Positions 1-64,000 of a DNA stretch of 64,000 nucleotides are shown here, piece after piece. The notes beneath the pieces were generated by a model that saw nothing but the letters and a program-made list of their open reading frames with translations, made no database searches and had not been told where the DNA came from. The translations under genes were made by a program, and so were the position numbers. Numbering within the stretch: the stretch's first letter is position 1; each line of letters opens with the position of its first letter. Source of the DNA: Lachnospiraceae bacterium AC2028 (lineage in GTDB: Bacteria; Bacillota; Clostridia; Lachnospirales; Lachnospiraceae); the NCBI GenBank assembly GCA_000702685.1, contig JNJD01000006.1, positions 558,001-622,000 on the forward strand. Reading direction: 5' to 3'.

Positions 1-467
1 AAAACATGCCGGATCTTGAATGTGTAATACTTTCGGATGCACAGTTTTCCGATCTGACACCGCTTACGAACTGCAGCAAGCTGACATGGCTCGAACTGGT
101 AAGCTGCTATCATATACAGAATCTGTCCGTCATAGCGGATATGGATTCGATCAAATACCTGAACATAAGCTTCACTCGCACAAGCGATATAAGCGGGATA
201 ATGGATATGGATCTCGACCGTTTCAGCTGTATCGGAAATCCCGTCTCACGCGAATCCTTCGACGAATATGCGGAGGCTCATCCCGACTGCCTGTGCGTCT
301 ATTCCGGTAATCCTTACGGATACGCCTGGAGGTACGACGATTACGGATATCACTACTTCTCCTACTACGCAAGAATGCGTGAAGTATTCCGCTATGACAG
401 GGGATGTCCGGGCGGATTCAAGATGCCCGAAGATGAGCCCGAAGATAATACCGATGAAGAACCTTGA
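1..467 (+). CDS. Leucine-rich-repeat protein, C-terminal end (partial)
   Basis: The reading frame enters from the left edge of the window, so the true start is missing. The visible part (about 155 residues) begins with leucine-rich repeats of the LTxLTxCxxLxxLxL and IxSIKYLNISxT type, as in internalin-like or LRR ligand-binding proteins. It ends in a Tyr/Asp-rich, then acidic (EDEPEDNTDEE) tail with no membrane anchor or sorting signal. LRR proteins generally bind proteins or glycans; the partner cannot be deduced here. A strong hairpin terminator follows about 30 bases after the stop. Confidence 0.75.
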   Translation, partial: NMPDLECVILSDAQFSDLTPLTNCSKLTWLELVSCYHIQNLSVIADMDSIKYLNISFTRTSDISGIMDMDLDRFSCIGNPVSRESFDEYAEAHPDCLCVYSGNPYGYAWRYDDYGYHYFSYYARMREVFRYDRGCPGGFKMPEDEPEDNTDEEP

Positions 468-496
468 ACGGAATACGAAGAAGACTTTTGAATAGA

Positions 497-530
497 AAAA
501 CAGCTGCACCGATGTGCAGCTGTTTTATTA
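497..530. terminator. Bidirectional intrinsic terminator between LRR gene and folA
   Basis: A 13-bp stem (497-509 with 514-526, loop CGAT) contains the arm CAGCTGCAC. It runs into a T-rich tail on the plus strand, and the minus strand also gives TTTTTCTATT after the stem. It sits between the convergent LRR gene (+) and folA (-) and can end both transcripts. Confidence 0.85.
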
Positions 531-565
531 TTCGATTAACAGCGGAATCCGTCACAATCCGGATC

Positions 566-1054
566 TTACTTTTTTCTTTCGTATGTCACGAAATGATAGG
601 TCAGGTCGAAGTAGGTCTGTTCGTCGGAAGTATCGGTGATCTCCCACTCTTCATCCGCATCGAGATCGTGTAAATACGTATCCGCTTCATATGTGTGATC
701 TATGCGTGTTACGATCGCTTTGTCGCAATAGGGAAGAAGCTGGTCATAGATCGTGCCTCCGCCGATGACAAAGACTTCATCATCGATATCCTTTACCATC
801 TCAAGAAGCTCATCAACGCTGTGGGCAACCTTTGCTCCCTCCACACTGTATCCGGGATCACGGCTCATGATGATGTTGGTTCTGTTCTTGAGGGGAAGGC
901 CACCGGGAAATGTCGAAAGAGTTTTTCTTCCGAGTATTACGGTATGACCTGTAGTAAGTTCCTTGAAGTTCTTATGGTCTTCCTTGATCCTGACAAGAAG
1001 CTCGTCCTTGTTTCCGATTCCCCACTTCTCATCGGCTGCAACAATTATAGTCAT
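566..1054 (-). CDS. folA: Dihydrofolate reductase
   Basis: This is a 162-residue type I DHFR that reduces dihydrofolate to tetrahydrofolate with NADPH in the cytosol. Visible family marks are the N-terminal TIIVAADEKWGIG, the acidic residue near 25-26 before KNFK, the NADPH-binding GRKT, and VIGGGTIYDQLLP near residue 100. The ATG at 1054 is chosen over an in-frame GTG at 1063, because AAGGAG lies about 11 bases before the ATG but only 2 before the GTG. The gene lies downstream of thyA, which produces its substrate. A 63-bp palindromic repeat has been inserted between the two. Confidence 0.95.
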   Translation of the reverse strand: MTIIVAADEKWGIGNKDELLVRIKEDHKNFKELTTGHTVILGRKTLSTFPGGLPLKNRTNIIMSRDPGYSVEGAKVAHSVDELLEMVKDIDDEVFVIGGGTIYDQLLPYCDKAIVTRIDHTYEADTYLHDLDADEEWEITDTSDEQTYFDLTYHFVTYERKK

Positions 1055-1077
1055 GTAAGTCACTACTCCTTAATGGT

Positions 1078-1140
1078 GAGTCACGGGGACAGTCCCTCCT
1101 GACTCATGATATGAGTCAGTGGGGACTGTCCCCGTGACTC
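1078..1140. repeat. REP-like inverted repeat pair (family A) between thyA and folA
   Basis: Two roughly 30-bp units stand head to head around a 3-base spacer (1078-1107 and 1111-1140). Each unit is itself a palindrome with a GGGGACxGTCCC core and GAGTCA/TGACTC feet. The arms are nearly identical, with two mismatches (CCCTCCTG against CCCCACTG). The same unit recurs near 46.58, 50.40 and 51.36 kb, the last two flanking a Y1-type transposase. The folA ribosome binding site follows directly on the minus strand. Confidence 0.85.
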
Positions 1141-1148
1141 ATTTCACC

Positions 1149-1997
1149 TCAGATTGCGATGGGTATGTTCCTGATCTGCTCATGATGCTGATAATTCTCA
1201 AGTGAAACGTCATCAGCGGTAAATTCATAGAAATCATGTACATCGGGATTCAAGATGAACTTCGGCGCAGGCAGAGGTTCTCTTTTCAGCATCTCCTCGA
1301 TAAGAGGGATATGCCTGTCATAGATGTGGCAATCCGCGATGACATGTACAAGTTCACCCACTCTCATATCACATACCTGGGCGAGCATATGGACAAGTAC
1401 CGCATACTGTACGATGTTCCAGTTATTGGCTGCGAGCATATCCTGTGAACGCTGGTTCAGGATTGCATTGAGCGTGAGCTTGTCATCCCCGTTCTTCTGG
1501 GTGACATTGAATGTCATTGAATAAGCACAGGGGTACAGATTCATCTCGTGAAGATCCTGGAAAACATAGATGTTGGTAAGGATCCTTCTCGAGAACGGGT
1601 TGTTCTTAAGATCATAGATCACACGGTCGACCTGGTCCATCATGCCCTCACGGTATTCATGCTTAACGCCCATCTGATATCCGTAAGCTTTTCCGATGGA
1701 TCCGTTCTCATCGGCCCACTCATCCCAGATATGGGATCCGAGATCATGGATATTGTTGCTCTTTCTCTGCCATATCCAGAGCATCTCGTCCGTAGCGGAT
1801 TTAAGTCCGGTACGGCGCAGTGTCATGATAGGAAATTCCCTGCTGAGATCGTATCTGTTCACAACACCGAATTTCTTGATCGTATATGCGGGAGTTCCGT
1901 CTTCCCAGTGGGGACGTACCTTCTGGCCTTCGGTACTGGTACCGTTCTCCAGAATATCCCTGCAGGTTTCTATGAATACTTCATCTGCATAACTCAT
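1149..1997 (-). CDS. thyA: Thymidylate synthase
   Basis: This 282-residue protein methylates dUMP to dTMP using methylene-tetrahydrofolate and releases dihydrofolate, the FolA substrate. Family motifs are present: the catalytic-cysteine motif YPCAYSMTFNV, the nucleotide-binding NQRSQDMLAANNWNIVQY region and the IYDRHIP segment. The usual RRxLLTxxxP/RR arginines appear as FSRRILTNIYV. It lies 17 bases downstream of a beta-CASP nuclease gene on the same strand and is probably co-transcribed with it. Confidence 0.96.
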   Translation of the reverse strand: MSYADEVFIETCRDILENGTSTEGQKVRPHWEDGTPAYTIKKFGVVNRYDLSREFPIMTLRRTGLKSATDEMLWIWQRKSNNIHDLGSHIWDEWADENGSIGKAYGYQMGVKHEYREGMMDQVDRVIYDLKNNPFSRRILTNIYVFQDLHEMNLYPCAYSMTFNVTQKNGDDKLTLNAILNQRSQDMLAANNWNIVQYAVLVHMLAQVCDMRVGELVHVIADCHIYDRHIPLIEEMLKREPLPAPKFILNPDVHDFYEFTADDVSLENYQHHEQIRNIPIAI

Positions 1998-2014
1998 AAA
2001 TAAAACTCATCCTT

Positions 2015-3622
2015 TTATTTTCTGTCATCATACTTTTCACAAAGGGATGTGATCTGATCGGCGAATCTTCCGATCTCCTTGTTAGGCGCACCGTCCATTC
2101 CCTTGATGATAGCCATAAGTCTCTGGCCTGCAGCAACAAGACGTGCATAAACGCCGGATACGACTTTGGCAGCCTTCTTGGCCTTGGGGATGGGAGTAGC
2201 TTCGTAGGTGAATCTTCCCGCAGCAAGGTCGAATTCGGATCCGCTGTAGGGAGCTACGGCACGCTGACCGTACTCTATCTTAAGTGTCTCTGCAAACTGT
2301 GTTGCAACCGCATCTTCGCCGTGAACGATGAATACCTTCTTGGGCTTTTCTTCAAACTGCGAGATCCACCAGATAAGTCCGGATTTTCCGGCATGTCCGG
2401 AAAGACCTCTGAGCTGTTCGATCTTGGCTCTTACTTCTATCTCCTCGCCGAAAAGCTTTACGGTCTCTGCGCCTTCAACGATCGCACGTCCCAGGGTTCC
2501 GTTGGCCTGATATCCCACGAACAGGATGGTACATTCGGGTCTCCAGAGATTGTGCTTAAGATGATGTCTGATACGTCCCGCTTCACACATACCCGATGCG
2601 GAGATTATGACCTTGGGTTCTTCGATGAAATTGATGTCCCTTGATTCTTCACTTGTGATCGCAAGCTTAAGTCCCGCAAAAGAGATCGGGTTGATGCCCT
2701 GCTTTACAAGCTCCATCGCTTCATCCGAGAAGCAGTCCATGCGGTTGGCATTGAAGATCTCGGTGGCATCCACGGCAAGGGGTGAGTCCACATATACGGG
2801 GAAGTTCTCGTGTCCCTTGATCTTCTTACCAACTTTGATCCTTCTGAGGAAATACAGAAGTTCCTGGGTCCTGCCTACGGCAAAGGAAGGAATGACAACA
2901 TTTCCGCCTTTATCAAATGTTCTCTGGATGATGTCGGCGAGCATGGTCTCAAAATCACCTTCGGGTTCGGGATGATCCCTGTCGCCATATGTGGATTCCA
3001 TGACAACGTAATCAGCCTCCTTCGTAGGAATGGGATCCTTGATAAGGGGCTGCATATGATTTCCGATATCACCGGAAAATACTATCTTTTTGGTATTGTC
3101 ATCCTCGGTGATCCACACTTCGATACTTGCGGATCCGAGAAGGTGACCGATATCCGTAAAGCGGATCTTAACGCCCTCGCATACATCCACCTCGGTATCG
3201 TAATGGCATGCCACAAGTCTTCTTATGGCACCCTCAGCATCCTCCATTCCGTAAAGAGGTTCAACGGGAGGAGCATCCTTGGTACGGCGGTTCTTTCTGT
3301 TCTTGTACTCCGCGTCCATCATCTGGATGTGGGCACAGTCACGGAGCATTATCGAGCACAGATCGCAGGTAGCATCCGTTGCGAAGATCTGTCCCCTGAA
3401 TCCTCTCGCATACAAAAGAGGAAGAAGTCCCGAGTGATCGATATGTGCATGAGTCAGAAATACATAGTCAACATTTGCTTCGGGAACCGGAAGAGGAACA
3501 TTTTCAAAGGTATCGATACCCTGTTCCATACCGTAATCCACCAGAATGTTCTTACCGCATGCCTGAAGGAAATGACAGCTTCCCGTAACCTCGTGATCAG
3601 CACCGACGAATATTAATTTCAT
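2015..3622 (-). CDS. Metallo-beta-lactamase/beta-CASP RNA-processing exonuclease
   Basis: This is a 535-residue cytosolic nuclease of the beta-CASP family (YSH1/CPSF73-like bacterial branch). The metallo-beta-lactamase zinc site THAHIDHSG lies near residue 60. Further metal ligands are in DIGHLLGSASI and VFSGDIGN, and the beta-CASP insert and the C-terminal RMMBL region (RGLSGHAGKSGL, FIVHGE) follow. It ends with a roughly 70-residue helical extension. The ATG at 3622 is preceded by AGGAG at a 7-base gap; the upstream in-frame GTG at 3643 lies before this site and is rejected. Members act on RNA; the exact substrate is not known. Confidence 0.88.
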   Translation of the reverse strand: MKLIFVGADHEVTGSCHFLQACGKNILVDYGMEQGIDTFENVPLPVPEANVDYVFLTHAHIDHSGLLPLLYARGFRGQIFATDATCDLCSIMLRDCAHIQMMDAEYKNRKNRRTKDAPPVEPLYGMEDAEGAIRRLVACHYDTEVDVCEGVKIRFTDIGHLLGSASIEVWITEDDNTKKIVFSGDIGNHMQPLIKDPIPTKEADYVVMESTYGDRDHPEPEGDFETMLADIIQRTFDKGGNVVIPSFAVGRTQELLYFLRRIKVGKKIKGHENFPVYVDSPLAVDATEIFNANRMDCFSDEAMELVKQGINPISFAGLKLAITSEESRDINFIEEPKVIISASGMCEAGRIRHHLKHNLWRPECTILFVGYQANGTLGRAIVEGAETVKLFGEEIEVRAKIEQLRGLSGHAGKSGLIWWISQFEEKPKKVFIVHGEDAVATQFAETLKIEYGQRAVAPYSGSEFDLAAGRFTYEATPIPKAKKAAKVVSGVYARLVAAGQRLMAIIKGMDGAPNKEIGRFADQITSLCEKYDDRK

Positions 3623-3687
3623 AGGCCCGCTCCTTTTTGCCACAGTTATGACAGACTCTTGGATGTGTCTGCCACAGGCTTCATTTT

Positions 3688-4830
3688 TTAATCAGTGATC
3701 CCCGCATCTTCAAGAGTTCTGGGTTCCTGTCTGGGAACATCCGCAAGATACCATGTACCGTTCTGCTTTATGAAAACCCATACGGCGTCACTGCCTTCAT
3801 TCTTGGTCTGGTAAGCTGCAGAATTGAATCTGACTACCAGATCGAAAGTGATATTCGCGGAAACACAGTTATCGCAATATGTTACGAAATTGTCCGCGCT
3901 CACATTGTAATAGTCGTAACTTGTTATGTGAGAAGTGGGATAGAAATTCGTCATAGCCGTGCTGAGTGATGCTCTGTACGGCGAATCGGGAAGCAGGTAA
4001 TTATATACGGCTCCCGAATTGACTCCGATGAAATGCTTTCCGTATGCCTCTACGATCGTAGGGATAAGTGCATTTATCTCGGCCATGACATCGGCATCTG
4101 TCTGGAGAGGTGCACTGTAAGTCGTGCCCTCGCATGTCAGCTGCACGGGTTCTCCGTTTGCGGACATTGCCTCGACCGTAGGATTGCTCCAGAGTCCGGT
4201 GATCTGATAAGTCGTAAATGTGGGAACATAATTCATGTACGATGTAACTCCCGAGATCAGATCGATACCCTTTACTACGGGATTACCGCTTTCGTCCTTC
4301 ATGATATCCGCCTGGGTAAGGGTTCTGCCCGATACCGCAACGGAAAAATCGGAAGGAACGGTGATGGTATATACATCGGTCGACATACAGTACTCATCGG
4401 GATAGAACTTGTCGCATCCCCAGATGTCCATGTCGTAATCATTCTTGCCGACAACCTTGAGGGTGACGTCCGTCACGGGTTCTCCGGCTGCCTTGATGAT
4501 ATATCTGGGAACTTCGGCTGATGATTGGGGAGACTCTTCTATGGTGATCTCCTTGCCTACGATCAGTTCCTTTATATGAGCTTCATAATCGAACACATTG
4601 TAATAAGTCGATGAGGTGATGAGATTGTCGCCTCTCATGACGGTCTCGATCGCACCCGAATCAAACGCCGCCTTGACTTCGGTAATACCGTTTGAAGGAA
4701 GTGCTGATTCGTAAGCGGTCAGATATCCGTTAAACCAGCGCAGGAAAAAGAATACGCCCACGCAGCCTATCACAAAATAAATAAAAAGTCCTAATCCGAA
4801 ATAACTCTTTTTTCCGTCTCTTCTGCTCAT
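3688..4830 (-). CDS. Membrane-anchored extracytoplasmic protein of unknown function
   Basis: I do not recognise this 380-residue protein. A positively charged start (MSRRDGKK) leads into one hydrophobic segment (about residues 10-30), so it is probably anchored with the rest outside the cell. The body is rich in Tyr, Thr, Asp and Val. It contains several Cys residues (WGCDKF, EYCMST, TYCDNC), and its last 100 residues look like an NTF2-like sheet domain (FDLVVRFN and VWVFIKQNGTWYLADV). It starts 3 bases after the phosphodiester-glycosidase stop, so the two are likely translated together. Confidence 0.7.
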   Translation of the reverse strand: MSRRDGKKSYFGLGLFIYFVIGCVGVFFFLRWFNGYLTAYESALPSNGITEVKAAFDSGAIETVMRGDNLITSSTYYNVFDYEAHIKELIVGKEITIEESPQSSAEVPRYIIKAAGEPVTDVTLKVVGKNDYDMDIWGCDKFYPDEYCMSTDVYTITVPSDFSVAVSGRTLTQADIMKDESGNPVVKGIDLISGVTSYMNYVPTFTTYQITGLWSNPTVEAMSANGEPVQLTCEGTTYSAPLQTDADVMAEINALIPTIVEAYGKHFIGVNSGAVYNYLLPDSPYRASLSTAMTNFYPTSHITSYDYYNVSADNFVTYCDNCVSANITFDLVVRFNSAAYQTKNEGSDAVWVFIKQNGTWYLADVPRQEPRTLEDAGITD

Positions 4831-4833
4831 TGC

Positions 4834-5949
4834 TTACGCCTCCCCGTTCATCATAGCCAATGCATCGTAGGAGGTGTTCTCTTCGGTACTCCTGATGATA
4901 AATGCAGTCGGACATCTTCTGGGACCTGTGGGTGAATAAGGATTATTGACCGTGACCCCGTTATATTCCATCTGGGTTGAAGTTCCGCCGTCAAGACAAG
5001 CGGCATTGATCGCACCGTAATCCTGCATGATGTCGATCATTTCCTTGAAGGTTGCTCCAAGGCTCGAAGCCTGACGTCCGTCTATGCAGCACATAAGAAT
5101 GGCACCGTCGGCACGCTGTCCGATCGCGGTACGGGGATTCTTACCTCCTCCGTAAACATCGATGCTGGGAACCTCAAGGGGCTCTCCGTCGATGATAAGG
5201 AAAGGTCCGGTCTCATGCTTTACATGAACCGCATCCCTTACTCCGAGTTCAAGTGCCTGCTGTACGGAATAGCCCTTAAGCAGGATGAGCTTGTTGTCAT
5301 TGGTAAGACATACGAGATTCCACTTGCCCGTATTATTGTTCTCATAAACGGGACGTCCTTCGGTGATGACTCCGCCGACGGGACATGCGGTATAGCTGTA
5401 AGAGCCCATATCAACGAACTCTCCGCCGTTTACTCCGCCTATCGCTCCGTATCTTTCGCAGAACTTCTTAACAACATCTCCGTCGCCCTGTCTGAACTGA
5501 TCAACGGTTCCGACAAATACGGTCGAAGGATCCTGTATTATCATCATATATCCGTGGTAAGTTCCGCCGTTGATCTCTTCAATGACGATGGGAAGAACGC
5601 TCTCATCGGTTTCAGCGGGATCTGCGATCTGGATCAGCTCGGTATTCGATGCCGTTCCGTCCTCAGCCTCGGGCATGGTATTTTCAGCCACTATCTGATT
5701 AAAAGCATCTTCTCCGATAAAGAGTTTCGGAAGCCATTTAAGGGCACTGGTCTCATATGCGAACATTGCAAACTGGCTTCTGAATGCGGGAGAAGGACCG
5801 TGCATTGCCAAAAAGCACGCTCCTATGACAAGGATAAGAATAAGTGCTACGGTCACACCGAGAATTGCAAAGAATCTTCCTATCACCTTCAGGATTATCT
5901 TAGCGGTACGGGCCCCCGCCCCGGACCTCTTTTCATTACGACTGGACAT
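4834..5949 (-). CDS. Membrane-anchored phosphodiester glycosidase (NAGPA-type)
   Basis: A 371-residue protein with a basic N-terminus, one membrane helix (about 17-50) and an outer domain of the phosphodiester glycosidase family (NAGPA, PF09992). The conserved core is present: GGVNGGEF, a KNPRTAIGQRADG segment, then CIDGRQASSLGATFKEM and the AACLDGGTSTQM hallmark. Family members cleave GlcNAc or glycan phosphodiesters, so a role in modifying surface polymers is plausible but unproven. It lies between a GT2-GtrA gene and an unknown anchored protein, all on the minus strand in close order. Confidence 0.85.
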   Translation of the reverse strand: MSSRNEKRSGAGARTAKIILKVIGRFFAILGVTVALILILVIGACFLAMHGPSPAFRSQFAMFAYETSALKWLPKLFIGEDAFNQIVAENTMPEAEDGTASNTELIQIADPAETDESVLPIVIEEINGGTYHGYMMIIQDPSTVFVGTVDQFRQGDGDVVKKFCERYGAIGGVNGGEFVDMGSYSYTACPVGGVITEGRPVYENNNTGKWNLVCLTNDNKLILLKGYSVQQALELGVRDAVHVKHETGPFLIIDGEPLEVPSIDVYGGGKNPRTAIGQRADGAILMCCIDGRQASSLGATFKEMIDIMQDYGAINAACLDGGTSTQMEYNGVTVNNPYSPTGPRRCPTAFIIRSTEENTSYDALAMMNGEA

Positions 5950-5968
5950 TTTACAGATACAACCTTTC

Positions 5969-7036
5969 TTATTTTTTAAAGACCCAGTTTCTCTGGATCT
6001 TGAAACTTACAAAAAACAGACATGTGTCGACAACGGCCTTGATAAGTGTCTTGAGCCAGTCACTGTTTACGTTGAAAATGAATGTAAACAAAGCAACAAG
6101 CCCCAGAGACGCTCCAAGCTGTGCACAGGCAAGCAGCACGTATCTGACGGCACTTTTAACGGTACCTCCCTTATGGGAAAAGACTGCCTTTTTGTTGATA
6201 AAGAAATTGCAGGCCGCGGAAATGATCCTTGCAAGAGTTCCGGCTATCGTACCTCTGGTAGCTTCCGCGATCACCTTGGGAACAAAAAGGAGAATTACCC
6301 TAAAGCATACCAAGTCTATTATACACGAAATCACGCTGCTTGCGGCAAATTTCAGTATAACCCCGTAAATACGCGCAGAATCCCTGAACGGATGGAAATG
6401 AGAGGTCTGATTGTCATCGATATAGACCGTTTCGATGGGAACTTCCGAATATGCTATGCCATCCGAGCCTATCTTGAGAAGCTGGTTGGTCTCATATTCG
6501 TATCTGTCGCCCTCCACTTCGGTCATATACGAAAGAAGTGATGTGGGAACGGCCCTGAGTCCCGTCTGGGTATCGGAAATCTTTATTCCGCACACATATC
6601 TGAAGACATTCCTGGTAATGACATTTCCGAGCCTGCTCCTTGCAGGAACCTGGGGAAGCGAAAAGTCCCTGCAGCCTATGATGAACGCTTTCTTTTCGAT
6701 CATCGCATCGATGCACTTGGCGGCATCCTCGGGAGTATGCTGTCCGTCGCCGTCGACCGTAACAACTCCCAGGGAGTCCTTTCTTTCCCTGAGCACATAC
6801 TCAAAAGCCGTCTTCATCGCGCGTCCCTTGCCCTTATTTACTTCATGGACAAGCACGGTGATATTGTCCGGGAACGAATCCCTGATCTTGCCGAATTCAC
6901 CCCTGTGAGCCTCATCCGAACCGTCATCCACAAGGATCACGTCGGTAAAACCTTTTTCTATCATTCCCGCCGCAGTCTTAGCGAGCTTTTCGTCCGGATT
7001 AAGGGACGGGATTATGACCTGAACATTATCGTACAT
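5969..7036 (-). CDS. Glycosyltransferase family 2 fused to GtrA flippase-like domain
   Basis: A 355-residue protein with two parts. Residues 1-220 are a GT-A glycosyltransferase of family 2, resembling polyprenyl-phosphate glucose/mannose transferases (VIIPSLNPDEKL, VDDGSD, TVDGDGQHTPED). Residues 225-355 hold four membrane helices ending in a GtrA-type signature (FFINKKAVFSHK and FKIQRNWVF). The fused pair suggests synthesis of a lipid-linked sugar and its movement across the membrane. The ATG at 7036 follows GAGG by 5 bases; an in-frame ATG 24 bases upstream has no such site. Confidence 0.88.
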   Translation of the reverse strand: MYDNVQVIIPSLNPDEKLAKTAAGMIEKGFTDVILVDDGSDEAHRGEFGKIRDSFPDNITVLVHEVNKGKGRAMKTAFEYVLRERKDSLGVVTVDGDGQHTPEDAAKCIDAMIEKKAFIIGCRDFSLPQVPARSRLGNVITRNVFRYVCGIKISDTQTGLRAVPTSLLSYMTEVEGDRYEYETNQLLKIGSDGIAYSEVPIETVYIDDNQTSHFHPFRDSARIYGVILKFAASSVISCIIDLVCFRVILLFVPKVIAEATRGTIAGTLARIISAACNFFINKKAVFSHKGGTVKSAVRYVLLACAQLGASLGLVALFTFIFNVNSDWLKTLIKAVVDTCLFFVSFKIQRNWVFKK

Positions 7037-7112
7037 AAAAACCTCTTTTTGTGTTATCATTGAACCTGTGAATAAACAGGATAAATCTTAAAGTGAAAGG
7101 AAAACATTTCAA

Positions 7113-7706
7113 ATGGACGCATTTTTAAACATGCCCTGGGACGGACAGTTCCTCATCTGGCTCCAGGAAAACGTAAGATCGGAACTCCTCACTCCCGTAA
7201 TGAAGCTTATTACCCATCTCGGTGACAAAGGTCTCTTCTGGATAATCATTGCGATAGTAATGCTCTTCTTCAAGAAGACCCGTCCCCTTGGTATAATGGC
7301 CGGTATCGCACTTGTCTTCTCCGTACTTATCAACAACGTACTCATCAAGCCCAATGTCGGACGCATACGTCCTTACGAAGTTATCGACGGGCTCAGGCTC
7401 CTCATCGAAAAGCAGGATGATCCTTCATTCCCTTCGGGACACTCGGGAGCATCATTTGCAGCCGCCGTTGTATTTCTCGTTAAGGGTCCCAAAAAGATCG
7501 GTATCCCTGCGATAATAATGGCCGCTCTGATCGCTTTTTCAAGACTTTACGTAGGTGTCCACTATCCTACCGATGTCATAACAGGCATCATCACCGGAAC
7601 ATTCTGTGCGATCATCTCATTCATGATCTGGAGCATCGTGGAGAAGAAAGCATCGCCCAAACTTGCCGGTATTCTCGCCATCGAAAAGAAGGACAGCGAA
7701 AAGTAA
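7113..7706 (+). CDS. PAP2-family membrane phosphatase
   Basis: This 197-residue integral membrane protein has all three PAP2 motifs: K79-x6-RP (KPNVGRIRP), P107SGH, and S143R-x6-H150 with D154 (SRLYVGVHYPTD). Hydrophobic helices surround them, with the active site facing outward in this family. Such enzymes remove phosphate from lipid phosphates, typically undecaprenyl pyrophosphate or phosphatidylglycerol phosphate; the substrate cannot be told here. AAAGGA lies upstream of the start. The gene is divergent from the GT2-GtrA gene and is followed by a tRNA promoter. Confidence 0.9.
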   Translation: MDAFLNMPWDGQFLIWLQENVRSELLTPVMKLITHLGDKGLFWIIIAIVMLFFKKTRPLGIMAGIALVFSVLINNVLIKPNVGRIRPYEVIDGLRLLIEKQDDPSFPSGHSGASFAAAVVFLVKGPKKIGIPAIIMAALIAFSRLYVGVHYPTDVITGIITGTFCAIISFMIWSIVEKKASPKLAGILAIEKKDSEK

Positions 7707-7715
7707 AAAATATTG

Positions 7716-7744
7716 TTGACAAAGAGTCTGCTTTTTAGTATATT
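7716..7744 (+). promoter_or_regulatory. Promoter of tRNA-Gly
   Basis: A consensus -35 box TTGACA (7716-7721) and a -10 box TATATT (7739-7744) are separated by exactly 17 bases. They lie about 30 bases before the tRNA. Confidence 0.9.
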
Positions 7745-7772
7745 AACTTTTGTCGTGCGAAAGCAGACCGAT

Positions 7773-7845
7773 GCGACAGTAGCTTAGTTGGTAAAGCGCC
7801 ACCTTGCCAAGGTGGAGACCGCGGGTTCGAGCCCCGTCTGTCGCT
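7773..7845 (+). tRNA. tRNA-Gly (anticodon GCC)
   Basis: The cloverleaf is complete: the acceptor arm GCGACAG (7773-7779) pairs with CTGTCGC (7838-7844), with discriminator T. The anticodon stem is CCACC/GGTGG with loop TTGCCAA (anticodon GCC), and the T arm has the TTCGAGC loop. The CCA end is not encoded. It has its own promoter and terminator, so it is a single-gene unit. Confidence 0.97.
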
Positions 7846-7848
7846 CTC

Positions 7849-7880
7849 AAACTTCTCTGATCATCAGAGAAGTTTTTTAT
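7849..7880 (+). terminator. Terminator of tRNA-Gly
   Basis: A 10-bp perfect stem (ACTTCTCTGA at 7851-7860, TCAGAGAAGT at 7864-7873) with loop TCA is followed by a run of T. Confidence 0.9.
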
Positions 7881-7894
7881 TTCCCCGAAAACAT

Positions 7895-7930
7895 TTATTT
7901 ACCCCGGAATTACCCGGGGTAATTTTATTT
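7895..7930. terminator. GC-rich hairpin after the GH3-like gene
   Basis: A TACCCCGG arm and a CCGGGGTA arm around a short loop lie just past the stop of the minus-strand GH3-like gene. On the plus strand the hairpin is followed by AATTTTATTT, so it could also back up the tRNA terminator. The T tail on the minus strand is weak. Confidence 0.6.
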
Positions 7931-7932
7931 CA

Positions 7933-9792
7933 TCAATATGCCACGCCGGTAAGGTCAACACCGAGAGCCATTGCATCGGCTTCGTACTGTGCCCTGAATG
8001 CCTCAAGCCTGTCCGCATATCTGATGCGGTAGATCCTTATGAGTGCGTCATCGATCCTGTCTTCGGATATAACACCGTTCGAAACGGCCTCTAAAATACC
8101 GTCTACGGCTGCCCTGGGCTGAGGTGATGAATAGATCATGTCACAGCCCGCTTTAAGGGCCATAACGGCGCTCTCTGCAGGGGTATAGTACTCGGTTATG
8201 GCTGCATCACTTAAGGGGCCGCTTATGATGACTCCGTCGTATTTAAGCTCATCCCTGAGAACTCCGGTGACCGTCTTCTCCGAAAGGGTCGAAGGAAGCG
8301 AATCATTGTCTATCGAAGGATAGATGACATTGCTCATCTGTATCATACGTGCACCGGCATTTATGGCCGAAAGCCATACCTGGAATTCGTTCGCACGGAA
8401 TTCTTCAAGTGTCCTGTCACTGAGTGCTCTTCCGTAAAGGGGATCCTGTGAGGATGCCGCAAGCGAAGGGAAATACTTATATGCCGCGATCACACCGCCC
8501 TGTGAAAGGCCGTCCGCCATAGCGGTAACATAGGGAGTTATCGCCGAAGCATCGCTTCCGTAAGTCGCATTTTCGCCTATTCCTCCGGCGGTTACGGAAA
8601 GATCCGCTACGGGGGCAAAATCAACGCTCACACCGACTCCGGCAAGTCCGGTTCCGATGGCGGTTCCGATATTTACCACCGCTTCCACATCTCCGTTCTC
8701 GGCAGCCTGTGAAGGCGTAAGAACAGTTTCTATGGCACCGGTGCCTATCAGTCCGGACTCATTGAGTCCCGTTTCGCTTGTGGCGAAAAATACGGGACGG
8801 CCGAGCATATTCACGGTATTGGATACCATGGTCGCGAACTGATCCGTTGCCGTTACATTCCTGGACGAATATACGATACCGCCGGGATTGAAATCACTGA
8901 GAGCGGCTGCGGTGCCGTCTCCTGCTATGACAACCCTGTCAACACCCGTAATGGATTCGGGAGTTATTAACATAAGACCCTGTACCTTTTCTTCGAGGGT
9001 CATCTGTGCGATCTCAGCTTCGATCTCGGCATCGAGAAGCTGTAATGGAGTATCTCCGAGTTCATCAACCGTATGGACCTCGGGTACATCTACGGGCTCA
9101 GCCTGGGCATTGGCTTCTTCCTCAAGCTGCTGCTGAAGTGCAAGCTGGGCTTCAAGCTCGGCCTGCTTGATGGCTCTCGAACGATTGACAAAATATCTTA
9201 TGCCGAAAAACAGTCCCAGTCCCAAGGCGGCGATGATGGCGACCAGGATGATATAAGCCGTGACCTGCTGGCGCACTCTCTTTTTGTGCCTTGCCTCACG
9301 TCTTATTCTCTCGTTCTCGGTCTGTTCCCTTAATGCATTCCTGCTGACCCTGGACTTTTCCGATGATGCTTTCTTATCATCTTCCGCAGAATCCTTGGTA
9401 TCTTCGGATGAAGCATCGTTTTCGTCATCGGATGAGATCTCATCCGCAGCGGTTTCTTCTGCGGCGGATTCCTCACTGACGATCTCTTCGGCAGAAACCT
9501 CATCGGCAGGTGACCCTTCCGAAACAGCCTCTTCTGCCGCCGTCTCGTCAGCCGCCTCTTCCGGTGCGTCTCCTTCGGTCTCGGCAGCTTCTCCGGGATC
9601 GGAATCCTCTCCGGCTTCAGCCGTTTCTCCGGCCTCGGAATTTTCGACTGTCTCTTCGGCTTCGGAGTCTTCTGCGGTATCCGCAGTCTCTTCGGTCACC
9701 GCTTCCTCTTCGGTCTCCTCCCGGATTTCGGAAGTGTTCAGAGATGCGGTATCCTGATTAACTTTCTTATTTTTCTTCTTGTGCTTGCTCAA
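7933..9792 (-). CDS. Membrane-anchored GH3 (NagZ-like) domain protein, probably catalytically inactive
   Basis: A 619-residue protein in four parts: Lys-rich start, about 125 residues of Glu/Ala/Ser/Asp-rich low-complexity sequence (21-145), one membrane helix (178-200), and a glycoside hydrolase family 3 barrel (about 255-610). The fold marks DFAPVADLSV (391-400) and LRDELKYDGVII (512-523) are intact. However, the catalytic Asp after the strand is replaced (ISGPLSD, G525), the loop KHFPGHG reads KYFPSLA (439-445), and the HIVYP His is Asn. It is therefore probably a binding or regulatory pseudoenzyme. The start is TTG with GGAG 8 bases upstream. It follows lysC. Confidence 0.8.
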   Translation of the reverse strand: MSKHKKKNKKVNQDTASLNTSEIREETEEEAVTEETADTAEDSEAEETVENSEAGETAEAGEDSDPGEAAETEGDAPEEAADETAAEEAVSEGSPADEVSAEEIVSEESAAEETAADEISSDDENDASSEDTKDSAEDDKKASSEKSRVSRNALREQTENERIRREARHKKRVRQQVTAYIILVAIIAALGLGLFFGIRYFVNRSRAIKQAELEAQLALQQQLEEEANAQAEPVDVPEVHTVDELGDTPLQLLDAEIEAEIAQMTLEEKVQGLMLITPESITGVDRVVIAGDGTAAALSDFNPGGIVYSSRNVTATDQFATMVSNTVNMLGRPVFFATSETGLNESGLIGTGAIETVLTPSQAAENGDVEAVVNIGTAIGTGLAGVGVSVDFAPVADLSVTAGGIGENATYGSDASAITPYVTAMADGLSQGGVIAAYKYFPSLAASSQDPLYGRALSDRTLEEFRANEFQVWLSAINAGARMIQMSNVIYPSIDNDSLPSTLSEKTVTGVLRDELKYDGVIISGPLSDAAITEYYTPAESAVMALKAGCDMIYSSPQPRAAVDGILEAVSNGVISEDRIDDALIRIYRIRYADRLEAFRAQYEADAMALGVDLTGVAY

Positions 9793-9828
9793 CTTTCCGG
9801 CTCCTTAAAATCTGAAAACAGGAAATGA

Positions 9829-11151
9829 TCAAAGTTTTGTCTCAACGAAAATATCGTAGATAGCCCTGATGGCTGTCTCGAAATCGGAATTTGCAACACC
9901 GATGATGATGTTGATCTCGGATGAACCCTGGTCGATCATCTTGACATTGACATGGGCATGGGCAAGTGCGGAGAAAATCCTTCCCGCAGTTCCTCTTGTG
10001 GACTTCATGCCTCTTCCAACGACTGCAATGAGCGCAAGATCGGATTCGATATCTATGGTGTCGGGATCGGTCATCCTGCGTATCGAAGAAACAACGCTCT
10101 GCTCCTTATCCCTGAACTCATCCTGGTGTACGAATACGGTCATCGTGTCGATTCCGGAAGGAAGATGCTCGAAAGAGATATTGTTCTCTTCAAAAGCCTG
10201 GAGAACTCTTCTGCCGAATCCGATCTCGGAATTCATCATGTCCTTATCGACGTTAACGGCACAGAATCCCTTCTTTCCGGCAATACCGGTGATGACATAC
10301 TTTGACTTCTTGGAAGTGGTGCCTACGATCCATGTTCCGTCATCCTTAGGATCGTTGGTATTCCTGATATTGATGGGGATGCCTTCCTGCCTTACGGGGA
10401 AGATCGCATCCTCGTGAAGAACTCCTGCTCCCATATATGCGAGCTCTCTGAGTTCTCTGTAGGTTATGGTCTCTATCTTGGCGGGATTCTTGATGATCCT
10501 GGGATCTGCGATCATAAATCCGGATACATCGGTCCAGTTCTCATACACATCCGCGTGGATGGCGCGTGCGACGATGGAACCGGTGATATCGGATCCGCCT
10601 CTTGAGAAGGTTTTTACGGTACCGTCGGCATATGCTCCGTAGAATCCGGGAATGACCGCTCTCTCAACCTTCGCAAGCTTTGTACCGAGTTTCTTGTAAG
10701 TCTTTTCAGCTTCGTAATTTTCGGTCTTTTTGTCAAAGATGATATAGTCGGCGGGATCGATGAACTCGTATCCGAGATATGCGGCCATGATACGGCCGTT
10801 AAGATATTCTCCTCTGGATGCGGCATAATCCTTATCCGCACCGTTTTTGAGATTCTTCTCGATCAGTTTGAACTCTGCGGAGAGATCAAGCTTGATCCCG
10901 AGTCCCTTTATGATCTCATCGTATCTTGCGCGAATGTTCTTGAGCACTTCGGAAAAGCTTCTGTCATCGGAAACGCTGTCGTACAGGTTATAGAGCATAT
11001 CCGTAACCTTGGTATCCCTGGGTGATCTCTTGCCGGGAGCGGAAGGAACAACGTATCTTCTCTCCGGATCAGCCTTGATGATGTCTCCTACTTTTTTGAA
11101 CTGCTCGGCCGATGCAAGTGAACTTCCGCCGAATTTTACTACCTTTGCCAT
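9829..11151 (-). CDS. lysC: Aspartate kinase
   Basis: A 440-residue enzyme that phosphorylates L-aspartate, the first step to lysine, threonine and methionine. The N-terminal KFGGSSLA, the catalytic FSRGGSDITGSIVA region, YENWTDVSGFMIADPR and GAGVLHEDA are typical. Two ACT domains follow (about 300-440: ISFEHLPSGIDTM and VNVKMIDQGSSEINI), which normally give feedback control by lysine or threonine. It starts about 23 bases after the hom stop, and glyA lies just upstream, forming one amino-acid operon. Confidence 0.94.
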   Translation of the reverse strand: MAKVVKFGGSSLASAEQFKKVGDIIKADPERRYVVPSAPGKRSPRDTKVTDMLYNLYDSVSDDRSFSEVLKNIRARYDEIIKGLGIKLDLSAEFKLIEKNLKNGADKDYAASRGEYLNGRIMAAYLGYEFIDPADYIIFDKKTENYEAEKTYKKLGTKLAKVERAVIPGFYGAYADGTVKTFSRGGSDITGSIVARAIHADVYENWTDVSGFMIADPRIIKNPAKIETITYRELRELAYMGAGVLHEDAIFPVRQEGIPINIRNTNDPKDDGTWIVGTTSKKSKYVITGIAGKKGFCAVNVDKDMMNSEIGFGRRVLQAFEENNISFEHLPSGIDTMTVFVHQDEFRDKEQSVVSSIRRMTDPDTIDIESDLALIAVVGRGMKSTRGTAGRIFSALAHAHVNVKMIDQGSSEINIIIGVANSDFETAIRAIYDIFVETKL

Positions 11152-11174
11152 TTCTTCATAAACCTCTTTATCAA

Positions 11175-12374
11175 TTATTCATAGATCCTGATCATGTTTT
11201 CGATCACGCTCTTATCGAGTCCTTCAACCGCGGAATCCGAAACAGGTCCTGTGATGAAGCCTGCTTTTCCGTCGCTGACACCGATATCCGTAGATGCTTC
11301 AAAGAGAGCTTTAGCCTTGGCGGCATCAGCCTCGGATACTCTTACGAAATATCTGGATTTAGCGGATGAGCTGTCTGCAGCTTTTACCGGAGTCTCATCC
11401 CATCCGCAGTACATCGTGGATGAACCTTTTCTCGCAGCATCGATCACATCGGCAACAACCGCACTGGCGGTAGCAAGCTTGCCGGCGCCCTTACCGTAGT
11501 ACATGGTATCTCCGAGAATATTGCCGGTCACGAAGATCGCATTGAAAACATCGCAAACTCCCGCAAGAGGATGTCCCTTTTCGATGAGGAAAGGAGCAAC
11601 CATTGTCCTTACGCTGTCATCATCATATCTGTCACCGATACCGAGGAGTCTTATCTTAAAACCTGCCCCGGAGGCGAGAGCGATATCGCTCTTATCGATC
11701 TTGGTTATACCTTCAGTGGGAACATTATCGGAATCCACAAAATGACCCGACATTATATCCGACAGTATTGAGATCTTCCTTGCCGTATCATGACCCTCGA
11801 TATCCGCAGTGGGATCACTCTCCGCATATCCGAGCTCCTGGGCGGTCTTAAGCGTCTCGTCAAAGCCTGCGCCTTCCTCTTCCATCTTCGTGAGGATGAA
11901 ATTGGTGGTTCCGTTAAGGATGCCGGCGATACGGGTTATCCTCTCAGCGGTAAGAGCCGTGGTAAGGGTACGGAGCACGGGAATACCTCCTCCGACACTT
12001 GCCTCGAAAAGATATGTGCATCCGTGCTCTTTTGCAACCTTCATAAGCTCGGCGCCATGCTTGGCAACGAGCTCCTTATTGGATGAACATACGCTCTTTC
12101 CCTGTTCGAGAGCAGCCTTTGTGAACTTATAAGCGGCGCCCGTTCCTCCCATGGTCTCGCAGATGATGGAAACCTCGGGATCGCTGATTATGACATTAAC
12201 GTCATGAACGATCTTCGCTTCATTGGGGTCACCCGGGAAATCAAGGAGATCAAGGATGTATTTTACGGAAACCTTGTCTCCGGATGCGGCGGATACGATA
12301 TCGTTGTTGCGGTCGATGACTTCGACCACGCCTTTTCCGACGGTTCCGTATCCGAATACAGCAACATGAATCAT
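11175..12374 (-). CDS. hom: Homoserine dehydrogenase
   Basis: A 399-residue NAD(P)-dependent enzyme reducing aspartate semialdehyde to homoserine. The N-terminal nucleotide-binding motif is GYGTVGKGV. The family signature region GILNGTTNFILTKM is followed by AQELGYAESDPTADIEGHD, with the catalytic Asp/Lys neighbourhood (TKIDKSDIALA). The last 80 residues form an ACT-like domain (RYFVRVSEADA) that probably senses threonine. The ribosome binding site GGAG lies 8 bases before the ATG. It is placed between glyA and lysC. Confidence 0.95.
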   Translation of the reverse strand: MIHVAVFGYGTVGKGVVEVIDRNNDIVSAASGDKVSVKYILDLLDFPGDPNEAKIVHDVNVIISDPEVSIICETMGGTGAAYKFTKAALEQGKSVCSSNKELVAKHGAELMKVAKEHGCTYLFEASVGGGIPVLRTLTTALTAERITRIAGILNGTTNFILTKMEEEGAGFDETLKTAQELGYAESDPTADIEGHDTARKISILSDIMSGHFVDSDNVPTEGITKIDKSDIALASGAGFKIRLLGIGDRYDDDSVRTMVAPFLIEKGHPLAGVCDVFNAIFVTGNILGDTMYYGKGAGKLATASAVVADVIDAARKGSSTMYCGWDETPVKAADSSSAKSRYFVRVSEADAAKAKALFEASTDIGVSDGKAGFITGPVSDSAVEGLDKSVIENMIRIYE

Positions 12375-12398
12375 ATTTTTAACTCCAGTCTGTCTTTA

Positions 12399-13640
12399 TT
12401 ACTTATTCAAAGGGTATTTCTCGGTAAGTGCCATGACGATGGCCTTAGCCTTCTCTACGCCTGCTTCCTTTTCCTTGACGATGATGCTGATAGCCTCAGC
12501 GATTTGGTCCATATCATCGGTCTTAAGGCCTCTGGATGTAACTGCGGGAGTTCCGAGTCTGATACCGCTGGTCACATTGGGCTTCTGAGGATCATTGGGA
12601 ATGGTGTTCTTATTGGCGGTAATATGTGCCTCGTCAAGAAGAACCTCGATCTCCTTACCGGTGAGGTTAAAAGGAGTAAGGTCAAGGAGCATCAGGTGGT
12701 TATCGGTTCCGCCGGATACGATCTTGAGTCCTCTTGAGATAAGTCCCTTTGCGAGAGCCTGCGCATTGTCGACGATGCCCTGCTGGTAAACCTTGAATGA
12801 AGGATCGAGAGCCTCCTTGAAGCATACTGCTTTTGCTGCGATGACATGCATAAGAGGTCCGCCCTGGATTCCGGGGAATACTGCCTTATTGAGCTTATGC
12901 TCCTTGGCAAACTCTGCGCTTGAAAGTATCATTCCGCCTCTGGGTCCGCGAAGAGTCTTGTGAGTGGTGGTGGTAACAACATGTGCGTAAGGGATCGGTG
13001 AAGGATGAAGTCCCGCAGCTACAAGGCCCGCAATATGAGCCATATCCACCATGAGGAATGCACCAACTTCATCGGCGATCTCTCTGAAACGCTTGAAATC
13101 GATGGTACGTGCATATGCGGAAGCACCTGCGATGATCATCTTGGGCTTGCACTCTTTTGCAATCTCCTCGAGCTTATCGTAGTCGATGAATCCGTCATCA
13201 TTTACACCGTAAGGAACAATATTAAAATAGGTTCCGGAAATATTCGCGGGTGAACCGTGGGTAAGATGTCCGCCGTGATCGAGGTTCATACCCATAACGG
13301 TATCGCCGGGCTGAAGAAGTGCGAACTGTACTGCGAGGTTAGCCTGTGCTCCGGAGTGAGGCTGAACGTTTGCATAGGTGCATCCGTAAAGCTTCATTGC
13401 ACGGTCTATTGCAAGCTGCTCAACAACGTCTACGCACTGACATCCGCCGTAGTAACGCTTTCCGGGATATCCTTCCGCATACTTATTGGTGAGAGGGCTT
13501 CCCATTGCAGCCATGACTGCCTTGCTTACCCAGTTCTCGGAAGCTATGAGCTCAAGATGTGAATTCTGTCTTTCCTGCTCACTTACTATAGCCTCTGCAA
13601 TCTCGGGATCTACTTTTCTTACTTCATCAAGCGAATACAT
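12399..13640 (-). CDS. glyA: Serine hydroxymethyltransferase
   Basis: A 413-residue PLP enzyme that converts serine and tetrahydrofolate to glycine and methylene-tetrahydrofolate. The PLP-lysine motif [16 protein letters not shown] and the HGGHLTHG and [13 protein letters not shown] segments are present, and the length is normal for bacteria. It heads a minus-strand group with hom and lysC (gaps of about 24 bases). This links threonine, glycine and one-carbon supply. A GGAGG site precedes the ATG. I saw no riboswitch in the 64-base upstream gap. Confidence 0.96.
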
Positions 13641-13704
13641 TTAACAAAACCTCCATATATTTTTTTCTTGTTTCGTTTGTAGTTTTATTTTTTTTCCGTA
13701 TTTC

Positions 13705-16170
13705 TCATGCGAGATATTCCGGAAGAAGATCCTTGTAACCCCTGTATATGTTCAGGAGCTTTTCATGTGTCTCGTGAACGAACGAAAGCCTTCTCATGTT
13801 CACGGCATTCTCCGTCTCTTCGCACAGCAGCATCAGTTCGTCTGCGCCGATCTGTCTGGAAGCATTCTTGAGTCCGTGGATCTCGACAGCATAATCGGAC
13901 CAGTTCTCGTCACGGTACAGCTTTTCCAGCCTATCGGACTTTTCGGGAATGATCCTCAGATATTCCGTAATGACCTGTCTGAACAGTTTTTCGCTTCCGA
14001 GGAGCTTCAGTGCTTCTTCTTTATCAAGCTCCGGCGATGTGCTTTCATGCTTAAATTCATGACCGAGCCTGACCGTTTCGGCGGGTACCGTGGCCGTAAT
14101 GCCCTGTATCTTTTCCGGAGGGAGCCACTGTCTGAGCTTGGCTGTAAGTACCGGAAGCTCTATGGGCTTGGGAACAAAATCATTCATTCCCTCGGAAATG
14201 AACATCTCCCTTACTCCCCTGACGGCATTGGCCGTAAGTGCTATGATGGGCACCTCGTCATAATCCGGATACATCCTTCTTATGATCCTGGTGGTCTCGA
14301 CGCCGTCCATCTCAGGCATCATATGATCCATGAGTATAAGGTCGAAATGTTCTTCCTCGATCTTGCGTATCGCCTCTTTGCCGCTCATTGCGGATGATAT
14401 CTTCATGTTAAGAGGCTCAAGCAATCCTATCGCAACGGTAAGATTTACCGAATTGTCTTCGACTATCAGCACGCGTGCGTCCGGTGCGGTAAAAGGTATC
14501 TCCTCCGGCCTGTCGTCTTCGCTGTCCGCTCTTGCGGCTCCTCTTCCGAGTATCAGTGCCATGTTCATTGCGGACATCGGCTTCTTGGAAACAAGGAGAT
14601 TGGGAAGATCCTTTTCCACCCTGCTGTAATAATCGGTTACCACCACAGCCGTCTTATCCGGATGGTTCCTGAAATAGTTCTTCTTCTCATCGTCGAAAAG
14701 CTCGTGTTCGATAAAAACAAAGATCTTCCTGCCGGGGTTTCTCCTCTCCACGGTCTCGACCGCAAGAGCAAGATCCGCATCGGGTGCTATGTTCATCGAA
14801 GTCACGCCGAGCTTGGCCGCATCCCACGTAAATCCGCCGAGAAGATATTCGTTATCGAATACCCCTATGACAAGATATCTTCCGGGTTCCCTGACTCCCA
14901 TGCTGGGAGACGGGTCTACCACTCTCTGCGGAAGCTTGAACGAAAATACCGAACCCTTTTTATATTCGGATTCGACATGGAGGCTTCCGTCCATCAGGTT
15001 CAAAAGTTCCTTGGATATCGCAAGCCCGAGTCCGGTACCGCCGTTCGAACGGTTTCTCTTGGAGTCGACCTGGGAAAAGGATTCGAATATCTTACCCATA
15101 TTCTCTTCCCTGATGCCTATTCCGGTATCCTCCACCGAAACGCTGAGAAGTATCTCATCGGTATCAAGAGAAGTGAAATCAACTACAAATCTTACCTGTC
15201 CGGATTCCGTGAACTTGACCGCATTACTGCCGAGGTTCAGAAGTATCTGTCTTATCCTGGTGCTGTCACCGTAAAGTCTCTTCGGGATGCTCGTGTTCAG
15301 ATTGAGTATCAGTTCGACATCCTTATCGAGGACCTTGGATGCTATTATCGCCGCCACGTCGTCAAAAAGACCGACCGGTTCATACTCGGCAAGCTTTATG
15401 TCCAGCATTCCCGACTCTATCTTGGAGAAATCGAGAATGTCGTTGATGATCGTAAGGAGCACCTTGCCGGAAGACTTTATCTGGCTTATGTATTCCCTTG
15501 CGCTGTCGGGAAGCTCTTCCCTGAGTGCCATCTCCGCCATGCCTATTACGGCATTCATCGGAGTACGTATCTCATGGCTCATGTTGGCAAGGAAATCCGA
15601 CTTCATCCGCGACACGCGCTCAAGTTCTCTTCCCGCCTTATCGGAAGTGTATTTTCCGTAGGCCATATCCGAAAGAACTCCGGATATCGTATACAGGAAA
15701 TCCATAGCCTTTCCGACCTTTTCCTCGGAAACTATGTTCACCTCACGAATCGCGTCGAAATATTCGTCGGGATCCAGCCCCAGCTGTATTGCATGGGCCT
15801 TGCACTTGGCTTCATCGGGCGGTGCGGTCAGAGCCTGTCCGCCGACAAAACATCCGACCATCTCTCCGTTAACCAGTATCGGAGCCGAGAAATCTATAAG
15901 TCCGGCATGGCAGTAATACCATGTGGGCCTGCCGGTCCTGTGCGTCATCATTGCGCCGCTCTTGTCGGAATATTCACAAAGCTGCTTTCCGAGAGGGCAC
16001 TGCCTGTTAAGCTCGGTACAAAAACGACAAAATCCGGAGCCTTCGGTAACCGCCGTTCCGTCCGGATTGGTAGTCAGCGCCGCAAGCCCGGTCATATTCG
16101 AAAATGCATCCTGAATGGTCTGCAATATGTTCTTGTCGATGTATTCCGTCAGCCTGACATCTGACTCCAT
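13705..16170 (-). CDS. PocR-domain hybrid histidine kinase (HisKA-HATPase-REC-Hpt)
   Basis: An 821-residue soluble hybrid kinase. Residues about 10-170 form a PocR-type sensory domain with a cysteine set (C48, C51, C58, C65, C87). Then come HisKA (SHEIRTP, H199), a HATPase domain (NLGSNAVKFTESG, DTGIGI, GGTGLGLAIS), a degenerate receiver-like stretch, a receiver domain (VLIVEDN, LMDHMMPEMDG, phospho-Asp) and a C-terminal Hpt domain (EIHGLKNASRQIG). The ATG at 16170 follows GGGGGAG by 7 bases, so 17 extra in-frame codons upstream are excluded. No membrane helix or partner regulator gene is adjacent. Confidence 0.9.
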   Translation of the reverse strand: MESDVRLTEYIDKNILQTIQDAFSNMTGLAALTTNPDGTAVTEGSGFCRFCTELNRQCPLGKQLCEYSDKSGAMMTHRTGRPTWYYCHAGLIDFSAPILVNGEMVGCFVGGQALTAPPDEAKCKAHAIQLGLDPDEYFDAIREVNIVSEEKVGKAMDFLYTISGVLSDMAYGKYTSDKAGRELERVSRMKSDFLANMSHEIRTPMNAVIGMAEMALREELPDSAREYISQIKSSGKVLLTIINDILDFSKIESGMLDIKLAEYEPVGLFDDVAAIIASKVLDKDVELILNLNTSIPKRLYGDSTRIRQILLNLGSNAVKFTESGQVRFVVDFTSLDTDEILLSVSVEDTGIGIREENMGKIFESFSQVDSKRNRSNGGTGLGLAISKELLNLMDGSLHVESEYKKGSVFSFKLPQRVVDPSPSMGVREPGRYLVIGVFDNEYLLGGFTWDAAKLGVTSMNIAPDADLALAVETVERRNPGRKIFVFIEHELFDDEKKNYFRNHPDKTAVVVTDYYSRVEKDLPNLLVSKKPMSAMNMALILGRGAARADSEDDRPEEIPFTAPDARVLIVEDNSVNLTVAIGLLEPLNMKISSAMSGKEAIRKIEEEHFDLILMDHMMPEMDGVETTRIIRRMYPDYDEVPIIALTANAVRGVREMFISEGMNDFVPKPIELPVLTAKLRQWLPPEKIQGITATVPAETVRLGHEFKHESTSPELDKEEALKLLGSEKLFRQVITEYLRIIPEKSDRLEKLYRDENWSDYAVEIHGLKNASRQIGADELMLLCEETENAVNMRRLSFVHETHEKLLNIYRGYKDLLPEYLA

Positions 16171-16269
16171 ATGAACGCTCCCCCGGATAGTCATTCGCCA
16201 TATAAAGCTGGAAAGGCACAATCATAATTATTTTACTATCAAACAGCTATTTCATCAAGTAAAACGGCT

Positions 16270-17280
16270 CTAATTTGCCCCTTCAAAATCGACATTTCCG
16301 AGGTTTTCTTCGTCGTAATATGTCAGTGCATACATAAGTCTGTTTATGATCAGTTTTCTGCCGTCAGAATTCAGATATCTGCCGTCCGTAAGAAAGGCAT
16401 CTCCGCCGTCAAAGCTGATGCCCGTATAATAATTATCCAGAAAGCTGATGTCATAACTTTCCGCACACATCCTGTACAGTCCGAGAACATAATCCGAAAG
16501 ATCGGCGCCCTGACTGTTGGGGTGATCTTCACACGCCTCAAGCTTTCCGTCTTTGGAAACCGCATACATATAGGGAGACGACATAACAATGATCCTTGCT
16601 CCCGGCGCATAGGTCTTAAACAGTTCGACAGTCGATGAAAAAACTCCGATATAAGTCGAAAACGGATCCGAATACTTGGAATCATCAAGCCCCGTCGGGG
16701 TCGATCTTAAGTAATCTTCTCCGTCATAGAAAAAAACAATGACATCAACCGAAGTGATATCAAGATCTTTCAGCGTCTTAAGCGCGCTTCTGCCGTCCTC
16801 CGGGAAGGAATCTCCGAGAATCCTCTCCGCCTCGGCAATATCGTGCGAATAATCCTGACCGGTACACGCAACGCACGCCAGATAGTAAGGTGAAAAAATG
16901 TTCATCGGATTGTTCGTATAATCGAATGAAGGCTCCGTCATTCCGACATAGGAGCCGCTTACCGCACAGTTTATGACGGTGGCACCGGATGCTTTTTCGA
17001 GCATGGAACCGAGCCCCTCTTCTTCGTCCGCATCGGCGGCAAAAGGGGCATTTCCGAGAATAAGGATGGTCTCCTCATTCTGGCGTATAAGATTGTATTC
17101 CTCATCCGTAAGAGGCATGATGTGGTCATGCGATTCCACGTTGGCTATATGCTCATCCGAGCCCGTGATATCGCCGATCGTCACAACCCTTATCCACCCC
17201 TTGAGCCTGGCGATCAGCGCGACCGCAATAGCCAGGATCGTAAGTGCAAAGATGAGATGAAACAGCTTGGTTCTGCTCAT
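16270..17280 (-). CDS. Membrane-anchored SGNH-hydrolase-like protein lacking the catalytic serine
   Basis: A 336-residue protein with one N-terminal membrane helix (about 6-25) and an outer domain shaped like an SGNH/GDSL hydrolase. The first block reads ILILGNAPFA (73-82) where active enzymes have GDS. The second block is INCAVSGS, the third is VFFYDGEDY, and the fifth reads TDGRYLNSDG where active enzymes have DxxH. Both the serine and the histidine of the dyad are thus absent. It begins 9 bases after the map stop. Its function is unknown; a glycan-binding or regulatory role is a guess. Confidence 0.65.
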   Translation of the reverse strand: MSRTKLFHLIFALTILAIAVALIARLKGWIRVVTIGDITGSDEHIANVESHDHIMPLTDEEYNLIRQNEETILILGNAPFAADADEEEGLGSMLEKASGATVINCAVSGSYVGMTEPSFDYTNNPMNIFSPYYLACVACTGQDYSHDIAEAERILGDSFPEDGRSALKTLKDLDITSVDVIVFFYDGEDYLRSTPTGLDDSKYSDPFSTYIGVFSSTVELFKTYAPGARIIVMSSPYMYAVSKDGKLEACEDHPNSQGADLSDYVLGLYRMCAESYDISFLDNYYTGISFDGGDAFLTDGRYLNSDGRKLIINRLMYALTYYDEENLGNVDFEGAN

Positions 17281-17289
17281 AAAATGTGA

Positions 17290-18231
17290 TCACCAGCAGA
17301 GAACTTCGTTACCGTCCTCGGTTATAAGTACCATTATCTCCCATTGTGCCGAAGGCATTCCGTCCCTGGTGGAAACCTCCCAGCCGTTGGACTTATCGGT
17401 CACAATGTCTTCTTTTCCCATATTGACCATGGGTTCTATCGTAAAGATCATTCCCGGAACAAGGAGCATCTCGGTTCCTTTTTTCGAGTGGTATCCGACC
17501 CAGGGATCTTCATGGAATTCAAGTCCCACGCCGTGTCCGCCGATCTCCCTTACGACAGTGTATCCGTTATCATAGCAGTAATCGTGAACGGCCTGTCCCA
17601 CATCGCCCAAAAATCCCCAGGGCTTGCAGTATTTAAGGCCTTCATAGCAGGCTTCCCTGGTTATCTTTACGAGCCTCTTCTTCTCCTCGGATATTTCACC
17701 GATGCAGAACATTCTCGATGAATCGGAAAAGAAACCGTTAAGGATCGTGGAGCAGTCGACATTCACGATATCACCGCTCTTTAAGATGACCTTGTCGGAA
17801 GGAAATCCGTGGCACACCTGCTCGTTGACGGATGTGCAGACGCTGTAGGGATATCCCTCATAGTTAAGGGGTGCGGGGATCGCGCCGGCTTCAATGCTCA
17901 TATCGTAGACGATCCTGTCGATCTCGGATGTCGGCATTCCCTCCCGGATCTCTTTTTCGATACGGTCAAGGATCGCGATGTTTATCTTGCAGGATTCCCT
18001 GATCTTTTCGATCTGTTCCGGTGTTTTCAATATGCTGTGGTCGGGCGTGATCTTGCCGGTAAGGGCTATCTTTTTGATCTTATCGTCAAAAGCCGCATGG
18101 CAGGTCTTGTACTTTTTCCCGCTTCCGCACCAGCAGGCATCATTTCTGCTGAGATGCTTTACAAGCTCCTCGGAATGCTTTGCCATTTCGGGGCAGAGAA
18201 AAGCATCATGGTTTTTCTTGGTGTTAGACAT
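17290..18231 (-). CDS. map: Methionine aminopeptidase with N-terminal SEC-C zinc motif
   Basis: A 313-residue type I methionine aminopeptidase that removes the initiator Met from new proteins. Residues 33-45 form a SEC-C motif (CWCGSGKKYKTCH) that normally binds zinc and may contact the ribosome. The pita-bread catalytic domain follows, with metal ligands in VNVDCS, GFFSDSSRMF, GGHGVGLEFHEDP, FTIEPMV and WEIMVLITEDG. The AGGAG site lies 6 bases before the ATG. It is divergent from nrdG. Confidence 0.93.
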   Translation of the reverse strand: MSNTKKNHDAFLCPEMAKHSEELVKHLSRNDACWCGSGKKYKTCHAAFDDKIKKIALTGKITPDHSILKTPEQIEKIRESCKINIAILDRIEKEIREGMPTSEIDRIVYDMSIEAGAIPAPLNYEGYPYSVCTSVNEQVCHGFPSDKVILKSGDIVNVDCSTILNGFFSDSSRMFCIGEISEEKKRLVKITREACYEGLKYCKPWGFLGDVGQAVHDYCYDNGYTVVREIGGHGVGLEFHEDPWVGYHSKKGTEMLLVPGMIFTIEPMVNMGKEDIVTDKSNGWEVSTRDGMPSAQWEIMVLITEDGNEVLCW

Positions 18232-18397
18232 AACTATCTCCTTTACAAAACCGTAATATTATAGCATATTTCGGGGAAAAATGCTTGCTGCGTTTATCTC
18301 ATTCGCCCTTGAAAAAACGTCTCCACTCTCCTATAGTTATATCTGTATCGCAGTTTAAGATATCAGCGGAAAAAAACGCGAAATCAGGAGAAAAGAC

Positions 18398-18928
18398 ATG
18401 TATTACGGCATGATCAAGAAATACGACGTCGCGGACGGCCCCGGCGTAAGAGTTTCGCTCTTCGTGAGCGGATGCCGTCATCTGTGCGAAGGCTGCTTTA
18501 ACGCGCAGACACGCGATTTCAAATACGGAGAGGTCTATACCGCCGAAGTCGAGCAATCGCTCATCGATGCCATGGCTCCCGACTATATATCGGGCTTTAC
18601 ATTCCTCGGCGGAGAACCTATGGAACCCGAAAACAGGCCTTTTGTGTTCTCGCTTGCCAAAAAGCTCCGCGACAAATACCCGGAAAAGACCATATGGCTC
18701 TACAGCGGATATACCTACGAGACGGATATTCTGGAATGGGCGAAGACGGATGAGGTGGTCCGCAATCTCCTTCCTCTTCTGGATGTGATCGTGGACGGCG
18801 AATTCCACATAAAGGAAAAGAGCCTGATGCTCAAATTCCGCGGAAGTTCAAACCAGAGGCTCATAGATGTAAAGAGATCTCTCGAAGAAGGCAAGACCGT
18901 TCTGTGCGATGAAGATAATCTGAGATAA
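18398..18928 (+). CDS. nrdG: Anaerobic ribonucleotide reductase-activating protein
   Basis: A 176-residue radical SAM activase that installs the glycyl radical on NrdD in anaerobes. The iron-sulfur motif CxxxCxxC is at C26, C30 and C33 (GCRHLCEGCFN), preceded by VADGPGVRVSLFVSGC. The SAM-binding GGEPM follows near residue 71. AGGAG lies 7 bases before the ATG. The usual partner nrdD is not in this window, so nrdG is a solitary gene here. A shared terminator with the convergent gene follows. Confidence 0.92.
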   Translation: MYYGMIKKYDVADGPGVRVSLFVSGCRHLCEGCFNAQTRDFKYGEVYTAEVEQSLIDAMAPDYISGFTFLGGEPMEPENRPFVFSLAKKLRDKYPEKTIWLYSGYTYETDILEWAKTDEVVRNLLPLLDVIVDGEFHIKEKSLMLKFRGSSNQRLIDVKRSLEEGKTVLCDEDNLR

Positions 18929-18992
18929 AAAAATGCGGGAAGGTTCTCATATTCCAAACCGGAATGAAGAAACCTTCCCGCCTTATTTTTTT
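18927..18992. terminator. Bidirectional terminator between nrdG and the 12-residue-repeat gene
   Basis: The 11-bp stem GCGGGAAGGTT (18935-18945) pairs with AACCTTCCCGC (18971-18981). A-rich sequence precedes it and T-rich sequence follows, so it can work on both strands for the two convergent genes. Confidence 0.85.
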
Positions 18993-18995
18993 GCT

Positions 18996-19454
18996 TTAGA
19001 AAAATCCGAATTTGTCGAGCTTGGCAAGTGCTGACTGGATATCATCCATTGTCTGGTTTATCTTCTCGATATCAAGCTGGCTGAGCTGCTCGGTTATCTC
19101 ATCCAGATCGAGCTGGCCGAGCGTTTCATTGATCTGATCCAGATCGAGCGATTCGATCGTATTCTTGATCTCCTGAAGATCGAGTTCGTTGAGCCGGGTC
19201 GAAAGTGCATCCCAGTCAACCGCGTTTATCGCCTCGGACGTATTATGGATATCCTCCGCAAGCTGCGGAAGATCCGCTTTCTTTAGTTCCTTGACGACCT
19301 CAAACGTCGTCTCGATATCCTTTTTGTAATCCGACAATATCCTGACGCCCTGCAGCATCACGACAATAAGCGCCAGAAACATGACCAGTATGAGGATACA
19401 CAGAGTCTGTGTGGCCCGCAGGGATTTCTGAAGTTTCTTGATCTCGTTTTCCAT
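18996..19454 (-). CDS. Small membrane protein with five 12-residue repeats
   Basis: A 152-residue protein with no family I can name. A coiled-coil start (residues 1-15) leads into one membrane helix (about 16-36). Residues 79-138 then hold five tandem 12-residue units starting VDWDAL, LDLQEI, LDLDQI, LDLDEI and LDIEKI, with Leu/Ile at positions 1, 3, 6 and 10. The repeat predicts a regular helical or solenoid rod outside or inside the membrane. AGGAGG precedes the ATG. It lies 18 bases after the DnaJ-protein gene and is likely its operon partner. Confidence 0.75.
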   Translation of the reverse strand: MENEIKKLQKSLRATQTLCILILVMFLALIVVMLQGVRILSDYKKDIETTFEVVKELKKADLPQLAEDIHNTSEAINAVDWDALSTRLNELDLQEIKNTIESLDLDQINETLGQLDLDEITEQLSQLDIEKINQTMDDIQSALAKLDKFGFF

Positions 19455-19472
19455 GTCATCCTCCTTTTCTCA

Positions 19473-20198
19473 TCAGCATCCGAGACAGCTTGCGCAAAGG
19501 AACAGATTTATGCATGTATTGCAGCAACCGACGGCATTGGAATTGCCGTATCCGTATGTGTTCCTTCTGTCATTATACCATCCCGTATAGCTTGCCGCAC
19601 CGTCTCTTGTGCTTCTCGTAAAAGGCCCGCCGGTAAGGTAATCGTAGAGGACCGAATACTCAGAATTGGACGGCTCCATGGACGTTGCCGCTCTCGAGTG
19701 GTATATGGCCTGGGTTCTGTTGCCGACCCTTTCGTAGGTAATGGCACTGTAGTAATACCATCTTGCATTTCTCTGTGAAGGATCGATCGCATCGAGAAGA
19801 TTTCTCGCTTCCCGGAGCATTCCGTTTGCAATGAAATTGGCGACGGCTTCAAGCTGCACATCCGTCTCGCCGTAGCTTGCCGAAGTATCCCTCCTGAAAC
19901 CGCTGTAGGATGTGCCTCCGGCACCGTATCCCTGATAGCTTCTTCCGTAGGATGAACCCGAAGAAGAACCTGCGGATGAAGAGTTCCTGTAAACCCTCGG
20001 ATCCACTTTTCCGTCGATTATATTTTCATATGCGGTCTGGACTTCCTTGAACTTCTCTTCGGCCGCCTTCTTCTCGGATTCGGATTTGTTCATGTTGGAA
20101 TCCGGATGATAGAGCCTGCTGAGCTTTCTGTATGCTTTTTTTATCTCATCCTCGGAGGCTGTGGGAGCGACTCCGAGGACCCTGTACGGATCCGTCAT
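19473..20198 (-). CDS. DnaJ-domain protein with cysteine-rich tail
   Basis: A 241-residue protein with an N-terminal J domain (1-65; HPD at 31-33, [11 protein letters not shown]) able to stimulate a DnaK-type ATPase. A Gly/Ser/Tyr-rich linker (about 70-110) follows, then a TPR-like helical stretch ([35 protein letters not shown]). The C-terminus is cysteine-rich ([17 protein letters not shown]). It lacks the zinc and substrate domains of classical DnaJ, so it is a specialised J protein. Its start overlaps the stop of the DUF5685 gene by 4 bases, which suggests tight coupling. Confidence 0.85.
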
Positions 20199-21058
20199 TT
20201 ATCTGCTCCTTCTTTTTCAGTCTCGTCAGCCGCGACAGCTTTACGCTTTCCGGCAGCAATGTTGAATCTTATCCATATGCCGGAATAAAGGATATTCCGG
20301 AGTATATCCGCGTTTTCTATGAGAGGCATCTTCTCAAAAGCGATGCACGCCTCCTGAAGATGCACGGTTATCATTTCCCTTGCGGTATTTTCAAAATCAC
20401 TCTTTTCGTAAATGTCGATAAAAGGATTGTATCTTCCCTTTTTAACGTCCCTGTAAACATCCTCATACGCATCCATCAGATATACGGCGCGTCCGAGATG
20501 ATCTCCGAAAGGTCTCAGATACTTCTCCCATTCGTCCTGTCTGTAAGCATATACTTCGGCCATGCATCTGCCGAACTGAAACGCCATTTCCTCGGGGTCG
20601 TACTTGCCTTTTCTTTCGAGATCGTCTATCGCGGCTATCGCGTCGGAGATGACATTTATCTTGCTCTCGTAAAGGCTTTTGATCTTCTTCGTCTTGCCGT
20701 CCAGGATCGATGCGAGCATTTTTGCGGACAGCCTGCGGTCGTCATTCCAGTCGTCCCTGCACTTGAACATTGCCATGAGAACATTCATATCGGCGGCATA
20801 ATCCGTTGCGGGATTGATCCTTACAACATGCTTTACGCCGGGATGCACAATGCATTTTCGGTCGGATATCTCATCCTTCATATCATACAGATCGCATAAA
20901 AGAGTACATAAAAAAGCACCGTCGTAAGAAAGCGTGAACTCACCCGTGAGCCCGTATTTTTTCTTAAGAACGGCGCAAAGACCACAGTAGTATGAATGAT
21001 ACAGATCATACTCTTTGAATTTCATTTCAGGTTTATTTACCGTAGTATATCCAAACAT
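20195..21058 (-). CDS. DUF5685-family protein
   Basis: A 287-residue, mostly helical protein matching the DUF5685 family by its start ([26 protein letters not shown]). It has several Cys (25, 28, 51, 55, 69, 100, 165). Two acidic motifs stand out: DDWNDD at 102-107, and [17 protein letters not shown] at 196-212. Together they recall the paired Asp motifs of head-to-head isoprenyl synthases, although the spacing is short. There is no signal peptide. It is the first gene of a set with a DnaJ protein and a repeat protein. Its function is unknown. Confidence 0.75.
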
Positions 21059-21104
21059 AGGCAGATCCTTTTATGATCCGGCAGGATACCGGTTCCTCAT
21101 CTGA

Positions 21105-21143
21105 TAAAAAACGGGTCCGTTCTTATGACAAACGGACCCGTCT
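21105..21143 (-). terminator. Terminator of pnp
   Basis: The arms ACGGGTCCGTT (21111-21121) and AACGGACCCGT (21131-21141) form an 11-bp stem. On the minus strand it is followed by TTTTTT, directly after the pnp stop. Confidence 0.9.
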
Positions 21144-21159
21144 GAGTTCAAACAGCTTA

Positions 21160-23250
21160 TCAGTTCTGAGCTACATCCTTCATTGAGAAGCTGATACGTC
21201 CCATCTTGTCCTTGCCCAGGCACTTAACGGTAACGATGTCTCCGAGGGTCAGATAATCCTCGACATGCTCAACTCTCTCCTTGGCGATCTTGGAAATGTG
21301 TACCATTCCCTCCTTGCCGGGAGCGAACTCAACAAATGCTCCGAACTCTTTGATGGAAACAACCTTTCCCTTGAAAACCTGTCCCTCTTCGAACTCGGTG
21401 GTAATGATCTTGACCATATCGATGGCCTTGTCCATTCCCTCTTTGTCGGTTCCGCAGATATCAACTCTTCCGCTCTCATCGATGTCGATCTTGACACCGG
21501 TACGTGCGATGATCTCGTTGATGGTCTTACCGCGCTGGCCGACAACATCGCCGATCTTCTCGGGATCGATATTGATGGAAACGATCTTGGGAGCATACTT
21601 GCCGACCTCGGCTCTGGGAGCTGCGATAGCGGGCTTCATGCAGGTATCCATGATGAAGAGTCTTGCATCACGGCATCTTGCGATAGCACCCTCAACGATA
21701 GGTCTGGTAAGTCCGTGGATCTTGATGTCCATCTGGATGGCGGTGATTCCGTCGGTGGTACCGGTTACCTTGAAGTCCATGTCTCCGAAGAAGTCCTCGA
21801 GACCCTGGATATCGGTAAGGAGTACGAAATCGTCATCGGTCTCACCGGTAACAAGTCCGCATGAGATACCTGCTACCATCTTCTTGATGGGAACACCTGC
21901 TGCCATAAGGGACATGCAGGATGCGCAGGTGGAAGCCATTGAAGTGGATCCGTTGGACTCGAAGGTCTCGGATACGCATCTGATGGCATAAGGGAACTCC
22001 TCAGGGCTGGGAAGAACGGGAAGAAGGGCACGCTCTGCAAGAGCACCGTGTCCGATCTCACGACGTCCGGGACCGCGGCTTACCTTGGTCTCGCCAACCG
22101 AATATGAGGGGAAATTGTACTGATGGATATATCTCTTCTCGGTAACGTAAGGATCAAGTCCCTCAACTCTCTGTGCCTCGGAAAGAGGTGCAAGAGTGGT
22201 AACGTCACAGATCTGGGTCTGTCCTCTGGTGAACATAGCGGAACCGTGAACTCTGGGAATGATATCCACTTCTGCGGAAAGAGGTCTGATCTGGGTGATC
22301 TCACGGCCGTCGGGACGCTTGTGATCCTTGAGGATCATCTTTCTGACGGTCTTCTTCTCGTACTGATAAACAGCCTCTCCGAGAACTGCGAGGTATTCCT
22401 CGTTATCTGCGAATGCTTCCTTGAGACGCTCGGTGATCTCGGCGATGTTGCCCTCTCTGGTCTGCTTGTCATCGGTGAAGACAGCGGTCTCCATCTCAGC
22501 GGGAGGAACGATCTCCTTCATCTTCTCGAACATCTCTGCGGGGATAGCGCATGAAGTGTACTCATGCTTCTTCTTGCCGCACTCTGCAACAATCTTGTCG
22601 ATGAACTGGATGATGGTCTGGTTAACATCATGAGCCTTGTAGATAGCCTCGAGCATACGGGCCTCGGGGATCTCATTGGCGCCTGCCTCGATCATGATGA
22701 CCTTCTGGCGGGTAGATGCAACGGTAAGCTTAAGGTCGCCCTTGTCCCAGATCTCCTGACCGGGGTTGATGATAAGCTCTCCGTCCTTCATTCCTACCTG
22801 GGTCATAGCACAGGGACCGTCGAAAGGAATGTCGGAGATGCAGGTTGAGATTGCTGCACCGAGCATTGCGACAAGCTCGGGTCTGCACTCGGGATCAACG
22901 CTCATGACCATGCAGTCAAGAGTTACATCGTTGCGGTAATCCTTGGGGAAAAGAGGTCTCATGGGGCGGTCGATTACACGGCTGGTAAGAACCGCATTCT
23001 CGCTTGCCTTTCCCTCACGCTTATTGAAACCTCCGGGAAGTTTTCCTACTGCGTAGAATTTCTCTTCGTACTCAACCGAAAGGGGGAAGAAATCGATTCC
23101 GTCCCTGGGAGCACTTGAAGCCGTTGCGGTAGCAAGAACGGTGGTATCACCGTAATGCATGAGCGCACAGCCGTTTGCCTGCTTACCTACTCTGTCGATA
23201 TCGACTACAAGCTTTTTGCCGGCAAGGTCCATTTCATACTTCTTGTACAT
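21160..23250 (-). CDS. pnp: Polyribonucleotide nucleotidyltransferase (PNPase)
   Basis: A 696-residue phosphorolytic 3'-5' exoribonuclease. Two RNase PH-like domains are visible, the second containing EVDIIPRVHGSAMFTRGQTQ and RREIGHGALAERAL with the catalytic FGDMDFKVTGT Asp pair. They are followed by a KH domain (VGQRGKTINEII) and an S1 domain (FKGKVVSIKEFGAFVEF). AGGAGG lies just before the ATG. It is downstream of rpsO on the same strand, as in many bacteria, with a long imperfect stem-loop in the 212-base gap (23279-23367) that may control its expression. Confidence 0.97.
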   Translation of the reverse strand: MYKKYEMDLAGKKLVVDIDRVGKQANGCALMHYGDTTVLATATASSAPRDGIDFFPLSVEYEEKFYAVGKLPGGFNKREGKASENAVLTSRVIDRPMRPLFPKDYRNDVTLDCMVMSVDPECRPELVAMLGAAISTCISDIPFDGPCAMTQVGMKDGELIINPGQEIWDKGDLKLTVASTRQKVIMIEAGANEIPEARMLEAIYKAHDVNQTIIQFIDKIVAECGKKKHEYTSCAIPAEMFEKMKEIVPPAEMETAVFTDDKQTREGNIAEITERLKEAFADNEEYLAVLGEAVYQYEKKTVRKMILKDHKRPDGREITQIRPLSAEVDIIPRVHGSAMFTRGQTQICDVTTLAPLSEAQRVEGLDPYVTEKRYIHQYNFPSYSVGETKVSRGPGRREIGHGALAERALLPVLPSPEEFPYAIRCVSETFESNGSTSMASTCASCMSLMAAGVPIKKMVAGISCGLVTGETDDDFVLLTDIQGLEDFFGDMDFKVTGTTDGITAIQMDIKIHGLTRPIVEGAIARCRDARLFIMDTCMKPAIAAPRAEVGKYAPKIVSINIDPEKIGDVVGQRGKTINEIIARTGVKIDIDESGRVDICGTDKEGMDKAIDMVKIITTEFEEGQVFKGKVVSIKEFGAFVEFAPGKEGMVHISKIAKERVEHVEDYLTLGDIVTVKCLGKDKMGRISFSMKDVAQN

Positions 23251-23278
23251 AGATGCCTCCTTATAAAAAATATTTTAT

Positions 23279-23367
23279 GGAACAGAGGGCACCGAAACTA
23301 CTGAAAAATAGGTGAATAGCACGTTATTCATTTACTTTTCAGTGGTCTCGGGGTAGCACTCTGTTCC
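23279..23367 (-). promoter_or_regulatory. Long imperfect stem-loop between rpsO and pnp
   Basis: An 89-base inverted repeat. The outer arms GGAACAGAG and CTCTGTTCC (23279-23287 with 23359-23367), the middle arms ACTGAAAA and TTTTCAGT (23300-23307 with 23336-23343) and the inner arms GAATA and TATTC (23314-23318 with 23325-23329) are collinear, so the RNA folds into one long broken hairpin. Its base lies 28 bases before the pnp start. In E. coli an RNase III-cut stem-loop at the same place mediates PNPase autocontrol; similarity of position is seen, similarity of mechanism is inferred. Confidence 0.65.
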
Positions 23368-23462
23368 TTGCATAACAAGTCCGGTGCAGGGAAAAAACTA
23401 TCATCCCTTAAATGCAGTAAGAGAGGCGTATGCAAAAGCACCGCCTCCCGCCAGATACTGTA

Positions 23463-23729
23463 TTATTTACGAAGTCCGAGCTTTTCGATGAGAGCACGGT
23501 ATCTGTTGATATCCTTGCTTGCGAGATAATCGAGAAGTCCGCGTCTCTGACCGATCATCTTGAGCATTCCGCGGCGTGAGTGGTTATCCTTGGGATTAGC
23601 CTTAAGGTGCTCGGTGAGCTCATTGATACGTGCGGTGAGAACCGCAACCTGTACCTCGGGTGAACCGGTATCCCCGGGTGTGCGGGCATACTCGTTCATG
23701 ATAGCTGTTTTCTTTTCCTTACTGATCAT
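23463..23729 (-). CDS. rpsO: 30S ribosomal protein S15
   Basis: An 88-residue S15 (usual length 88-89). The conserved [33 protein letters not shown] and RRGLLDYL segments are intact. The ATG at 23729 is chosen because GGAGG lies 8 bases before it; the ATG five codons upstream overlaps that site. It precedes pnp. A GC-rich structured leader lies upstream and may serve S15 autocontrol. Confidence 0.95.
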
Positions 23730-23759
23730 TACTTTTTCCTCCATTTGGATATTTATTGT

Positions 23760-23832
23760 TTCCCGCGCTTCACCAATAGCCGGGCCCGGGTGGAGTGATC
23801 CGCTGGGCTAAGCCACGGTAAGACCGCGCGCA
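23760..23832 (-). promoter_or_regulatory. Structured rpsO leader, candidate S15 autoregulatory RNA
   Basis: The minus-strand transcript can pair CGCGC with GCGCG at the outer ends, CTTACC with GGTGAAG (one bulge) next, and TAGCC with GGCTA inside, giving an extended stem with internal loops. It ends about 30 bases before the rpsO start. Autogenous S15 leaders of various unrelated shapes are known in other bacteria, including Geobacillus; the fit here is inferred from position and pairing only. Confidence 0.45.
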
Positions 23833-23838
23833 AAGAAC

Positions 23839-23873
23839 ATATTACCATCATTTTCCTTAAAAAACAAGGAAAA
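23839..23873 (-). promoter_or_regulatory. Candidate rpsO promoter
   Basis: On the minus strand TTGTTT is followed by a 17-base gap and TAATAT, just upstream of the structured leader. The -35 box is only half consensus and overlaps an AT-rich inverted repeat (TTTTCCTT/AAGGAAAA). Confidence 0.45.
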
Positions 23874-23903
23874 CTTTCATATATAACGGTTACGGTGCAG
23901 TAA

Positions 23904-24653
23904 CTACAGCACCTTTCCCAGAAAGTCCCTGAGCCTGTCGTTCTTAGGGTTGGAGAAGAATTCCGCAGGAGCGTTCTCTTCCAGGAAATCGCCGCCGTCC
24001 AGGAACATTACACGGCTGGCAACCTCTCTTGCAAATCCCATCTCGTGGGTAACGACTACCATCGTCATATGCTCTGCGGCAAGCTCCTTCATGACCTCAA
24101 GGACCTCTCCGACCATCTCGGGATCGAGTGCGGAGGTGGGCTCGTCGAAAAGCATTACCTCAGGCTTCATGCAGAGAGCCCTGACGATCGCGATACGCTG
24201 CTGCTGTCCTCCGGAAAGCTGGAGCGGATAATCGAGTGCCCTGTTTCCGAGTCCGACTCTTTCAAGAAGCTCCATTGCGTATCCCTCGGCCTCTTCCTTA
24301 CTCTTTTTCTGGAGAGTCATGGGGGCCACGGTAAGGTTCTTCAGGATATTCATGTGTGGGAACAGGTTGAACTGCTGGAACACCATTCCCATTTTCTGTC
24401 TGTGAAGATCGATGTCGGTGGACGGATCGCAGATATTGACTCCGTCGAAGATAATCTCTCCGCCCGTAGGCTCATCAAGCCTGTTGAGGCATCTTAAGAA
24501 CGTGGATTTGCCGGAACCCGAAGGTCCTATGACACATACGACATCTCCCTTTGCGATATCCACGGTGATGCCGTTCAATACTTTATGATCACCGAACGAT
24601 TTCTGTAGATTCCTGACACTTATAAGGGGGCTTTGCGAATTATCATTTTTCAT
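23904..24653 (-). CDS. Polar amino acid ABC transporter, ATP-binding protein
   Basis: A 249-residue ATPase of the GlnQ/HisP type that powers amino-acid uptake. Walker A is GPSGSGKST, the Q loop is [10 protein letters not shown], the signature [15 protein letters not shown], Walker [15 protein letters not shown], and the H loop VVTHEMGFA. It overlaps the permease gene by 11 bases and closes a three-gene operon in the order binding protein, permease, ATPase. The substrate is not determined; cystine or a polar amino acid is typical. Confidence 0.93.
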
Positions 24654-25335
24654 TCTTCTTAAGCCTCCTTTCTATTGCCCTGACCAGCCTTTCAAGAATA
24701 AGGACCATGACAAGATAGATGAGCGCAACGGCAATAAGGGGCATGAATGCCGAATAGGTGCGGCTCCTTATGATATCTCCGCCCTTGGTCAGATCCTCAA
24801 GAGCAATATAACCCGCAACGGATGTTTCCTTCAGCAGAGTGATGACTTCGTTAAGGAGTGTCGGAATGACATTCTTGATGGCCTGGGGCATGATGATGCG
24901 CGTCATTGTCTGAAGATAAGAAAAGCCCAGGGATCTTCCGGCTTCCATCTGCCCCTTGGGTATGGACTGGATTCCGGCCCTGAAGATCTCCGCCTGATAC
25001 GCACCGGAATTGATACCGAATGCGAGAATGGCGGTAAGTGCCTTGTCTATCCTTACACTTCCGAAAATGACAAAGTAGATTATCATCAGCTGCACTACAA
25101 CGGGAGTGCCACGGATAACGGTAAGATACAGATTGCAGAGAAAATTGGCGATCTTAAGCTTTCCCGTATTGTCGTGGATATTCTTGATCATCGCAATGCA
25201 AAAACCCAGCACGAGTCCGAGCAGTACCGCAAAGAAGGTCAGCTTTAACGTGACGAGCAGGCCGTTTGCAAGATAATGCCAGCGGCCGTCGTCAACGAAA
25301 TTTAAAATAAATTGTGCTTTAAAATCTTCCCACAT
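24643..25335 (-). CDS. Polar amino acid ABC transporter, permease
   Basis: A 230-residue inner-membrane permease of the HisM/GlnP type. Several helices surround the ATPase-coupling EAA loop ([23 protein letters not shown]). The front part has [14 protein letters not shown], which is typical of this family. It starts one base after the binding-protein stop region and overlaps the ATPase gene, so translation is coupled. Confidence 0.93.
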
Positions 25336-25336
25336 A

Positions 25337-26086
25337 TTACTCTGCCGAAATGTACTTAGCTACGATCGCATCGAGAGTTCCGTCAGCCTTGAGTTCTTCG
25401 AGTGCCTTGTTGATCTGCTCGAGCAAAACGGTGTTGCCCTTCTTTACCGCAATCGCATATTCCTCATCGGCATATGCTTCGTCAAGGATGATGAGACCTT
25501 CATTCTCGGTGATGAAAACCTTGGCGGGCTCATTGTCGATGATGACCGCATCGATCTTGCCCTGGGAAAGTGCCTGAACCGCTTCCATTCCCTTTGCGTA
25601 ACGCTCAATGTGATCGTCTCCGAACTCATCGGTAGCGTAAATGTCTCCGGTGGTTCCCTGCTGAACGCCGATGGTCTTGCCTTCAAGATCCGCAAGAGAA
25701 GTGATGCCGGATCCTTCGGCTACAATGACAACCTGACGTGCGACAGCATAAGTGGTTGAGAAATCAACGTTCTCCATTCTCTCCTCGGTAACGGTCATTC
25801 CGGCCATGCCCATGTCAGCCTTTCCGGAGGTGACCTCGGGAATGATGGCATCGAATGCGATATCCTCGATCTGAAGTTCGCATCCCATCTTCTCTGCGAT
25901 AGCCGCTGCGATCTCGGCATCGATACCTACGATCGCGCTTCCCTCATGATACTCATAAGGAGGGAACTCGGCATTGGTAGCCATGACGAGCACACCTGCC
26001 TGAGCGGTCCCGCTTGCGGTTTTTCCGCATCCGGCAAGACACATTATCATTGCGGCACAAGTGATCAGTGTAATAAGTTTTTTCAT
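25337..26086 (-). CDS. Amino acid ABC transporter, substrate-binding lipoprotein
   Basis: A 249-residue type 3 solute-binding protein. Residues 1-20 are a lipoprotein signal (MKKLITL start, lipobox LAGC with C20), so it is anchored outside the membrane. The mature part starts with VMATNAEFPPYEY and has the family's GIDAEIAAAIAEKMG and GKADMGMAGMTVTEERMENVDFS. It is the first gene of the operon. A small hairpin (TGCCT/AGGCA) lies directly before its GGGAGG site on the mRNA. Confidence 0.93.
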   Translation of the reverse strand: MKKLITLITCAAMIMCLAGCGKTASGTAQAGVLVMATNAEFPPYEYHEGSAIVGIDAEIAAAIAEKMGCELQIEDIAFDAIIPEVTSGKADMGMAGMTVTEERMENVDFSTTYAVARQVVIVAEGSGITSLADLEGKTIGVQQGTTGDIYATDEFGDDHIERYAKGMEAVQALSQGKIDAVIIDNEPAKVFITENEGLIILDEAYADEEYAIAVKKGNTVLLEQINKALEELKADGTLDAIVAKYISAE

Positions 26087-26140
26087 AAAATCCTCCCTGC
26101 CTTTACAGGCATTTTTATATCAGGGGCATTTGCCCCAAGC

Positions 26141-27799
26141 TTACTGTTCTTCCTTTTTATCGGGATCATCAAGTTCGTAGTCCTCATGGATCGCGAATGC
26201 GATATTGGTCGCATGGTCTCCTACTCTCTCAAGTCCCGATACTATATCCGAGAATATCATTCCCGCTTCGGGTGAACACTCGCCGTTGGTAAGCCGGCGA
26301 ATATGATTTGCCTGAAGTTCCTTCTCAAGACTGTCTACCGATTCCTCAAGCTTAATGATCTCCTGCATATGGCTCTCATCGGATTTGACAAACATCTCTA
26401 TCGAATATCTGATAAGCAGGTTGACCTTATCAAGCATCTGTCCGAGTTCACGCTGTGCGGGCTTGGAAAGTTCGGTTCCGTTCTCTATCCTCTGTCTGGC
26501 AGCATCCGCGACGTTTTCGGCATGATCGCCGATCCTCTCGATATCATTGACGACATGGAACAGTGCACCCAGACTCTTCAAGTCCTCTATGGGCAGAGTC
26601 GACTGATTGATCTTGACAAGATATGCTGTGATCGAGTGATTCAGGAAATTGATATTCTTTTCAACCTGATACACTTCCTCGATGTCTTCTTCGTCAAGAG
26701 TTACCAGCGCATTCATTGCACGGTTTAAATTCTCGCTTGCCAAAGATGCCATTCTGTCAAGCTCCTTGACTACTTCGATCATGGCGGTCGCAGGATTGAA
26801 TATCACCTTGGAGCCGATGTACTTAAGCTGGAAGTTCTCCCTGTATCCGACCTTCTTGTCTTCTCCCCTGACGGTCCAGCTCGCAAGTTTTACGAGAGGC
26901 TTTACAAAAGGAAGAAGTATGACAACCTGGAAGATCTTGATGAAGGTATGTGCATTTGCCACGAATCTTCCGTTATCCGCCGAAAACTTCATGATGAATG
27001 CTATGACGGGATCCATTGCAAAGGCCAGGATGAAATACATTATCACGGTGCCGATGATGTTGAACCAAAGGTGGATCATTGCGGCACGCTTTGCGTCCTT
27101 CTTACCGGAAAGTGAAGCAAGAACCGCGGTACTGCAGGCACCGATGTTACATCCGAGTATGATATAGATGCATATGGGAAGTGTAAGGAGATCCTGCTGA
27201 GCCATAAGGAGAACTATGGATACGGTTACCGAGGAACTCTGTACGATGGTAGTAATGGCAAATCCCATCAGCGTGGCAAGAAAGGGATTGTCGAGTGACT
27301 GGAGAAGTCCCGCAACCGCAGGATCCTCCTTAAGAAAGCTCATGGATGAACTCATCGTCTGGAGTCCCATGAAAAGAATACCGAAGCCTACGATTATCTC
27401 TCCGAAATCCTTGACCTTTTCCTTTTTTGAAAACGTCAGGCACACAACTCCCACAAACAGAAATATGGGAGCGTATTTACTGATATTGAACGAAACGAGC
27501 TGTGATGTAACCGTGGTACCGATATTGGCACCGAGGATGACGCCTGCTGCCTGATACAGATTCATCAGTCCCGCGTTGACAAACGAAACGACCATTGCGG
27601 TACATGCCGATGATGACTGGATGGCAGCGGTGAATATAAGACCGACTACCATACCGGTAAAACGGTTGGTAGTGAATATCTCAAGAATATGCCTGAGCTT
27701 GGCGCCCGCTACGGTTTCTATCGCCTTGCTCATTATTTTCATTCCGTAGAGGAAAAGTCCAAGTCCTCCACACAGTGAGATCATAACTGATAAACTCAT
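26141..27799 (-). CDS. Na/Pi cotransporter family protein with PhoU domain
   Basis: A 552-residue protein. The front 320 residues are membrane helices with the duplicated QSSSA and QSSSV motifs of sodium-phosphate symporters. The last 210 residues form a PhoU-like helical domain (FHVVNDIERIGDHAENVADAA, VSGLERVGDHATNIA), which usually senses or limits phosphate uptake. The ATG at 27799 with GAGG 5 bases before it is preferred over a TTG 33 bases upstream. It is 47 bases after ribF, with no clear terminator between. Confidence 0.9.
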   Translation of the reverse strand: MSLSVMISLCGGLGLFLYGMKIMSKAIETVAGAKLRHILEIFTTNRFTGMVVGLIFTAAIQSSSACTAMVVSFVNAGLMNLYQAAGVILGANIGTTVTSQLVSFNISKYAPIFLFVGVVCLTFSKKEKVKDFGEIIVGFGILFMGLQTMSSSMSFLKEDPAVAGLLQSLDNPFLATLMGFAITTIVQSSSVTVSIVLLMAQQDLLTLPICIYIILGCNIGACSTAVLASLSGKKDAKRAAMIHLWFNIIGTVIMYFILAFAMDPVIAFIMKFSADNGRFVANAHTFIKIFQVVILLPFVKPLVKLASWTVRGEDKKVGYRENFQLKYIGSKVIFNPATAMIEVVKELDRMASLASENLNRAMNALVTLDEEDIEEVYQVEKNINFLNHSITAYLVKINQSTLPIEDLKSLGALFHVVNDIERIGDHAENVADAARQRIENGTELSKPAQRELGQMLDKVNLLIRYSIEMFVKSDESHMQEIIKLEESVDSLEKELQANHIRRLTNGECSPEAGMIFSDIVSGLERVGDHATNIAFAIHEDYELDDPDKKEEQ

Positions 27800-27845
27800 T
27801 CTGTCCTCGATCTGAATATTTAGTGCCGTCAAAAAACGCTTTTGA

Positions 27846-28784
27846 TTATATCACATCTGCCGGCCTGTATGTTTCTATATCACCTGCAAGCCTTTCCTTC
27901 AAGGCATCCAGGGAATCAAACCTGGTCTCGGGTCTGCAGAAATGCTTCAGATAAATCTCCGCATCCCTTCCGTAAACATCTCCTTCGAAATCATAGAGGA
28001 AAGTTTCCGCCCCCTTCACCTCGTGATCTGAAACGGTCGGCTTACAGCCTATGTTGGTAAGGCCGTTGTATTTCCTGCCGTCTATATACACGTCCGATGT
28101 ATATACGCCGTTGGGAGGAAGCAGCTTGTCCTCGTCCGGGATCATATTGATGGTGGGAAAGCCAAGTTTTTTTCCCATATGATTGCCATGGACGATCTTA
28201 CCGTATATGAAATAAGGTATTCCGAGAAGTTTCTCGGCATCCTCCATCCTTGCTTCGGATATCATCTGCCTTACAAGAGTCGAGCTGACTTCATATTCTC
28301 TGTCGAGCTCTATGGTTATCTTGTCAATGATGCTGACGGCAATGTCGTTTTTGCAGCCGTATTTGCTGAGTATATCCGCATTGCCGGCACCCTTTCTGCC
28401 GAATGATACATCCCTGCCTGCGGCAATGACCCTGGCACCTATCCTTCCCGAAATGATCTCTTCCAGGAACGGAACCGGTTCTGTATCGGCAGTCACTTTG
28501 TCGAAAGGATATTCAACAAGTATATCGATGCCCTTTCTTTCGAAAAGGATCCTCTTTTCCTTCCTTGTGGTAAGAAGGCTTTTCTCCTTGCCGAAGAAAA
28601 CGCCCGGTGCGGGATCGAAGGTAAACACACAGGACTTGAGCTCTTCTCCCGATCTTTCTTCCCTCTTACCGGTTATCTCAAGCAGAAGCTTCTGATGACC
28701 GATATGCACACCGTCGAATTTTCCTATGGCAACGGCCGTAGGCGAACTTATATAAAAATCTTTTGTATCGGATATTATTTCCAT
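27846..28784 (-). CDS. ribF: Bifunctional riboflavin kinase / FAD synthetase
   Basis: A 312-residue enzyme making FMN from riboflavin and then FAD. The N-terminal adenylyltransferase domain has IGKFDGVHIGHQKLL and the SxTVRQ-like SSTLVRQMISE. The C-terminal kinase domain starts at GKIVHGNHMGKKLGFPTINM. It is the last gene of the rimP-truB operon, 5 bases after truB. Confidence 0.95.
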   Translation of the reverse strand: MEIISDTKDFYISSPTAVAIGKFDGVHIGHQKLLLEITGKREERSGEELKSCVFTFDPAPGVFFGKEKSLLTTRKEKRILFERKGIDILVEYPFDKVTADTEPVPFLEEIISGRIGARVIAAGRDVSFGRKGAGNADILSKYGCKNDIAVSIIDKITIELDREYEVSSTLVRQMISEARMEDAEKLLGIPYFIYGKIVHGNHMGKKLGFPTINMIPDEDKLLPPNGVYTSDVYIDGRKYNGLTNIGCKPTVSDHEVKGAETFLYDFEGDVYGRDAEIYLKHFCRPETRFDSLDALKERLAGDIETYRPADVI

Positions 28785-28789
28785 ATCTT

Positions 28790-29713
28790 CTAAAACATTT
28801 TTTCGGGTGTGAACATTCCGGTTCCGGGATCATATACGTAAACGGCGGCGAATTCTCCGTCCGGATGATAGACCCTGAACAGCTGCTTTTTATCGCATCC
28901 CGCAAAAGAAACCATGTCTTCCGCAGTCAGTTTGTTTCCGTTGAGAAGCAGCCTGTCTGCATCCCGGGTGACCGTAACCGGAGGATGCTCTCCGAATACC
29001 GTATCCACCGGGCTTACAAGAGAAAGAAGTTCATCCCTTCTGCCCTCGTCGGCAAGCTGTCTGAGTTCATCCAGCGAATGGGCTCCCGCAAGATCAAAAG
29101 GACCCACACGGCTTCTCACAAGGGATTTCATGCATCCGCCGCATCCGAGATCCCTTCCGATGTCATCGCAAAGCGACCTGATATATGTTCCCTTTGAACA
29201 GAGCACCCTGATCCTAACTGCAGGAAGATCGATCGAAAGAATCTCGATCTCCCTTATGCTGACTCTTCTCGGCTTTCTCTCTACGGTCCCACCGCTCCTT
29301 GCTATATCATAGAGCCTGCGGCCGTCCATTTTAAGTGCGGAATACATCGGAGGTATCTGATCGATATCGCCGAGATAATTCATCACCGCATTTTCGATCT
29401 GCTTTTCGGACAGGAGCATCGCCTTATCGGGATCGCCGCCCTCGGTCGTTCCCGTCACATCAAGCGTATCGGTAACCCGTCCGAGAAGAAGCTCGGCGAT
29501 GTATTCCTTATCCCAGTCGGTGATCATGCCACATACCTTCGTGGCTTTTCCGAGAGCCACGGGGAGGACCCCCGTCGCCATGGGATCGAGTGTCCCGGTA
29601 TGTCCTACCTTCTTTTGCCTGAAGATTCCTCTCACTACCGCTACAACATCAAAGGAGGTGTATCCCGCCTCCTTTGAAATATTAAGTATTCCGTTATTTA
29701 CGGGATCAGACAT
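28790..29713 (-). CDS. truB: tRNA pseudouridine-55 synthase B
   Basis: A 307-residue enzyme that makes pseudouridine 55 in the T loop of tRNAs. The catalytic Asp lies in KVGHTGTLDPMATGVLP near residue 40. GILNISKEAGYTSFDVV at the start and CSKGTYIRSLCDDIG are typical. The ATG at 29713 overlaps the nrnA stop by 8 bases, so translation is coupled; a GGAGG lies about 12 bases upstream. Confidence 0.95.
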   Translation of the reverse strand: MSDPVNNGILNISKEAGYTSFDVVAVVRGIFRQKKVGHTGTLDPMATGVLPVALGKATKVCGMITDWDKEYIAELLLGRVTDTLDVTGTTEGGDPDKAMLLSEKQIENAVMNYLGDIDQIPPMYSALKMDGRRLYDIARSGGTVERKPRRVSIREIEILSIDLPAVRIRVLCSKGTYIRSLCDDIGRDLGCGGCMKSLVRSRVGPFDLAGAHSLDELRQLADEGRRDELLSLVSPVDTVFGEHPPVTVTRDADRLLLNGNKLTAEDMVSFAGCDKKQLFRVYHPDGEFAAVYVYDPGTGMFTPEKMF

Positions 29714-30689
29714 GCGTATTTTCTTCCTCCGGAAGATTATCCAGCTGTCTTTCAATATACTTGGAAAGATTGTTCACACAATCATATACATTGCCGGTCA
29801 TATTGCATCCCGCTGCCCTGGCATGTCCGCCGCCGCCGAAGCGCTCGGCAATCTTGGCAACATTGACCTTCTCCGAAGATCGCATGGAAACCTTGAATTC
29901 CTGCGCGGCAACTTCATACATGAATATCGAAACATCGACATCCCTTATATTGCGAAGCTGGGAAACTATTCCCTCGAAATCCTTGCTGACAACACCGTAG
30001 AACTGCTGGGTCTTAAGATCCAGCCAGCTTACGACACACCTTCCGCCCATGAATCTTACGCTCTCCATCAGACACCTTCCGAGTATCTGGGTCTGGAGAT
30101 AAGTCTTTTCGTAAAACGCTCTCTGTATGAGAGATGTATGGTCAAAGCCATACTCCATAAGTTCCGCTGCGCGTCTCATTGTCTCGGGTGATGTGCATGA
30201 ATACTGGAAAACTCCGGTATCGGTCACCATTCCCGTATAGATGCATCTTGCAACATCCGCATCGATATACTTTTTGTCAAAAAGAGTAAAGAGCAGTTCA
30301 CAGGTGGAACTGATATCGGGATCCACCTCATTGAGATCACCGGATCCGTTCTTATTGCTTTCGTGATGATCGATGTTGATGCGCTTTTTCGCGCTGTCAA
30401 AATACGCGGCATAAACGCCGAGTCTTTCGCGGTTACAATCGAGGGCAAAATAGACATCGTAATCGACTCCGTCCTTAAATTCCCTGTTTATCTCATCGTA
30501 TCCCGCTTCATCGTTGAAAATTGTAGGAATCGGATTTTCGAGATTTACATCTATCTCCGCACCCGGAAACGCATTCAGAAGATATTTTCTGAGTGCAAGG
30601 CAGGAAGATATCGCATCGCCGTCGGGTCTTATATGACCGCTGATGCCTATTCTCTTTGCATCCTGACATTCCCTGATAATATCGAGCAT
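29706..30689 (-). CDS. nrnA: DHH-family nanoRNase / pAp phosphatase
   Basis: A 327-residue DHH-DHHA1 protein of the NrnA type that degrades short oligoribonucleotides and dephosphorylates pAp. Metal-binding motifs are GHIRPDGDAISS near residue 18, FALDCN, and INIDHHESN (the DHH motif). The C-terminal DHHA1 domain ends in GGGGHARAAGC. It lies 11 bases after rbfA and overlaps truB, the standard order in Firmicutes. Confidence 0.93.
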   Translation of the reverse strand: MLDIIRECQDAKRIGISGHIRPDGDAISSCLALRKYLLNAFPGAEIDVNLENPIPTIFNDEAGYDEINREFKDGVDYDVYFALDCNRERLGVYAAYFDSAKKRINIDHHESNKNGSGDLNEVDPDISSTCELLFTLFDKKYIDADVARCIYTGMVTDTGVFQYSCTSPETMRRAAELMEYGFDHTSLIQRAFYEKTYLQTQILGRCLMESVRFMGGRCVVSWLDLKTQQFYGVVSKDFEGIVSQLRNIRDVDVSIFMYEVAAQEFKVSMRSSEKVNVAKIAERFGGGGHARAAGCNMTGNVYDCVNNLSKYIERQLDNLPEEENTHV

Positions 30690-30700
30690 TAAATTACCTC

Positions 30701-31099
30701 TTAATTACTGTACGTATCCCCGTCATCCGAGTCGACATGCCTTGCCTCGTCATCGGCAATGACCTCGTCGATCTTGTGGATCATATCGACACCGTACTCG
30801 GTGGTCGTATCGGAGATGAACGTTAACTCCGGAGTATTCCTGAGATTCATCCTTACGGCAAGTTCATGCCTTATGTATCCCGCTGCGGACTGAAGACCTT
30901 TGATGGTATTGTCCCTGTCCTCTTCGGAACCGAGCACGGATACCCATACCTTGCAGGTTTTCAGATCGGGAGCAACATAAACCTCTGCAACGCCGGTCCA
31001 GGGGCTTACCCTGGGATCCTTGACGTCACGGATGATCTGGGAAAGTTCTTTCTGAACCTCCGAATTCAATCTTATATTTTTGATACTGTTTTTTCTCAC
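30701..31099 (-). CDS. rbfA: Ribosome-binding factor A
   Basis: A 132-residue RbfA that helps mature the 5' end of 16S rRNA in the 30S subunit. The type II KH-like fold is suggested by [35 protein letters not shown] and [19 protein letters not shown]. The start is GTG, overlapping the infB stop as GTGA. The last 20 residues are acidic. Confidence 0.94.
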
Positions 31100-34059
31100 G
31101 TTCTGGGAACCTCAACCATAATGTAAGCTTCAACCTGATCAAGTTCCTGGATGGAATCGAACTTATCGAATACAAGTCCGCATTCGAATCCTTCCTTGAC
31201 TTCCTTGACATCGTCCTTGAATCTCTTGAGGGATGAAAGCTCTCCTTCGTAGATCTGCTCGTCGCCTCTCTTGATACGGACCTTGCAGCCTCTCTGCATA
31301 TGTCCGTCGAGCACATAGGATCCCGCGATGTTTCCGATAGCGGATGCCTTGAAGATCTGTCTGATCTCGGCATGTCCGATGATCTTCTCTTCGAATACGG
31401 GATCGAGCATTCCCTTCATAGCGCGCTCGATATCTTCGATCGCTTTGTAGATGACGTCATAGCATCTTACATCGACGTTCTCTGCCTCTGCCTTGCTCTC
31501 TGCCTGAGTGTCGGGCTTGACGTTGAATCCGATGATGATCGCGTTGGATGCACCTGCGAGGTTGACATCAGATTCATTGATCGCACCTACGCCGCCGTGG
31601 ATGACCTTGACGACAACTTCTTCATTGGAAAGCTTGAGCACGGATTCCTTGAGAGCTTCAACTGAACCCTGTACGTCTGCCTTGATGATGATATCAAGCT
31701 CTTTAAGATTCTCTTCCTTGATCTTGGAGAAGAGATCTTCGAGACTCATTCTGCCCTGGGTCTCGGCAAGCTTCTGCTTCTTGTTCTCTGCGGTATAGGT
31801 ATCCGCATAAGACTTGGCTTCCTTGTCAGAATCGTGGGCAAGGAATACTTCGCCTGCCTCGGGAACGGATGAAAGACCGAGGATCTCAACGGGTGTGGAA
31901 GGTCCGCAGGTCTTGACGTTCTCACCCTTATCGTTGATCATCGCACGTACTTTACCGTGAGCGGCACCTGCCGAAACGAAATCTCCGATATGTAGGGTAC
32001 CCTTCTGGACAAGAATGGTCGCAACGGGTCCTCTTCCCTTATCAAGCTGAGCCTCGATGACAAGACCTCTGGCCTTTCTGTCGGGATCCGCCTTGAGTTC
32101 AAGTACATCGGCTGTGAGCAGGATCATATCGAGAAGGTTATCAAGTCCTTCTCCGGTCTTAGCGGAAACGGGAGCAAATACTGTCGATCCTCCCCAATCC
32201 TCCGAAATGAGTTCATACTCGGAAAGTTCCTGCTTGACTCTGTCGATATTTGCCGAAGGCTTATCGATCTTGTTGACCGCAACAATGATCTCTACGCCTG
32301 CTGCCTTTGCATGGTTGATAGCCTCTACGGTCTGGGGCATTACACCGTCATCGGCCGCAACTACAAGAATTGCGATATCGGTGGAATTTGCACCACGCAT
32401 ACGCATAGCGGTGAATGCTTCGTGACCGGGAGTATCGAGGAAGGTGATCGTCTTGCCCTTTACATCAACGGTGTATGCACCGATGGCCTGGGTGATTCCG
32501 CCTGCCTCTCTCGAGGTTACGTGTGTCTTTCTTATTGCATCGAGAAGTGAAGTCTTACCGTGATCGACGTGACCCATAACACAGACTACGGGAGGTCTCT
32601 CCTTCATCCTGCTGGCATCTTCTTCGTCCTCCTTGAGGAGTTCTTCGATGACATTTACCTTCACTTCATGCTCACAGAGGATCTCGTACTCCATCGCGAT
32701 GTTTTCGGCATCCTCATATGAAAGTTCCTGGTTAACGGTACATACCTTTCCGGACATGAAGAGCTTCTTGATTATATCGGAAGCCTTCATCTTCATCTTG
32801 GCTGCAAGATCACCTATGGTAATGGAATCCGGAAGAGTGATCACCTTGATCTGCTCCTCAACAACTTCCTCCACCTTCTTCTCGGGCTTGATGAAGCGTC
32901 CGGCCTTCTTGCTGCGTGAAAGCTCCTCTTCGTTGTAATTTATGTCCTTGTGCTTACCGTTTCTTTCTTCGTTCCTGCGCCTTGCGTCACGGCCCCCTTT
33001 ATTGCTTGTAGGACCGTCCGAGGTAAAGATCTTACCGCCGCCAGCACCTTTTCCGTTTCCGAATCCGGCACCCGGCCTTCCATTTGGTCTTTGACCTCCA
33101 GGGCCACCAGCAAAGCCCCTGCCAGGAGCTCCGCCACCAAAATTGTTCTTCGAAACGTTCGGCGTACCCGCGAAATTGTTCGGACGCCCGCTCTGAGTCT
33201 GTCTGTAGTAACCGCCTTGCCTGTCTGTTTTTTCCGCGCCTTGCGAAGTCTGACCATATCCGTTTCCTCCACGGTATCCGCCTTTGGAACGCTGTCCGGG
33301 TCTGTCGTTGATGCTGATGGAATGGGTACCTCTCGCATTGTCCCTGTTACCCTGGTTCTTGCCTGCTGCTGCAGGTGCGGCATCATTCCTTACAGGCTTT
33401 GCTTCCTGTGCTGCGGGCTTGGTCTCTGCGGCAGCGGGAGCTTCGGTCTTAGCGGGAGCGGTCTCTGCCTGCTCAGGCTTGGGCTTTCTTGCTCCGGGGA
33501 TATTCTTGGGATCCTGTACCATGTTGACGGAAGGAGTGTCGGAAGGTGCCGTAAGAGGCTTGATGATCTTCCTGGGCTCGGGTCTTCCGGTCATGGGAGT
33601 TCCGGGGCGGCCTGAAACAGCGGGCTTTCCGTAAGGGGAAGCCGCGCCTGAAGGCTTTACGCTCTGTCCGGTATATGCCTTGGCGGGCTGGGATGAAGCT
33701 CCGCCTGCCTGGGGCTTTCCGGGCTTGTTGTTAACGATGATTATCTTCTTTTTGGGTGCATCCGCAGGAGCAGGAGCCTTGGGCTTTACTGCTTCGGCAG
33801 GCTTTGCCTCGGGCTTTTTCTCCGCAGGCTCTTCCGGCTTCTTTTCAACCTTGCTTTCTGCAGGAGCCGGCTTTGCGCTTTCCGCGGGAGCGGAAGGCTT
33901 GTTTGCACCGAATCTGGCTCTGAGCTTATCCGCTTCTTCATCGGATACGGAGCTGGCATGGGATGTTACATCCATACCCATCTCTTTAGCGGCGTCAACC
34001 ACCTCATTGCTCTTAATTCCAAATTCCTTTGCAAGTTGGTTCAATCTGATCTTTGCCAT
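31096..34059 (-). CDS. infB: Translation initiation factor IF-2
   Basis: A 987-residue GTPase that brings initiator tRNA to the 30S subunit. Residues 1-50 are the IF2-N fold ([17 protein letters not shown]). A Pro/Ala/Lys-rich and then Gly/Arg/Asn-rich linker runs to about 380, a second IF2-N domain follows, then the G domain ([31 protein letters not shown]) and domains 2-4. The long low-complexity linker explains the size. It follows ylxQ by 3 bases. Confidence 0.97.
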
Positions 34060-34062
34060 TAA

Positions 34063-34386
34063 TTACAATTCCTCCTCAAAAAGCTCAGGTGCCGTTTTTC
34101 TTATAGCTTGGCACAATCCTTCATCTTCTACTGCCAGAGCACTTCGCAGGTCCTTGCCGACCGCGTGTCCGAGTGTCTGTCTGTCGGAGTAATACATGAA
34201 CGGTACTCCGTAATATCTGCATTTGTCCGAGTACATCTTCTTGGAACCTTCGGATGCATCACCGGCGATTATCACACACATAGCGCTTCCCGCTCGTATG
34301 CTTTCGAGAACCTGTGTCTCTCCGCCGGCGATCTTACCCGCTTTCTGTGCAAGTCCCAGAAGCGATAAAACCCTGTCTGTCGTAAT
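34063..34386 (-). CDS. ylxQ: L7Ae-family ribosomal protein YlxQ, probable ATT start
   Basis: A protein of about 107 residues of the L7Ae/L30e family that binds kink-turn RNA. The family's RVLSLLGLAQKAGKIAGGE start and KCRYYGVPFMY centre are present. The first ATG in frame (34281) falls 35 codons inside this conserved part. No ATG, GTG or TTG exists in frame between the ylxR stop and the motif. After GGAAGGAG, the first plausible initiator is ATT at 34386 or ACG at 34383; I choose ATT. It lies between rnpM and infB in the usual order. Confidence 0.75.
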   Translation of the reverse strand: MTTDRVLSLLGLAQKAGKIAGGETQVLESIRAGSAMCVIIAGDASEGSKKMYSDKCRYYGVPFMYYSDRQTLGHAVGKDLRSALAVEDEGLCQAIRKTAPELFEEEL

Positions 34387-34401
34387 TACTCCTTCCCACC
34401 T

Positions 34402-34668
34402 TCAGGTGGCGTGCTCTTTTATGTATTCCGAAATGCTCTCGAGAGCTTCCTTCGGAACGGTTGTTTTAAATGCTCTGTCCAGTCCGTGCTTTTTAAATGC
34501 CTTGTCAAGACACTCCGCCGAAGGGCATATGTATGCCCCGCGTCCGTTCATACGGCCGGTTTCGTCAACAAGGATAAGACCGTCGGTATTACGCACGATG
34601 CGTATGAGTGATTTTTTATCAAATGTCTCACCGCATCCCACACATGTCCTGGAGCATTTCGAATTCAT
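34402..34668 (-). CDS. rnpM: RnpM (YlxR) RNA-binding protein
   Basis: An 88-residue YlxR-family protein, known in Bacillus as an RNase P modulator. The CxxC pair (RTCVGCGETF), LIRIVR and the GRMNGRGAYIC hallmark are all present. Its start overlaps the nusA stop by one base. It is placed between nusA and ylxQ, as in other Firmicutes. Confidence 0.93.
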   Translation of the reverse strand: MNSKCSRTCVGCGETFDKKSLIRIVRNTDGLILVDETGRMNGRGAYICPSAECLDKAFKKHGLDRAFKTTVPKEALESISEYIKEHAT

Positions 34669-35849
34669 TATTCCTGTCCGTCCTCTGCAGGTGCCTCTTC
34701 AGCGGGAACCTCTTCGTAAGCTTCTTCGTATCCCTCTTCGTACTCTTCGCCTTCCTCATCGGAATACTCGTAGTCCTCATAACGGAATCCGACGGCATCC
34801 TTAGCCTGGGATTCGGACTTGATATCGATCTTGTAGCCGGTGAGTCTTGCGGCAAGTCTCGCATTCTGTCCTTCCTTACCGATGGCAAGTGAAAGCTGGT
34901 CATCGGGAACGACTACCTTAGCGGTCTTCTCATAAGGATCTGCGAATACGGCAAGTACGGATGCGGGTGAAAGTGCATTCTGTACAAGGTTTCCGGGGTT
35001 GTCATCCCAGCATACGATGTCGATCTTCTCGTCATTAAGCTCGGATACTACGGCACCGACTCTGTCTCCGTTCATACCTACGCATGCGCCTACGGGATCG
35101 ACGTCGGGGTTGTTGCTCCATACGGCGATCTTGGAACGGCTGCCGGGCTCACGTGCGATGCTTCTGATCTCTACGATTCCGTCAGCGATCTCGGTAACTT
35201 CGTTTTCGAAAAGGCATCTTACAAGCTCCGGATGAGTACGGCTTACGCTGATACGGGGTCCCTTGGGTGTGGACTTAACGTCAAGCACATATACTTTGAG
35301 TCTGTCTCCGTTTCTGTATCTTTCGCCGGGGATCATCTCGGACTCTGCAAGGATTCCGTCAGCCTTGCCGAGGTTAAGACTTACATTGCCGCCTACATAA
35401 TGATTGACGGTACCGGTAACAACATTCTTTCTTCTTCCGGAGAACTGATCGAATACCGCATGTCTCTCCTCTTCGCGGATCTTCTGCAGGATCACGTTCT
35501 TGGCGCTCATTGCGGCTATACGGGTAAGGTCTGCGGATTTGATCTCAACCTGTACAACGTCTCCCACCTGTGCATCGGGAGCGATGGCTCTTGCATCTTC
35601 GGGAGAAATATCCTCAAGAGGGTCCATGACATCATCAGCGGTCTCCACAACCGTCTTCTCCGCATAGATACGATAATCACCGGTGTCACGGTTGATCTCG
35701 GCACGGATGTTCTTGATGTTCTCATTTCTGCCATACAGATTTCTGCAACCTGCAACGAGTGCATTCTCGATAGCCTCGAAAATGGATTCTCTGTCGATGC
35801 CCTTTTCCTTTGCAAGCAGATTAAGACTCTCAATAAGTTCGCTGTTCAT
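34668..35849 (-). CDS. nusA: Transcription elongation factor NusA
   Basis: A 393-residue NusA. The N-terminal domain is followed by an S1 domain (about 135-200, [19 protein letters not shown]) and KH domains ([30 protein letters not shown], and [23 protein letters not shown]). It ends in about 45 acidic residues (EYEDEEGEE-type). NusA affects pausing, termination and antitermination. It is 26 bases after rimP. Confidence 0.96.
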
Positions 35850-35875
35850 TTTGTTTTTTCCCTTTTCCTTTCTTT

Positions 35876-36373
35876 TTAAAAATCCAGAGTCAGCCTGATC
35901 TGTGAAATATCACTTCGCTGCCATTCGGATGAACATTCGGTTTCGGTGTTCGCTATCGTGATCCTGTCCTTATCAAAAGCTTTCAGGATTCCCGTAACGG
36001 ATTTTGCTTTTATCTCTTTTTCTTTTTCCGTACCGACTACCTGCGGTTTGTAAAAAGAAATCTCAACCTCTTCTCCCAAAGACTTCTCAAGATGTCTGTC
36101 CTTGGTCAGTGACCTGCCCAGTCCGGGACTTGAGACTTCCAGAATGTACTGATCGCTGATCAGTCCGGAATCGTCAAGTTCTTTCTCAAAGGCACGGCTT
36201 ACGTTCTCGCAATCATCTATGGTAACTCCGCCTTCTTTGTCGATATACGCCCGAAGGTATCTTTCTCCGTTCTCCAGAACATATTCGACATCGTAGACCG
36301 ATACGCCGAATTTTTCCGTGACCGGTGTAAGGAGTTCCTCTGCCTTAGCGGCTAATGCATCGGACTTGCCCAT
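35876..36373 (-). CDS. rimP: Ribosome maturation factor RimP
   Basis: A 165-residue RimP needed for 30S assembly. The family core YDVEYVLENGERYLRAYIDKEGG, then DDCENVSRAFEKELDD and LEVSSPGLGRSL, is intact. The ATG at 36373 follows GGGGG by 5 bases; an upstream in-frame start has no such support. It heads the operon and has its own promoter and a hairpin in its leader. Confidence 0.94.
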   Translation of the reverse strand: MGKSDALAAKAEELLTPVTEKFGVSVYDVEYVLENGERYLRAYIDKEGGVTIDDCENVSRAFEKELDDSGLISDQYILEVSSPGLGRSLTKDRHLEKSLGEEVEISFYKPQVVGTEKEKEIKAKSVTGILKAFDKDRITIANTETECSSEWQRSDISQIRLTLDF

Positions 36374-36412
36374 TCGCACCCCCTGCGGAACAAAACTGTT
36401 CCTAACAAACAA

Positions 36413-36439
36413 GTAAGAGTGGCGCTCGGCCACTCTTAC
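36413..36439 (-). promoter_or_regulatory. Stable hairpin in the rimP-operon leader
   Basis: A perfect 11-bp stem (GTAAGAGTGGC, 36413-36423, with GCCACTCTTAC, 36429-36439) forms near the 5' end of the transcript, followed on the minus strand by TTGTTTGTT. It may act as an attenuator or as a 5' stabiliser. Confidence 0.6.
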
Positions 36440-36455
36440 ATCAATTACTTAACAT

Positions 36456-36484
36456 AATGTATACCACTTGCGGGGCATTGTCAA
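36456..36484 (-). promoter_or_regulatory. Promoter of the rimP-nusA-infB operon
   Basis: A consensus TTGACA (36479-36484) is followed by a 17-base gap and TACATT (36456-36461), just upstream of the leader hairpin. Confidence 0.8.
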
Positions 36485-36526
36485 GCGTAAAAAGCCCTGT
36501 TTTTCGCTGTCCGGCATACCCTATCA

Positions 36527-37885
36527 TCAGCGTCCCGGCATATACTGCTGCTGCGCAAGCGAGTTCAGATAGTCTTTGTACTGTCTGTAATCTACGAATC
36601 CCGTAAGATTTCCTATCTCCGGGTAACGGTGGTAATACTGCTTGCTGAAGACTATATGGAACATCTTGGGAACCTTCTTGAAGGTCTTGACGATAGCCTC
36701 CTCTGAACCATAGATATTGAATATTTCATAATACGGCAGGAACGGATTGATGAACATCTTCTGTGCGGGATTATTGTAGAGCGGAACCTGAAGTATGTTC
36801 TGTTTTCCGATGACGGGTTTGATAAGATAGGTCACACCCTGTTCGGATACCATCCAGAAGCGGTCCCATTTATGCATTCCCTTAACCCCGGGCAGCGGTT
36901 TCAGAACATAAACCGGGATTACCATCTGAACATTCTTATCCGCAAGAAATGCCGTGACTTTTGAAGGAACCTTCTTAACGGTGAGAATGGGAATGTTAGG
37001 ATCGTATCCTCCGAATAATTTTTTGAATATGGTCTTAACATAGATATCTTCGAAATACCTGACCGCCATGTATGCTGTCCTGAAAAGGAATGCGGACACT
37101 ATCACTATCACACCGGCAAGGATGAAGAAAAACCAGGGGATGTAAACGGCGAAAAGGATCAGTATCCATACGAAGGCAAGCTTGCCGAGAACATACAGAA
37201 GCGATACGAAGGGCACCACGGTACATATGGGCACCATGATGATATCCAGAAGTGAAAAGAGATAATGCACCAGAAGATATACGATCATGGCAACGATAAG
37301 GATAACAAAGCACGCGAGTGCACTGACGCCGAACTTAATGGTGCTGCCTATCGCGGATGCTGCTTTTACGGTTGAAGACGGCTCAGCCGTCATTATCAGC
37401 TGGGACATCAGTATGACGGCCATCAGTATCCCGTTGACCTTCTTCTGCGAAGCCTCTATCGATGTTCCGAGCGCATTGGTCTTGCTGAAGGATTTAAGGA
37501 TCAGCGGAACTCCGAACCATACCAGAAGAGCGATGCTGACATATCTGTTCTCAAATATTCCGAACGAAAATCCCGAAAGCTTGCTGAGAACGGGAACGCC
37601 GTCACCGATTCCTGCGGATGCACCGAGAGCGGAAGCACACATTATGATCATTACCCACGAAATATCGATGCCGCTGAGGAAACCCGTCGACACGACGGGA
37701 GCAAGGGCCTGACCGAAAGATCCGCCCGCGCCGCCTACCACGACCGAGCCCTCGATATCTATCGCATTCACAGCTGAAAGCTTACCGAAAAAGAGTATTG
37801 AAAAGACCATGCATAATGTTATGCAAAAGTTTATGTATCTTTTGTTCTCGCGGTAAACCTGTGCAAGGAACTGTCCGTATTTCAT
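36527..37885 (-). CDS. Polytopic membrane protein of unknown function
   Basis: A 452-residue protein I do not recognise. About the first 290 residues hold roughly eight hydrophobic helices, including a Gly-rich stretch (VVVGGAGGSFGQALAP) and ASALGASAGIGDG. The last 160 residues form a soluble, basic and aromatic domain (KKLFGGYDPNIPILTVKKVP, YYEIFNIYGSEEAI). The ATG at 37885 has GAGG 8 bases upstream. It is a single gene between the rimP promoter and a terminator of the next gene. Confidence 0.75.
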   Translation of the reverse strand: MKYGQFLAQVYRENKRYINFCITLCMVFSILFFGKLSAVNAIDIEGSVVVGGAGGSFGQALAPVVSTGFLSGIDISWVMIIMCASALGASAGIGDGVPVLSKLSGFSFGIFENRYVSIALLVWFGVPLILKSFSKTNALGTSIEASQKKVNGILMAVILMSQLIMTAEPSSTVKAASAIGSTIKFGVSALACFVILIVAMIVYLLVHYLFSLLDIIMVPICTVVPFVSLLYVLGKLAFVWILILFAVYIPWFFFILAGVIVIVSAFLFRTAYMAVRYFEDIYVKTIFKKLFGGYDPNIPILTVKKVPSKVTAFLADKNVQMVIPVYVLKPLPGVKGMHKWDRFWMVSEQGVTYLIKPVIGKQNILQVPLYNNPAQKMFINPFLPYYEIFNIYGSEEAIVKTFKKVPKMFHIVFSKQYYHRYPEIGNLTGFVDYRQYKDYLNSLAQQQYMPGR

Positions 37886-37997
37886 ATCCGTGTCCTCTCT
37901 GAATGTACCTGAACCCAACGGTTATATTTTACACAAATAATCCGGTTCCTGCATCTTTTTCTTATGCGCACCGTTTGGGAATAAACGGCATTAAATA

Positions 37998-38024
37998 AGG
38001 CCGCCGCGATAACGCGGCAGCCCT
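37998..38024 (-). terminator. Terminator after the putative glycosidase gene
   Basis: The stem GCCGCG/CGCGGC (with GGC/GCC extensions) around an ATAA loop is followed on the minus strand by TTATTTAAT, just past the stop at 38033. Confidence 0.75.
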
Positions 38025-38032
38025 GCTTTCGG

Positions 38033-39781
38033 TTAATTTCTGGTGACTTTAAATTCGTAAAACTCTCCGGGACTGAGTACAACCTCCGCGGTCTGTTCCG
38101 TGACGGGTCTCATATCCTGTCTGAACGTTTTCTTCGTAAGTTCGATATTCCGCTCACCCACAGGTCCGGGTGTGAACAGCTCCGTAAGAGCAGCATTGTC
38201 ACCCTGAATATGTATCGTCGCACGTACGGGATGAGCGTGGTTAGTGACATGCGCATAAAGTATCATCACATCATTGTCGTAATGGAATACGGAAACATTC
38301 GGTGCGCTCACATAGATACCGTTATAATTCAGTTCCGCTTTGACGGTATCCATCGCCCACACGGGGATCCTTGCGAGATCCGAAGGATTTTCCGGAGTAT
38401 TGATCAGATACATCCTGCCCTCTCCGTATGTGTCTCTCAGGAAAAGCGTCGAATGATATTCTCCCGCACCTCCGTTCAAAAGAGACCATGAGAGATTATT
38501 GGAATGCTGCACATCCGCAAAAAGAACGGGGGATACATCCTCAAGATATCCGGCTCTGTCATCGGTCTTATAATATCTGGTCACGGAAAGCTTTCTTCCG
38601 GTATGATATGCGCTGCTTATTTCCTTCCATTCCTTCTCGGGAGAATTAGCCATGAAGCCTGTTGTTACAAACGCCTTTCCTCCTTTTACGAGAAATGCTT
38701 TCAGATTATCGAAAACATCCGGATCACAGAGTGAACTTTCAGTCAAAAGCACGCTTCCGCTTTCGGGAAATACCGGAGTCGGATTCAGGGCAATGCCCTG
38801 CATTCCGAGAAAGTCTTCGATATGATTTTCACCCTCGGAAGCATGAGGGATATATGCGGGTATTCCGACGGGCTTTCCCGTCTTATCAAGCATGCGGTCG
38901 ATCCTCTTAAGCTGAAGCCCGAGCGGGGTGACAAGTTTGTTTTCGAACAGATCCGTCCACTGGAAAAGAGTGATCTCCTCGGGTTTTGCAAAAGCGGAAA
39001 GATATCCCTGCTCCAGATAATCATCTATCGGCCAGCACTGATAAGTATCGAACCATGTTCCCTGATTCCTGCCGTCCGATGCTTCATCCATCCATCTTAC
39101 AAGGCTGTAACTGAGGTATGTCGGAAGATGCTGGTCCTGATATGCACTGGCTCTGGTCTCGGTTCCGGTATAGACTCTGTCGAATATATCCTTCTCCACA
39201 TCGGGTCTGTATCCGGTCGCATGATATGACTCACGCCAATTGGGGAATTTGATGATCATCTTAATATCCGGATTAACCTTCTTGGCAGGACCTACTATCA
39301 GATTCTCCGAGACATCCTTCATAAGATCTCTCCTGAAATCTGTCCATGACCTGCCGCCCTTGGCCTTTATGCATTCTTCGCATGTGCAGTTGGTAAAATA
39401 GAAATCATCGAGAATGACTTCATCGAAAAGTTCCGCGCAGTATTCGGAGATCTTCTTAATGTGATCCCTCATTCCTGCATTCGTATAGCAGAGGGTTCCG
39501 AATAATCTCTGCTTTTTTCTGTCGTCTTCCGTAAGAGGAGGACATACCGTCGTAAGTCCGCCCGACACTTCCACATTCCTGCTCCTGAAAAAATCGGCGA
39601 TCGTGCGGATCTTATTCTTGTCTACGAGAATGGGACCTCTGAACGGTTCAAGATAGACTTTATCTATACCGACATATTTTTCTATGAAGTCATACTGCTT
39701 TTCAAGCGTCTGAAGATCCATCCCGTTAAGTATCTCCGCAACGCAATATACCGTTACTTTGAAATTCTTAAAATGTCCCAT
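38033..39781 (-). CDS. Putative TIM-barrel glycoside hydrolase-like protein
   Basis: A 582-residue cytosolic protein that I can only place loosely. The front 330 residues look like an alpha/beta barrel (VYLEPFRGPILVD, VEVSGGLTTVCPP, VILDDFYFTNCTCEECI, IKMIIKFPNWRESY). Acidic residues at strand ends (DD in VILDDFYF) are candidate catalytic residues, and the CTCEEC cysteines may bind a metal. The last part is a beta-galactosidase-trimerisation-like and beta-sandwich region. The ATG at 39781 overlaps the MATE gene end by 14 bases. Confidence 0.6.
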   Translation of the reverse strand: MGHFKNFKVTVYCVAEILNGMDLQTLEKQYDFIEKYVGIDKVYLEPFRGPILVDKNKIRTIADFFRSRNVEVSGGLTTVCPPLTEDDRKKQRLFGTLCYTNAGMRDHIKKISEYCAELFDEVILDDFYFTNCTCEECIKAKGGRSWTDFRRDLMKDVSENLIVGPAKKVNPDIKMIIKFPNWRESYHATGYRPDVEKDIFDRVYTGTETRASAYQDQHLPTYLSYSLVRWMDEASDGRNQGTWFDTYQCWPIDDYLEQGYLSAFAKPEEITLFQWTDLFENKLVTPLGLQLKRIDRMLDKTGKPVGIPAYIPHASEGENHIEDFLGMQGIALNPTPVFPESGSVLLTESSLCDPDVFDNLKAFLVKGGKAFVTTGFMANSPEKEWKEISSAYHTGRKLSVTRYYKTDDRAGYLEDVSPVLFADVQHSNNLSWSLLNGGAGEYHSTLFLRDTYGEGRMYLINTPENPSDLARIPVWAMDTVKAELNYNGIYVSAPNVSVFHYDNDVMILYAHVTNHAHPVRATIHIQGDNAALTELFTPGPVGERNIELTKKTFRQDMRPVTEQTAEVVLSPGEFYEFKVTRN

Positions 39782-41171
39782 GATAATGACGCCTCCATTT
39801 TCCGCCAAACAGGCATGAACTATTTACGTTACCGTCTTCTTCCTGTGCAAGAAGCGGTGCCAGATATTTATACAGAGCATATACATTTACGACAAGTGCT
39901 CCGACCCATGCACTTATCTCGGCATATGCGGTCGCCTTGAAACCGAGCCTGCCCATAAGAAATGATATCACGGTTATCCTCAGTACCATCTCCAAAATAC
40001 CGGAAGCCATCGGAAGCATGGGCTTTCCCATACCCTGGACACAGTTTCTGACGACAAACAGCGAATCGACGAATATCAGCATTATCCCGCATCTTGGCAT
40101 GAACAGACAGGCCAGCCTTATCTGTTCACTGCCGTTTAGCAGGATTCCCGCCAGCATGCGGGGAAAAAATATCATCAGCGATCCGAGGATTATGTAGGAG
40201 ACCGCTGCGACGGACAGACATACGTTAAGACCCTCTTTGATCCTTCCGAACTTACCTGCACCGAAATTCTGGGAGGTATATGCACTCATGGCGTTGCCCG
40301 CCGTGGATGCGGGATTCATGAAGAGATTCAGATACTTGCTGCAGGCAGCATATGCCGCGGTATACACAACGCCGTATCCGTTGACAAAATACTGCACGAC
40401 CATACATCCGACCGCAGTGATGGAGTTCATGAAAGCCATCGGAAGCCCGTTTGCGAGAAGTTCGGTATATACCTTCCTCTCATTGTAAAAATGCTGCTTC
40501 TCAAGCTTTATCACACTCATCTGCCTTAATCTGTTCAGACAAAAAGCGGCGGATATGATCTGTGAAATGATAGTTGCGATCGCAACTCCCTCGACTCCCA
40601 TCTTCATGCCGAATATGAACAGGCAATTGAACGAGACATTGAGCACGGACGAGATGATTATGGCTTTCAGAGGAGTCTTGCTGTCACCGAGCGCTCTGAG
40701 AACGGCTCCGGAGATATTATAGCAGATACCGGTCGTAAGACCGCCAAAGATTATATATCCGTATTTAAGGCTGTCGGACATGATGATCTCATCGGTCTGA
40801 AGAAGCCTTAATGCATGCGGAAGAAATATCACGCTGAGTGCGGAAAGAAGAACCGATATCACTAGTCCGAGCTCAATGACGGCGGCAAGTCTTCTCTTGA
40901 GTTTATCAACATCACCCGCGCCGTAGCTCTGGGCAACGAGGACACCGAATCCATTTGCTATGCCGAAGGAAAATCCGACAATAAGAAAGAACAGCGAACC
41001 CATATTTCCGACAGCGGCAAGGGCATCGTCACCGAGTCCCTGCCCGACAATCCATGTGTCCGCAAAATTATAGAACTGCTGCAGCATACTGGTCATAAGA
41101 AGAGGCCAGTAAAAAGACAGTATGAGTTTTGAAGGTTTACCGGTCGTAAGATCCGTTTCACGGCTTTTCAT
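39768..41171 (-). CDS. MATE-family efflux transporter
   Basis: A 467-residue protein with about 12 helices of the MATE/MatE type (LSFYWPLLMTSMLQQFYNFADTWIVGQGLG, GFGVLVAQSYGAGD, LRALGDSKTPL). These antiporters export drugs or metabolites using Na+ or H+. The ATG at 41171 has AAAGGA about 10 bases upstream; a GTG 24 bases before it overlaps that site. It is divergent from an AraC regulator 100 bases away and overlaps the putative glycosidase gene. Confidence 0.9.
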   Translation of the reverse strand: MKSRETDLTTGKPSKLILSFYWPLLMTSMLQQFYNFADTWIVGQGLGDDALAAVGNMGSLFFLIVGFSFGIANGFGVLVAQSYGAGDVDKLKRRLAAVIELGLVISVLLSALSVIFLPHALRLLQTDEIIMSDSLKYGYIIFGGLTTGICYNISGAVLRALGDSKTPLKAIIISSVLNVSFNCLFIFGMKMGVEGVAIATIISQIISAAFCLNRLRQMSVIKLEKQHFYNERKVYTELLANGLPMAFMNSITAVGCMVVQYFVNGYGVVYTAAYAACSKYLNLFMNPASTAGNAMSAYTSQNFGAGKFGRIKEGLNVCLSVAAVSYIILGSLMIFFPRMLAGILLNGSEQIRLACLFMPRCGIMLIFVDSLFVVRNCVQGMGKPMLPMASGILEMVLRITVISFLMGRLGFKATAYAEISAWVGALVVNVYALYKYLAPLLAQEEDGNVNSSCLFGGKWRRHYHGTF

Positions 41172-41271
41172 ATAAGCGTATTCCTTTCCCTGCACTTATA
41201 CTATGCCGTAAAAATGACTATTTTTATTATATTCTTGTTGAGTTTTGCCCGTTTTTTGTTATTATTTGATT

Positions 41272-42117
41272 ATGGAAAGAAATGCGAAAGAAACCATACT
41301 ATTCGACCCCTCTTCATCCGTTCAGGTCACCCGCGATGCAACTCCGGAGATCTTCCCGCCGCATTGGCACAATGCCGCGGAGTTTACGGTTGCGTTAAAA
41401 GACGGATGCAGATACAAGGTCGGCGATACTTCTTTCAAGCTGTCTGCAGGGGATATTCTCCTTGTATGGCCCGGACAGATCCATGAAACCGTCAAGATTC
41501 CGGCAAAAGGTGCGGTCTTTATCCAGTTCTCTTCTCTCATACTCGAGAACAATATGGACCTTCTGTCGATCTCCGGATTTCTCTACGATCATCACCTGAT
41601 ATCCGCATCCGAAGATCCGGAGCTTGCAAAATACATTTCCGATAAGATCCTCGAAATAGAAAGGATCCATTCATCGGGCGATCCTTTCGCGGAGACAAAA
41701 TGCAAGGGAAGAATATATGAGATCCTTCTTAAGCTCGGAGAAAAGATCGTCTCCGAGACCGGATTCGATTCACAGCCCGAAGATCCCGCAAAATCCGGAT
41801 GGCAGTATATACACGCGGCATGTAATTATATTGCGGAGAATTCAGCCAACAACATCTCGCAGACAGTCGTGGCGGATCATATAGGAATAAGCACTTTTTA
41901 TTTTTCCAAACTGTTCAAACAATATATGCACACTTCTTTCCCCGCCTATCTGGCAAGCATCCGTGTAAAGAGTGCATCATCACTGCTCATGGATAAGAAT
42001 CTGTCGATCACCGACTGCGCATTCATGTCGGGCTTCCAGTCGACTACGACATTCAATAAAGTATTCAGGGAAATAACGGGATATTCTCCCAGAGATTACA
42101 GAAAGCTGTACAGATGA
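41272..42117 (+). CDS. AraC-family transcriptional regulator
   Basis: A 281-residue regulator. The N-terminal half is a cupin-like sensor (PPHWHNAAEFTVALKDG, GDILLVWPGQIHE) that probably binds a sugar. The C-terminal 100 residues are the two-helix-turn-helix DNA-binding unit (ISTFYFSKLFKQYMHTSFPAYLASIRV, SITDCAFMSGFQSTTTFNKVFREITGYSPRDYR). The ATG at 41272 is preceded by no clear ribosome binding site; an in-frame TTG at 41245 is less likely. It is divergent from the MATE-glycosidase pair, its likely target. Confidence 0.9.
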   Translation: MERNAKETILFDPSSSVQVTRDATPEIFPPHWHNAAEFTVALKDGCRYKVGDTSFKLSAGDILLVWPGQIHETVKIPAKGAVFIQFSSLILENNMDLLSISGFLYDHHLISASEDPELAKYISDKILEIERIHSSGDPFAETKCKGRIYEILLKLGEKIVSETGFDSQPEDPAKSGWQYIHAACNYIAENSANNISQTVVADHIGISTFYFSKLFKQYMHTSFPAYLASIRVKSASSLLMDKNLSITDCAFMSGFQSTTTFNKVFREITGYSPRDYRKLYR

Positions 42118-42136
42118 TCTGTACAGCTTTTTTATT
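42102..42136 (+). terminator. Terminator of the AraC gene, with the stop codon in its loop
   Basis: A 12-bp perfect stem (42103-42114 with 42118-42129) ends in six T. The three-base loop is the TGA stop codon of the gene (42115-42117). Confidence 0.9.
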
Positions 42137-42145
42137 TCCGGTTCT

Positions 42146-43723
42146 TTATGTATAAATGAAATCCGAAAATGCTGCGGTGCCGCCGGGTGCCAGTTCCGAC
42201 ATGACAAAGAGCCCAAAACGGCATCCGGTAAAATGATCAAGTCTGAAGCGAAGCCTGTGACTGCTTCCGATTCGCGATCTCTCACCGTTTATATATGCAA
42301 AGCAATCCGCATGGTCTTCTTCCGAAGGTGATGCACCGAAATGTGCGGATACGGATACTTTCAGGACGGGTTCACTTATTTCGATCTTCTCTTCGACCGT
42401 CGCGGCATCTTCCCCGAGTTTCCATATATCTCCGGTATTATTGGTGAACGAACTCATCACCGCATAATATTTTCCGGCTTCCCTGCGTATCCCGACCAGG
42501 GCATAGTCACCCTGGAAAGCGGCCAGTCCGGCAAAGTCACCGTCATTAAGATCCGATCCGTCCACTGTCACCTGCGCCTCACATTCGGGAAATGTCATTT
42601 TCTGTGTAAGAATATTTTTCGCATGGAAGACATTTGTGACACATCTGTCGGTTCTTACGATAAGTTTTCCTTTTTCCGGATCCGTGCCCACAAGCTTCAG
42701 ATCCGGTTCGTGGTTAAACTGCCAGAAGCTCTTAAAGCCGAAGGCTCCGAAACGAACTCTGTCTTCCGTGAATTTCTTTTCCGGGTCGTATGCGAAATCA
42801 TCGCTTCCGGTAAGCGGTGCATATTCATATCCGGGCCTGAAGCTTTCGGCGGTTATCTCTCTCGGAGCTTTTCCCGAAACTCCAAATTCGGGAACGGATT
42901 TTCCGTTTTCATCTTCCTTCCATGTGACAGGCACAAGTACGGGGATCCTTCCTATCGCACCCCTGTCCTGGAAAAGCACGGCATTCCACACTCCGTCAGG
43001 ACCTTCAACAATTCCGCCCTGCGCCACACCGGAATTCCCGAAACCGAGATCATCCTCAAAGATATCTCCTCCGGTAAATTCACCGTCAAGCGAATCGGAT
43101 ACAAAACAGCTTTCCGTCCTCTTCCACATATCCCTTCTCGAATGGATCAGGAAAAGATAATACCTTCCGTTTATCTTGTACAGATGCGAACCTTCATAAC
43201 CGAGATTGGGATTTCCCTTATCGGATACAATAAGCCTGTGAAGGCCGCCTTCCGCAGGTCCCGTCAAGTCTTCGCTTAGTTCGGTCAGCCAAATATCCGT
43301 GTTTCCGTATACGAGATATGCTTTTCCTTCATCGAATAAAAGCGAGCAGTCATGATAGAAGCCTTCGATATTACTCTTTTTCCACGGACCTTCTATCGAG
43401 GAAGATCTGTAGAGATATGTCTTATGAGTATCGTTGCAGACGAAAACAACATAGAAAATGCCTTCATGGAATCTCAAGGCAGCTGCCCACATTCCCTTGC
43501 CGTAGATATATTCACCGTTCTCAAGGCGCTGCGCATCCGTGCTGTCCAGTCTGTCAAACACGAACGATGCATGCTCCCAGCCTATAAGATCATAGGAACG
43601 CAGGATCTCGGCACCCGGAAAAAAATGCATCGATGTGCTTATCATATAGAAAGTATCATCCACACATATGACATCCGGATCCGGCTGATCGAATTTAAAA
43701 ATCGGATTGGTTCCCTTTACCAT
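42146..43723 (-). CDS. Glycoside hydrolase family 43 enzyme with C-terminal sandwich domain
   Basis: A 525-residue cytosolic enzyme, probably a beta-xylosidase or alpha-L-arabinofuranosidase on oligosaccharides. The five-bladed propeller has the three expected acids: DPDV near 15 (base), HDCSLLFDEGKAYLVYG (pKa-tuning Asp), and GYEGSHLYK (acid Glu). Residues about 330-525 form a beta-sandwich of the GH43 C2/DUF1349 type. There is no signal peptide. It begins 12 bases after the tetR gene and so may be co-transcribed with the CrtI-like gene. Confidence 0.9.
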   Translation of the reverse strand: MVKGTNPIFKFDQPDPDVICVDDTFYMISTSMHFFPGAEILRSYDLIGWEHASFVFDRLDSTDAQRLENGEYIYGKGMWAAALRFHEGIFYVVFVCNDTHKTYLYRSSSIEGPWKKSNIEGFYHDCSLLFDEGKAYLVYGNTDIWLTELSEDLTGPAEGGLHRLIVSDKGNPNLGYEGSHLYKINGRYYLFLIHSRRDMWKRTESCFVSDSLDGEFTGGDIFEDDLGFGNSGVAQGGIVEGPDGVWNAVLFQDRGAIGRIPVLVPVTWKEDENGKSVPEFGVSGKAPREITAESFRPGYEYAPLTGSDDFAYDPEKKFTEDRVRFGAFGFKSFWQFNHEPDLKLVGTDPEKGKLIVRTDRCVTNVFHAKNILTQKMTFPECEAQVTVDGSDLNDGDFAGLAAFQGDYALVGIRREAGKYYAVMSSFTNNTGDIWKLGEDAATVEEKIEISEPVLKVSVSAHFGASPSEEDHADCFAYINGERSRIGSSHRLRFRLDHFTGCRFGLFVMSELAPGGTAAFSDFIYT

Positions 43724-43735
43724 AGATATTATCCC

Positions 43736-44302
43736 TCACGCTCTGAGCATGGATACGATCCACTCGGGATCGGGCATCTTCATCTCCTTGTCGGCGGACA
43801 TCTCTTCCATTATGCCCTGCACCGAAGCCCAGAAGCATCTTGCCATCGTATCGGCATTTCCCTTACGGAAAATTCCGGCCTTCTGTCCCTTTTTGATCAG
43901 CTTTACGGTGGGAGTCACCGCATCGGCAGACTGTGCGAGACGTCTGGCTTCCTCGGGCATGCCGACGCGTCTCACTTGTCCCATGAACACGAACATGTTG
44001 AATACCCAGGGCTGTTCCTTGGCAAAAGAAAAAATGTTCTGCAAAAATCCTGTCAGATAGACATCGGGCGGGATCTTTTCATCATATGCAACCGATCCGG
44101 GTCCCTGTGTGCCCATCTTTACAAGCTCAAGAAGAAGTTCTTCCTTCGATGCGAAATAGTGGAATAAAAGTCCCGTACTCATCGGAACGGCTGCCGCAAT
44201 ATCCGTGATCTTGGTCTCGTAATAACCCCTCTCGACAAAGAGGGTGAGTGCCGTCATCAGTATCGCGTTTCTTCTTTCTTCCTTTTGTTCTTTTCTGGTC
44301 AT
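43736..44302 (-). CDS. TetR/AcrR-family regulator
   Basis: A 188-residue repressor. Residues 1-55 are the TetR helix-turn-helix (RNAILMTALTLFVERGYYETKITDIAA, STGLLFHYFASKEELL). The remainder is the helical ligand-binding part. GAGGAG lies 5 bases before the ATG. It is 9 bases after the CrtI-like gene, whose promoter carries a matching palindrome, so autocontrol of the operon is likely. Confidence 0.9.
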   Translation of the reverse strand: MTRKEQKEERRNAILMTALTLFVERGYYETKITDIAAAVPMSTGLLFHYFASKEELLLELVKMGTQGPGSVAYDEKIPPDVYLTGFLQNIFSFAKEQPWVFNMFVFMGQVRRVGMPEEARRLAQSADAVTPTVKLIKKGQKAGIFRKGNADTMARCFWASVQGIMEEMSADKEMKMPDPEWIVSMLRA

Positions 44303-44311
44303 TGCAACTCC

Positions 44312-45808
44312 TCAGATATCTATGGATCTGCCCTGCTTCTTAAGTATCCTCTGTACCGCAAACTTACCGGATACGACAGCGATCGGAAGTCCGCCGGGGC
44401 TCATGACCCACTGTCCCGCAACATAAAGGTTATCTATTCCCTTAACTACGCCCTTGAATCTCATCTGCTTATTTCCGACGGTCGTTACGAATCCCATGTA
44501 AGATCCGTGATAAGCATTACAATATCTGTTATACGTTAAAGGAGACCACGAATCAAGAAGTTCGATCCTTCCTTCAAGCTCGGGGAACTCTTTTACTATC
44601 CTCGCGGTGATCTCTTCCGTAAGCTCCGCCTTCTTGGCGGCATACTCTTCCTTGCCGAGACCGTTCCAGAATTCGTAATCGGCATCGCTCTGAATGAGAT
44701 TGGCCTGAAGGACAGCCTTTCCCTCCGGTGCAAAGCTCGGATCGTAGGAATAATTCTTCACGGAGATCCTTCCGAAGGTCCTTGTTCCTATGGTAATGGG
44801 ATCGATATCGAAGAATATCGTATCCTCACAGGAAAAGTCTGAAGGGATCGAATATGCGATCTGGAAACCGGTTGTGATGGGATAAGCATCCCTTCTTTCG
44901 TATGCAGCTGCCAGATCCTTAGGCATATATTTTCTGTCAATGAGCCTTCCGAAAAGGAAATCGGTATCGACAGCGCTGATCACATGATCGGCTTTCACCA
45001 CGGTACCGTCCTCGAGCCTGATACCTTCGGTTTTCTTTCCTTTTACGATGATCTCCTTAACACCGGCGCAGGTATGGATGACTCCTCCCATTTCCCTGAA
45101 CCTGTCGGCAATGCGAAGTGACATTGCAAGCGAGCCTTTCATGGGGATATTGCCGTTTCCGCTTGTCATGGTCGCATATGAAACAAGAAGAGAATATGCG
45201 GTGTACATTTCGGGAAGGTAGTCACTCATCATCTGTCTGATGACGGGGGATTTGAATCTTTCTCCGAGCTGCTTACAGTTTATCTTACCATACTCCTTCA
45301 TGACCTTAGGCATATTTGCCATGCCCTTGCCCATTTCGATGTAATCCCTGATGCCCATCATATCGAGAGGCTTGATAGAAGGGATGACACACTCCTCGGC
45401 ATATCTTACATACTGTATGAACTTTTTGATCTCCTCCTCATCTTCGGGAGATTCTTCGATAAGTTCCCTCTCCGTTTTATCAAGATCGTTCCAGAGAGTG
45501 ACCTCCCTGTCTCCGACCTTGCTTGTGTAGAATTTTTTGGTGTTCGCATATTCGGTATTTTCATCTATCGCACCGACCGTCTTCCACACACCCCAAAGTC
45601 CGGTCTTAGGATCGGTACCGGTGAGCCAGTGGATGCAGTTATCAATGTGACAGCCTTTTCTGTTCCATCCCATGCACTCTCCGCCGACGACCGGGTTCTT
45701 CTCATAAACTTCCGCATCAAAACCCGCCTTGAGTGCATATATGCCTGCGGATAATCCAGCGATTCCTCCGCCGATGACTATTACCTTCTCTTTTGCCGTC
45801 TGTGACAT
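44312..45808 (-). CDS. CrtI/phytoene-desaturase-like FAD oxidoreductase
   Basis: A 498-residue flavoprotein. The N-terminal Rossmann motif VIVIGGGIAGLSAGIYALKAG is typical, followed by GGECMGWNRKGCHIDNCIHWLTG. The C-terminal FAD part has NLYVAGQWVMSPGGLPIAVVSG. It belongs to the NAD(P)/FAD oxidoreductase group that includes carotenoid desaturases and retinol saturases; no phytoene synthase gene is near, so its substrate here is unknown. It is the first gene of a unit with tetR and GH43. Confidence 0.85.
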   Translation of the reverse strand: MSQTAKEKVIVIGGGIAGLSAGIYALKAGFDAEVYEKNPVVGGECMGWNRKGCHIDNCIHWLTGTDPKTGLWGVWKTVGAIDENTEYANTKKFYTSKVGDREVTLWNDLDKTERELIEESPEDEEEIKKFIQYVRYAEECVIPSIKPLDMMGIRDYIEMGKGMANMPKVMKEYGKINCKQLGERFKSPVIRQMMSDYLPEMYTAYSLLVSYATMTSGNGNIPMKGSLAMSLRIADRFREMGGVIHTCAGVKEIIVKGKKTEGIRLEDGTVVKADHVISAVDTDFLFGRLIDRKYMPKDLAAAYERRDAYPITTGFQIAYSIPSDFSCEDTIFFDIDPITIGTRTFGRISVKNYSYDPSFAPEGKAVLQANLIQSDADYEFWNGLGKEEYAAKKAELTEEITARIVKEFPELEGRIELLDSWSPLTYNRYCNAYHGSYMGFVTTVGNKQMRFKGVVKGIDNLYVAGQWVMSPGGLPIAVVSGKFAVQRILKKQGRSIDI

Positions 45809-45840
45809 TTTGAATCCCTCCGTAAATTGAATTGTTGTTC

Positions 45841-45858
45841 ATTGAATCTGAATTCAAT
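45841..45858. promoter_or_regulatory. TetR-type operator palindrome
   Basis: A perfect inverted repeat, ATTGAAT-4-ATTCAAT. Its end overlaps the -10 box of the CrtI-tetR promoter, the classic site for repression. Confidence 0.75.
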
Positions 45859-45884
45859 ATAATACGCCGGAATTCTCCTGTCAA
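45856..45884 (-). promoter_or_regulatory. Promoter of the CrtI-tetR unit
   Basis: Minus-strand TTGACA (45879-45884) is 17 bases before TATATT (45856-45861). Confidence 0.85.
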
Positions 45885-45908
45885 CAGTTTTGTTGAATTA
45901 AGCAAGTG

Positions 45909-46550
45909 TTATAATCCCAAAGCTTTTTCGACCAGTTCAAGTGTCTGTTCCACCGTTCTGGAATCATCCCTGTATATCACATTAAAGCCTGAGCTTTCCA
46001 GCTCGTCATACGCTTCCTGTGAACAGATCAGTTCAAGTCCGCGTCTGTAATTTGCCATCGCTTTTTCCGGATCGGGCTCTTCGAGGAGAAGCCTGTATAA
46101 GAACTGCTTTTCGGGATCCGGACGGTCGAAGAATCTGTGTATCGATATCTGCGGATCGGATAAAAGTACAAGTGTATGATCTGCGGGTGCGATCTCTTTT
46201 AACTTATCTATACCGATGTTGGTATCGACAAAAACCTTTTTACCTTTATTACAGATCTCCGGAAGCATTCTCAGCTCGAGTATCTCGCACTCTTTCTTGG
46301 CACCGTCGATCCATGACTTGTATTCCTCGGGCGATCTTCTGATGAAATCGTGCCAGTCGACAAGATCCCTCGTATAGGTCAGACAGGGGAATTCTTTGGA
46401 ATCGAGTTCTCCCGGATAATCATCATGATAATTTTCCTCGCAGGCGATGCCGTCATGCTTCTTCGCGAGTTCCTTTACCATGGTCGATTTTCCGGCATAT
46501 GACGTACCTATGATGAAATATGCGTTTTCAAAATACGGTTTGCCGTTCAT
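45909..46550 (-). CDS. P-loop ATPase/kinase-like protein
   Basis: A 213-residue protein with a Walker A motif (IIGTSYAGKSTMVKEL) near residue 15, and the short size of nucleotide or small-molecule kinases. VFVDTNIGIDKL and VLLSDPQISIHRFFDRPDPEKQFL are probable substrate and lid regions. I cannot name the substrate. A REP-like element separates it from the ABC exporter gene upstream. Confidence 0.75.
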   Translation of the reverse strand: MNGKPYFENAYFIIGTSYAGKSTMVKELAKKHDGIACEENYHDDYPGELDSKEFPCLTYTRDLVDWHDFIRRSPEEYKSWIDGAKKECEILELRMLPEICNKGKKVFVDTNIGIDKLKEIAPADHTLVLLSDPQISIHRFFDRPDPEKQFLYRLLLEEPDPEKAMANYRRGLELICSQEAYDELESSGFNVIYRDDSRTVEQTLELVEKALGL

Positions 46551-46564
46551 AACACACTTCCTTT

Positions 46565-46608
46565 GTGAGTCGCTGTTTGAGTCAGTGGGGACTGTCCCCG
46601 TGACTCAC
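46565..46608. repeat. REP-like palindrome (family A) with a partial second arm
   Basis: A 31-base palindromic unit (46578-46608) with the GGGGACTGTCCCC core. Before it is a second copy of the foot GTGAGTC (46565-46571), likely the remnant of a paired unit. It lies between the ABC exporter and the P-loop gene. Confidence 0.8.
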
Positions 46609-46617
46609 TTTTTATGA

Positions 46618-48447
46618 TCAGACCGCAATGTAGGCTCCGGCCTGGACCTTCCACATACGGGCGTACTTTCCGCCGAGCGCCAGCAGTTCATCGTGGGTTC
46701 CCTGCTCGGCTATCCTTCCGTCTTCAAGCATGATGATCCTGTCTGCGGTTCTTGTGGTGGAAAGTCTGTGGGAGATGAACACCACAGTCTTGTCTCCCGT
46801 TGCGGTGAGCATTGCATGATTGAGCTGATACTCCGCTATCGGATCGAGAGCACTTGAAGGTTCGTCGAGGATCATAAGTCCGGCATCCTTGTAGAAGACT
46901 CTCGCAATGGCAAGCTTCTGTGCTTCGCCTCCTGACAGGTTCACGCCGTCTTTTTCGAATTCATTCGTAAGAGGTGTTTCAAGTCCCTTCTCGAATTTAT
47001 CAACTCTTCCGATCAGTCCGCTGTCGGTAAGTGACTGTCTTACCTTCGCTTCATCGGCATTCTCCGGCACATCCAGTATGACGTTCTCTTTTATCGATCC
47101 TCCGAATATCTTGAAATCCTGGAAGACAGTGCCGATGGTATCTCGGTATTTTTCAACATCGTACTTACGGATGTTGCGGCCGTCCGCAAGTATCTCTCCG
47201 CTCTTTACATCATAGAGTCTCATGAGAAGCTTTACCAGAGTGGTCTTGCCGGCTCCGTTGTATCCGACAAGGGCTATCTTCTCACCCGGCTTTATGTGCA
47301 GATCGATGTCCTTAAGCAGCATATCTTCGCTCTTGCCGTACGCAAAAGAAACGTCCTTAAGCTCTATCTCCTTGGGTGATTTATCGGGGATCACACCTTC
47401 TTCGGATACGATCGAAGGTTCATAGCTCATGAACTTGCGTATCTTATTTATGTAGAGACTTGTCTCACATGCGAAGGGATATGTCTCGGAGAATACTCTC
47501 ATTCCTTCCTTCAGTCCGCCGAAGGATGCATACAGTATGGCAACGCTTGAAAAAGAAAGCCTTCCCAGTACCGCTGCCTGATATACGAGATATGCGATGA
47601 AGATAACATCGCTGATCAGGGCATTTGAGATGTATTTTTTCATGAAGCCGAAGAACCACTTCTTAAAAGCATATTTCTTTTCGACCTTGTAAACCTCATC
47701 GTTGGCTTCATCAAATCTCTTTTCCAGAACATCGGAGATTCCGGGATTGAGCCTTATCTCCTTGGCGTAATCACTGAGGTAATAGATCCTCTTGATGTAA
47801 TCGCGTTTTCTTGAATGAGGCAGGCTTTCGATCTTTACTTTATAATTCTGCTTATTGTAAAGCTGCTCGAATGCAAATGATGCCACGAAGGAGATCGCAA
47901 CGAACAGTATCGAAAGCGGATCCTTGATCAAAAAGAAAACGCCTCTTGTGATGAATACCGTAAGTCCCGACAGTACACTTTTCACGAAATTGATGACCCT
48001 GTCGATCTGATTGTCAACTTCGGAGATCGCAAGCACCTGCTCATTGTAGAATTCGGGATCGTCATAGCAGGACAGATCCACGGACTTAGCTTTTTCGTAA
48101 AGCATCATCTTGATCTTTTTGCGGATCTTGGGACTTTCCCTGGGTGTGATGTAATCACCGGCAATGACCGTGTAGATCATGCCGAGCGTGATGAGTGCCG
48201 CAACCAGAAGTACTATCGCACCGACTTTTCTGAAGGGATATCCGAACTCCGCAGCTTCGATGACATATCCGATAAGAAGCGTATGCTCACAGAAAATGGA
48301 TATCTGGCCTCTTATGGAATCAAGCGACTGGTGAAGAACGAATGCGGGTGATGACTTGAACATTAGTCCGAGGAAGTAGAAATTATTGGAGAATACCTGC
48401 TTTACGGACTGCCTGGTTTTTTCTTTTTCTGCAGACTTTCCGCTCAC
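46618..48447 (-). CDS. ABC exporter half, ATP-binding/permease (second subunit)
   Basis: A 609-residue type IV ABC half-transporter. Six helices (about 30-330) are followed by the ATPase: GYNGAGKTTLVKLL (Walker A), VNLSGGEAQKLAIARVF (signature), MILDEPSSALDP (Walker B) and FISHRLST (H loop). The start is GTG, overlapping the stop of the first subunit as GTGA. It pairs with the gene at 48444-50288, probably as a heterodimer. The cargo (peptide, lipid or drug) is unknown. Confidence 0.9.
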   Translation of the reverse strand: MSGKSAEKEKTRQSVKQVFSNNFYFLGLMFKSSPAFVLHQSLDSIRGQISIFCEHTLLIGYVIEAAEFGYPFRKVGAIVLLVAALITLGMIYTVIAGDYITPRESPKIRKKIKMMLYEKAKSVDLSCYDDPEFYNEQVLAISEVDNQIDRVINFVKSVLSGLTVFITRGVFFLIKDPLSILFVAISFVASFAFEQLYNKQNYKVKIESLPHSRKRDYIKRIYYLSDYAKEIRLNPGISDVLEKRFDEANDEVYKVEKKYAFKKWFFGFMKKYISNALISDVIFIAYLVYQAAVLGRLSFSSVAILYASFGGLKEGMRVFSETYPFACETSLYINKIRKFMSYEPSIVSEEGVIPDKSPKEIELKDVSFAYGKSEDMLLKDIDLHIKPGEKIALVGYNGAGKTTLVKLLMRLYDVKSGEILADGRNIRKYDVEKYRDTIGTVFQDFKIFGGSIKENVILDVPENADEAKVRQSLTDSGLIGRVDKFEKGLETPLTNEFEKDGVNLSGGEAQKLAIARVFYKDAGLMILDEPSSALDPIAEYQLNHAMLTATGDKTVVFISHRLSTTRTADRIIMLEDGRIAEQGTHDELLALGGKYARMWKVQAGAYIAV

Positions 48448-50288
48448 AGTATCACCTCCTCTTCATTCTCAAGTGCAAGATAATTCATTGCCTGCTTCTT
48501 ATACATCTGTGCATATTTTCCGTTCGCCGCGATCAGTGCCGGATGGGTTCCCTCTTCTATCAGCGTGCCCTTTTCCAGCATGAACACCTTATCGCAATCT
48601 TTGACGGATGAAAGCCTGTGGGATATGAAGAGCATTGTGTGATCCCTGGCTTCCCTGAGGATGCTCTTAAACAGATCGTACTCGGCTATGGGGTCCAGTG
48701 CGCTTGAAGGTTCATCGAAGATCTTCATGGGAGTCTCCCTGACAAAGGTTCTTGCAACCGCAACCTTCTGGGTCTCACCGCCGGAAAGCACCGCTCCGTT
48801 TTCATCGAACTCCTTGGTCATCACGGTATCAAGGCCATCCGGAAGAGCTAAGATCCTGTCATACACACCGGCCATCTTTAGCGCCTTCACAACCTTGGCT
48901 TCCTCGTCATCATAATGCCTTCCCATGAGAACATTTTCCCTGACGCTCATTCCGAACACCTGGAAATCCTGGAAGGTTGTGGCAAAAATATCGCGGTACG
49001 CCTTCAGGTTGTACTCTTTGATATTCTTCCCGTTATACAGGATCTCTCCTTCATCGGGATCGTAGAGCCTGAGCAGCAGCTTTATAATGGTTGTCTTACC
49101 CGCACCGTTATGTCCGACCAGTGCGGCAGTCTCGCCTTTCTTTATGGTAAAGGAAAGATTGTCTATGGTTTTCTTTTTACCGTAGGAAAAAGAAACATTT
49201 CTGAATTCCAGACTCTCGAAATCACTTGAAGGGATCTCGCCGTCAAGGTCCTCGGGGATCTTCTCTTCATAATCGAGAAAACTTCTCAGGTTATTGATGA
49301 ACATTCCGTTCTTGAGGATCTCCATGATGTTCTCGAACACTCTTATGAGGATCCAAGTCATGGCAACCATAAGGCTGGTCATGATGGTCAGCTGTGCAAG
49401 GCTGATGGTTCCTGATACTCTGTTTCTGTAGATCGCATAGAACATAACGCCTTCGAAAATGACGGTGAACGTAAATGTGATCCTAAGGAAACTGAGGCTG
49501 CAGTTGGCAAAGGCATACTTGACCGATACCTTTACATTTCTGTCGGTAGCTTCGGAATACTGCTTTCTCATAAGCTCGAAGACCTGTGAAAGCCTGATCT
49601 CCTTGGCTCCGTCGGGAAGATACATCATCCTGCTGACATAGTTGAGGACCTTGTCGTTCGGAACCCAGCCCTGATATCTTTTGTACTCATATTTATTCTT
49701 GAGATTTCCGAAGATGAAATTTCCTATGAGAGGAGAGATTATGAAAAGTATCGCATAATGATCTATCTCAAACATCAGGTAAAAGACAACGACTGCGGCC
49801 ACCGCACCGACAAGAGCACCGAACACCCCGCGGAGAACCGCAGTGATCTTGGCCTCCGCTCCATCCATTGCCATTGTGTATTTATTGTAAAAGTCCGAAT
49901 CCTCATAGCATCTGAGCTCAACATTCTTAGCCTTGGCATAAAGCTTCTTATAGATGCCTCCGAAGAGTCTGTTCGTCTCAAGAGGAAACACAACGTTCTC
50001 TATATATCCGGTATATATCCTGAGGACGCCGAACACTATTCCGCTTATGAGAATGAATTTGAAGATATGATCGAATCCAAGATTCTGATCCAGGCCGTTT
50101 ACAATGACGCGCATGAAGACGCCGTCGAAGAAAACCCACTCTCCGTGACCTATAAGCCACAGAAAAAATGAGTGGATGACAATTGCGGGTGAGATGCTTG
50201 CCGCAAGCTTCAATGCATATGCCGCATTCTTAACTGTCACCGCAAAGGACAACTTTTCTTTGTCTTTTTTCTTCTCCTGATCGGACAT
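48444..50288 (-). CDS. ABC exporter half, ATP-binding/permease (first subunit)
   Basis: A 614-residue type IV half-transporter with membrane helices over about residues 20-320. The ATPase carries GHNGAGKTTIIKLLLRLYD (Walker A), VLSGGETQKVAVARTF (signature), MKIFDEPSSALDP (Walker B) and LFISHRLSS. GAGGAG precedes the ATG. It is the promoter-proximal gene of the pair. Confidence 0.9.
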   Translation of the reverse strand: MSDQEKKKDKEKLSFAVTVKNAAYALKLAASISPAIVIHSFFLWLIGHGEWVFFDGVFMRVIVNGLDQNLGFDHIFKFILISGIVFGVLRIYTGYIENVVFPLETNRLFGGIYKKLYAKAKNVELRCYEDSDFYNKYTMAMDGAEAKITAVLRGVFGALVGAVAAVVVFYLMFEIDHYAILFIISPLIGNFIFGNLKNKYEYKRYQGWVPNDKVLNYVSRMMYLPDGAKEIRLSQVFELMRKQYSEATDRNVKVSVKYAFANCSLSFLRITFTFTVIFEGVMFYAIYRNRVSGTISLAQLTIMTSLMVAMTWILIRVFENIMEILKNGMFINNLRSFLDYEEKIPEDLDGEIPSSDFESLEFRNVSFSYGKKKTIDNLSFTIKKGETAALVGHNGAGKTTIIKLLLRLYDPDEGEILYNGKNIKEYNLKAYRDIFATTFQDFQVFGMSVRENVLMGRHYDDEEAKVVKALKMAGVYDRILALPDGLDTVMTKEFDENGAVLSGGETQKVAVARTFVRETPMKIFDEPSSALDPIAEYDLFKSILREARDHTMLFISHRLSSVKDCDKVFMLEKGTLIEEGTHPALIAANGKYAQMYKKQAMNYLALENEEEVIL

Positions 50289-50321
50289 AAAAACTCCTCA
50301 CTTTTAAACCGAATTTTGTTA

Positions 50322-50350
50322 AGTATAATGGCTTCAAAGAGGGGAGTCAA
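50322..50350 (-). promoter_or_regulatory. Promoter of the ABC exporter operon
   Basis: Minus-strand TTGACT (50345-50350), a 17-base gap, and TATACT (50322-50327), about 40 bases before the start. Confidence 0.85.
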
Positions 50351-50395
50351 TAAACTACAGGTTTAGAATTTCTACCGCTTCGCAGTTATAGATAA

Positions 50396-50427
50396 ATGAG
50401 TCACGGGGACAGTCCCCACTGACTCAT
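50396..50427. repeat. REP-like palindrome (family A), upstream flank of the transposase
   Basis: A 32-base palindrome with GGGGACAGTCCCC at the centre and ATGAGTCA/TGACTCAT at the feet. The two arms differ (CACGGGGAC and CAGTGGGGAC). It lies 193 bases before the transposase start, in the 332-base gap to the ABC exporter. Confidence 0.88.
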
Positions 50428-50620
50428 TTATAAAAATGCACAAAATCTGAAAAGCCTATATTTTTCCGGATCATACAGCCACATATACCCCAAAATGACG
50501 AAAGTGTCATGAAAATCTTGTGAGATATTACACTTGATATCTCGTTTAATCATATATAAAAATCTATTCTACCTAACCGAATTAACAATTAATCATAACG
50601 AAAAGAAAAGAGGTGATCGA
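50428..50620 (+). other. AT-rich transposase leader with an inverted repeat
   Basis: No gene lies here. The stretch is clearly more AT-rich than the neighbours. It holds an inverted repeat GAGATAT-8-ATATCTC (50522-50543) overlapping a possible -35 box (TTGATA), and a small TGAC/GTCA hairpin near 50497. Either could be an operator or a transposase recognition site. Confidence 0.4.
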
Positions 50621-51358
50621 TTGCCAAGAAGAGCAAGAGAACCAAGTGTCACCGGATATATGCATATCATTGTAAAAGGAAACGGAGGTCAGATACTGTT
50701 TGAAGAGCCTCAGGATTTCAGATTTTTTCTGACTAAAATGAAATATAGCTGCTATGATACCGGCGTTAAATTGTGTGCCTACTGTCTGATGGACAATCAT
50801 GTTCATCTCCTTACATATTCCGATATTAATAATCTGTCCCTTTTTATGAAAAAACTCTGTGTTTCATATTCCGAATACTTTAATAAAAAACATAAACGAA
50901 CGGGACATCTCTTTCAGGATAGATTTAAAAGTGAACCCATAAACAACGAAGAGTATCTTCTCACCGCATTTCGATACATCCTTTTAAATCCTCAAAAGGC
51001 CGGAATCTGTAAAGCATCGGAGTATAAATGGAGCAGTTATATGCTATACGATTTTCCACCTAATTTCATGGAACTGGATCTGTTATACAATCTGATCGGA
51101 AAAAAGAAAGAATACGAAGAATATATTTTCTCAGATAACAATGACGAATGCATGGAATTCTCATCTGAAAAACACACCGATGACTGGGCCATTACAGAAA
51201 TCAGAAAATGGCTGGGCATAAACAGCGGAACGGAGATTCAAAAATTCGAAAAGAAAAAGCGTAACAGTGCTATACATACACTAAAGGTTCATGGTCTGAG
51301 CATAAGACAGATAGAGCGTCTTACCGGAATCAACAGAAACGTGATCCAAAGAGCATAA
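50621..51358 (+). CDS. REP-associated tyrosine transposase (Y1/HUH, RAYT-like)
   Basis: A 245-residue HUH transposase of the Y1_Tnp group. The start PRRARE is the usual beginning of the group. The metal motif is H60-V61-H62 (DNHVHLLTY), GHLFQDRFKSEPI follows, and the likely catalytic Tyr is in FRYILLNP (119). A C-terminal helix-turn-helix (LKVHGLSIRQIERLTGI) is added. The start is TTG, with AGAGGTGA 4 bases before it. It is flanked on both sides by family A palindromes, like RAYT/REP units. It is AT-richer than its neighbours and probably acquired. Confidence 0.9.
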   Translation: MPRRAREPSVTGYMHIIVKGNGGQILFEEPQDFRFFLTKMKYSCYDTGVKLCAYCLMDNHVHLLTYSDINNLSLFMKKLCVSYSEYFNKKHKRTGHLFQDRFKSEPINNEEYLLTAFRYILLNPQKAGICKASEYKWSSYMLYDFPPNFMELDLLYNLIGKKKEYEEYIFSDNNDECMEFSSEKHTDDWAITEIRKWLGINSGTEIQKFEKKKRNSAIHTLKVHGLSIRQIERLTGINRNVIQRA

Positions 51359-51361
51359 AAA

Positions 51362-51392
51362 ATGAGTCACGGGGACTGTCCCCGTGACTCAT
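51362..51392. repeat. REP-like perfect palindrome (family A), also the groL terminator
   Basis: A 31-base perfect palindrome (15 + 1 + 15) with the GGGGACTGTCCCC core, 3 bases after the transposase stop. On the minus strand it is followed by TTTTTTATG and lies 24 bases past the groL stop, so it has all the parts of an intrinsic terminator for groL. Confidence 0.88.
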
Positions 51393-51415
51393 ATACTGTG
51401 GCAGTGATCTGTGAA

Positions 51416-53346
<1,931 letters not shown>

Positions 53347-53396
53347 ATTATTGCCTCCTTTTTTCGCATACAAATGCGTTTTTGGTTTTTTTCTTG

Positions 53397-53423
53397 TTAG
53401 CACTCTTTTGATTTGAGTGCTAA
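53397..53423. promoter_or_regulatory. CIRCE operator (HrcA site) of groS-groL
   Basis: A perfect CIRCE: TTAGCACTC (53397-53405), a 9-base spacer, and GAGTGCTAA (53415-53423). It places groESL under the HrcA repressor. Confidence 0.97.
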
Positions 53424-53435
53424 TCGACATTACAT

Positions 53436-53464
53436 ATATTAGTCTTTAGCCTGGGGAAATGCAA
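53436..53464 (-). promoter_or_regulatory. groS-groL promoter
   Basis: Minus-strand TTGCAT (53459-53464), a 17-base gap, TAATAT (53436-53441), placed just before the CIRCE element, as is usual for HrcA control. Confidence 0.85.
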
Positions 53465-53506
53465 GAAAAAAATGCGATTTTTTCTAATTTTTTTATTAAG
53501 AAAAGA

Positions 53507-55015
53507 TCAGTTTCCGTAGAATTCATCACGGCTCACGGCCCTTATGCCGGGTACGCCGAAATAATCCGCCATTATGCGGTTTTCCTCCTGGGACTGATCG
53601 TCCGTAATATCCCTGTTTATAAGGAACCAGGGTTTATATCCGTATTCGGGCACGGTGACAACGGATTCGTGGTCGGACTCTTCTATCATCCTCACCCTCT
53701 CGAGAAACTCCTCATGGAAAGCATATGCCTCACCCGTATGTACATAATAATATGCGCCGAACGAAGAAACGGCCCCTATCTTATCAAGAGTGAAATGAAA
53801 AGCGGTAAGCATCAGCACGGCCATCAGGGCATAATAAAGCGCAAAATGCCTTACCCCGCCCTTATACAGCCTGCGGAGCAGACCCATCAGCTTTTCGTTA
53901 TGTGCGATATATCCGAGCCAATACACTTCATTGGCAAAAAGAAGGAGCTGGAAGGTAAAGCAGACCGCTATCCATGTTCTTGAAAGCCCCGCATTTCCCA
54001 TGGAATAAAAGCTCGAGGTATATCCCGTACAGTAAAAACAGTACGAAAGGACGGTAAACAGTCCGGGGAGCCTGAATCTGTGCTCCGTCTTTTTCACCAT
54101 CATCCATATTACCGGTGCGGCCGTCAAAAGAAGTATGACTACAAACCACCCGCTGAATTTCCATGCATTGAAAACACCCGCCTTAAGCGACTCGAGCACG
54201 GATCTGACCGCACCGAAGCCCTGATACGAAGCCTGACGGTGTGCGTTGCCCGGCGCCGTAAGATTAAGCCTAAGGCCGACGATATAAACAAAAAACGCGG
54301 GAAGATAATACAGAATCTTTTTGGGAGAAGTGATAAGAACTATCACGATAAAACCGGAAAGGATAAGTATTCCCTGAATGCAGGTGACAAAATTGGCACC
54401 CGCACATACGAAGCTGAGCGCTGTGATGACTGCCCCGAGAAGTATTCTGACCGGAAGCTTTTTCGCATCGGCGCAGATCACCAGAAGCGCAGTCATTACG
54501 AACATGATGCTGTGCATGAACACATAATGCACTCCGCTGTTATACCAGTAGAACCCCTGCTGTGCGGTATAGATGCACTCTGTCAGCGTAAGCGTGACTA
54601 TCACGGAAAAAGAGATCCTGTCGGCCGGTTCACCCTTAAGGTAATGCCCCGTAAGTACCATGGACAGGAAAAAGACGGAAACGACCAGTGACGTGATGAG
54701 CAGTGCGGGACCGATAAAATAATACTGAAACCCTAAAGCTCCCGGCATCTGCGCCATCATGAAGATGGATGAATATGTACCCTGCCAGCTGTAATGAAAG
54801 CCCAGTGCGGTCTGATAACCCGCTTCGATGATCGTGCGGAGTCCGTATCCGTATCTCTGCGCCTTCCACAGATTCAGGCCGTAGCTGAAATCGTCATACC
54901 TCGGTATCGCATACAGAGTCAGTCTGTACAGCGGAACAAGAGCTGCGGCAATCGCGCACAGCATCAGAGCGGCAAGTATTATCCTTGAAAAAGAGATCCT
55001 GAATATCTTATTCAT
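53507..55015 (-). CDS. Polytopic membrane protein, GT-C/DUF6056-like
   Basis: A 502-residue protein with about ten helices and an early DDFSYG motif (near 41-46) after the first helix, as in GT-C glycosyltransferase-like proteins. The last 90 residues lie outside the membrane (GYKPWFLINRDIT). It probably moves a lipid-linked sugar, but neither substrate nor family is certain. It is on the same strand as the neighbouring DUF1905/C39-like gene but has a terminator between. Confidence 0.65.
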   Translation of the reverse strand: MNKIFRISFSRIILAALMLCAIAAALVPLYRLTLYAIPRYDDFSYGLNLWKAQRYGYGLRTIIEAGYQTALGFHYSWQGTYSSIFMMAQMPGALGFQYYFIGPALLITSLVVSVFFLSMVLTGHYLKGEPADRISFSVIVTLTLTECIYTAQQGFYWYNSGVHYVFMHSIMFVMTALLVICADAKKLPVRILLGAVITALSFVCAGANFVTCIQGILILSGFIVIVLITSPKKILYYLPAFFVYIVGLRLNLTAPGNAHRQASYQGFGAVRSVLESLKAGVFNAWKFSGWFVVILLLTAAPVIWMMVKKTEHRFRLPGLFTVLSYCFYCTGYTSSFYSMGNAGLSRTWIAVCFTFQLLLFANEVYWLGYIAHNEKLMGLLRRLYKGGVRHFALYYALMAVLMLTAFHFTLDKIGAVSSFGAYYYVHTGEAYAFHEEFLERVRMIEESDHESVVTVPEYGYKPWFLINRDITDDQSQEENRIMADYFGVPGIRAVSRDEFYGN

Positions 55016-55032
55016 CTTTTACGCATAAAAAT

Positions 55033-55063
55033 GCTCCGGCCTCCTGCAGACGGATACCGGAGC
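55033..55063 (-). terminator. Terminator of the DUF1905/C39-like gene
   Basis: Arms GCTCCGG (55033-55039) and CCGGAGC (55057-55063) around a loop; on the minus strand ATTTTTATG follows. Confidence 0.75.
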
Positions 55064-55072
55064 GATCTGTCA

Positions 55073-55744
55073 TCATATCTTGATCTCGAGATATCCAACA
55101 AGCTTGGTCATGTCATATTCTTCCATGATCCCGAGATTGGGATCATAGTATTTTCCGTTGAAATAAAGGAGGTAATGGCTGAACCTTCCCATCTTCTCCA
55201 TAAGGATCGCACAATCGGGAAGTACGACCTTCTCTCCCTCTGCGGGATAGACTATGACATTGCTGTGATCGATACCGTAATAATTGAGTGCGGAGATAAG
55301 CCTTCCCATTGTACCCTGCCACTCACGGCAATCCATGACCGTAACCACATCCGCAATGGTGACTCCTGCGAGCATTGCGATACATGCCTGTCCGCAGAGT
55401 CCGTCACCGGGCTGGATGATGAGATCGATAGAATCAATCTTTCTGATGGGATTATCCACGCTGTAAGGCGAATTCTGGTCCATCCTTATCAGGGTATCGG
55501 TGATATGGAGCAGGAATTTATGATTGACGTTCATATCCATATCAAGCTCCGTTCCCGAAGGTATCAGAAGCTTATAAAGTCCCTTTTCGAGCGGAACAAG
55601 ATCGCAGTTGATAAACTGGTTATCGATAATAAGCTCGGCGTTTATCTCGTCACGGTGCTTGCAGACCTCCCAGATGTTGAAAGGTATGTTGATCTTGACC
55701 TCACCGTTTTCTTTTTCAATTTTGGAAGTAAAAAAATATTTCAT
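55073..55744 (-). CDS. DUF1905 domain joined to a C39-like cysteine peptidase domain
   Basis: A 223-residue protein with an unusual architecture. Residues 1-85 resemble DUF1905 (VKINIPFNIWEVCKHRDEINAELIIDNQFINCDLVP). Residues 105-210 look like a papain-like C39 peptidase: oxyanion Q111, catalytic C117 in GLCGQACIAML, H190 in FSHYLLY, D201 in KYYDP. There is no signal peptide. The ATG at 55744 has a GGGGAAAGGG site and a TTGACA-18-TATACT promoter. The natural substrate is unknown. Confidence 0.7.
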   Translation of the reverse strand: MKYFFTSKIEKENGEVKINIPFNIWEVCKHRDEINAELIIDNQFINCDLVPLEKGLYKLLIPSGTELDMDMNVNHKFLLHITDTLIRMDQNSPYSVDNPIRKIDSIDLIIQPGDGLCGQACIAMLAGVTIADVVTVMDCREWQGTMGRLISALNYYGIDHSNVIVYPAEGEKVVLPDCAILMEKMGRFSHYLLYFNGKYYDPNLGIMEEYDMTKLVGYLEIKI

Positions 55745-55782
55745 TGTACCCTTTCCCCTTTTTCGCAACCCAGAACGAAAAA

Positions 55783-55812
55783 AGTATATAAAATCGGCAA
55801 TATATTTGTCAA
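55783..55812 (-). promoter_or_regulatory. Promoter of the DUF1905/C39-like gene
   Basis: Minus-strand TTGACA (55807-55812), 18-base gap, TATACT (55783-55788), ending 12 bases short of a palindromic repeat. Confidence 0.75.
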
Positions 55813-55824
55813 CGAAGGTGGTGG

Positions 55825-55885
55825 GTGAACAGGGGGACGGTTCCATCGTTCACTAAGTGAACAGAGGAACCGTCCCCCTGTTCAC
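55825..55885. repeat. Second-family palindromic repeat (family B)
   Basis: A 61-base inverted repeat with 20-bp perfect outer arms (GTGAACAGGGGGACGGTTCC at 55825-55844, its complement at 55866-55885) and an inner GTTCACTAAGTGAAC. The core GGGGACGGT recalls family A, but the feet (GTGAAC) differ. It lies between the IMPACT-family gene and the DUF1905 promoter. Confidence 0.85.
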
Positions 55886-55911
55886 CGGAGCACTCCGCCT
55901 GCCGTCTCTGC

Positions 55912-56541
55912 TCAGTAATATACGCTCTCGAGCAGTTCACACGCAGCTTTTCCGCCCGTCATGTCGATCACTCTTTTCACAAGATCCTCAGCTTTTTCCT
56001 CGGGTCCCAGCACGGTAAGCAAAACCCTGTCGGAATATGACGAATCCGTGATCTCAAAGCCTTCATTTTCAAAAAGCCTTCTGAGCGTGCTCTCATCCGG
56101 ATAATCGGCGGTAAGCTTTATGTATCTTCCTCGTTTTATCGATGATATATCGCAGTCATCAAGAGCCTTTGCCGCAGCATCCGTATATGCCCTGACAAGA
56201 CCTCCCGTTCCGAGAAGAACTCCGCCGAAATATCTGGTGACGACACATACGGCATTTACCAGGCCCGCGCCTTCCATCACGGCAAGCATCGGCTTTCCCG
56301 CGGTTCCCGAAGGCTCACCGTCGTCGGACGATCTCTTGATCAGCGAATCACCGTCCAGGATGATATATGCATAACAGTTATGCCTCGCATCGTTATATTT
56401 CTTGCGGATCCTCGTTACGATCTCCTCGGCCTGTTCAACGCTTGAAGCACTTCCGAGAAAACCGATGAACTTCGATTTGGTAACGACGATCTCGAAATTT
56501 CCGTCTTTCCTGATGATATTGTAGGCAGTATTTGAATCCAA
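55912..56541 (-). CDS. IMPACT/YigZ-family protein
   Basis: A 209-residue member of the IMPACT (UPF0029) family. The first 130 residues carry the family pattern (FIGFLGSASSVEQAEEIVTRIRKKYNDARHNCYAYI, DGEPSGTAGKPML, VTRYFGGVLLGTGGLVRAYTDA). The C-terminal DUF1949-type domain follows. The cellular role is unclear; RNA binding and translation control are suggested for relatives. Confidence 0.9.
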   Translation of the reverse strand: MDSNTAYNIIRKDGNFEIVVTKSKFIGFLGSASSVEQAEEIVTRIRKKYNDARHNCYAYIILDGDSLIKRSSDDGEPSGTAGKPMLAVMEGAGLVNAVCVVTRYFGGVLLGTGGLVRAYTDAAAKALDDCDISSIKRGRYIKLTADYPDESTLRRLFENEGFEITDSSYSDRVLLTVLGPEEKAEDLVKRVIDMTGGKAACELLESVYY

Positions 56542-56616
56542 GTTTATTCCTTTTCAAACATTGCATCAAATGGTATTATTGTATCCGTAGGGAAACCTCG
56601 CAAAAGGAGTGTTATT

Positions 56617-56937
56617 ATGGATGTTTTTGAAAAAATAGGTGAGTCTGTCTATACGGCAACATATAAAGTAAAGAACAAAGCAAAAGAGGTGGCTGATATC
56701 GCCAGTCTCAAGGCACAGGTAACGACCTGTGACGAAGTCATCCGCAAGAACTACATTGCTATAGGAAAAGCATATTACGAAAAATATAAGGATTCCGAAG
56801 GCGCGGAATTTGCCAAGCACTGCACGGCGATCAAAAACGCTGAATCCGGCAAGAAAAGGCTTCTTCAGGAGATCGAAGACAGAAGGAACGGCCTCGATCC
56901 CGAAGCTGAAACGGATGCGGATCCGGATGACGAATAA
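56617..56937 (+). CDS. Small charged helical protein of unknown function
   Basis: A 106-residue acidic, mostly helical protein. It begins MDVFEKIGESVYTATYKVKNKAK, which suggests an amphipathic helix, and ends in an acidic tail (DPEAETDADPDDE). It has no membrane helix and no domain I can name. AAAGGAG is placed correctly before the ATG. A terminator follows. Confidence 0.75.
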   Translation: MDVFEKIGESVYTATYKVKNKAKEVADIASLKAQVTTCDEVIRKNYIAIGKAYYEKYKDSEGAEFAKHCTAIKNAESGKKRLLQEIEDRRNGLDPEAETDADPDDE

Positions 56938-56952
56938 TTGCCTGATTAATCC

Positions 56953-56986
56953 AAACGGCGGAAGAAATCTTCCGCCGTTTTTTTGT
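56953..56986 (+). terminator. Terminator after the small helical protein gene
   Basis: A 12-bp stem (AAACGGCGGAAG at 56953-56964, CTTCCGCCGTTT at 56969-56980) with loop AAAT and a run of T. Confidence 0.9.
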
Positions 56987-56990
56987 GTTA

Positions 56991-59729
56991 TCAACCGTCC
57001 TGTGATGCAACCGATGCATTGGCCGCAGCTGCTGCAGCCGCCTCATTGGCCTGTCTTACGGCTTCAAGCTGGGCCATCTGGGTCGCAAGTATCGCGTCAT
57101 ATCCGGGCGTGTTCAGCATCTCATCGGTATGCTGGCAGAAATGATCCGTATCGGGGATGTTCATCGTCTGCGTTCCGTCTTCATTTTCTATGATGACGGT
57201 ATTACCCAGAGTGAGCGAAGGATCGCCGATCATCAGATCGGGATGGAATCCGTCAACCTTGGGAAGCAGCACAACTCCGTCATATGCGAAAGGACAGTTG
57301 TGACATGCTATCTTGCCGTCGTATGCACAGATGCGTCCCGCATAGTGAAGATCACACTCATACTGAGGTTCCGTTCCCTCGGCAAACCATTCGGTGACCA
57401 CACATCCGTCGCAAAGACCCTCTATGGGAAGAAGTCCGGATTCGGCACAGACAGGAACGGCTATGAGTCCCTCAGGCATAGCGAACTCCTTGTATGCGAG
57501 TCCCTCATGAACCCTGCTCATTACCGCACGCCAGAGCTGTTCGGATGTATGCATCTCGTCCCAGGTCTGCTCGGTATTATCATCATATCCCGTCCATACG
57601 CCTGCGGTATAGTAAGGAGTCATTCCGACGAACCAGTGGTCCCATCCGGCGGATGTCGTTCCGGTCTTACCCGCGATATCCATTCCGGCAAAACGCACCC
57701 TGCTTCCGGTTCCGTAGTTCACACAATCCCTCATGGCATCTATCAGAAGCCATGCCGTGGTCTCTTTGAACACCTGCTTGGAACCCGGATTCCTGTTATC
57801 GAGGATTATATTTCCGTCAGGTCCGGTAACATATGAATAGAGATGAGGCTTGATAAATCTTCCGCCGTTTGCGATGCAGGCATATGCTCCGGTGACATCC
57901 TCATTGGTAACACCGTATGTAAGTCCGCCGAGAGCAAGTGACTGGTTGACATCGGAGTAGATCTGCCCGTTTATCTCCTTGCCTGCGGTCAGTGTGGTAA
58001 ATCCCAGATCCTGCAGATAGGTGAATCCGACTTCCGGTCCTATATAAGTAAGATTCTTGACCGCAACGATATTCATCGAATATGCGATGCAGTATCTGAG
58101 GGAAAGGTTCTTAAAGCTGCAGGACTTGGAAGTATTCTGTACCGCTTTTCCGTTATCGTAATTGAAAGGCGCGTCGTAATAAGTCGTAGCCAGAGTGACC
58201 ATTCCGGTATCGATACCGGGACCTACGCTGGCGATTACCTTGAATACCGATCCGGGAGAACGGCTGGATCCGGTAGCACGGTTCAGGGTTCTTCTTCCGG
58301 CCTTCTCTCCGCGGCCGCCGGCTATGGCTACTATTTCACCCGTGGTCTGATTTTCTATGACCATCGACATCTGGGGTTCGACCGTATATGAAATGGCTTC
58401 GCGGAAATTCTCCTCATTCTCCACAAGTCCGAGTTCTTCGAAGCATCCCGCCCTGAATTCGTCGATGGCTTCCTGTGCCTTCTCCTGAGTCGCATAGAGA
58501 AGCGTGTATTTACTGTAGCCGTATTTATTCTTGAACCAGGTGATCAGATTTTCTTTCGAGAAATTATGCGGTACACCGTCTTCATCATATATGGTGAGCG
58601 CATAATCGAGGAACCATCTGTCGGTAAACTTGAAATTGTCGGGATTTGCGAACTCTTCATCTACGATCTGCTGGATATAGGGATCCATAGTGGAGTAGAT
58701 ACGGAGTCCTCCGCTGGTGAGCATATGCTCGGCATAGTTCCTGTCATATCCCGCCACGTGGATAAGATCGTACATGACATCGTCATAAAGGGAATCGGAA
58801 AAATAATTTCCCTCCTGGGTATTGGATTCGGCGATGTATGTATCGTGATACTGGATCCTGTCATATACATCCGCGGTATCCGCTATTGCCTCGTCATACT
58901 CTTCCTGTGTGATGAATCCGAGTTCAAGCATTTTATCGAGACATGTCTTGCGGCGCTTGACATTATTCTCCGGATACTTTATGGGATTGTACCAGGAAGG
59001 GTTCTGTGTGATCGCCGCAAGTACCGCACATTCGCTCAGGTTAAGGTCGATCGCGGACTTTCCGAAATATCTCTGCGATGCCGACTCGACTCCGAGAGTA
59101 TTCTGGCCCATGTTTATCGCATTGAGATATCTTAAGAGTACCTCGTCCTTCTCGGTGGATTTGGTGAGTTCTATCGCAAGATACTGCTCCTGGATCTTAC
59201 GCTTGATCTTCTTGATCATATTGTCACCCTCTTCGGTCCAATCGACGAAGACGGTGTTCTTAAGAAGCTGCTGGGTTATCGTGGATGCACCCTGCGTTTC
59301 CTGACCGTGCGATCTGATAAACTGATACATGGCTCTGGCCATGCCCTTGTAGTCTATGCCGTTATGCTCATAGAATCTTTCATCCTCAACGGCAACGAAG
59401 GCAAGTCCGAGCTGCTTTGGGATCCCGTCCCAGGTAACCTCTATACGGTTGGCATCCTGACCTACGTAATGATCGAATTCATTGCCCATTACATCATAAA
59501 CAATGGTCGCCTGACCGTTTGCAATGATGTCCGAGGTATGTATGACGGGAGTTCCCGCCAGGATCGAATTGAAAAGTCCGATACCTCCGGCAAGAAGGCA
59601 TATTCCCACTCCGATCACACCGGCAAGGAATAACTTGAATCCGAGAAGTATGATCTTCCTTACGATCTTACCGCCGTATGAATTTAACCGGCGCCTCTTG
59701 GCTATGACGCCTTTTCTGCTATAGTCCAT
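56991..59729 (-). CDS. Class A penicillin-binding protein (PBP1A family)
   Basis: A 912-residue bifunctional peptidoglycan synthase. A basic start and one helix (about 22-55) are followed by the GT51 transglycosylase (FVAVEDERFYEHNGIDYKG, TITQQLLKN). The transpeptidase has the serine motif SPGSVFK, the second motif YSMNIVAV, and the KTGTT box (DIAGKTGTT). The C-terminal 120 residues are a Cys-containing tail (CDGCVV, CDLHYAGRICAYDGKIACHNC), rare in this class, and end in an Ala-rich segment. GGAG lies 6 bases before the ATG. Confidence 0.95.
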   Translation of the reverse strand: MDYSRKGVIAKRRRLNSYGGKIVRKIILLGFKLFLAGVIGVGICLLAGGIGLFNSILAGTPVIHTSDIIANGQATIVYDVMGNEFDHYVGQDANRIEVTWDGIPKQLGLAFVAVEDERFYEHNGIDYKGMARAMYQFIRSHGQETQGASTITQQLLKNTVFVDWTEEGDNMIKKIKRKIQEQYLAIELTKSTEKDEVLLRYLNAINMGQNTLGVESASQRYFGKSAIDLNLSECAVLAAITQNPSWYNPIKYPENNVKRRKTCLDKMLELGFITQEEYDEAIADTADVYDRIQYHDTYIAESNTQEGNYFSDSLYDDVMYDLIHVAGYDRNYAEHMLTSGGLRIYSTMDPYIQQIVDEEFANPDNFKFTDRWFLDYALTIYDEDGVPHNFSKENLITWFKNKYGYSKYTLLYATQEKAQEAIDEFRAGCFEELGLVENEENFREAISYTVEPQMSMVIENQTTGEIVAIAGGRGEKAGRRTLNRATGSSRSPGSVFKVIASVGPGIDTGMVTLATTYYDAPFNYDNGKAVQNTSKSCSFKNLSLRYCIAYSMNIVAVKNLTYIGPEVGFTYLQDLGFTTLTAGKEINGQIYSDVNQSLALGGLTYGVTNEDVTGAYACIANGGRFIKPHLYSYVTGPDGNIILDNRNPGSKQVFKETTAWLLIDAMRDCVNYGTGSRVRFAGMDIAGKTGTTSAGWDHWFVGMTPYYTAGVWTGYDDNTEQTWDEMHTSEQLWRAVMSRVHEGLAYKEFAMPEGLIAVPVCAESGLLPIEGLCDGCVVTEWFAEGTEPQYECDLHYAGRICAYDGKIACHNCPFAYDGVVLLPKVDGFHPDLMIGDPSLTLGNTVIIENEDGTQTMNIPDTDHFCQHTDEMLNTPGYDAILATQMAQLEAVRQANEAAAAAAANASVASQDG

Positions 59730-59750
59730 TTCTTACTCCATCCGTCCGGC

Positions 59751-60038
59751 TTACAGATAATCCACCGGATTCTTCATGGATATCATCTTGATATCCGGGT
59801 CGTCCTCACCGAAAAGATCCAATATGATGTCCTCGGCTTCGGTCAGATTACTTTCATTTACGCAAAAAACACAATTATACTTATGTCTGTCGAAAAGTTT
59901 CTTCCTCGGAAAACTTATATAATACGAGATCCTCGATTTAAGAAGAGCATGCTCAAGTATATTTTTGGCTTCCTCGGAATAAACGCTGCAGAGTTCATAT
60001 TCATTGTTAACTTTAAGTGATGAATATATAGTTTCCAT
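59751..60038 (-). CDS. Small protein of unknown function (DUF2007-like)
   Basis: A 95-residue protein whose length and layout recall DUF2007-type signal-transducing proteins (VNNEYELCSVYSEEAKNILEHALLKSRISYYI, CVNESNLTEAEDIILDLFGED). The match is weak. The ATG at 60038 follows GAGG by 5 bases. It is 21 bases before the PBP start on the same strand. Confidence 0.65.
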   Translation of the reverse strand: METIYSSLKVNNEYELCSVYSEEAKNILEHALLKSRISYYISFPRKKLFDRHKYNCVFCVNESNLTEAEDIILDLFGEDDPDIKMISMKNPVDYL

Positions 60039-60087
60039 AAACACCTCATCAGGTTAAACCTAAACAGATATTATACACCAAAACGGT

Positions 60088-61809
60088 CTATTTTGAAAGG
60101 AGACACACCCTGTCCCCGAACACTCCGTCTTCCATAAGGAAGGTAAGCGATGTATAGCCGTACATGCTTCCGATCCTGCGCAGAACCTCTTCCTTATCGA
60201 CTCCTTCACCTTCGATCACTATGACCGAATCAAGCGAAGCCATACGCTCGTCATATATATCAAGCTCGTCTTCCCTGACGAGAAGACAATTCCTGTAATT
60301 CATAAGTTCCGGAACATTCCTGTAAAAACTCGTGCCCGTATATACAACTATCGCATCATATGATGAATAATTCTCCGATAAATGCTCCTGATCCGAATAT
60401 CCCTCGTACAGATAAGCGGGCCTGAGCACAAGAACAAGACATATGCAGGATACAGTCCAGATGAAAAGCACACCCGTATATATGATCTTCCTGAATCTCA
60501 GATCCTTCAGATACTTTTCAGCAACAAATGAAATAACGAATCCGAGTCCGAGTATCTCGATAATGATGATAAATGGAAATACGGGCATCAGATATCTGTC
60601 CACCGTATAAGGCGCTACCTTTGAGACCGCAAGGATATACCCGAGGGACGATACAAACAGTACCGGAGAATAGAATCCCATCCTTTTCGTCTTAAGGGCT
60701 ATGAGCGCACCGATCAGGATAAACACGAACATCATGACACTTCCGCCGACCGACCATCCGCTCTGTGAAGCTGCGATATTCAGAAAAGCCCCGAGTTTTT
60801 CTCCGTATCCTCCGATCGATACCATATTTTCCCTTACGGAGGATCCTATCTGAGTTCCGAACAGGTCGTGGAAAACAAAGGGATAAAGCGCCACTCCCCA
60901 TACCGCCGAGATGATCATGGTCCGAAGAAGACGCAGCGCATTCTTAGTCTTTTTGACGTATATGAGATAGATCACCGATGAAAGAATAATGAAAAAGAAA
61001 AGAATGCACGAAAAATACTGCGTCAGAAATCCCAGCACCGTCACAAGGATCAGCAGCTTGTTTTTCTTTTTGAAATCATGATCCGATCTGATCTTCAAAA
61101 TGACAAGATAAGCAAACGCAAGGCAGAAAAAAGCCACAGCACCGTACATCCTTATAAGAAGCACGGTATCTATGCCCGCGGGAGAAAGACCGTAAAACAG
61201 AGCCGCCACGGGTCCGAGGTATTTCTTGTCGAAAATGTTTTTGAAAAATGAACTGATGACGATCATCGATGCCATCATAAAGATCATATTCAGGATGCAT
61301 CCCGGCCAGGGGCTGAGCACGCCGTACGAAAACAGCGCCCATACAGCCGAGAATATGTTCAGAAGCATAAAATAGAGAGGCGGATGATTGTCCGTTGTGG
61401 AATTATAATATGCGGAAAGAGCGATGACGGAATCATCGCCGGAAAAAGTGACATACTCCGTCATATCGGAGGAACTCATCCAGACCGGACTGTCATAGAC
61501 ATCGGCAGTGTAATTGGCCGCAGTGGATGCTCCTCTTCTTCTTACCACATCGGAGATCTGTGAAAAGAGATTGGAAACAAGAACAAAGAAATTATCATCA
61601 TATATTTCCGCACGATAATACTTTTCCAGTCTTCCTTCAGGCTGGGTCGGTGTTATCCACGGTGTGAATTCCGAATTCGAAAGCTCATAGCTGAGGACCT
61701 CGTCCATATGATAGCCTTCCTTCTGTGATACAAAGAACACATCAAAGGCAAGGACGATGATCAGAGCAAAGGTGAGCATCAGATTATATTTGGGGTCTTT
61801 TTCTTTCAT
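60088..61809 (-). CDS. GT-C family membrane glycosyltransferase-like protein
   Basis: A 573-residue protein with about 12 helices. The first outer loop has an acid-rich segment (EGYHMDEVLSYELSN) and DNHPPLYFMLLNIF, which are typical of GT-C (GT39/83-type) enzymes that use lipid-linked sugars. A large outer loop after the first helix may hold the acceptor site. The start ATG overlaps the stop of the previous gene as TAATG and has no strong ribosome binding site, so translation is coupled. Confidence 0.75.
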   Translation of the reverse strand: MKEKDPKYNLMLTFALIIVLAFDVFFVSQKEGYHMDEVLSYELSNSEFTPWITPTQPEGRLEKYYRAEIYDDNFFVLVSNLFSQISDVVRRRGASTAANYTADVYDSPVWMSSSDMTEYVTFSGDDSVIALSAYYNSTTDNHPPLYFMLLNIFSAVWALFSYGVLSPWPGCILNMIFMMASMIVISSFFKNIFDKKYLGPVAALFYGLSPAGIDTVLLIRMYGAVAFFCLAFAYLVILKIRSDHDFKKKNKLLILVTVLGFLTQYFSCILFFFIILSSVIYLIYVKKTKNALRLLRTMIISAVWGVALYPFVFHDLFGTQIGSSVRENMVSIGGYGEKLGAFLNIAASQSGWSVGGSVMMFVFILIGALIALKTKRMGFYSPVLFVSSLGYILAVSKVAPYTVDRYLMPVFPFIIIIEILGLGFVISFVAEKYLKDLRFRKIIYTGVLFIWTVSCICLVLVLRPAYLYEGYSDQEHLSENYSSYDAIVVYTGTSFYRNVPELMNYRNCLLVREDELDIYDERMASLDSVIVIEGEGVDKEEVLRRIGSMYGYTSLTFLMEDGVFGDRVCLLSK

Positions 61810-63404
61810 TATCTGCAAATATAAATATCATAACCGGCGATCTGAGTATCAAATACAGCTCCGGGAATGGTGCTTACATCCGTTCCGGACGGAAATACAA
61901 GAAAGTCTCCCGCGTTGGTCTCACCCTCATAAAAACGCATCGGAGTCGACCAGAGAAAATATCCGTCGAGCTCCATCGTATATGCACCGACGGAAAGCTT
62001 TCCGTCGGACAGTTCAACAAGCACATTGGAATCGTCATACAGTGAATAGCCGTGAGACAGTCCCTTATCAACAAGATACTGCGCAACCTCCCTGCGGCCT
62101 TCGTTCTTGTCATTGGTATAAAGGGAATAAGATATCTTGAGTGTTGCAAGGGCAAGGCAGAACGCAAGAGCTGCCAGATACACCTTGCGGATCGCTCCGT
62201 CATTTTCGGAAGCAAGCCAGTTGGTCAGTATCGGAAGGGACATATAAATGCATGTCGAAAAATATCTCGGGGTCAGGGTGGTATCGGTGAAAGCAAGGAA
62301 GAAAGTCATCACCGCAAATCCCGCGATAAAGAAATGAACAAAGAACTGGTCGGACAATGCTTCCTTCGTATAGATATCCTCTCCGCCCAGGATTCCGGTA
62401 CATCTGTTGAATTCTCTTGAGGTTCTTCTGACCATATAGAACATCAGAAAGATCATGATAAATGCGCAGACGGTCACAACGCCCCTGAGAGAAAGAACGC
62501 TTCCTCCGGGAATGTATCCGAATATCTCAAGAAGACATCCTATGACCGACGAGACTCTCTCATACCAGATGCCGTTATTGATTGGAACAAAAGAGACCGA
62601 TTCGTAAGTGGTGAAAATATACATCGATCTGATATAGACCGTATTGTAGACATATCCGATGAGTGCGAAGAACGATGCTCCCATCGCGATATAGAAAAGC
62701 TTCATGTTCGAGCGCCATTTTTTCAGTGTGCCCTCCGCAATCCCGAACATGGCAAATGGTCTCCACAGTCCGCATATGAGAAGAGGCGCAAAGATTATCA
62801 GGAAATATCTCACACCCGAAGCTCCGCAGATAATGCTGATGACTGCGAGAAGAACAAGCCTTATGGGATTGGGTCTTCCGTCGTACACATCCGCATCGAG
62901 ACGTCTTACCAGTCCGAGGCACAGGAACATAAGTATCATGTGCGGCATATATGTGTTTCCGAGCTGCATATGCTGGGCTATAGCTTCCGAGATAGGAAGC
63001 AGAAGGATCGAAGAAGTCATGGCAATGTATCTTTTTTCATAGCCATGCATCATGTAAAAGTATGAAAGAACAAGAACAATATAAAAGACTATATTGGTGA
63101 TCGCCCTGACGAGAGCCCAGCTTGAAAAGATCTTTAACAGCGGAACAAAAAGAAGCTGGGTATAGGCGATACGGAATTCTGTCGAATAATACCAGTCGGG
63201 GCTGGCTATGTAATGACCGGTGTCTCCGAGAAGATCCGAAAATACCATTTCGGCGGACATATCGGAATCTATCCAGTTCTGTCCCCATACGATATTCAGT
63301 ATAAGAAGCAGCACAAAAGCCAGTCCGAGAGGCACAAAATATTTAAGTGCCGCGCGGTCACTGCCTGTAAATAATCCTTTGCTTCTCTTAGAACTCATAC
63401 TCAT
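61809..63404 (-). CDS. Polytopic membrane protein, GT-C-like
   Basis: A protein of about 531 residues with around 11 helices and a first outer loop of the type WGQNWIDSDMSAEMVFSDLL after helix 1. It resembles GT-C-like membrane proteins of cell-surface polysaccharide loci, but the family is uncertain. It overlaps the end of the mannose-1-phosphate guanylyltransferase gene by 17 bases. ATGs at 63404 and 63398 and a GTG at 63419 are all possible starts; none has a clear ribosome binding site. Confidence 0.7.
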   Translation of the reverse strand: MSMSSKRSKGLFTGSDRAALKYFVPLGLAFVLLLILNIVWGQNWIDSDMSAEMVFSDLLGDTGHYIASPDWYYSTEFRIAYTQLLFVPLLKIFSSWALVRAITNIVFYIVLVLSYFYMMHGYEKRYIAMTSSILLLPISEAIAQHMQLGNTYMPHMILMFLCLGLVRRLDADVYDGRPNPIRLVLLAVISIICGASGVRYFLIIFAPLLICGLWRPFAMFGIAEGTLKKWRSNMKLFYIAMGASFFALIGYVYNTVYIRSMYIFTTYESVSFVPINNGIWYERVSSVIGCLLEIFGYIPGGSVLSLRGVVTVCAFIMIFLMFYMVRRTSREFNRCTGILGGEDIYTKEALSDQFFVHFFIAGFAVMTFFLAFTDTTLTPRYFSTCIYMSLPILTNWLASENDGAIRKVYLAALAFCLALATLKISYSLYTNDKNEGRREVAQYLVDKGLSHGYSLYDDSNVLVELSDGKLSVGAYTMELDGYFLWSTPMRFYEGETNAGDFLVFPSGTDVSTIPGAVFDTQIAGYDIYICR

Positions 63405-64000
63405 ATTTGATCTTGTCACTTACGCTTATCTCATCGCCGTTCTGGACCTCAATAAGTTCAAGTCTTGTTTTGGCGATGACTGTATGTTTACATCCGACGG
63501 GAAGCTTTATGACATCTCCGTCACTTATCTCGATCTTTTGTCCGTCGATCACGGCGGTTCCCTGCCCTTCCGTCACGATCCACACCTCATCCCGTCTTTC
63601 GTGGGAATGATAATACATGTGATGACCCGGAAGAAGCGTTACCTTTATCGTAAGGCTGGTCTTGGAAGAATCCATTACCTTGAACGAACCCCAGCTCTTT
63701 TCGGAATACATGATCTCTCCGGCAACCTTGTCCACGATCGGCTTTATATAACTGGACTGATGCTTGTCGGAAACAAGTATTCCGTCGGGACCCGCTGCGA
63801 CAACCACATCTTTCAGGCCCATACATACGAGAGGAATATCCAGATCGTTTATAGCCGTGGTGTTTTCACAATCTCCGCCGAAAACGACATTTCCGAGAGA
63901 ATCCTCATCCATGGTCTCTGCCAGGGTGTTCCAGGTTCCGACATCCTTCCACTCTCCGGCAAATCTTATAACTCTTATATTCTCTTCATTCTCCAGAACG
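63388..64000 (-). CDS. Mannose-1-phosphate guanylyltransferase, C-terminal part (partial)
   Basis: The gene runs off the right edge. The visible part begins with WKDVGTWNTLAE, typical of the end of the GDP-mannose pyrophosphorylase domain, then a left-handed helix region (GNVVFGGDCENTTAINDLDIPLVCMGLKDVVVAAGPDGILVSDK) and a cupin (mannose-6-phosphate isomerase type II) domain (MYYHSHERRDEVWIVTEGQGT). It makes GDP-mannose for surface glycans, consistent with the GT-C-like genes that follow. Confidence 0.85.
   Translation of the reverse strand, partial: VLENEENIRVIRFAGEWKDVGTWNTLAETMDEDSLGNVVFGGDCENTTAINDLDIPLVCMGLKDVVVAAGPDGILVSDKHQSSYIKPIVDKVAGEIMYSEKSWGSFKVMDSSKTSLTIKVTLLPGHHMYYHSHERRDEVWIVTEGQGTAVIDGQKIEISDGDVIKLPVGCKHTVIAKTRLELIEVQNGDEISVSDKIKYEYEF

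Follow-up and report, generated by a model that had tools for sequence, protein, structure and literature searches.

A HUH/Y1 transposase gene of Lachnospiraceae bacterium AC2028 lies between two palindromes that recur elsewhere in the genome, which raises the question of whether the enzyme recognizes and spreads these repeats and, if so, which part of the protein reads them. The gene was analyzed within a stretch of 64,000 nt, here called the window (G000:C6:558001-622000), of a 2.77 Mb genome (G000) that is 99.6% complete. An initial annotation had described a REP system of the RAYT type and had connected transposase and repeats by co-location and symmetry. That connection now has further evidence behind it, namely an association between residues of the protein and bases of the repeat, and covariation within the repeats. 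The reading that we favor, to which we give a probability of about 0.8 on sequence evidence, is a TIRtron with cognate repeats: a helix-turn-helix (HTH) would read the stem, the HUH domain would cut and rejoin at the center, and the units would spread.

The Transposase and Its Flanking Palindromes

The gene, designated TIRYT-A, begins with a TTG codon preceded by GAGGTG (Table 1). Its product matches Pfam Y1_Tnp (E 3.2e-10), and H60, H62, and Y119 are invariant across 50 aligned proteins; the profile scan required an NHxH pattern, so the two histidines, though not the tyrosine, are invariant partly by construction. The predicted structure (mean pLDDT 92.2) places HTH helices at residues 211–223, 228–235, and 239–244, the last being the recognition helix, and the structure that it matches best in fold is that of TnpAREP with a bound REP hairpin (PDB 4er8). 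No Pfam HTH family matches the window protein; HTH_23 matches 7 and HTH_28 matches 3 of the 50 aligned proteins (E ≤ 0.01). Pfam match, alignment, and predicted structure together bear out the annotated HxH motif at residues 60–62, Tyr119, and the C-terminal HTH.

The two bracketing palindromes are also present as annotated. Both read TGAGTCA-GGGGACNGTCCCC-TGACTCA, more generally TGAGTCA-(C)-GGGGAC-N-GTCCCC-(n)-TGACTCA, in inverted polarity (center A, then T), and the left one has one additional base on its 3′ side. GGGGACAG is found in both flanks, again in inverted polarity. The more distant copies assigned to this family (family A) exist as well, two of them as an inverted pair. With up to two mismatches allowed, the window holds seven matches against 1.83 ± 1.26 in shuffled sequence, and 0 of 100 shuffles reach seven; two of the seven, at 55824-55886, belong to a second family (family B). 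An Rfam scan of the window at gathering scores found no RNA family at the palindromes, its sole match being a tRNA at 7773-7845, and the idea that they represent a known RNA family was dropped. A phage origin was dropped because a PHROG search gave no match at E ≤ 0.001.

Table 1. Positions of the transposase genes and repeat units (window coordinates unless a contig is named)
Feature	Position	Strand	Basis or remark
TIRYT-A, HUH/Y1 transposase, 245 aa	50621..51358	+	ORF, Pfam, alignment, predicted structure
HUH motif of TIRYT-A	50798-50806	+	
Catalytic Tyr119 of TIRYT-A	50975-50977	+	
C-terminal HTH (predicted), residues 226-245, recognition helix from 239	51296..51355	+	Predicted structure, column scans
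Left palindrome, forward polarity, center A, foot TGAGTCA / TGACTCA	50397..50426	+	
Right palindrome, reverse polarity, center T on + strand	51363..51391	-	
Family-A unit, forward, first of inverted pair	1077..1106	+	
Family-A unit, reverse, second of inverted pair	1112..1141	-	
Single family-A unit, reverse polarity	46578..46607	-	
Family-B unit, GTGAAC foot, forward	55824..55854	+	
Family-B unit, reverse, second of inverted pair	55856..55886	-	
TIRYT-B, second Y1 gene	G000:C6:710549-711289		Flanked by family-B units

Assignment to a Known Class

The TIRYT-A system is a TIRYT/TIRtron, a kind already described, and not a canonical RAYT/REP. According to Di Nocera 2013 (PMC3733652), a TIRYT is a HUH/Y1 gene of RAYT-like kind that lies between terminal inverted repeats (TIRs), many with GGGGWSAS; TIR families are moderate in size and dispersed, with dimers, some TIRs are self-complementary, and S. 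maltophilia has two TIRYTs, each with its own TIR family. The present system resembles that description in its HUH motif and catalytic tyrosine, its inverted-repeat flanks instead of GTAG, and its dispersed, partly dimeric families. GGGGACAG of family A fits GGGGWSAS, whereas the family-B center, GGGGACGG, does not fit it strictly. Beyond that description, the repeats are seen here to be built on a single hairpin plan whose arms covary, and to correspond to the recognition helix of the HTH.

TIRYT-A probably belongs to TnpAY1 subclass 2.1, an assignment made by features and not with the authors' profiles. In Quentin 2018 (PMC6006769), subclass 2.1 probably corresponds to TIRYT, is the second largest subclass, is not GTAG-flanked, and has a C-terminal HTH of the Bac_DnaA_C, HTH_23, or HTH_28 kind. 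That study found subclass 2.1 genes to have no REP-like sequences in their vicinity and offered two suggestions: perhaps the C-terminal domain does not recognize the inverted repeats, or perhaps evolution has directed it to a new target. The C-terminal HTH in the predicted structure of TIRYT-A is a likeness to group 2.1.2. Contrary to the first of these suggestions, our data favor a C-terminal HTH that would read the repeats. The features that led the initial annotation to propose a distinct branch, an HTH and the lack of a GTAG foot, are real, but the branch is already in print (PMC3733652 and probably PMC6006769).

The proposed RAYT-type REP system holds insofar as a transposase has its own dispersed palindromes; the canonical GTAG-type foot is absent, and the system is a TIRYT/TIRtron instead. 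We regard it as highly improbable that the system is a canonical RAYT with a REP family (REPtron groups 2/3) whose foot merely drifted. For RAYT/REPtron groups 2 and 3, including E. coli TnpAREP (4er8, the top PDB match), PMC8266576 describes the same HUH/Y1 fold, palindrome flanks, dispersed units, and inverted pairs, all of which a drifted RAYT would explain. TIRYT-A differs from them in lacking the GTAG foot and in an added HTH that apparently reads the stem; the 44 family-A units carry TGAGTCA in place of GT[AG]G, the GGGGAC center ties the repeats to the TIRYT motif, and NCBIfam REP_Tyr_transpos scores TIRYT-A at 56.8 bits, under its cut-off of 80. On foot and score the canonical REP/RAYT assignment was dropped. 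The TnpA proteins of IS200/IS605 (ISDra2, IS608) share the catalytic fold, but TIRYT-A is longer, carries the HTH, and is not a multicopy insertion sequence. A multicopy autonomous IS200/IS605 element was rejected because only two Y1 genes were found in G000, TIRYT-A and TIRYT-B, 35% identical and each in single copy.

Two Repeat Families and Two Enzymes

The exact core GGGGACNGTCCCC occurs at 31 places in the whole genome and its reversed-pattern control at none, and all nine family-A pairs within 80 nt are forward-reverse, which confirms the annotated picture of single and paired dispersed units. A survey of 47 stretches around core matches, together with the window, gave 95 cores (44 family A, 51 other). 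By a simple ORF caller, 42/44 family-A cores and 43/51 of the others (85/95 overall) lie outside called genes, and non-coding sequence makes up 13.3% of the surveyed stretches. The annotated restriction to intergenic gaps is therefore nearly right, the remaining cores being inside genes; the two of family A are L067, within a long ORF, and L092, 16 nt behind a called start. A few cores without feet, for example L080, are probably chance matches. Each unit has a near-invariant center, GGGGAC-N-GTYCC, within a stem specific to the element. Units are 29–30 nt long and conservation extends to about 33 nt; measured from the center it reaches about 16 nt in family A (44 units) and 14 nt in family B (48 units). 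Folding favored the GGGGAC strand in 44 of 56 units and the other strand in 8, and strong strand-specific folding was dropped since the bias is slight (mean 0.5 kcal/mol).

The initial annotation had overlooked a second transposase and a second repeat family in the genome, as well as the general foot-GGGGAC-foot′ unit treated below. TIRYT-B is flanked by GTGAAC..GGGGACGGTTCC..GTTCAC, with one of the two flanking units imperfect, and matches HTH_23 at E 0.0016, below Pfam's cut-off. The exact family-B core has 48 matches in G000 (control 0), and the second inverted pair of the window belongs to the family that flanks TIRYT-B. Each of the two transposases of the genome is thus flanked by its own repeat family, and the feet of the two families differ. 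Family-B pairs within 80 nt comprise four forward-reverse and three forward-forward cases; two mixed A/B pairs share a single orientation. Nine of the 48 family-B core matches fall within about 21 kb around TIRYT-B, and toxin-antitoxin genes (BrnT, HicB-like) adjoin that gene (L001, G000:C6:709424-712756).

The positions of the units bear on whether they are bidirectional terminators or other host sites, between two of which a transposase happened to land. Because 26/95 units have TTTT no more than 10 nt away on one side or both, compared with 10/95 in a control stretch further out, some units may serve as terminators. Divergent gaps are rare: the gene pairs around 84 cores are 55 tandem, 23 convergent, and 6 divergent, and those around 145 comparison gaps of at least 60 nt are 98, 23, and 24. 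The right palindrome is followed on the minus strand by T6, shortly behind groEL (51363-51416), at the place where relatives have a terminator-like hairpin. Host sites would account for these points; they would not account for feet that vary with the recognition helix of the adjacent enzyme over many lineages, for a pair inserted as a unit, or for two families that match two enzymes, and we consider this explanation very unlikely. A terminator role may instead be a by-product, compatible with the TIRtron explanation.

A General Foot-GGGGAC-Foot′ Unit

An alignment of 21 proteins (A1) served as query in a profile scan for related loci. The 80 loci named from it are the best 80 of 543, which we take to belong mainly to Bacillota, then Coriobacteriia, with one Treponema, one Prevotella, and one Desulfaltia bin. 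The family alignment is matched at E ≤ 1e-10 by 125 of 398 genomes sampled from the phylum. The first set of 100 loci consists of these 80, 18 from relatives, and the two of G000. Of the further loci matched in the phylum sample, 80 were fetched in list order, with some partial, broken, or contig-end loci skipped. The hold-out has 109 loci; ten of them are at least 85% identical to some first-set protein, and purged figures were therefore used. No GGGGAC unit lies within 350 nt in 26/100 first-set and 17/109 hold-out loci, in some cases for lack of contig.

Without any prior motif, the 6-mer most strongly enriched upstream of the genes (reach 350 nt) is GGGGAC, in 55/78 loci against 8.1 expected. 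On the opposite strand downstream, the leading 6-mers are GGGACG, in 50 loci, and GGGGAC, in 48/76 against 7.9 expected (all among the best 80 of 543). A GGGGAC unit lies nearby in 155 of 189 TIRYT loci examined, and these 155 have in common an invariant center inside a lineage-specific stem with covarying arms. Covariation was scored on the nearest unit in one fixed register on the center base, at offsets 7–14 and without selection by pairing, and the null was obtained by shuffling arms between loci. Among the best 80 of 543, 63 loci could be scored (17 had no GGGGAC in reach; the duplicate L121 was omitted upstream). Upstream arms pair in 307/448 cells, compared with 151.7 ± 10.1 when shuffled, and downstream arms in 264/392, compared with 132.3 ± 9.6. 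After removal of proteins more than 90% identical the first-set figures are 302/440 versus 148.3 and 253/376 versus 126.3. The hold-out purged of first-set kin (77 loci with unit) gives 333/528 versus 201.5 ± 10.3 and 330/520 versus 204.7 ± 10.0; the unpurged hold-out, which still contains loci close to the first set, gives 412/648 and 386/616. Offsets 3 and 5 are G.T in 69–77% of units, and the center itself is therefore an imperfect palindrome. Family A of the window is the perfect version of this imperfect center, and a perfect palindrome is a special case of the general unit.

Recognition-Helix Residues Track the Bases of the Foot

Variable columns of the protein were scanned for association with similarity of the foot, after rare bases had been weighted and whole-protein identity removed. 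The first set was filtered from 100 loci to 74 with a unit, to 65 with at least five of eight pairs, and to 62 after near-duplicates and HTH gaps were taken out; the same steps reduced the hold-out from 109 to 92, 73, and 60. Only columns 243 (r 0.244) and 239 (0.156) exceed the family-wise limit of 0.130 in the first set. Columns 239 (0.163) and 80 (0.154) exceed the limit of 0.144 in the hold-out, where 239 ranks first of 210 and is followed after 80 by 240 (third), 30, 243 (fifth), 135, and 238 (seventh). For both sets together (122 loci), columns 243, 239, 80, 238, 228, and 240 pass the limit of 0.095. Column 239 stays first or second without the shift, with 60% de-duplication, with stricter pairing, and with window kin removed. 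In an unweighted variant, 105 comes first (0.222), 239 second (0.182), then 229 and 228, with 243 outside the top eight. Column 80, in the HUH domain (window 50858-50860), also tracks the stem, and through it the catalytic domain may help to recognize the foot.

The typical foot is NNNN-CA-(0..3 nt)-GGGGAC (107 of 122 loci), and the residue-base tables cover these 107 loci with feet ending in CA; the foot of TIRYT-B has CG at that end, which places it outside these tables. With descent uncorrected, residue 239 is associated with bases −2 and −1 before CA (z 14.2 and 12.9) and residue 240 with base −3 (z 10.9). G stands at −2 in 56/69 loci with R/K239 and in 3/38 without. T at −3 accompanies G240 (24/34 versus 6/73 without it), A at −3 accompanies N/D240 (25/28 versus 27/79), and T at −1 accompanies Q243 (19/25 versus 12/82). 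Arginine or lysine commonly meets guanine, and asparagine adenine, in major-groove contacts of HTH proteins, and the R/K239-G and N240-A associations agree with this general knowledge.

The window protein has R239, N240, and Q243 and by these associations fits its own foot, A(−3) G(−2) T(−1) CA. All seven RN..Q proteins, the window's own counted, have an AGTCA foot. The TIRYT of a genome of the same genus (G025) has RG..Q; its downstream unit is TGACAG-AGGGACAGTCCCC-CTGACA, and all three G025 stretches read with the center GGGGACTGTCCC have TGACA- or TGTCA-type feet. Of six G025 stretches with GGTTCC centers, two have TGACAG beside the center and four have other feet.

Relatives share both protein and repeat, and the association could reflect this shared descent only, the HTH making no contact with the stem. 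A crude comparison of whole domains is in keeping with such a view: in a partial Mantel test the foot correlates with the N-domain at 0.209 and with the HTH at 0.137, the HTH moving ahead only once rare bases are weighted, and columns 80, 96, and 51 outside the HTH are associated as well. The column scans, in contrast, control for whole-protein identity. A tree that leaves out the HTH supplies independent pairs; for residue-base pairs picked after the association table had been viewed, these support G240-T(−3) by 10:0 (6 without change), N/D240-A(−3) by 10:1 (7 without change), and R/K239-G(−2) by 7:1 (3 without change); two of the five pairs tested, R239 alone-G(−2) at 7:2 and K239-A(−1) at 6:1, are weak. 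Remote templates (less than 50% identical) chosen by the helix predict at least three of four bases in 18.6/59 hold-out loci (ties averaged), compared with 6/59 for templates chosen by the N-domain and 6.1 at random. The mean number of bases correct out of four is 1.89 for the helix, 1.61 for another C-terminal stretch (146–226), and 1.30 at random under a looser cut, and 1.69, 1.20, and 1.27 under a stricter one. Descent without contact is, on this evidence, distinctly unlikely.

Insertion and Absence in Related Genomes

A 72-nt stretch with an inverted family-A pair at C8:112.5 kb is empty, with continuous flanks, in all four relatives read (G030, G004, G001, G018); judged by this comparison, the paired palindrome is an insertion. 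No clean empty site was found in relatives for another A-pair site, because gene content differs there.

The whole TIRYT-A element is absent in 3/3 relatives that keep both flanks together (G004, G018, G030). Their spacer between an ABC-transporter gene and groEL is about 175 bp long and has a terminator-like hairpin, with no palindrome of the family-A kind and no transposase. In G004 homologous sequence begins again at 51396, just past the right palindrome; because the left boundary is blurred, this locus shows the element to be absent but gives no clean scar of an excision. There is no evident target duplication. The hairpin behind groEL in the three relatives is unrelated to the right palindrome with its T6, which groEL may have co-opted as its terminator.

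Equal frequency of the palindrome in relatives that lack the transposase would, by the initial annotation, speak against its reading. Family B does not withstand this comparison; family A does so in the three relatives with complete match lists. A-type cores (GGGGAC[AT]GTCCC) are absent or scarce there (0/52 in G001, 0/34 in G018, and 4/58, at two places, in G004, where the A units read have TGAGTCA feet), but B-type cores are common in G001, G004, G018, and G030, in which no Y1 gene was found in fragmented bins that are 76–91% complete. Among 24 loci read in these four, nine have GTGAAC and GTTCAC arms and five more GTTCAC alone. Core matches number 34 to 65 in each of these genomes and in G039, of another genus and also with no Y1 gene found, where TGAAACG- or TGGAACG-type feet stand at all six loci read. 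The repeats in these five genomes are either orphan families or a sign of assembly gaps. Y1 matches number 26 in G129 (many with equal score) and 17 in G054 (several partial); in contrast to the TIRYT with its single copy, these probably represent ordinary elements of the IS200 type.

The insertion at C8 also bears on a reading in which a repressor-like HTH regulates the transposase gene or its neighbors by binding to the palindromes, with mobility past or marginal. An HTH on palindromic double-stranded sites is typical of repressors, the gene is single-copy, and the families are modest, with some 40–50 units. Repression, however, requires neither paired units nor dispersal, the catalytic tyrosine is kept in 50/50 aligned proteins, and a pair has inserted since the split from four relatives. 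We consider the repressor reading unlikely.

Discussion

The TIRtron reading brings these observations together, and TIRYT-A very probably recognizes and spreads its repeats, judging from the associations and the insertion described above. In the mechanism that we propose, the HTH recognition helix would read the double-stranded stem, with residue 240 facing base −3, 239 facing −2, and 243 facing −1 before CA, and this reading would give each enzyme its own repeat family. The HUH domain would bind the GGGGAC center, and a single strand would be cut and rejoined near the hairpin. Units, often as forward-reverse pairs, would then be copied or moved into intergenic sites, with TIRYT-A as the presumed cause of the insertions in its genome.

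A broader proposal seems fairly likely to us: TIRYTs would be two-part readers with a legible code, in which the HUH domain takes the invariant GGGGAC center and helix residues 240, 239, and 243 specify bases −3, −2, and −1. A switch of a helix residue would found a new, orthogonal family, and many "unrelated" TIRs of Bacillota, Coriobacteriia, and beyond would form one hairpin class with a foot predictable from the protein.

In the open-license literature we found neither a recognition code for TIRYTs nor the family-A repeat of Lachnospiraceae described, although such papers may exist elsewhere; as far as we found, the covarying architecture of the unit, the tracking of bases by residues, and the insertion of a paired palindrome are new relative to what is in print. 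PMC6006769 leaves open how TIRYT repeats are recognized and what part the HTH plays in this, and the residue-to-base rule makes both testable. It would allow orphan palindrome families to be assigned to an enzyme and would make available a naturally occurring series of HUH nucleases with orthogonal hairpins.
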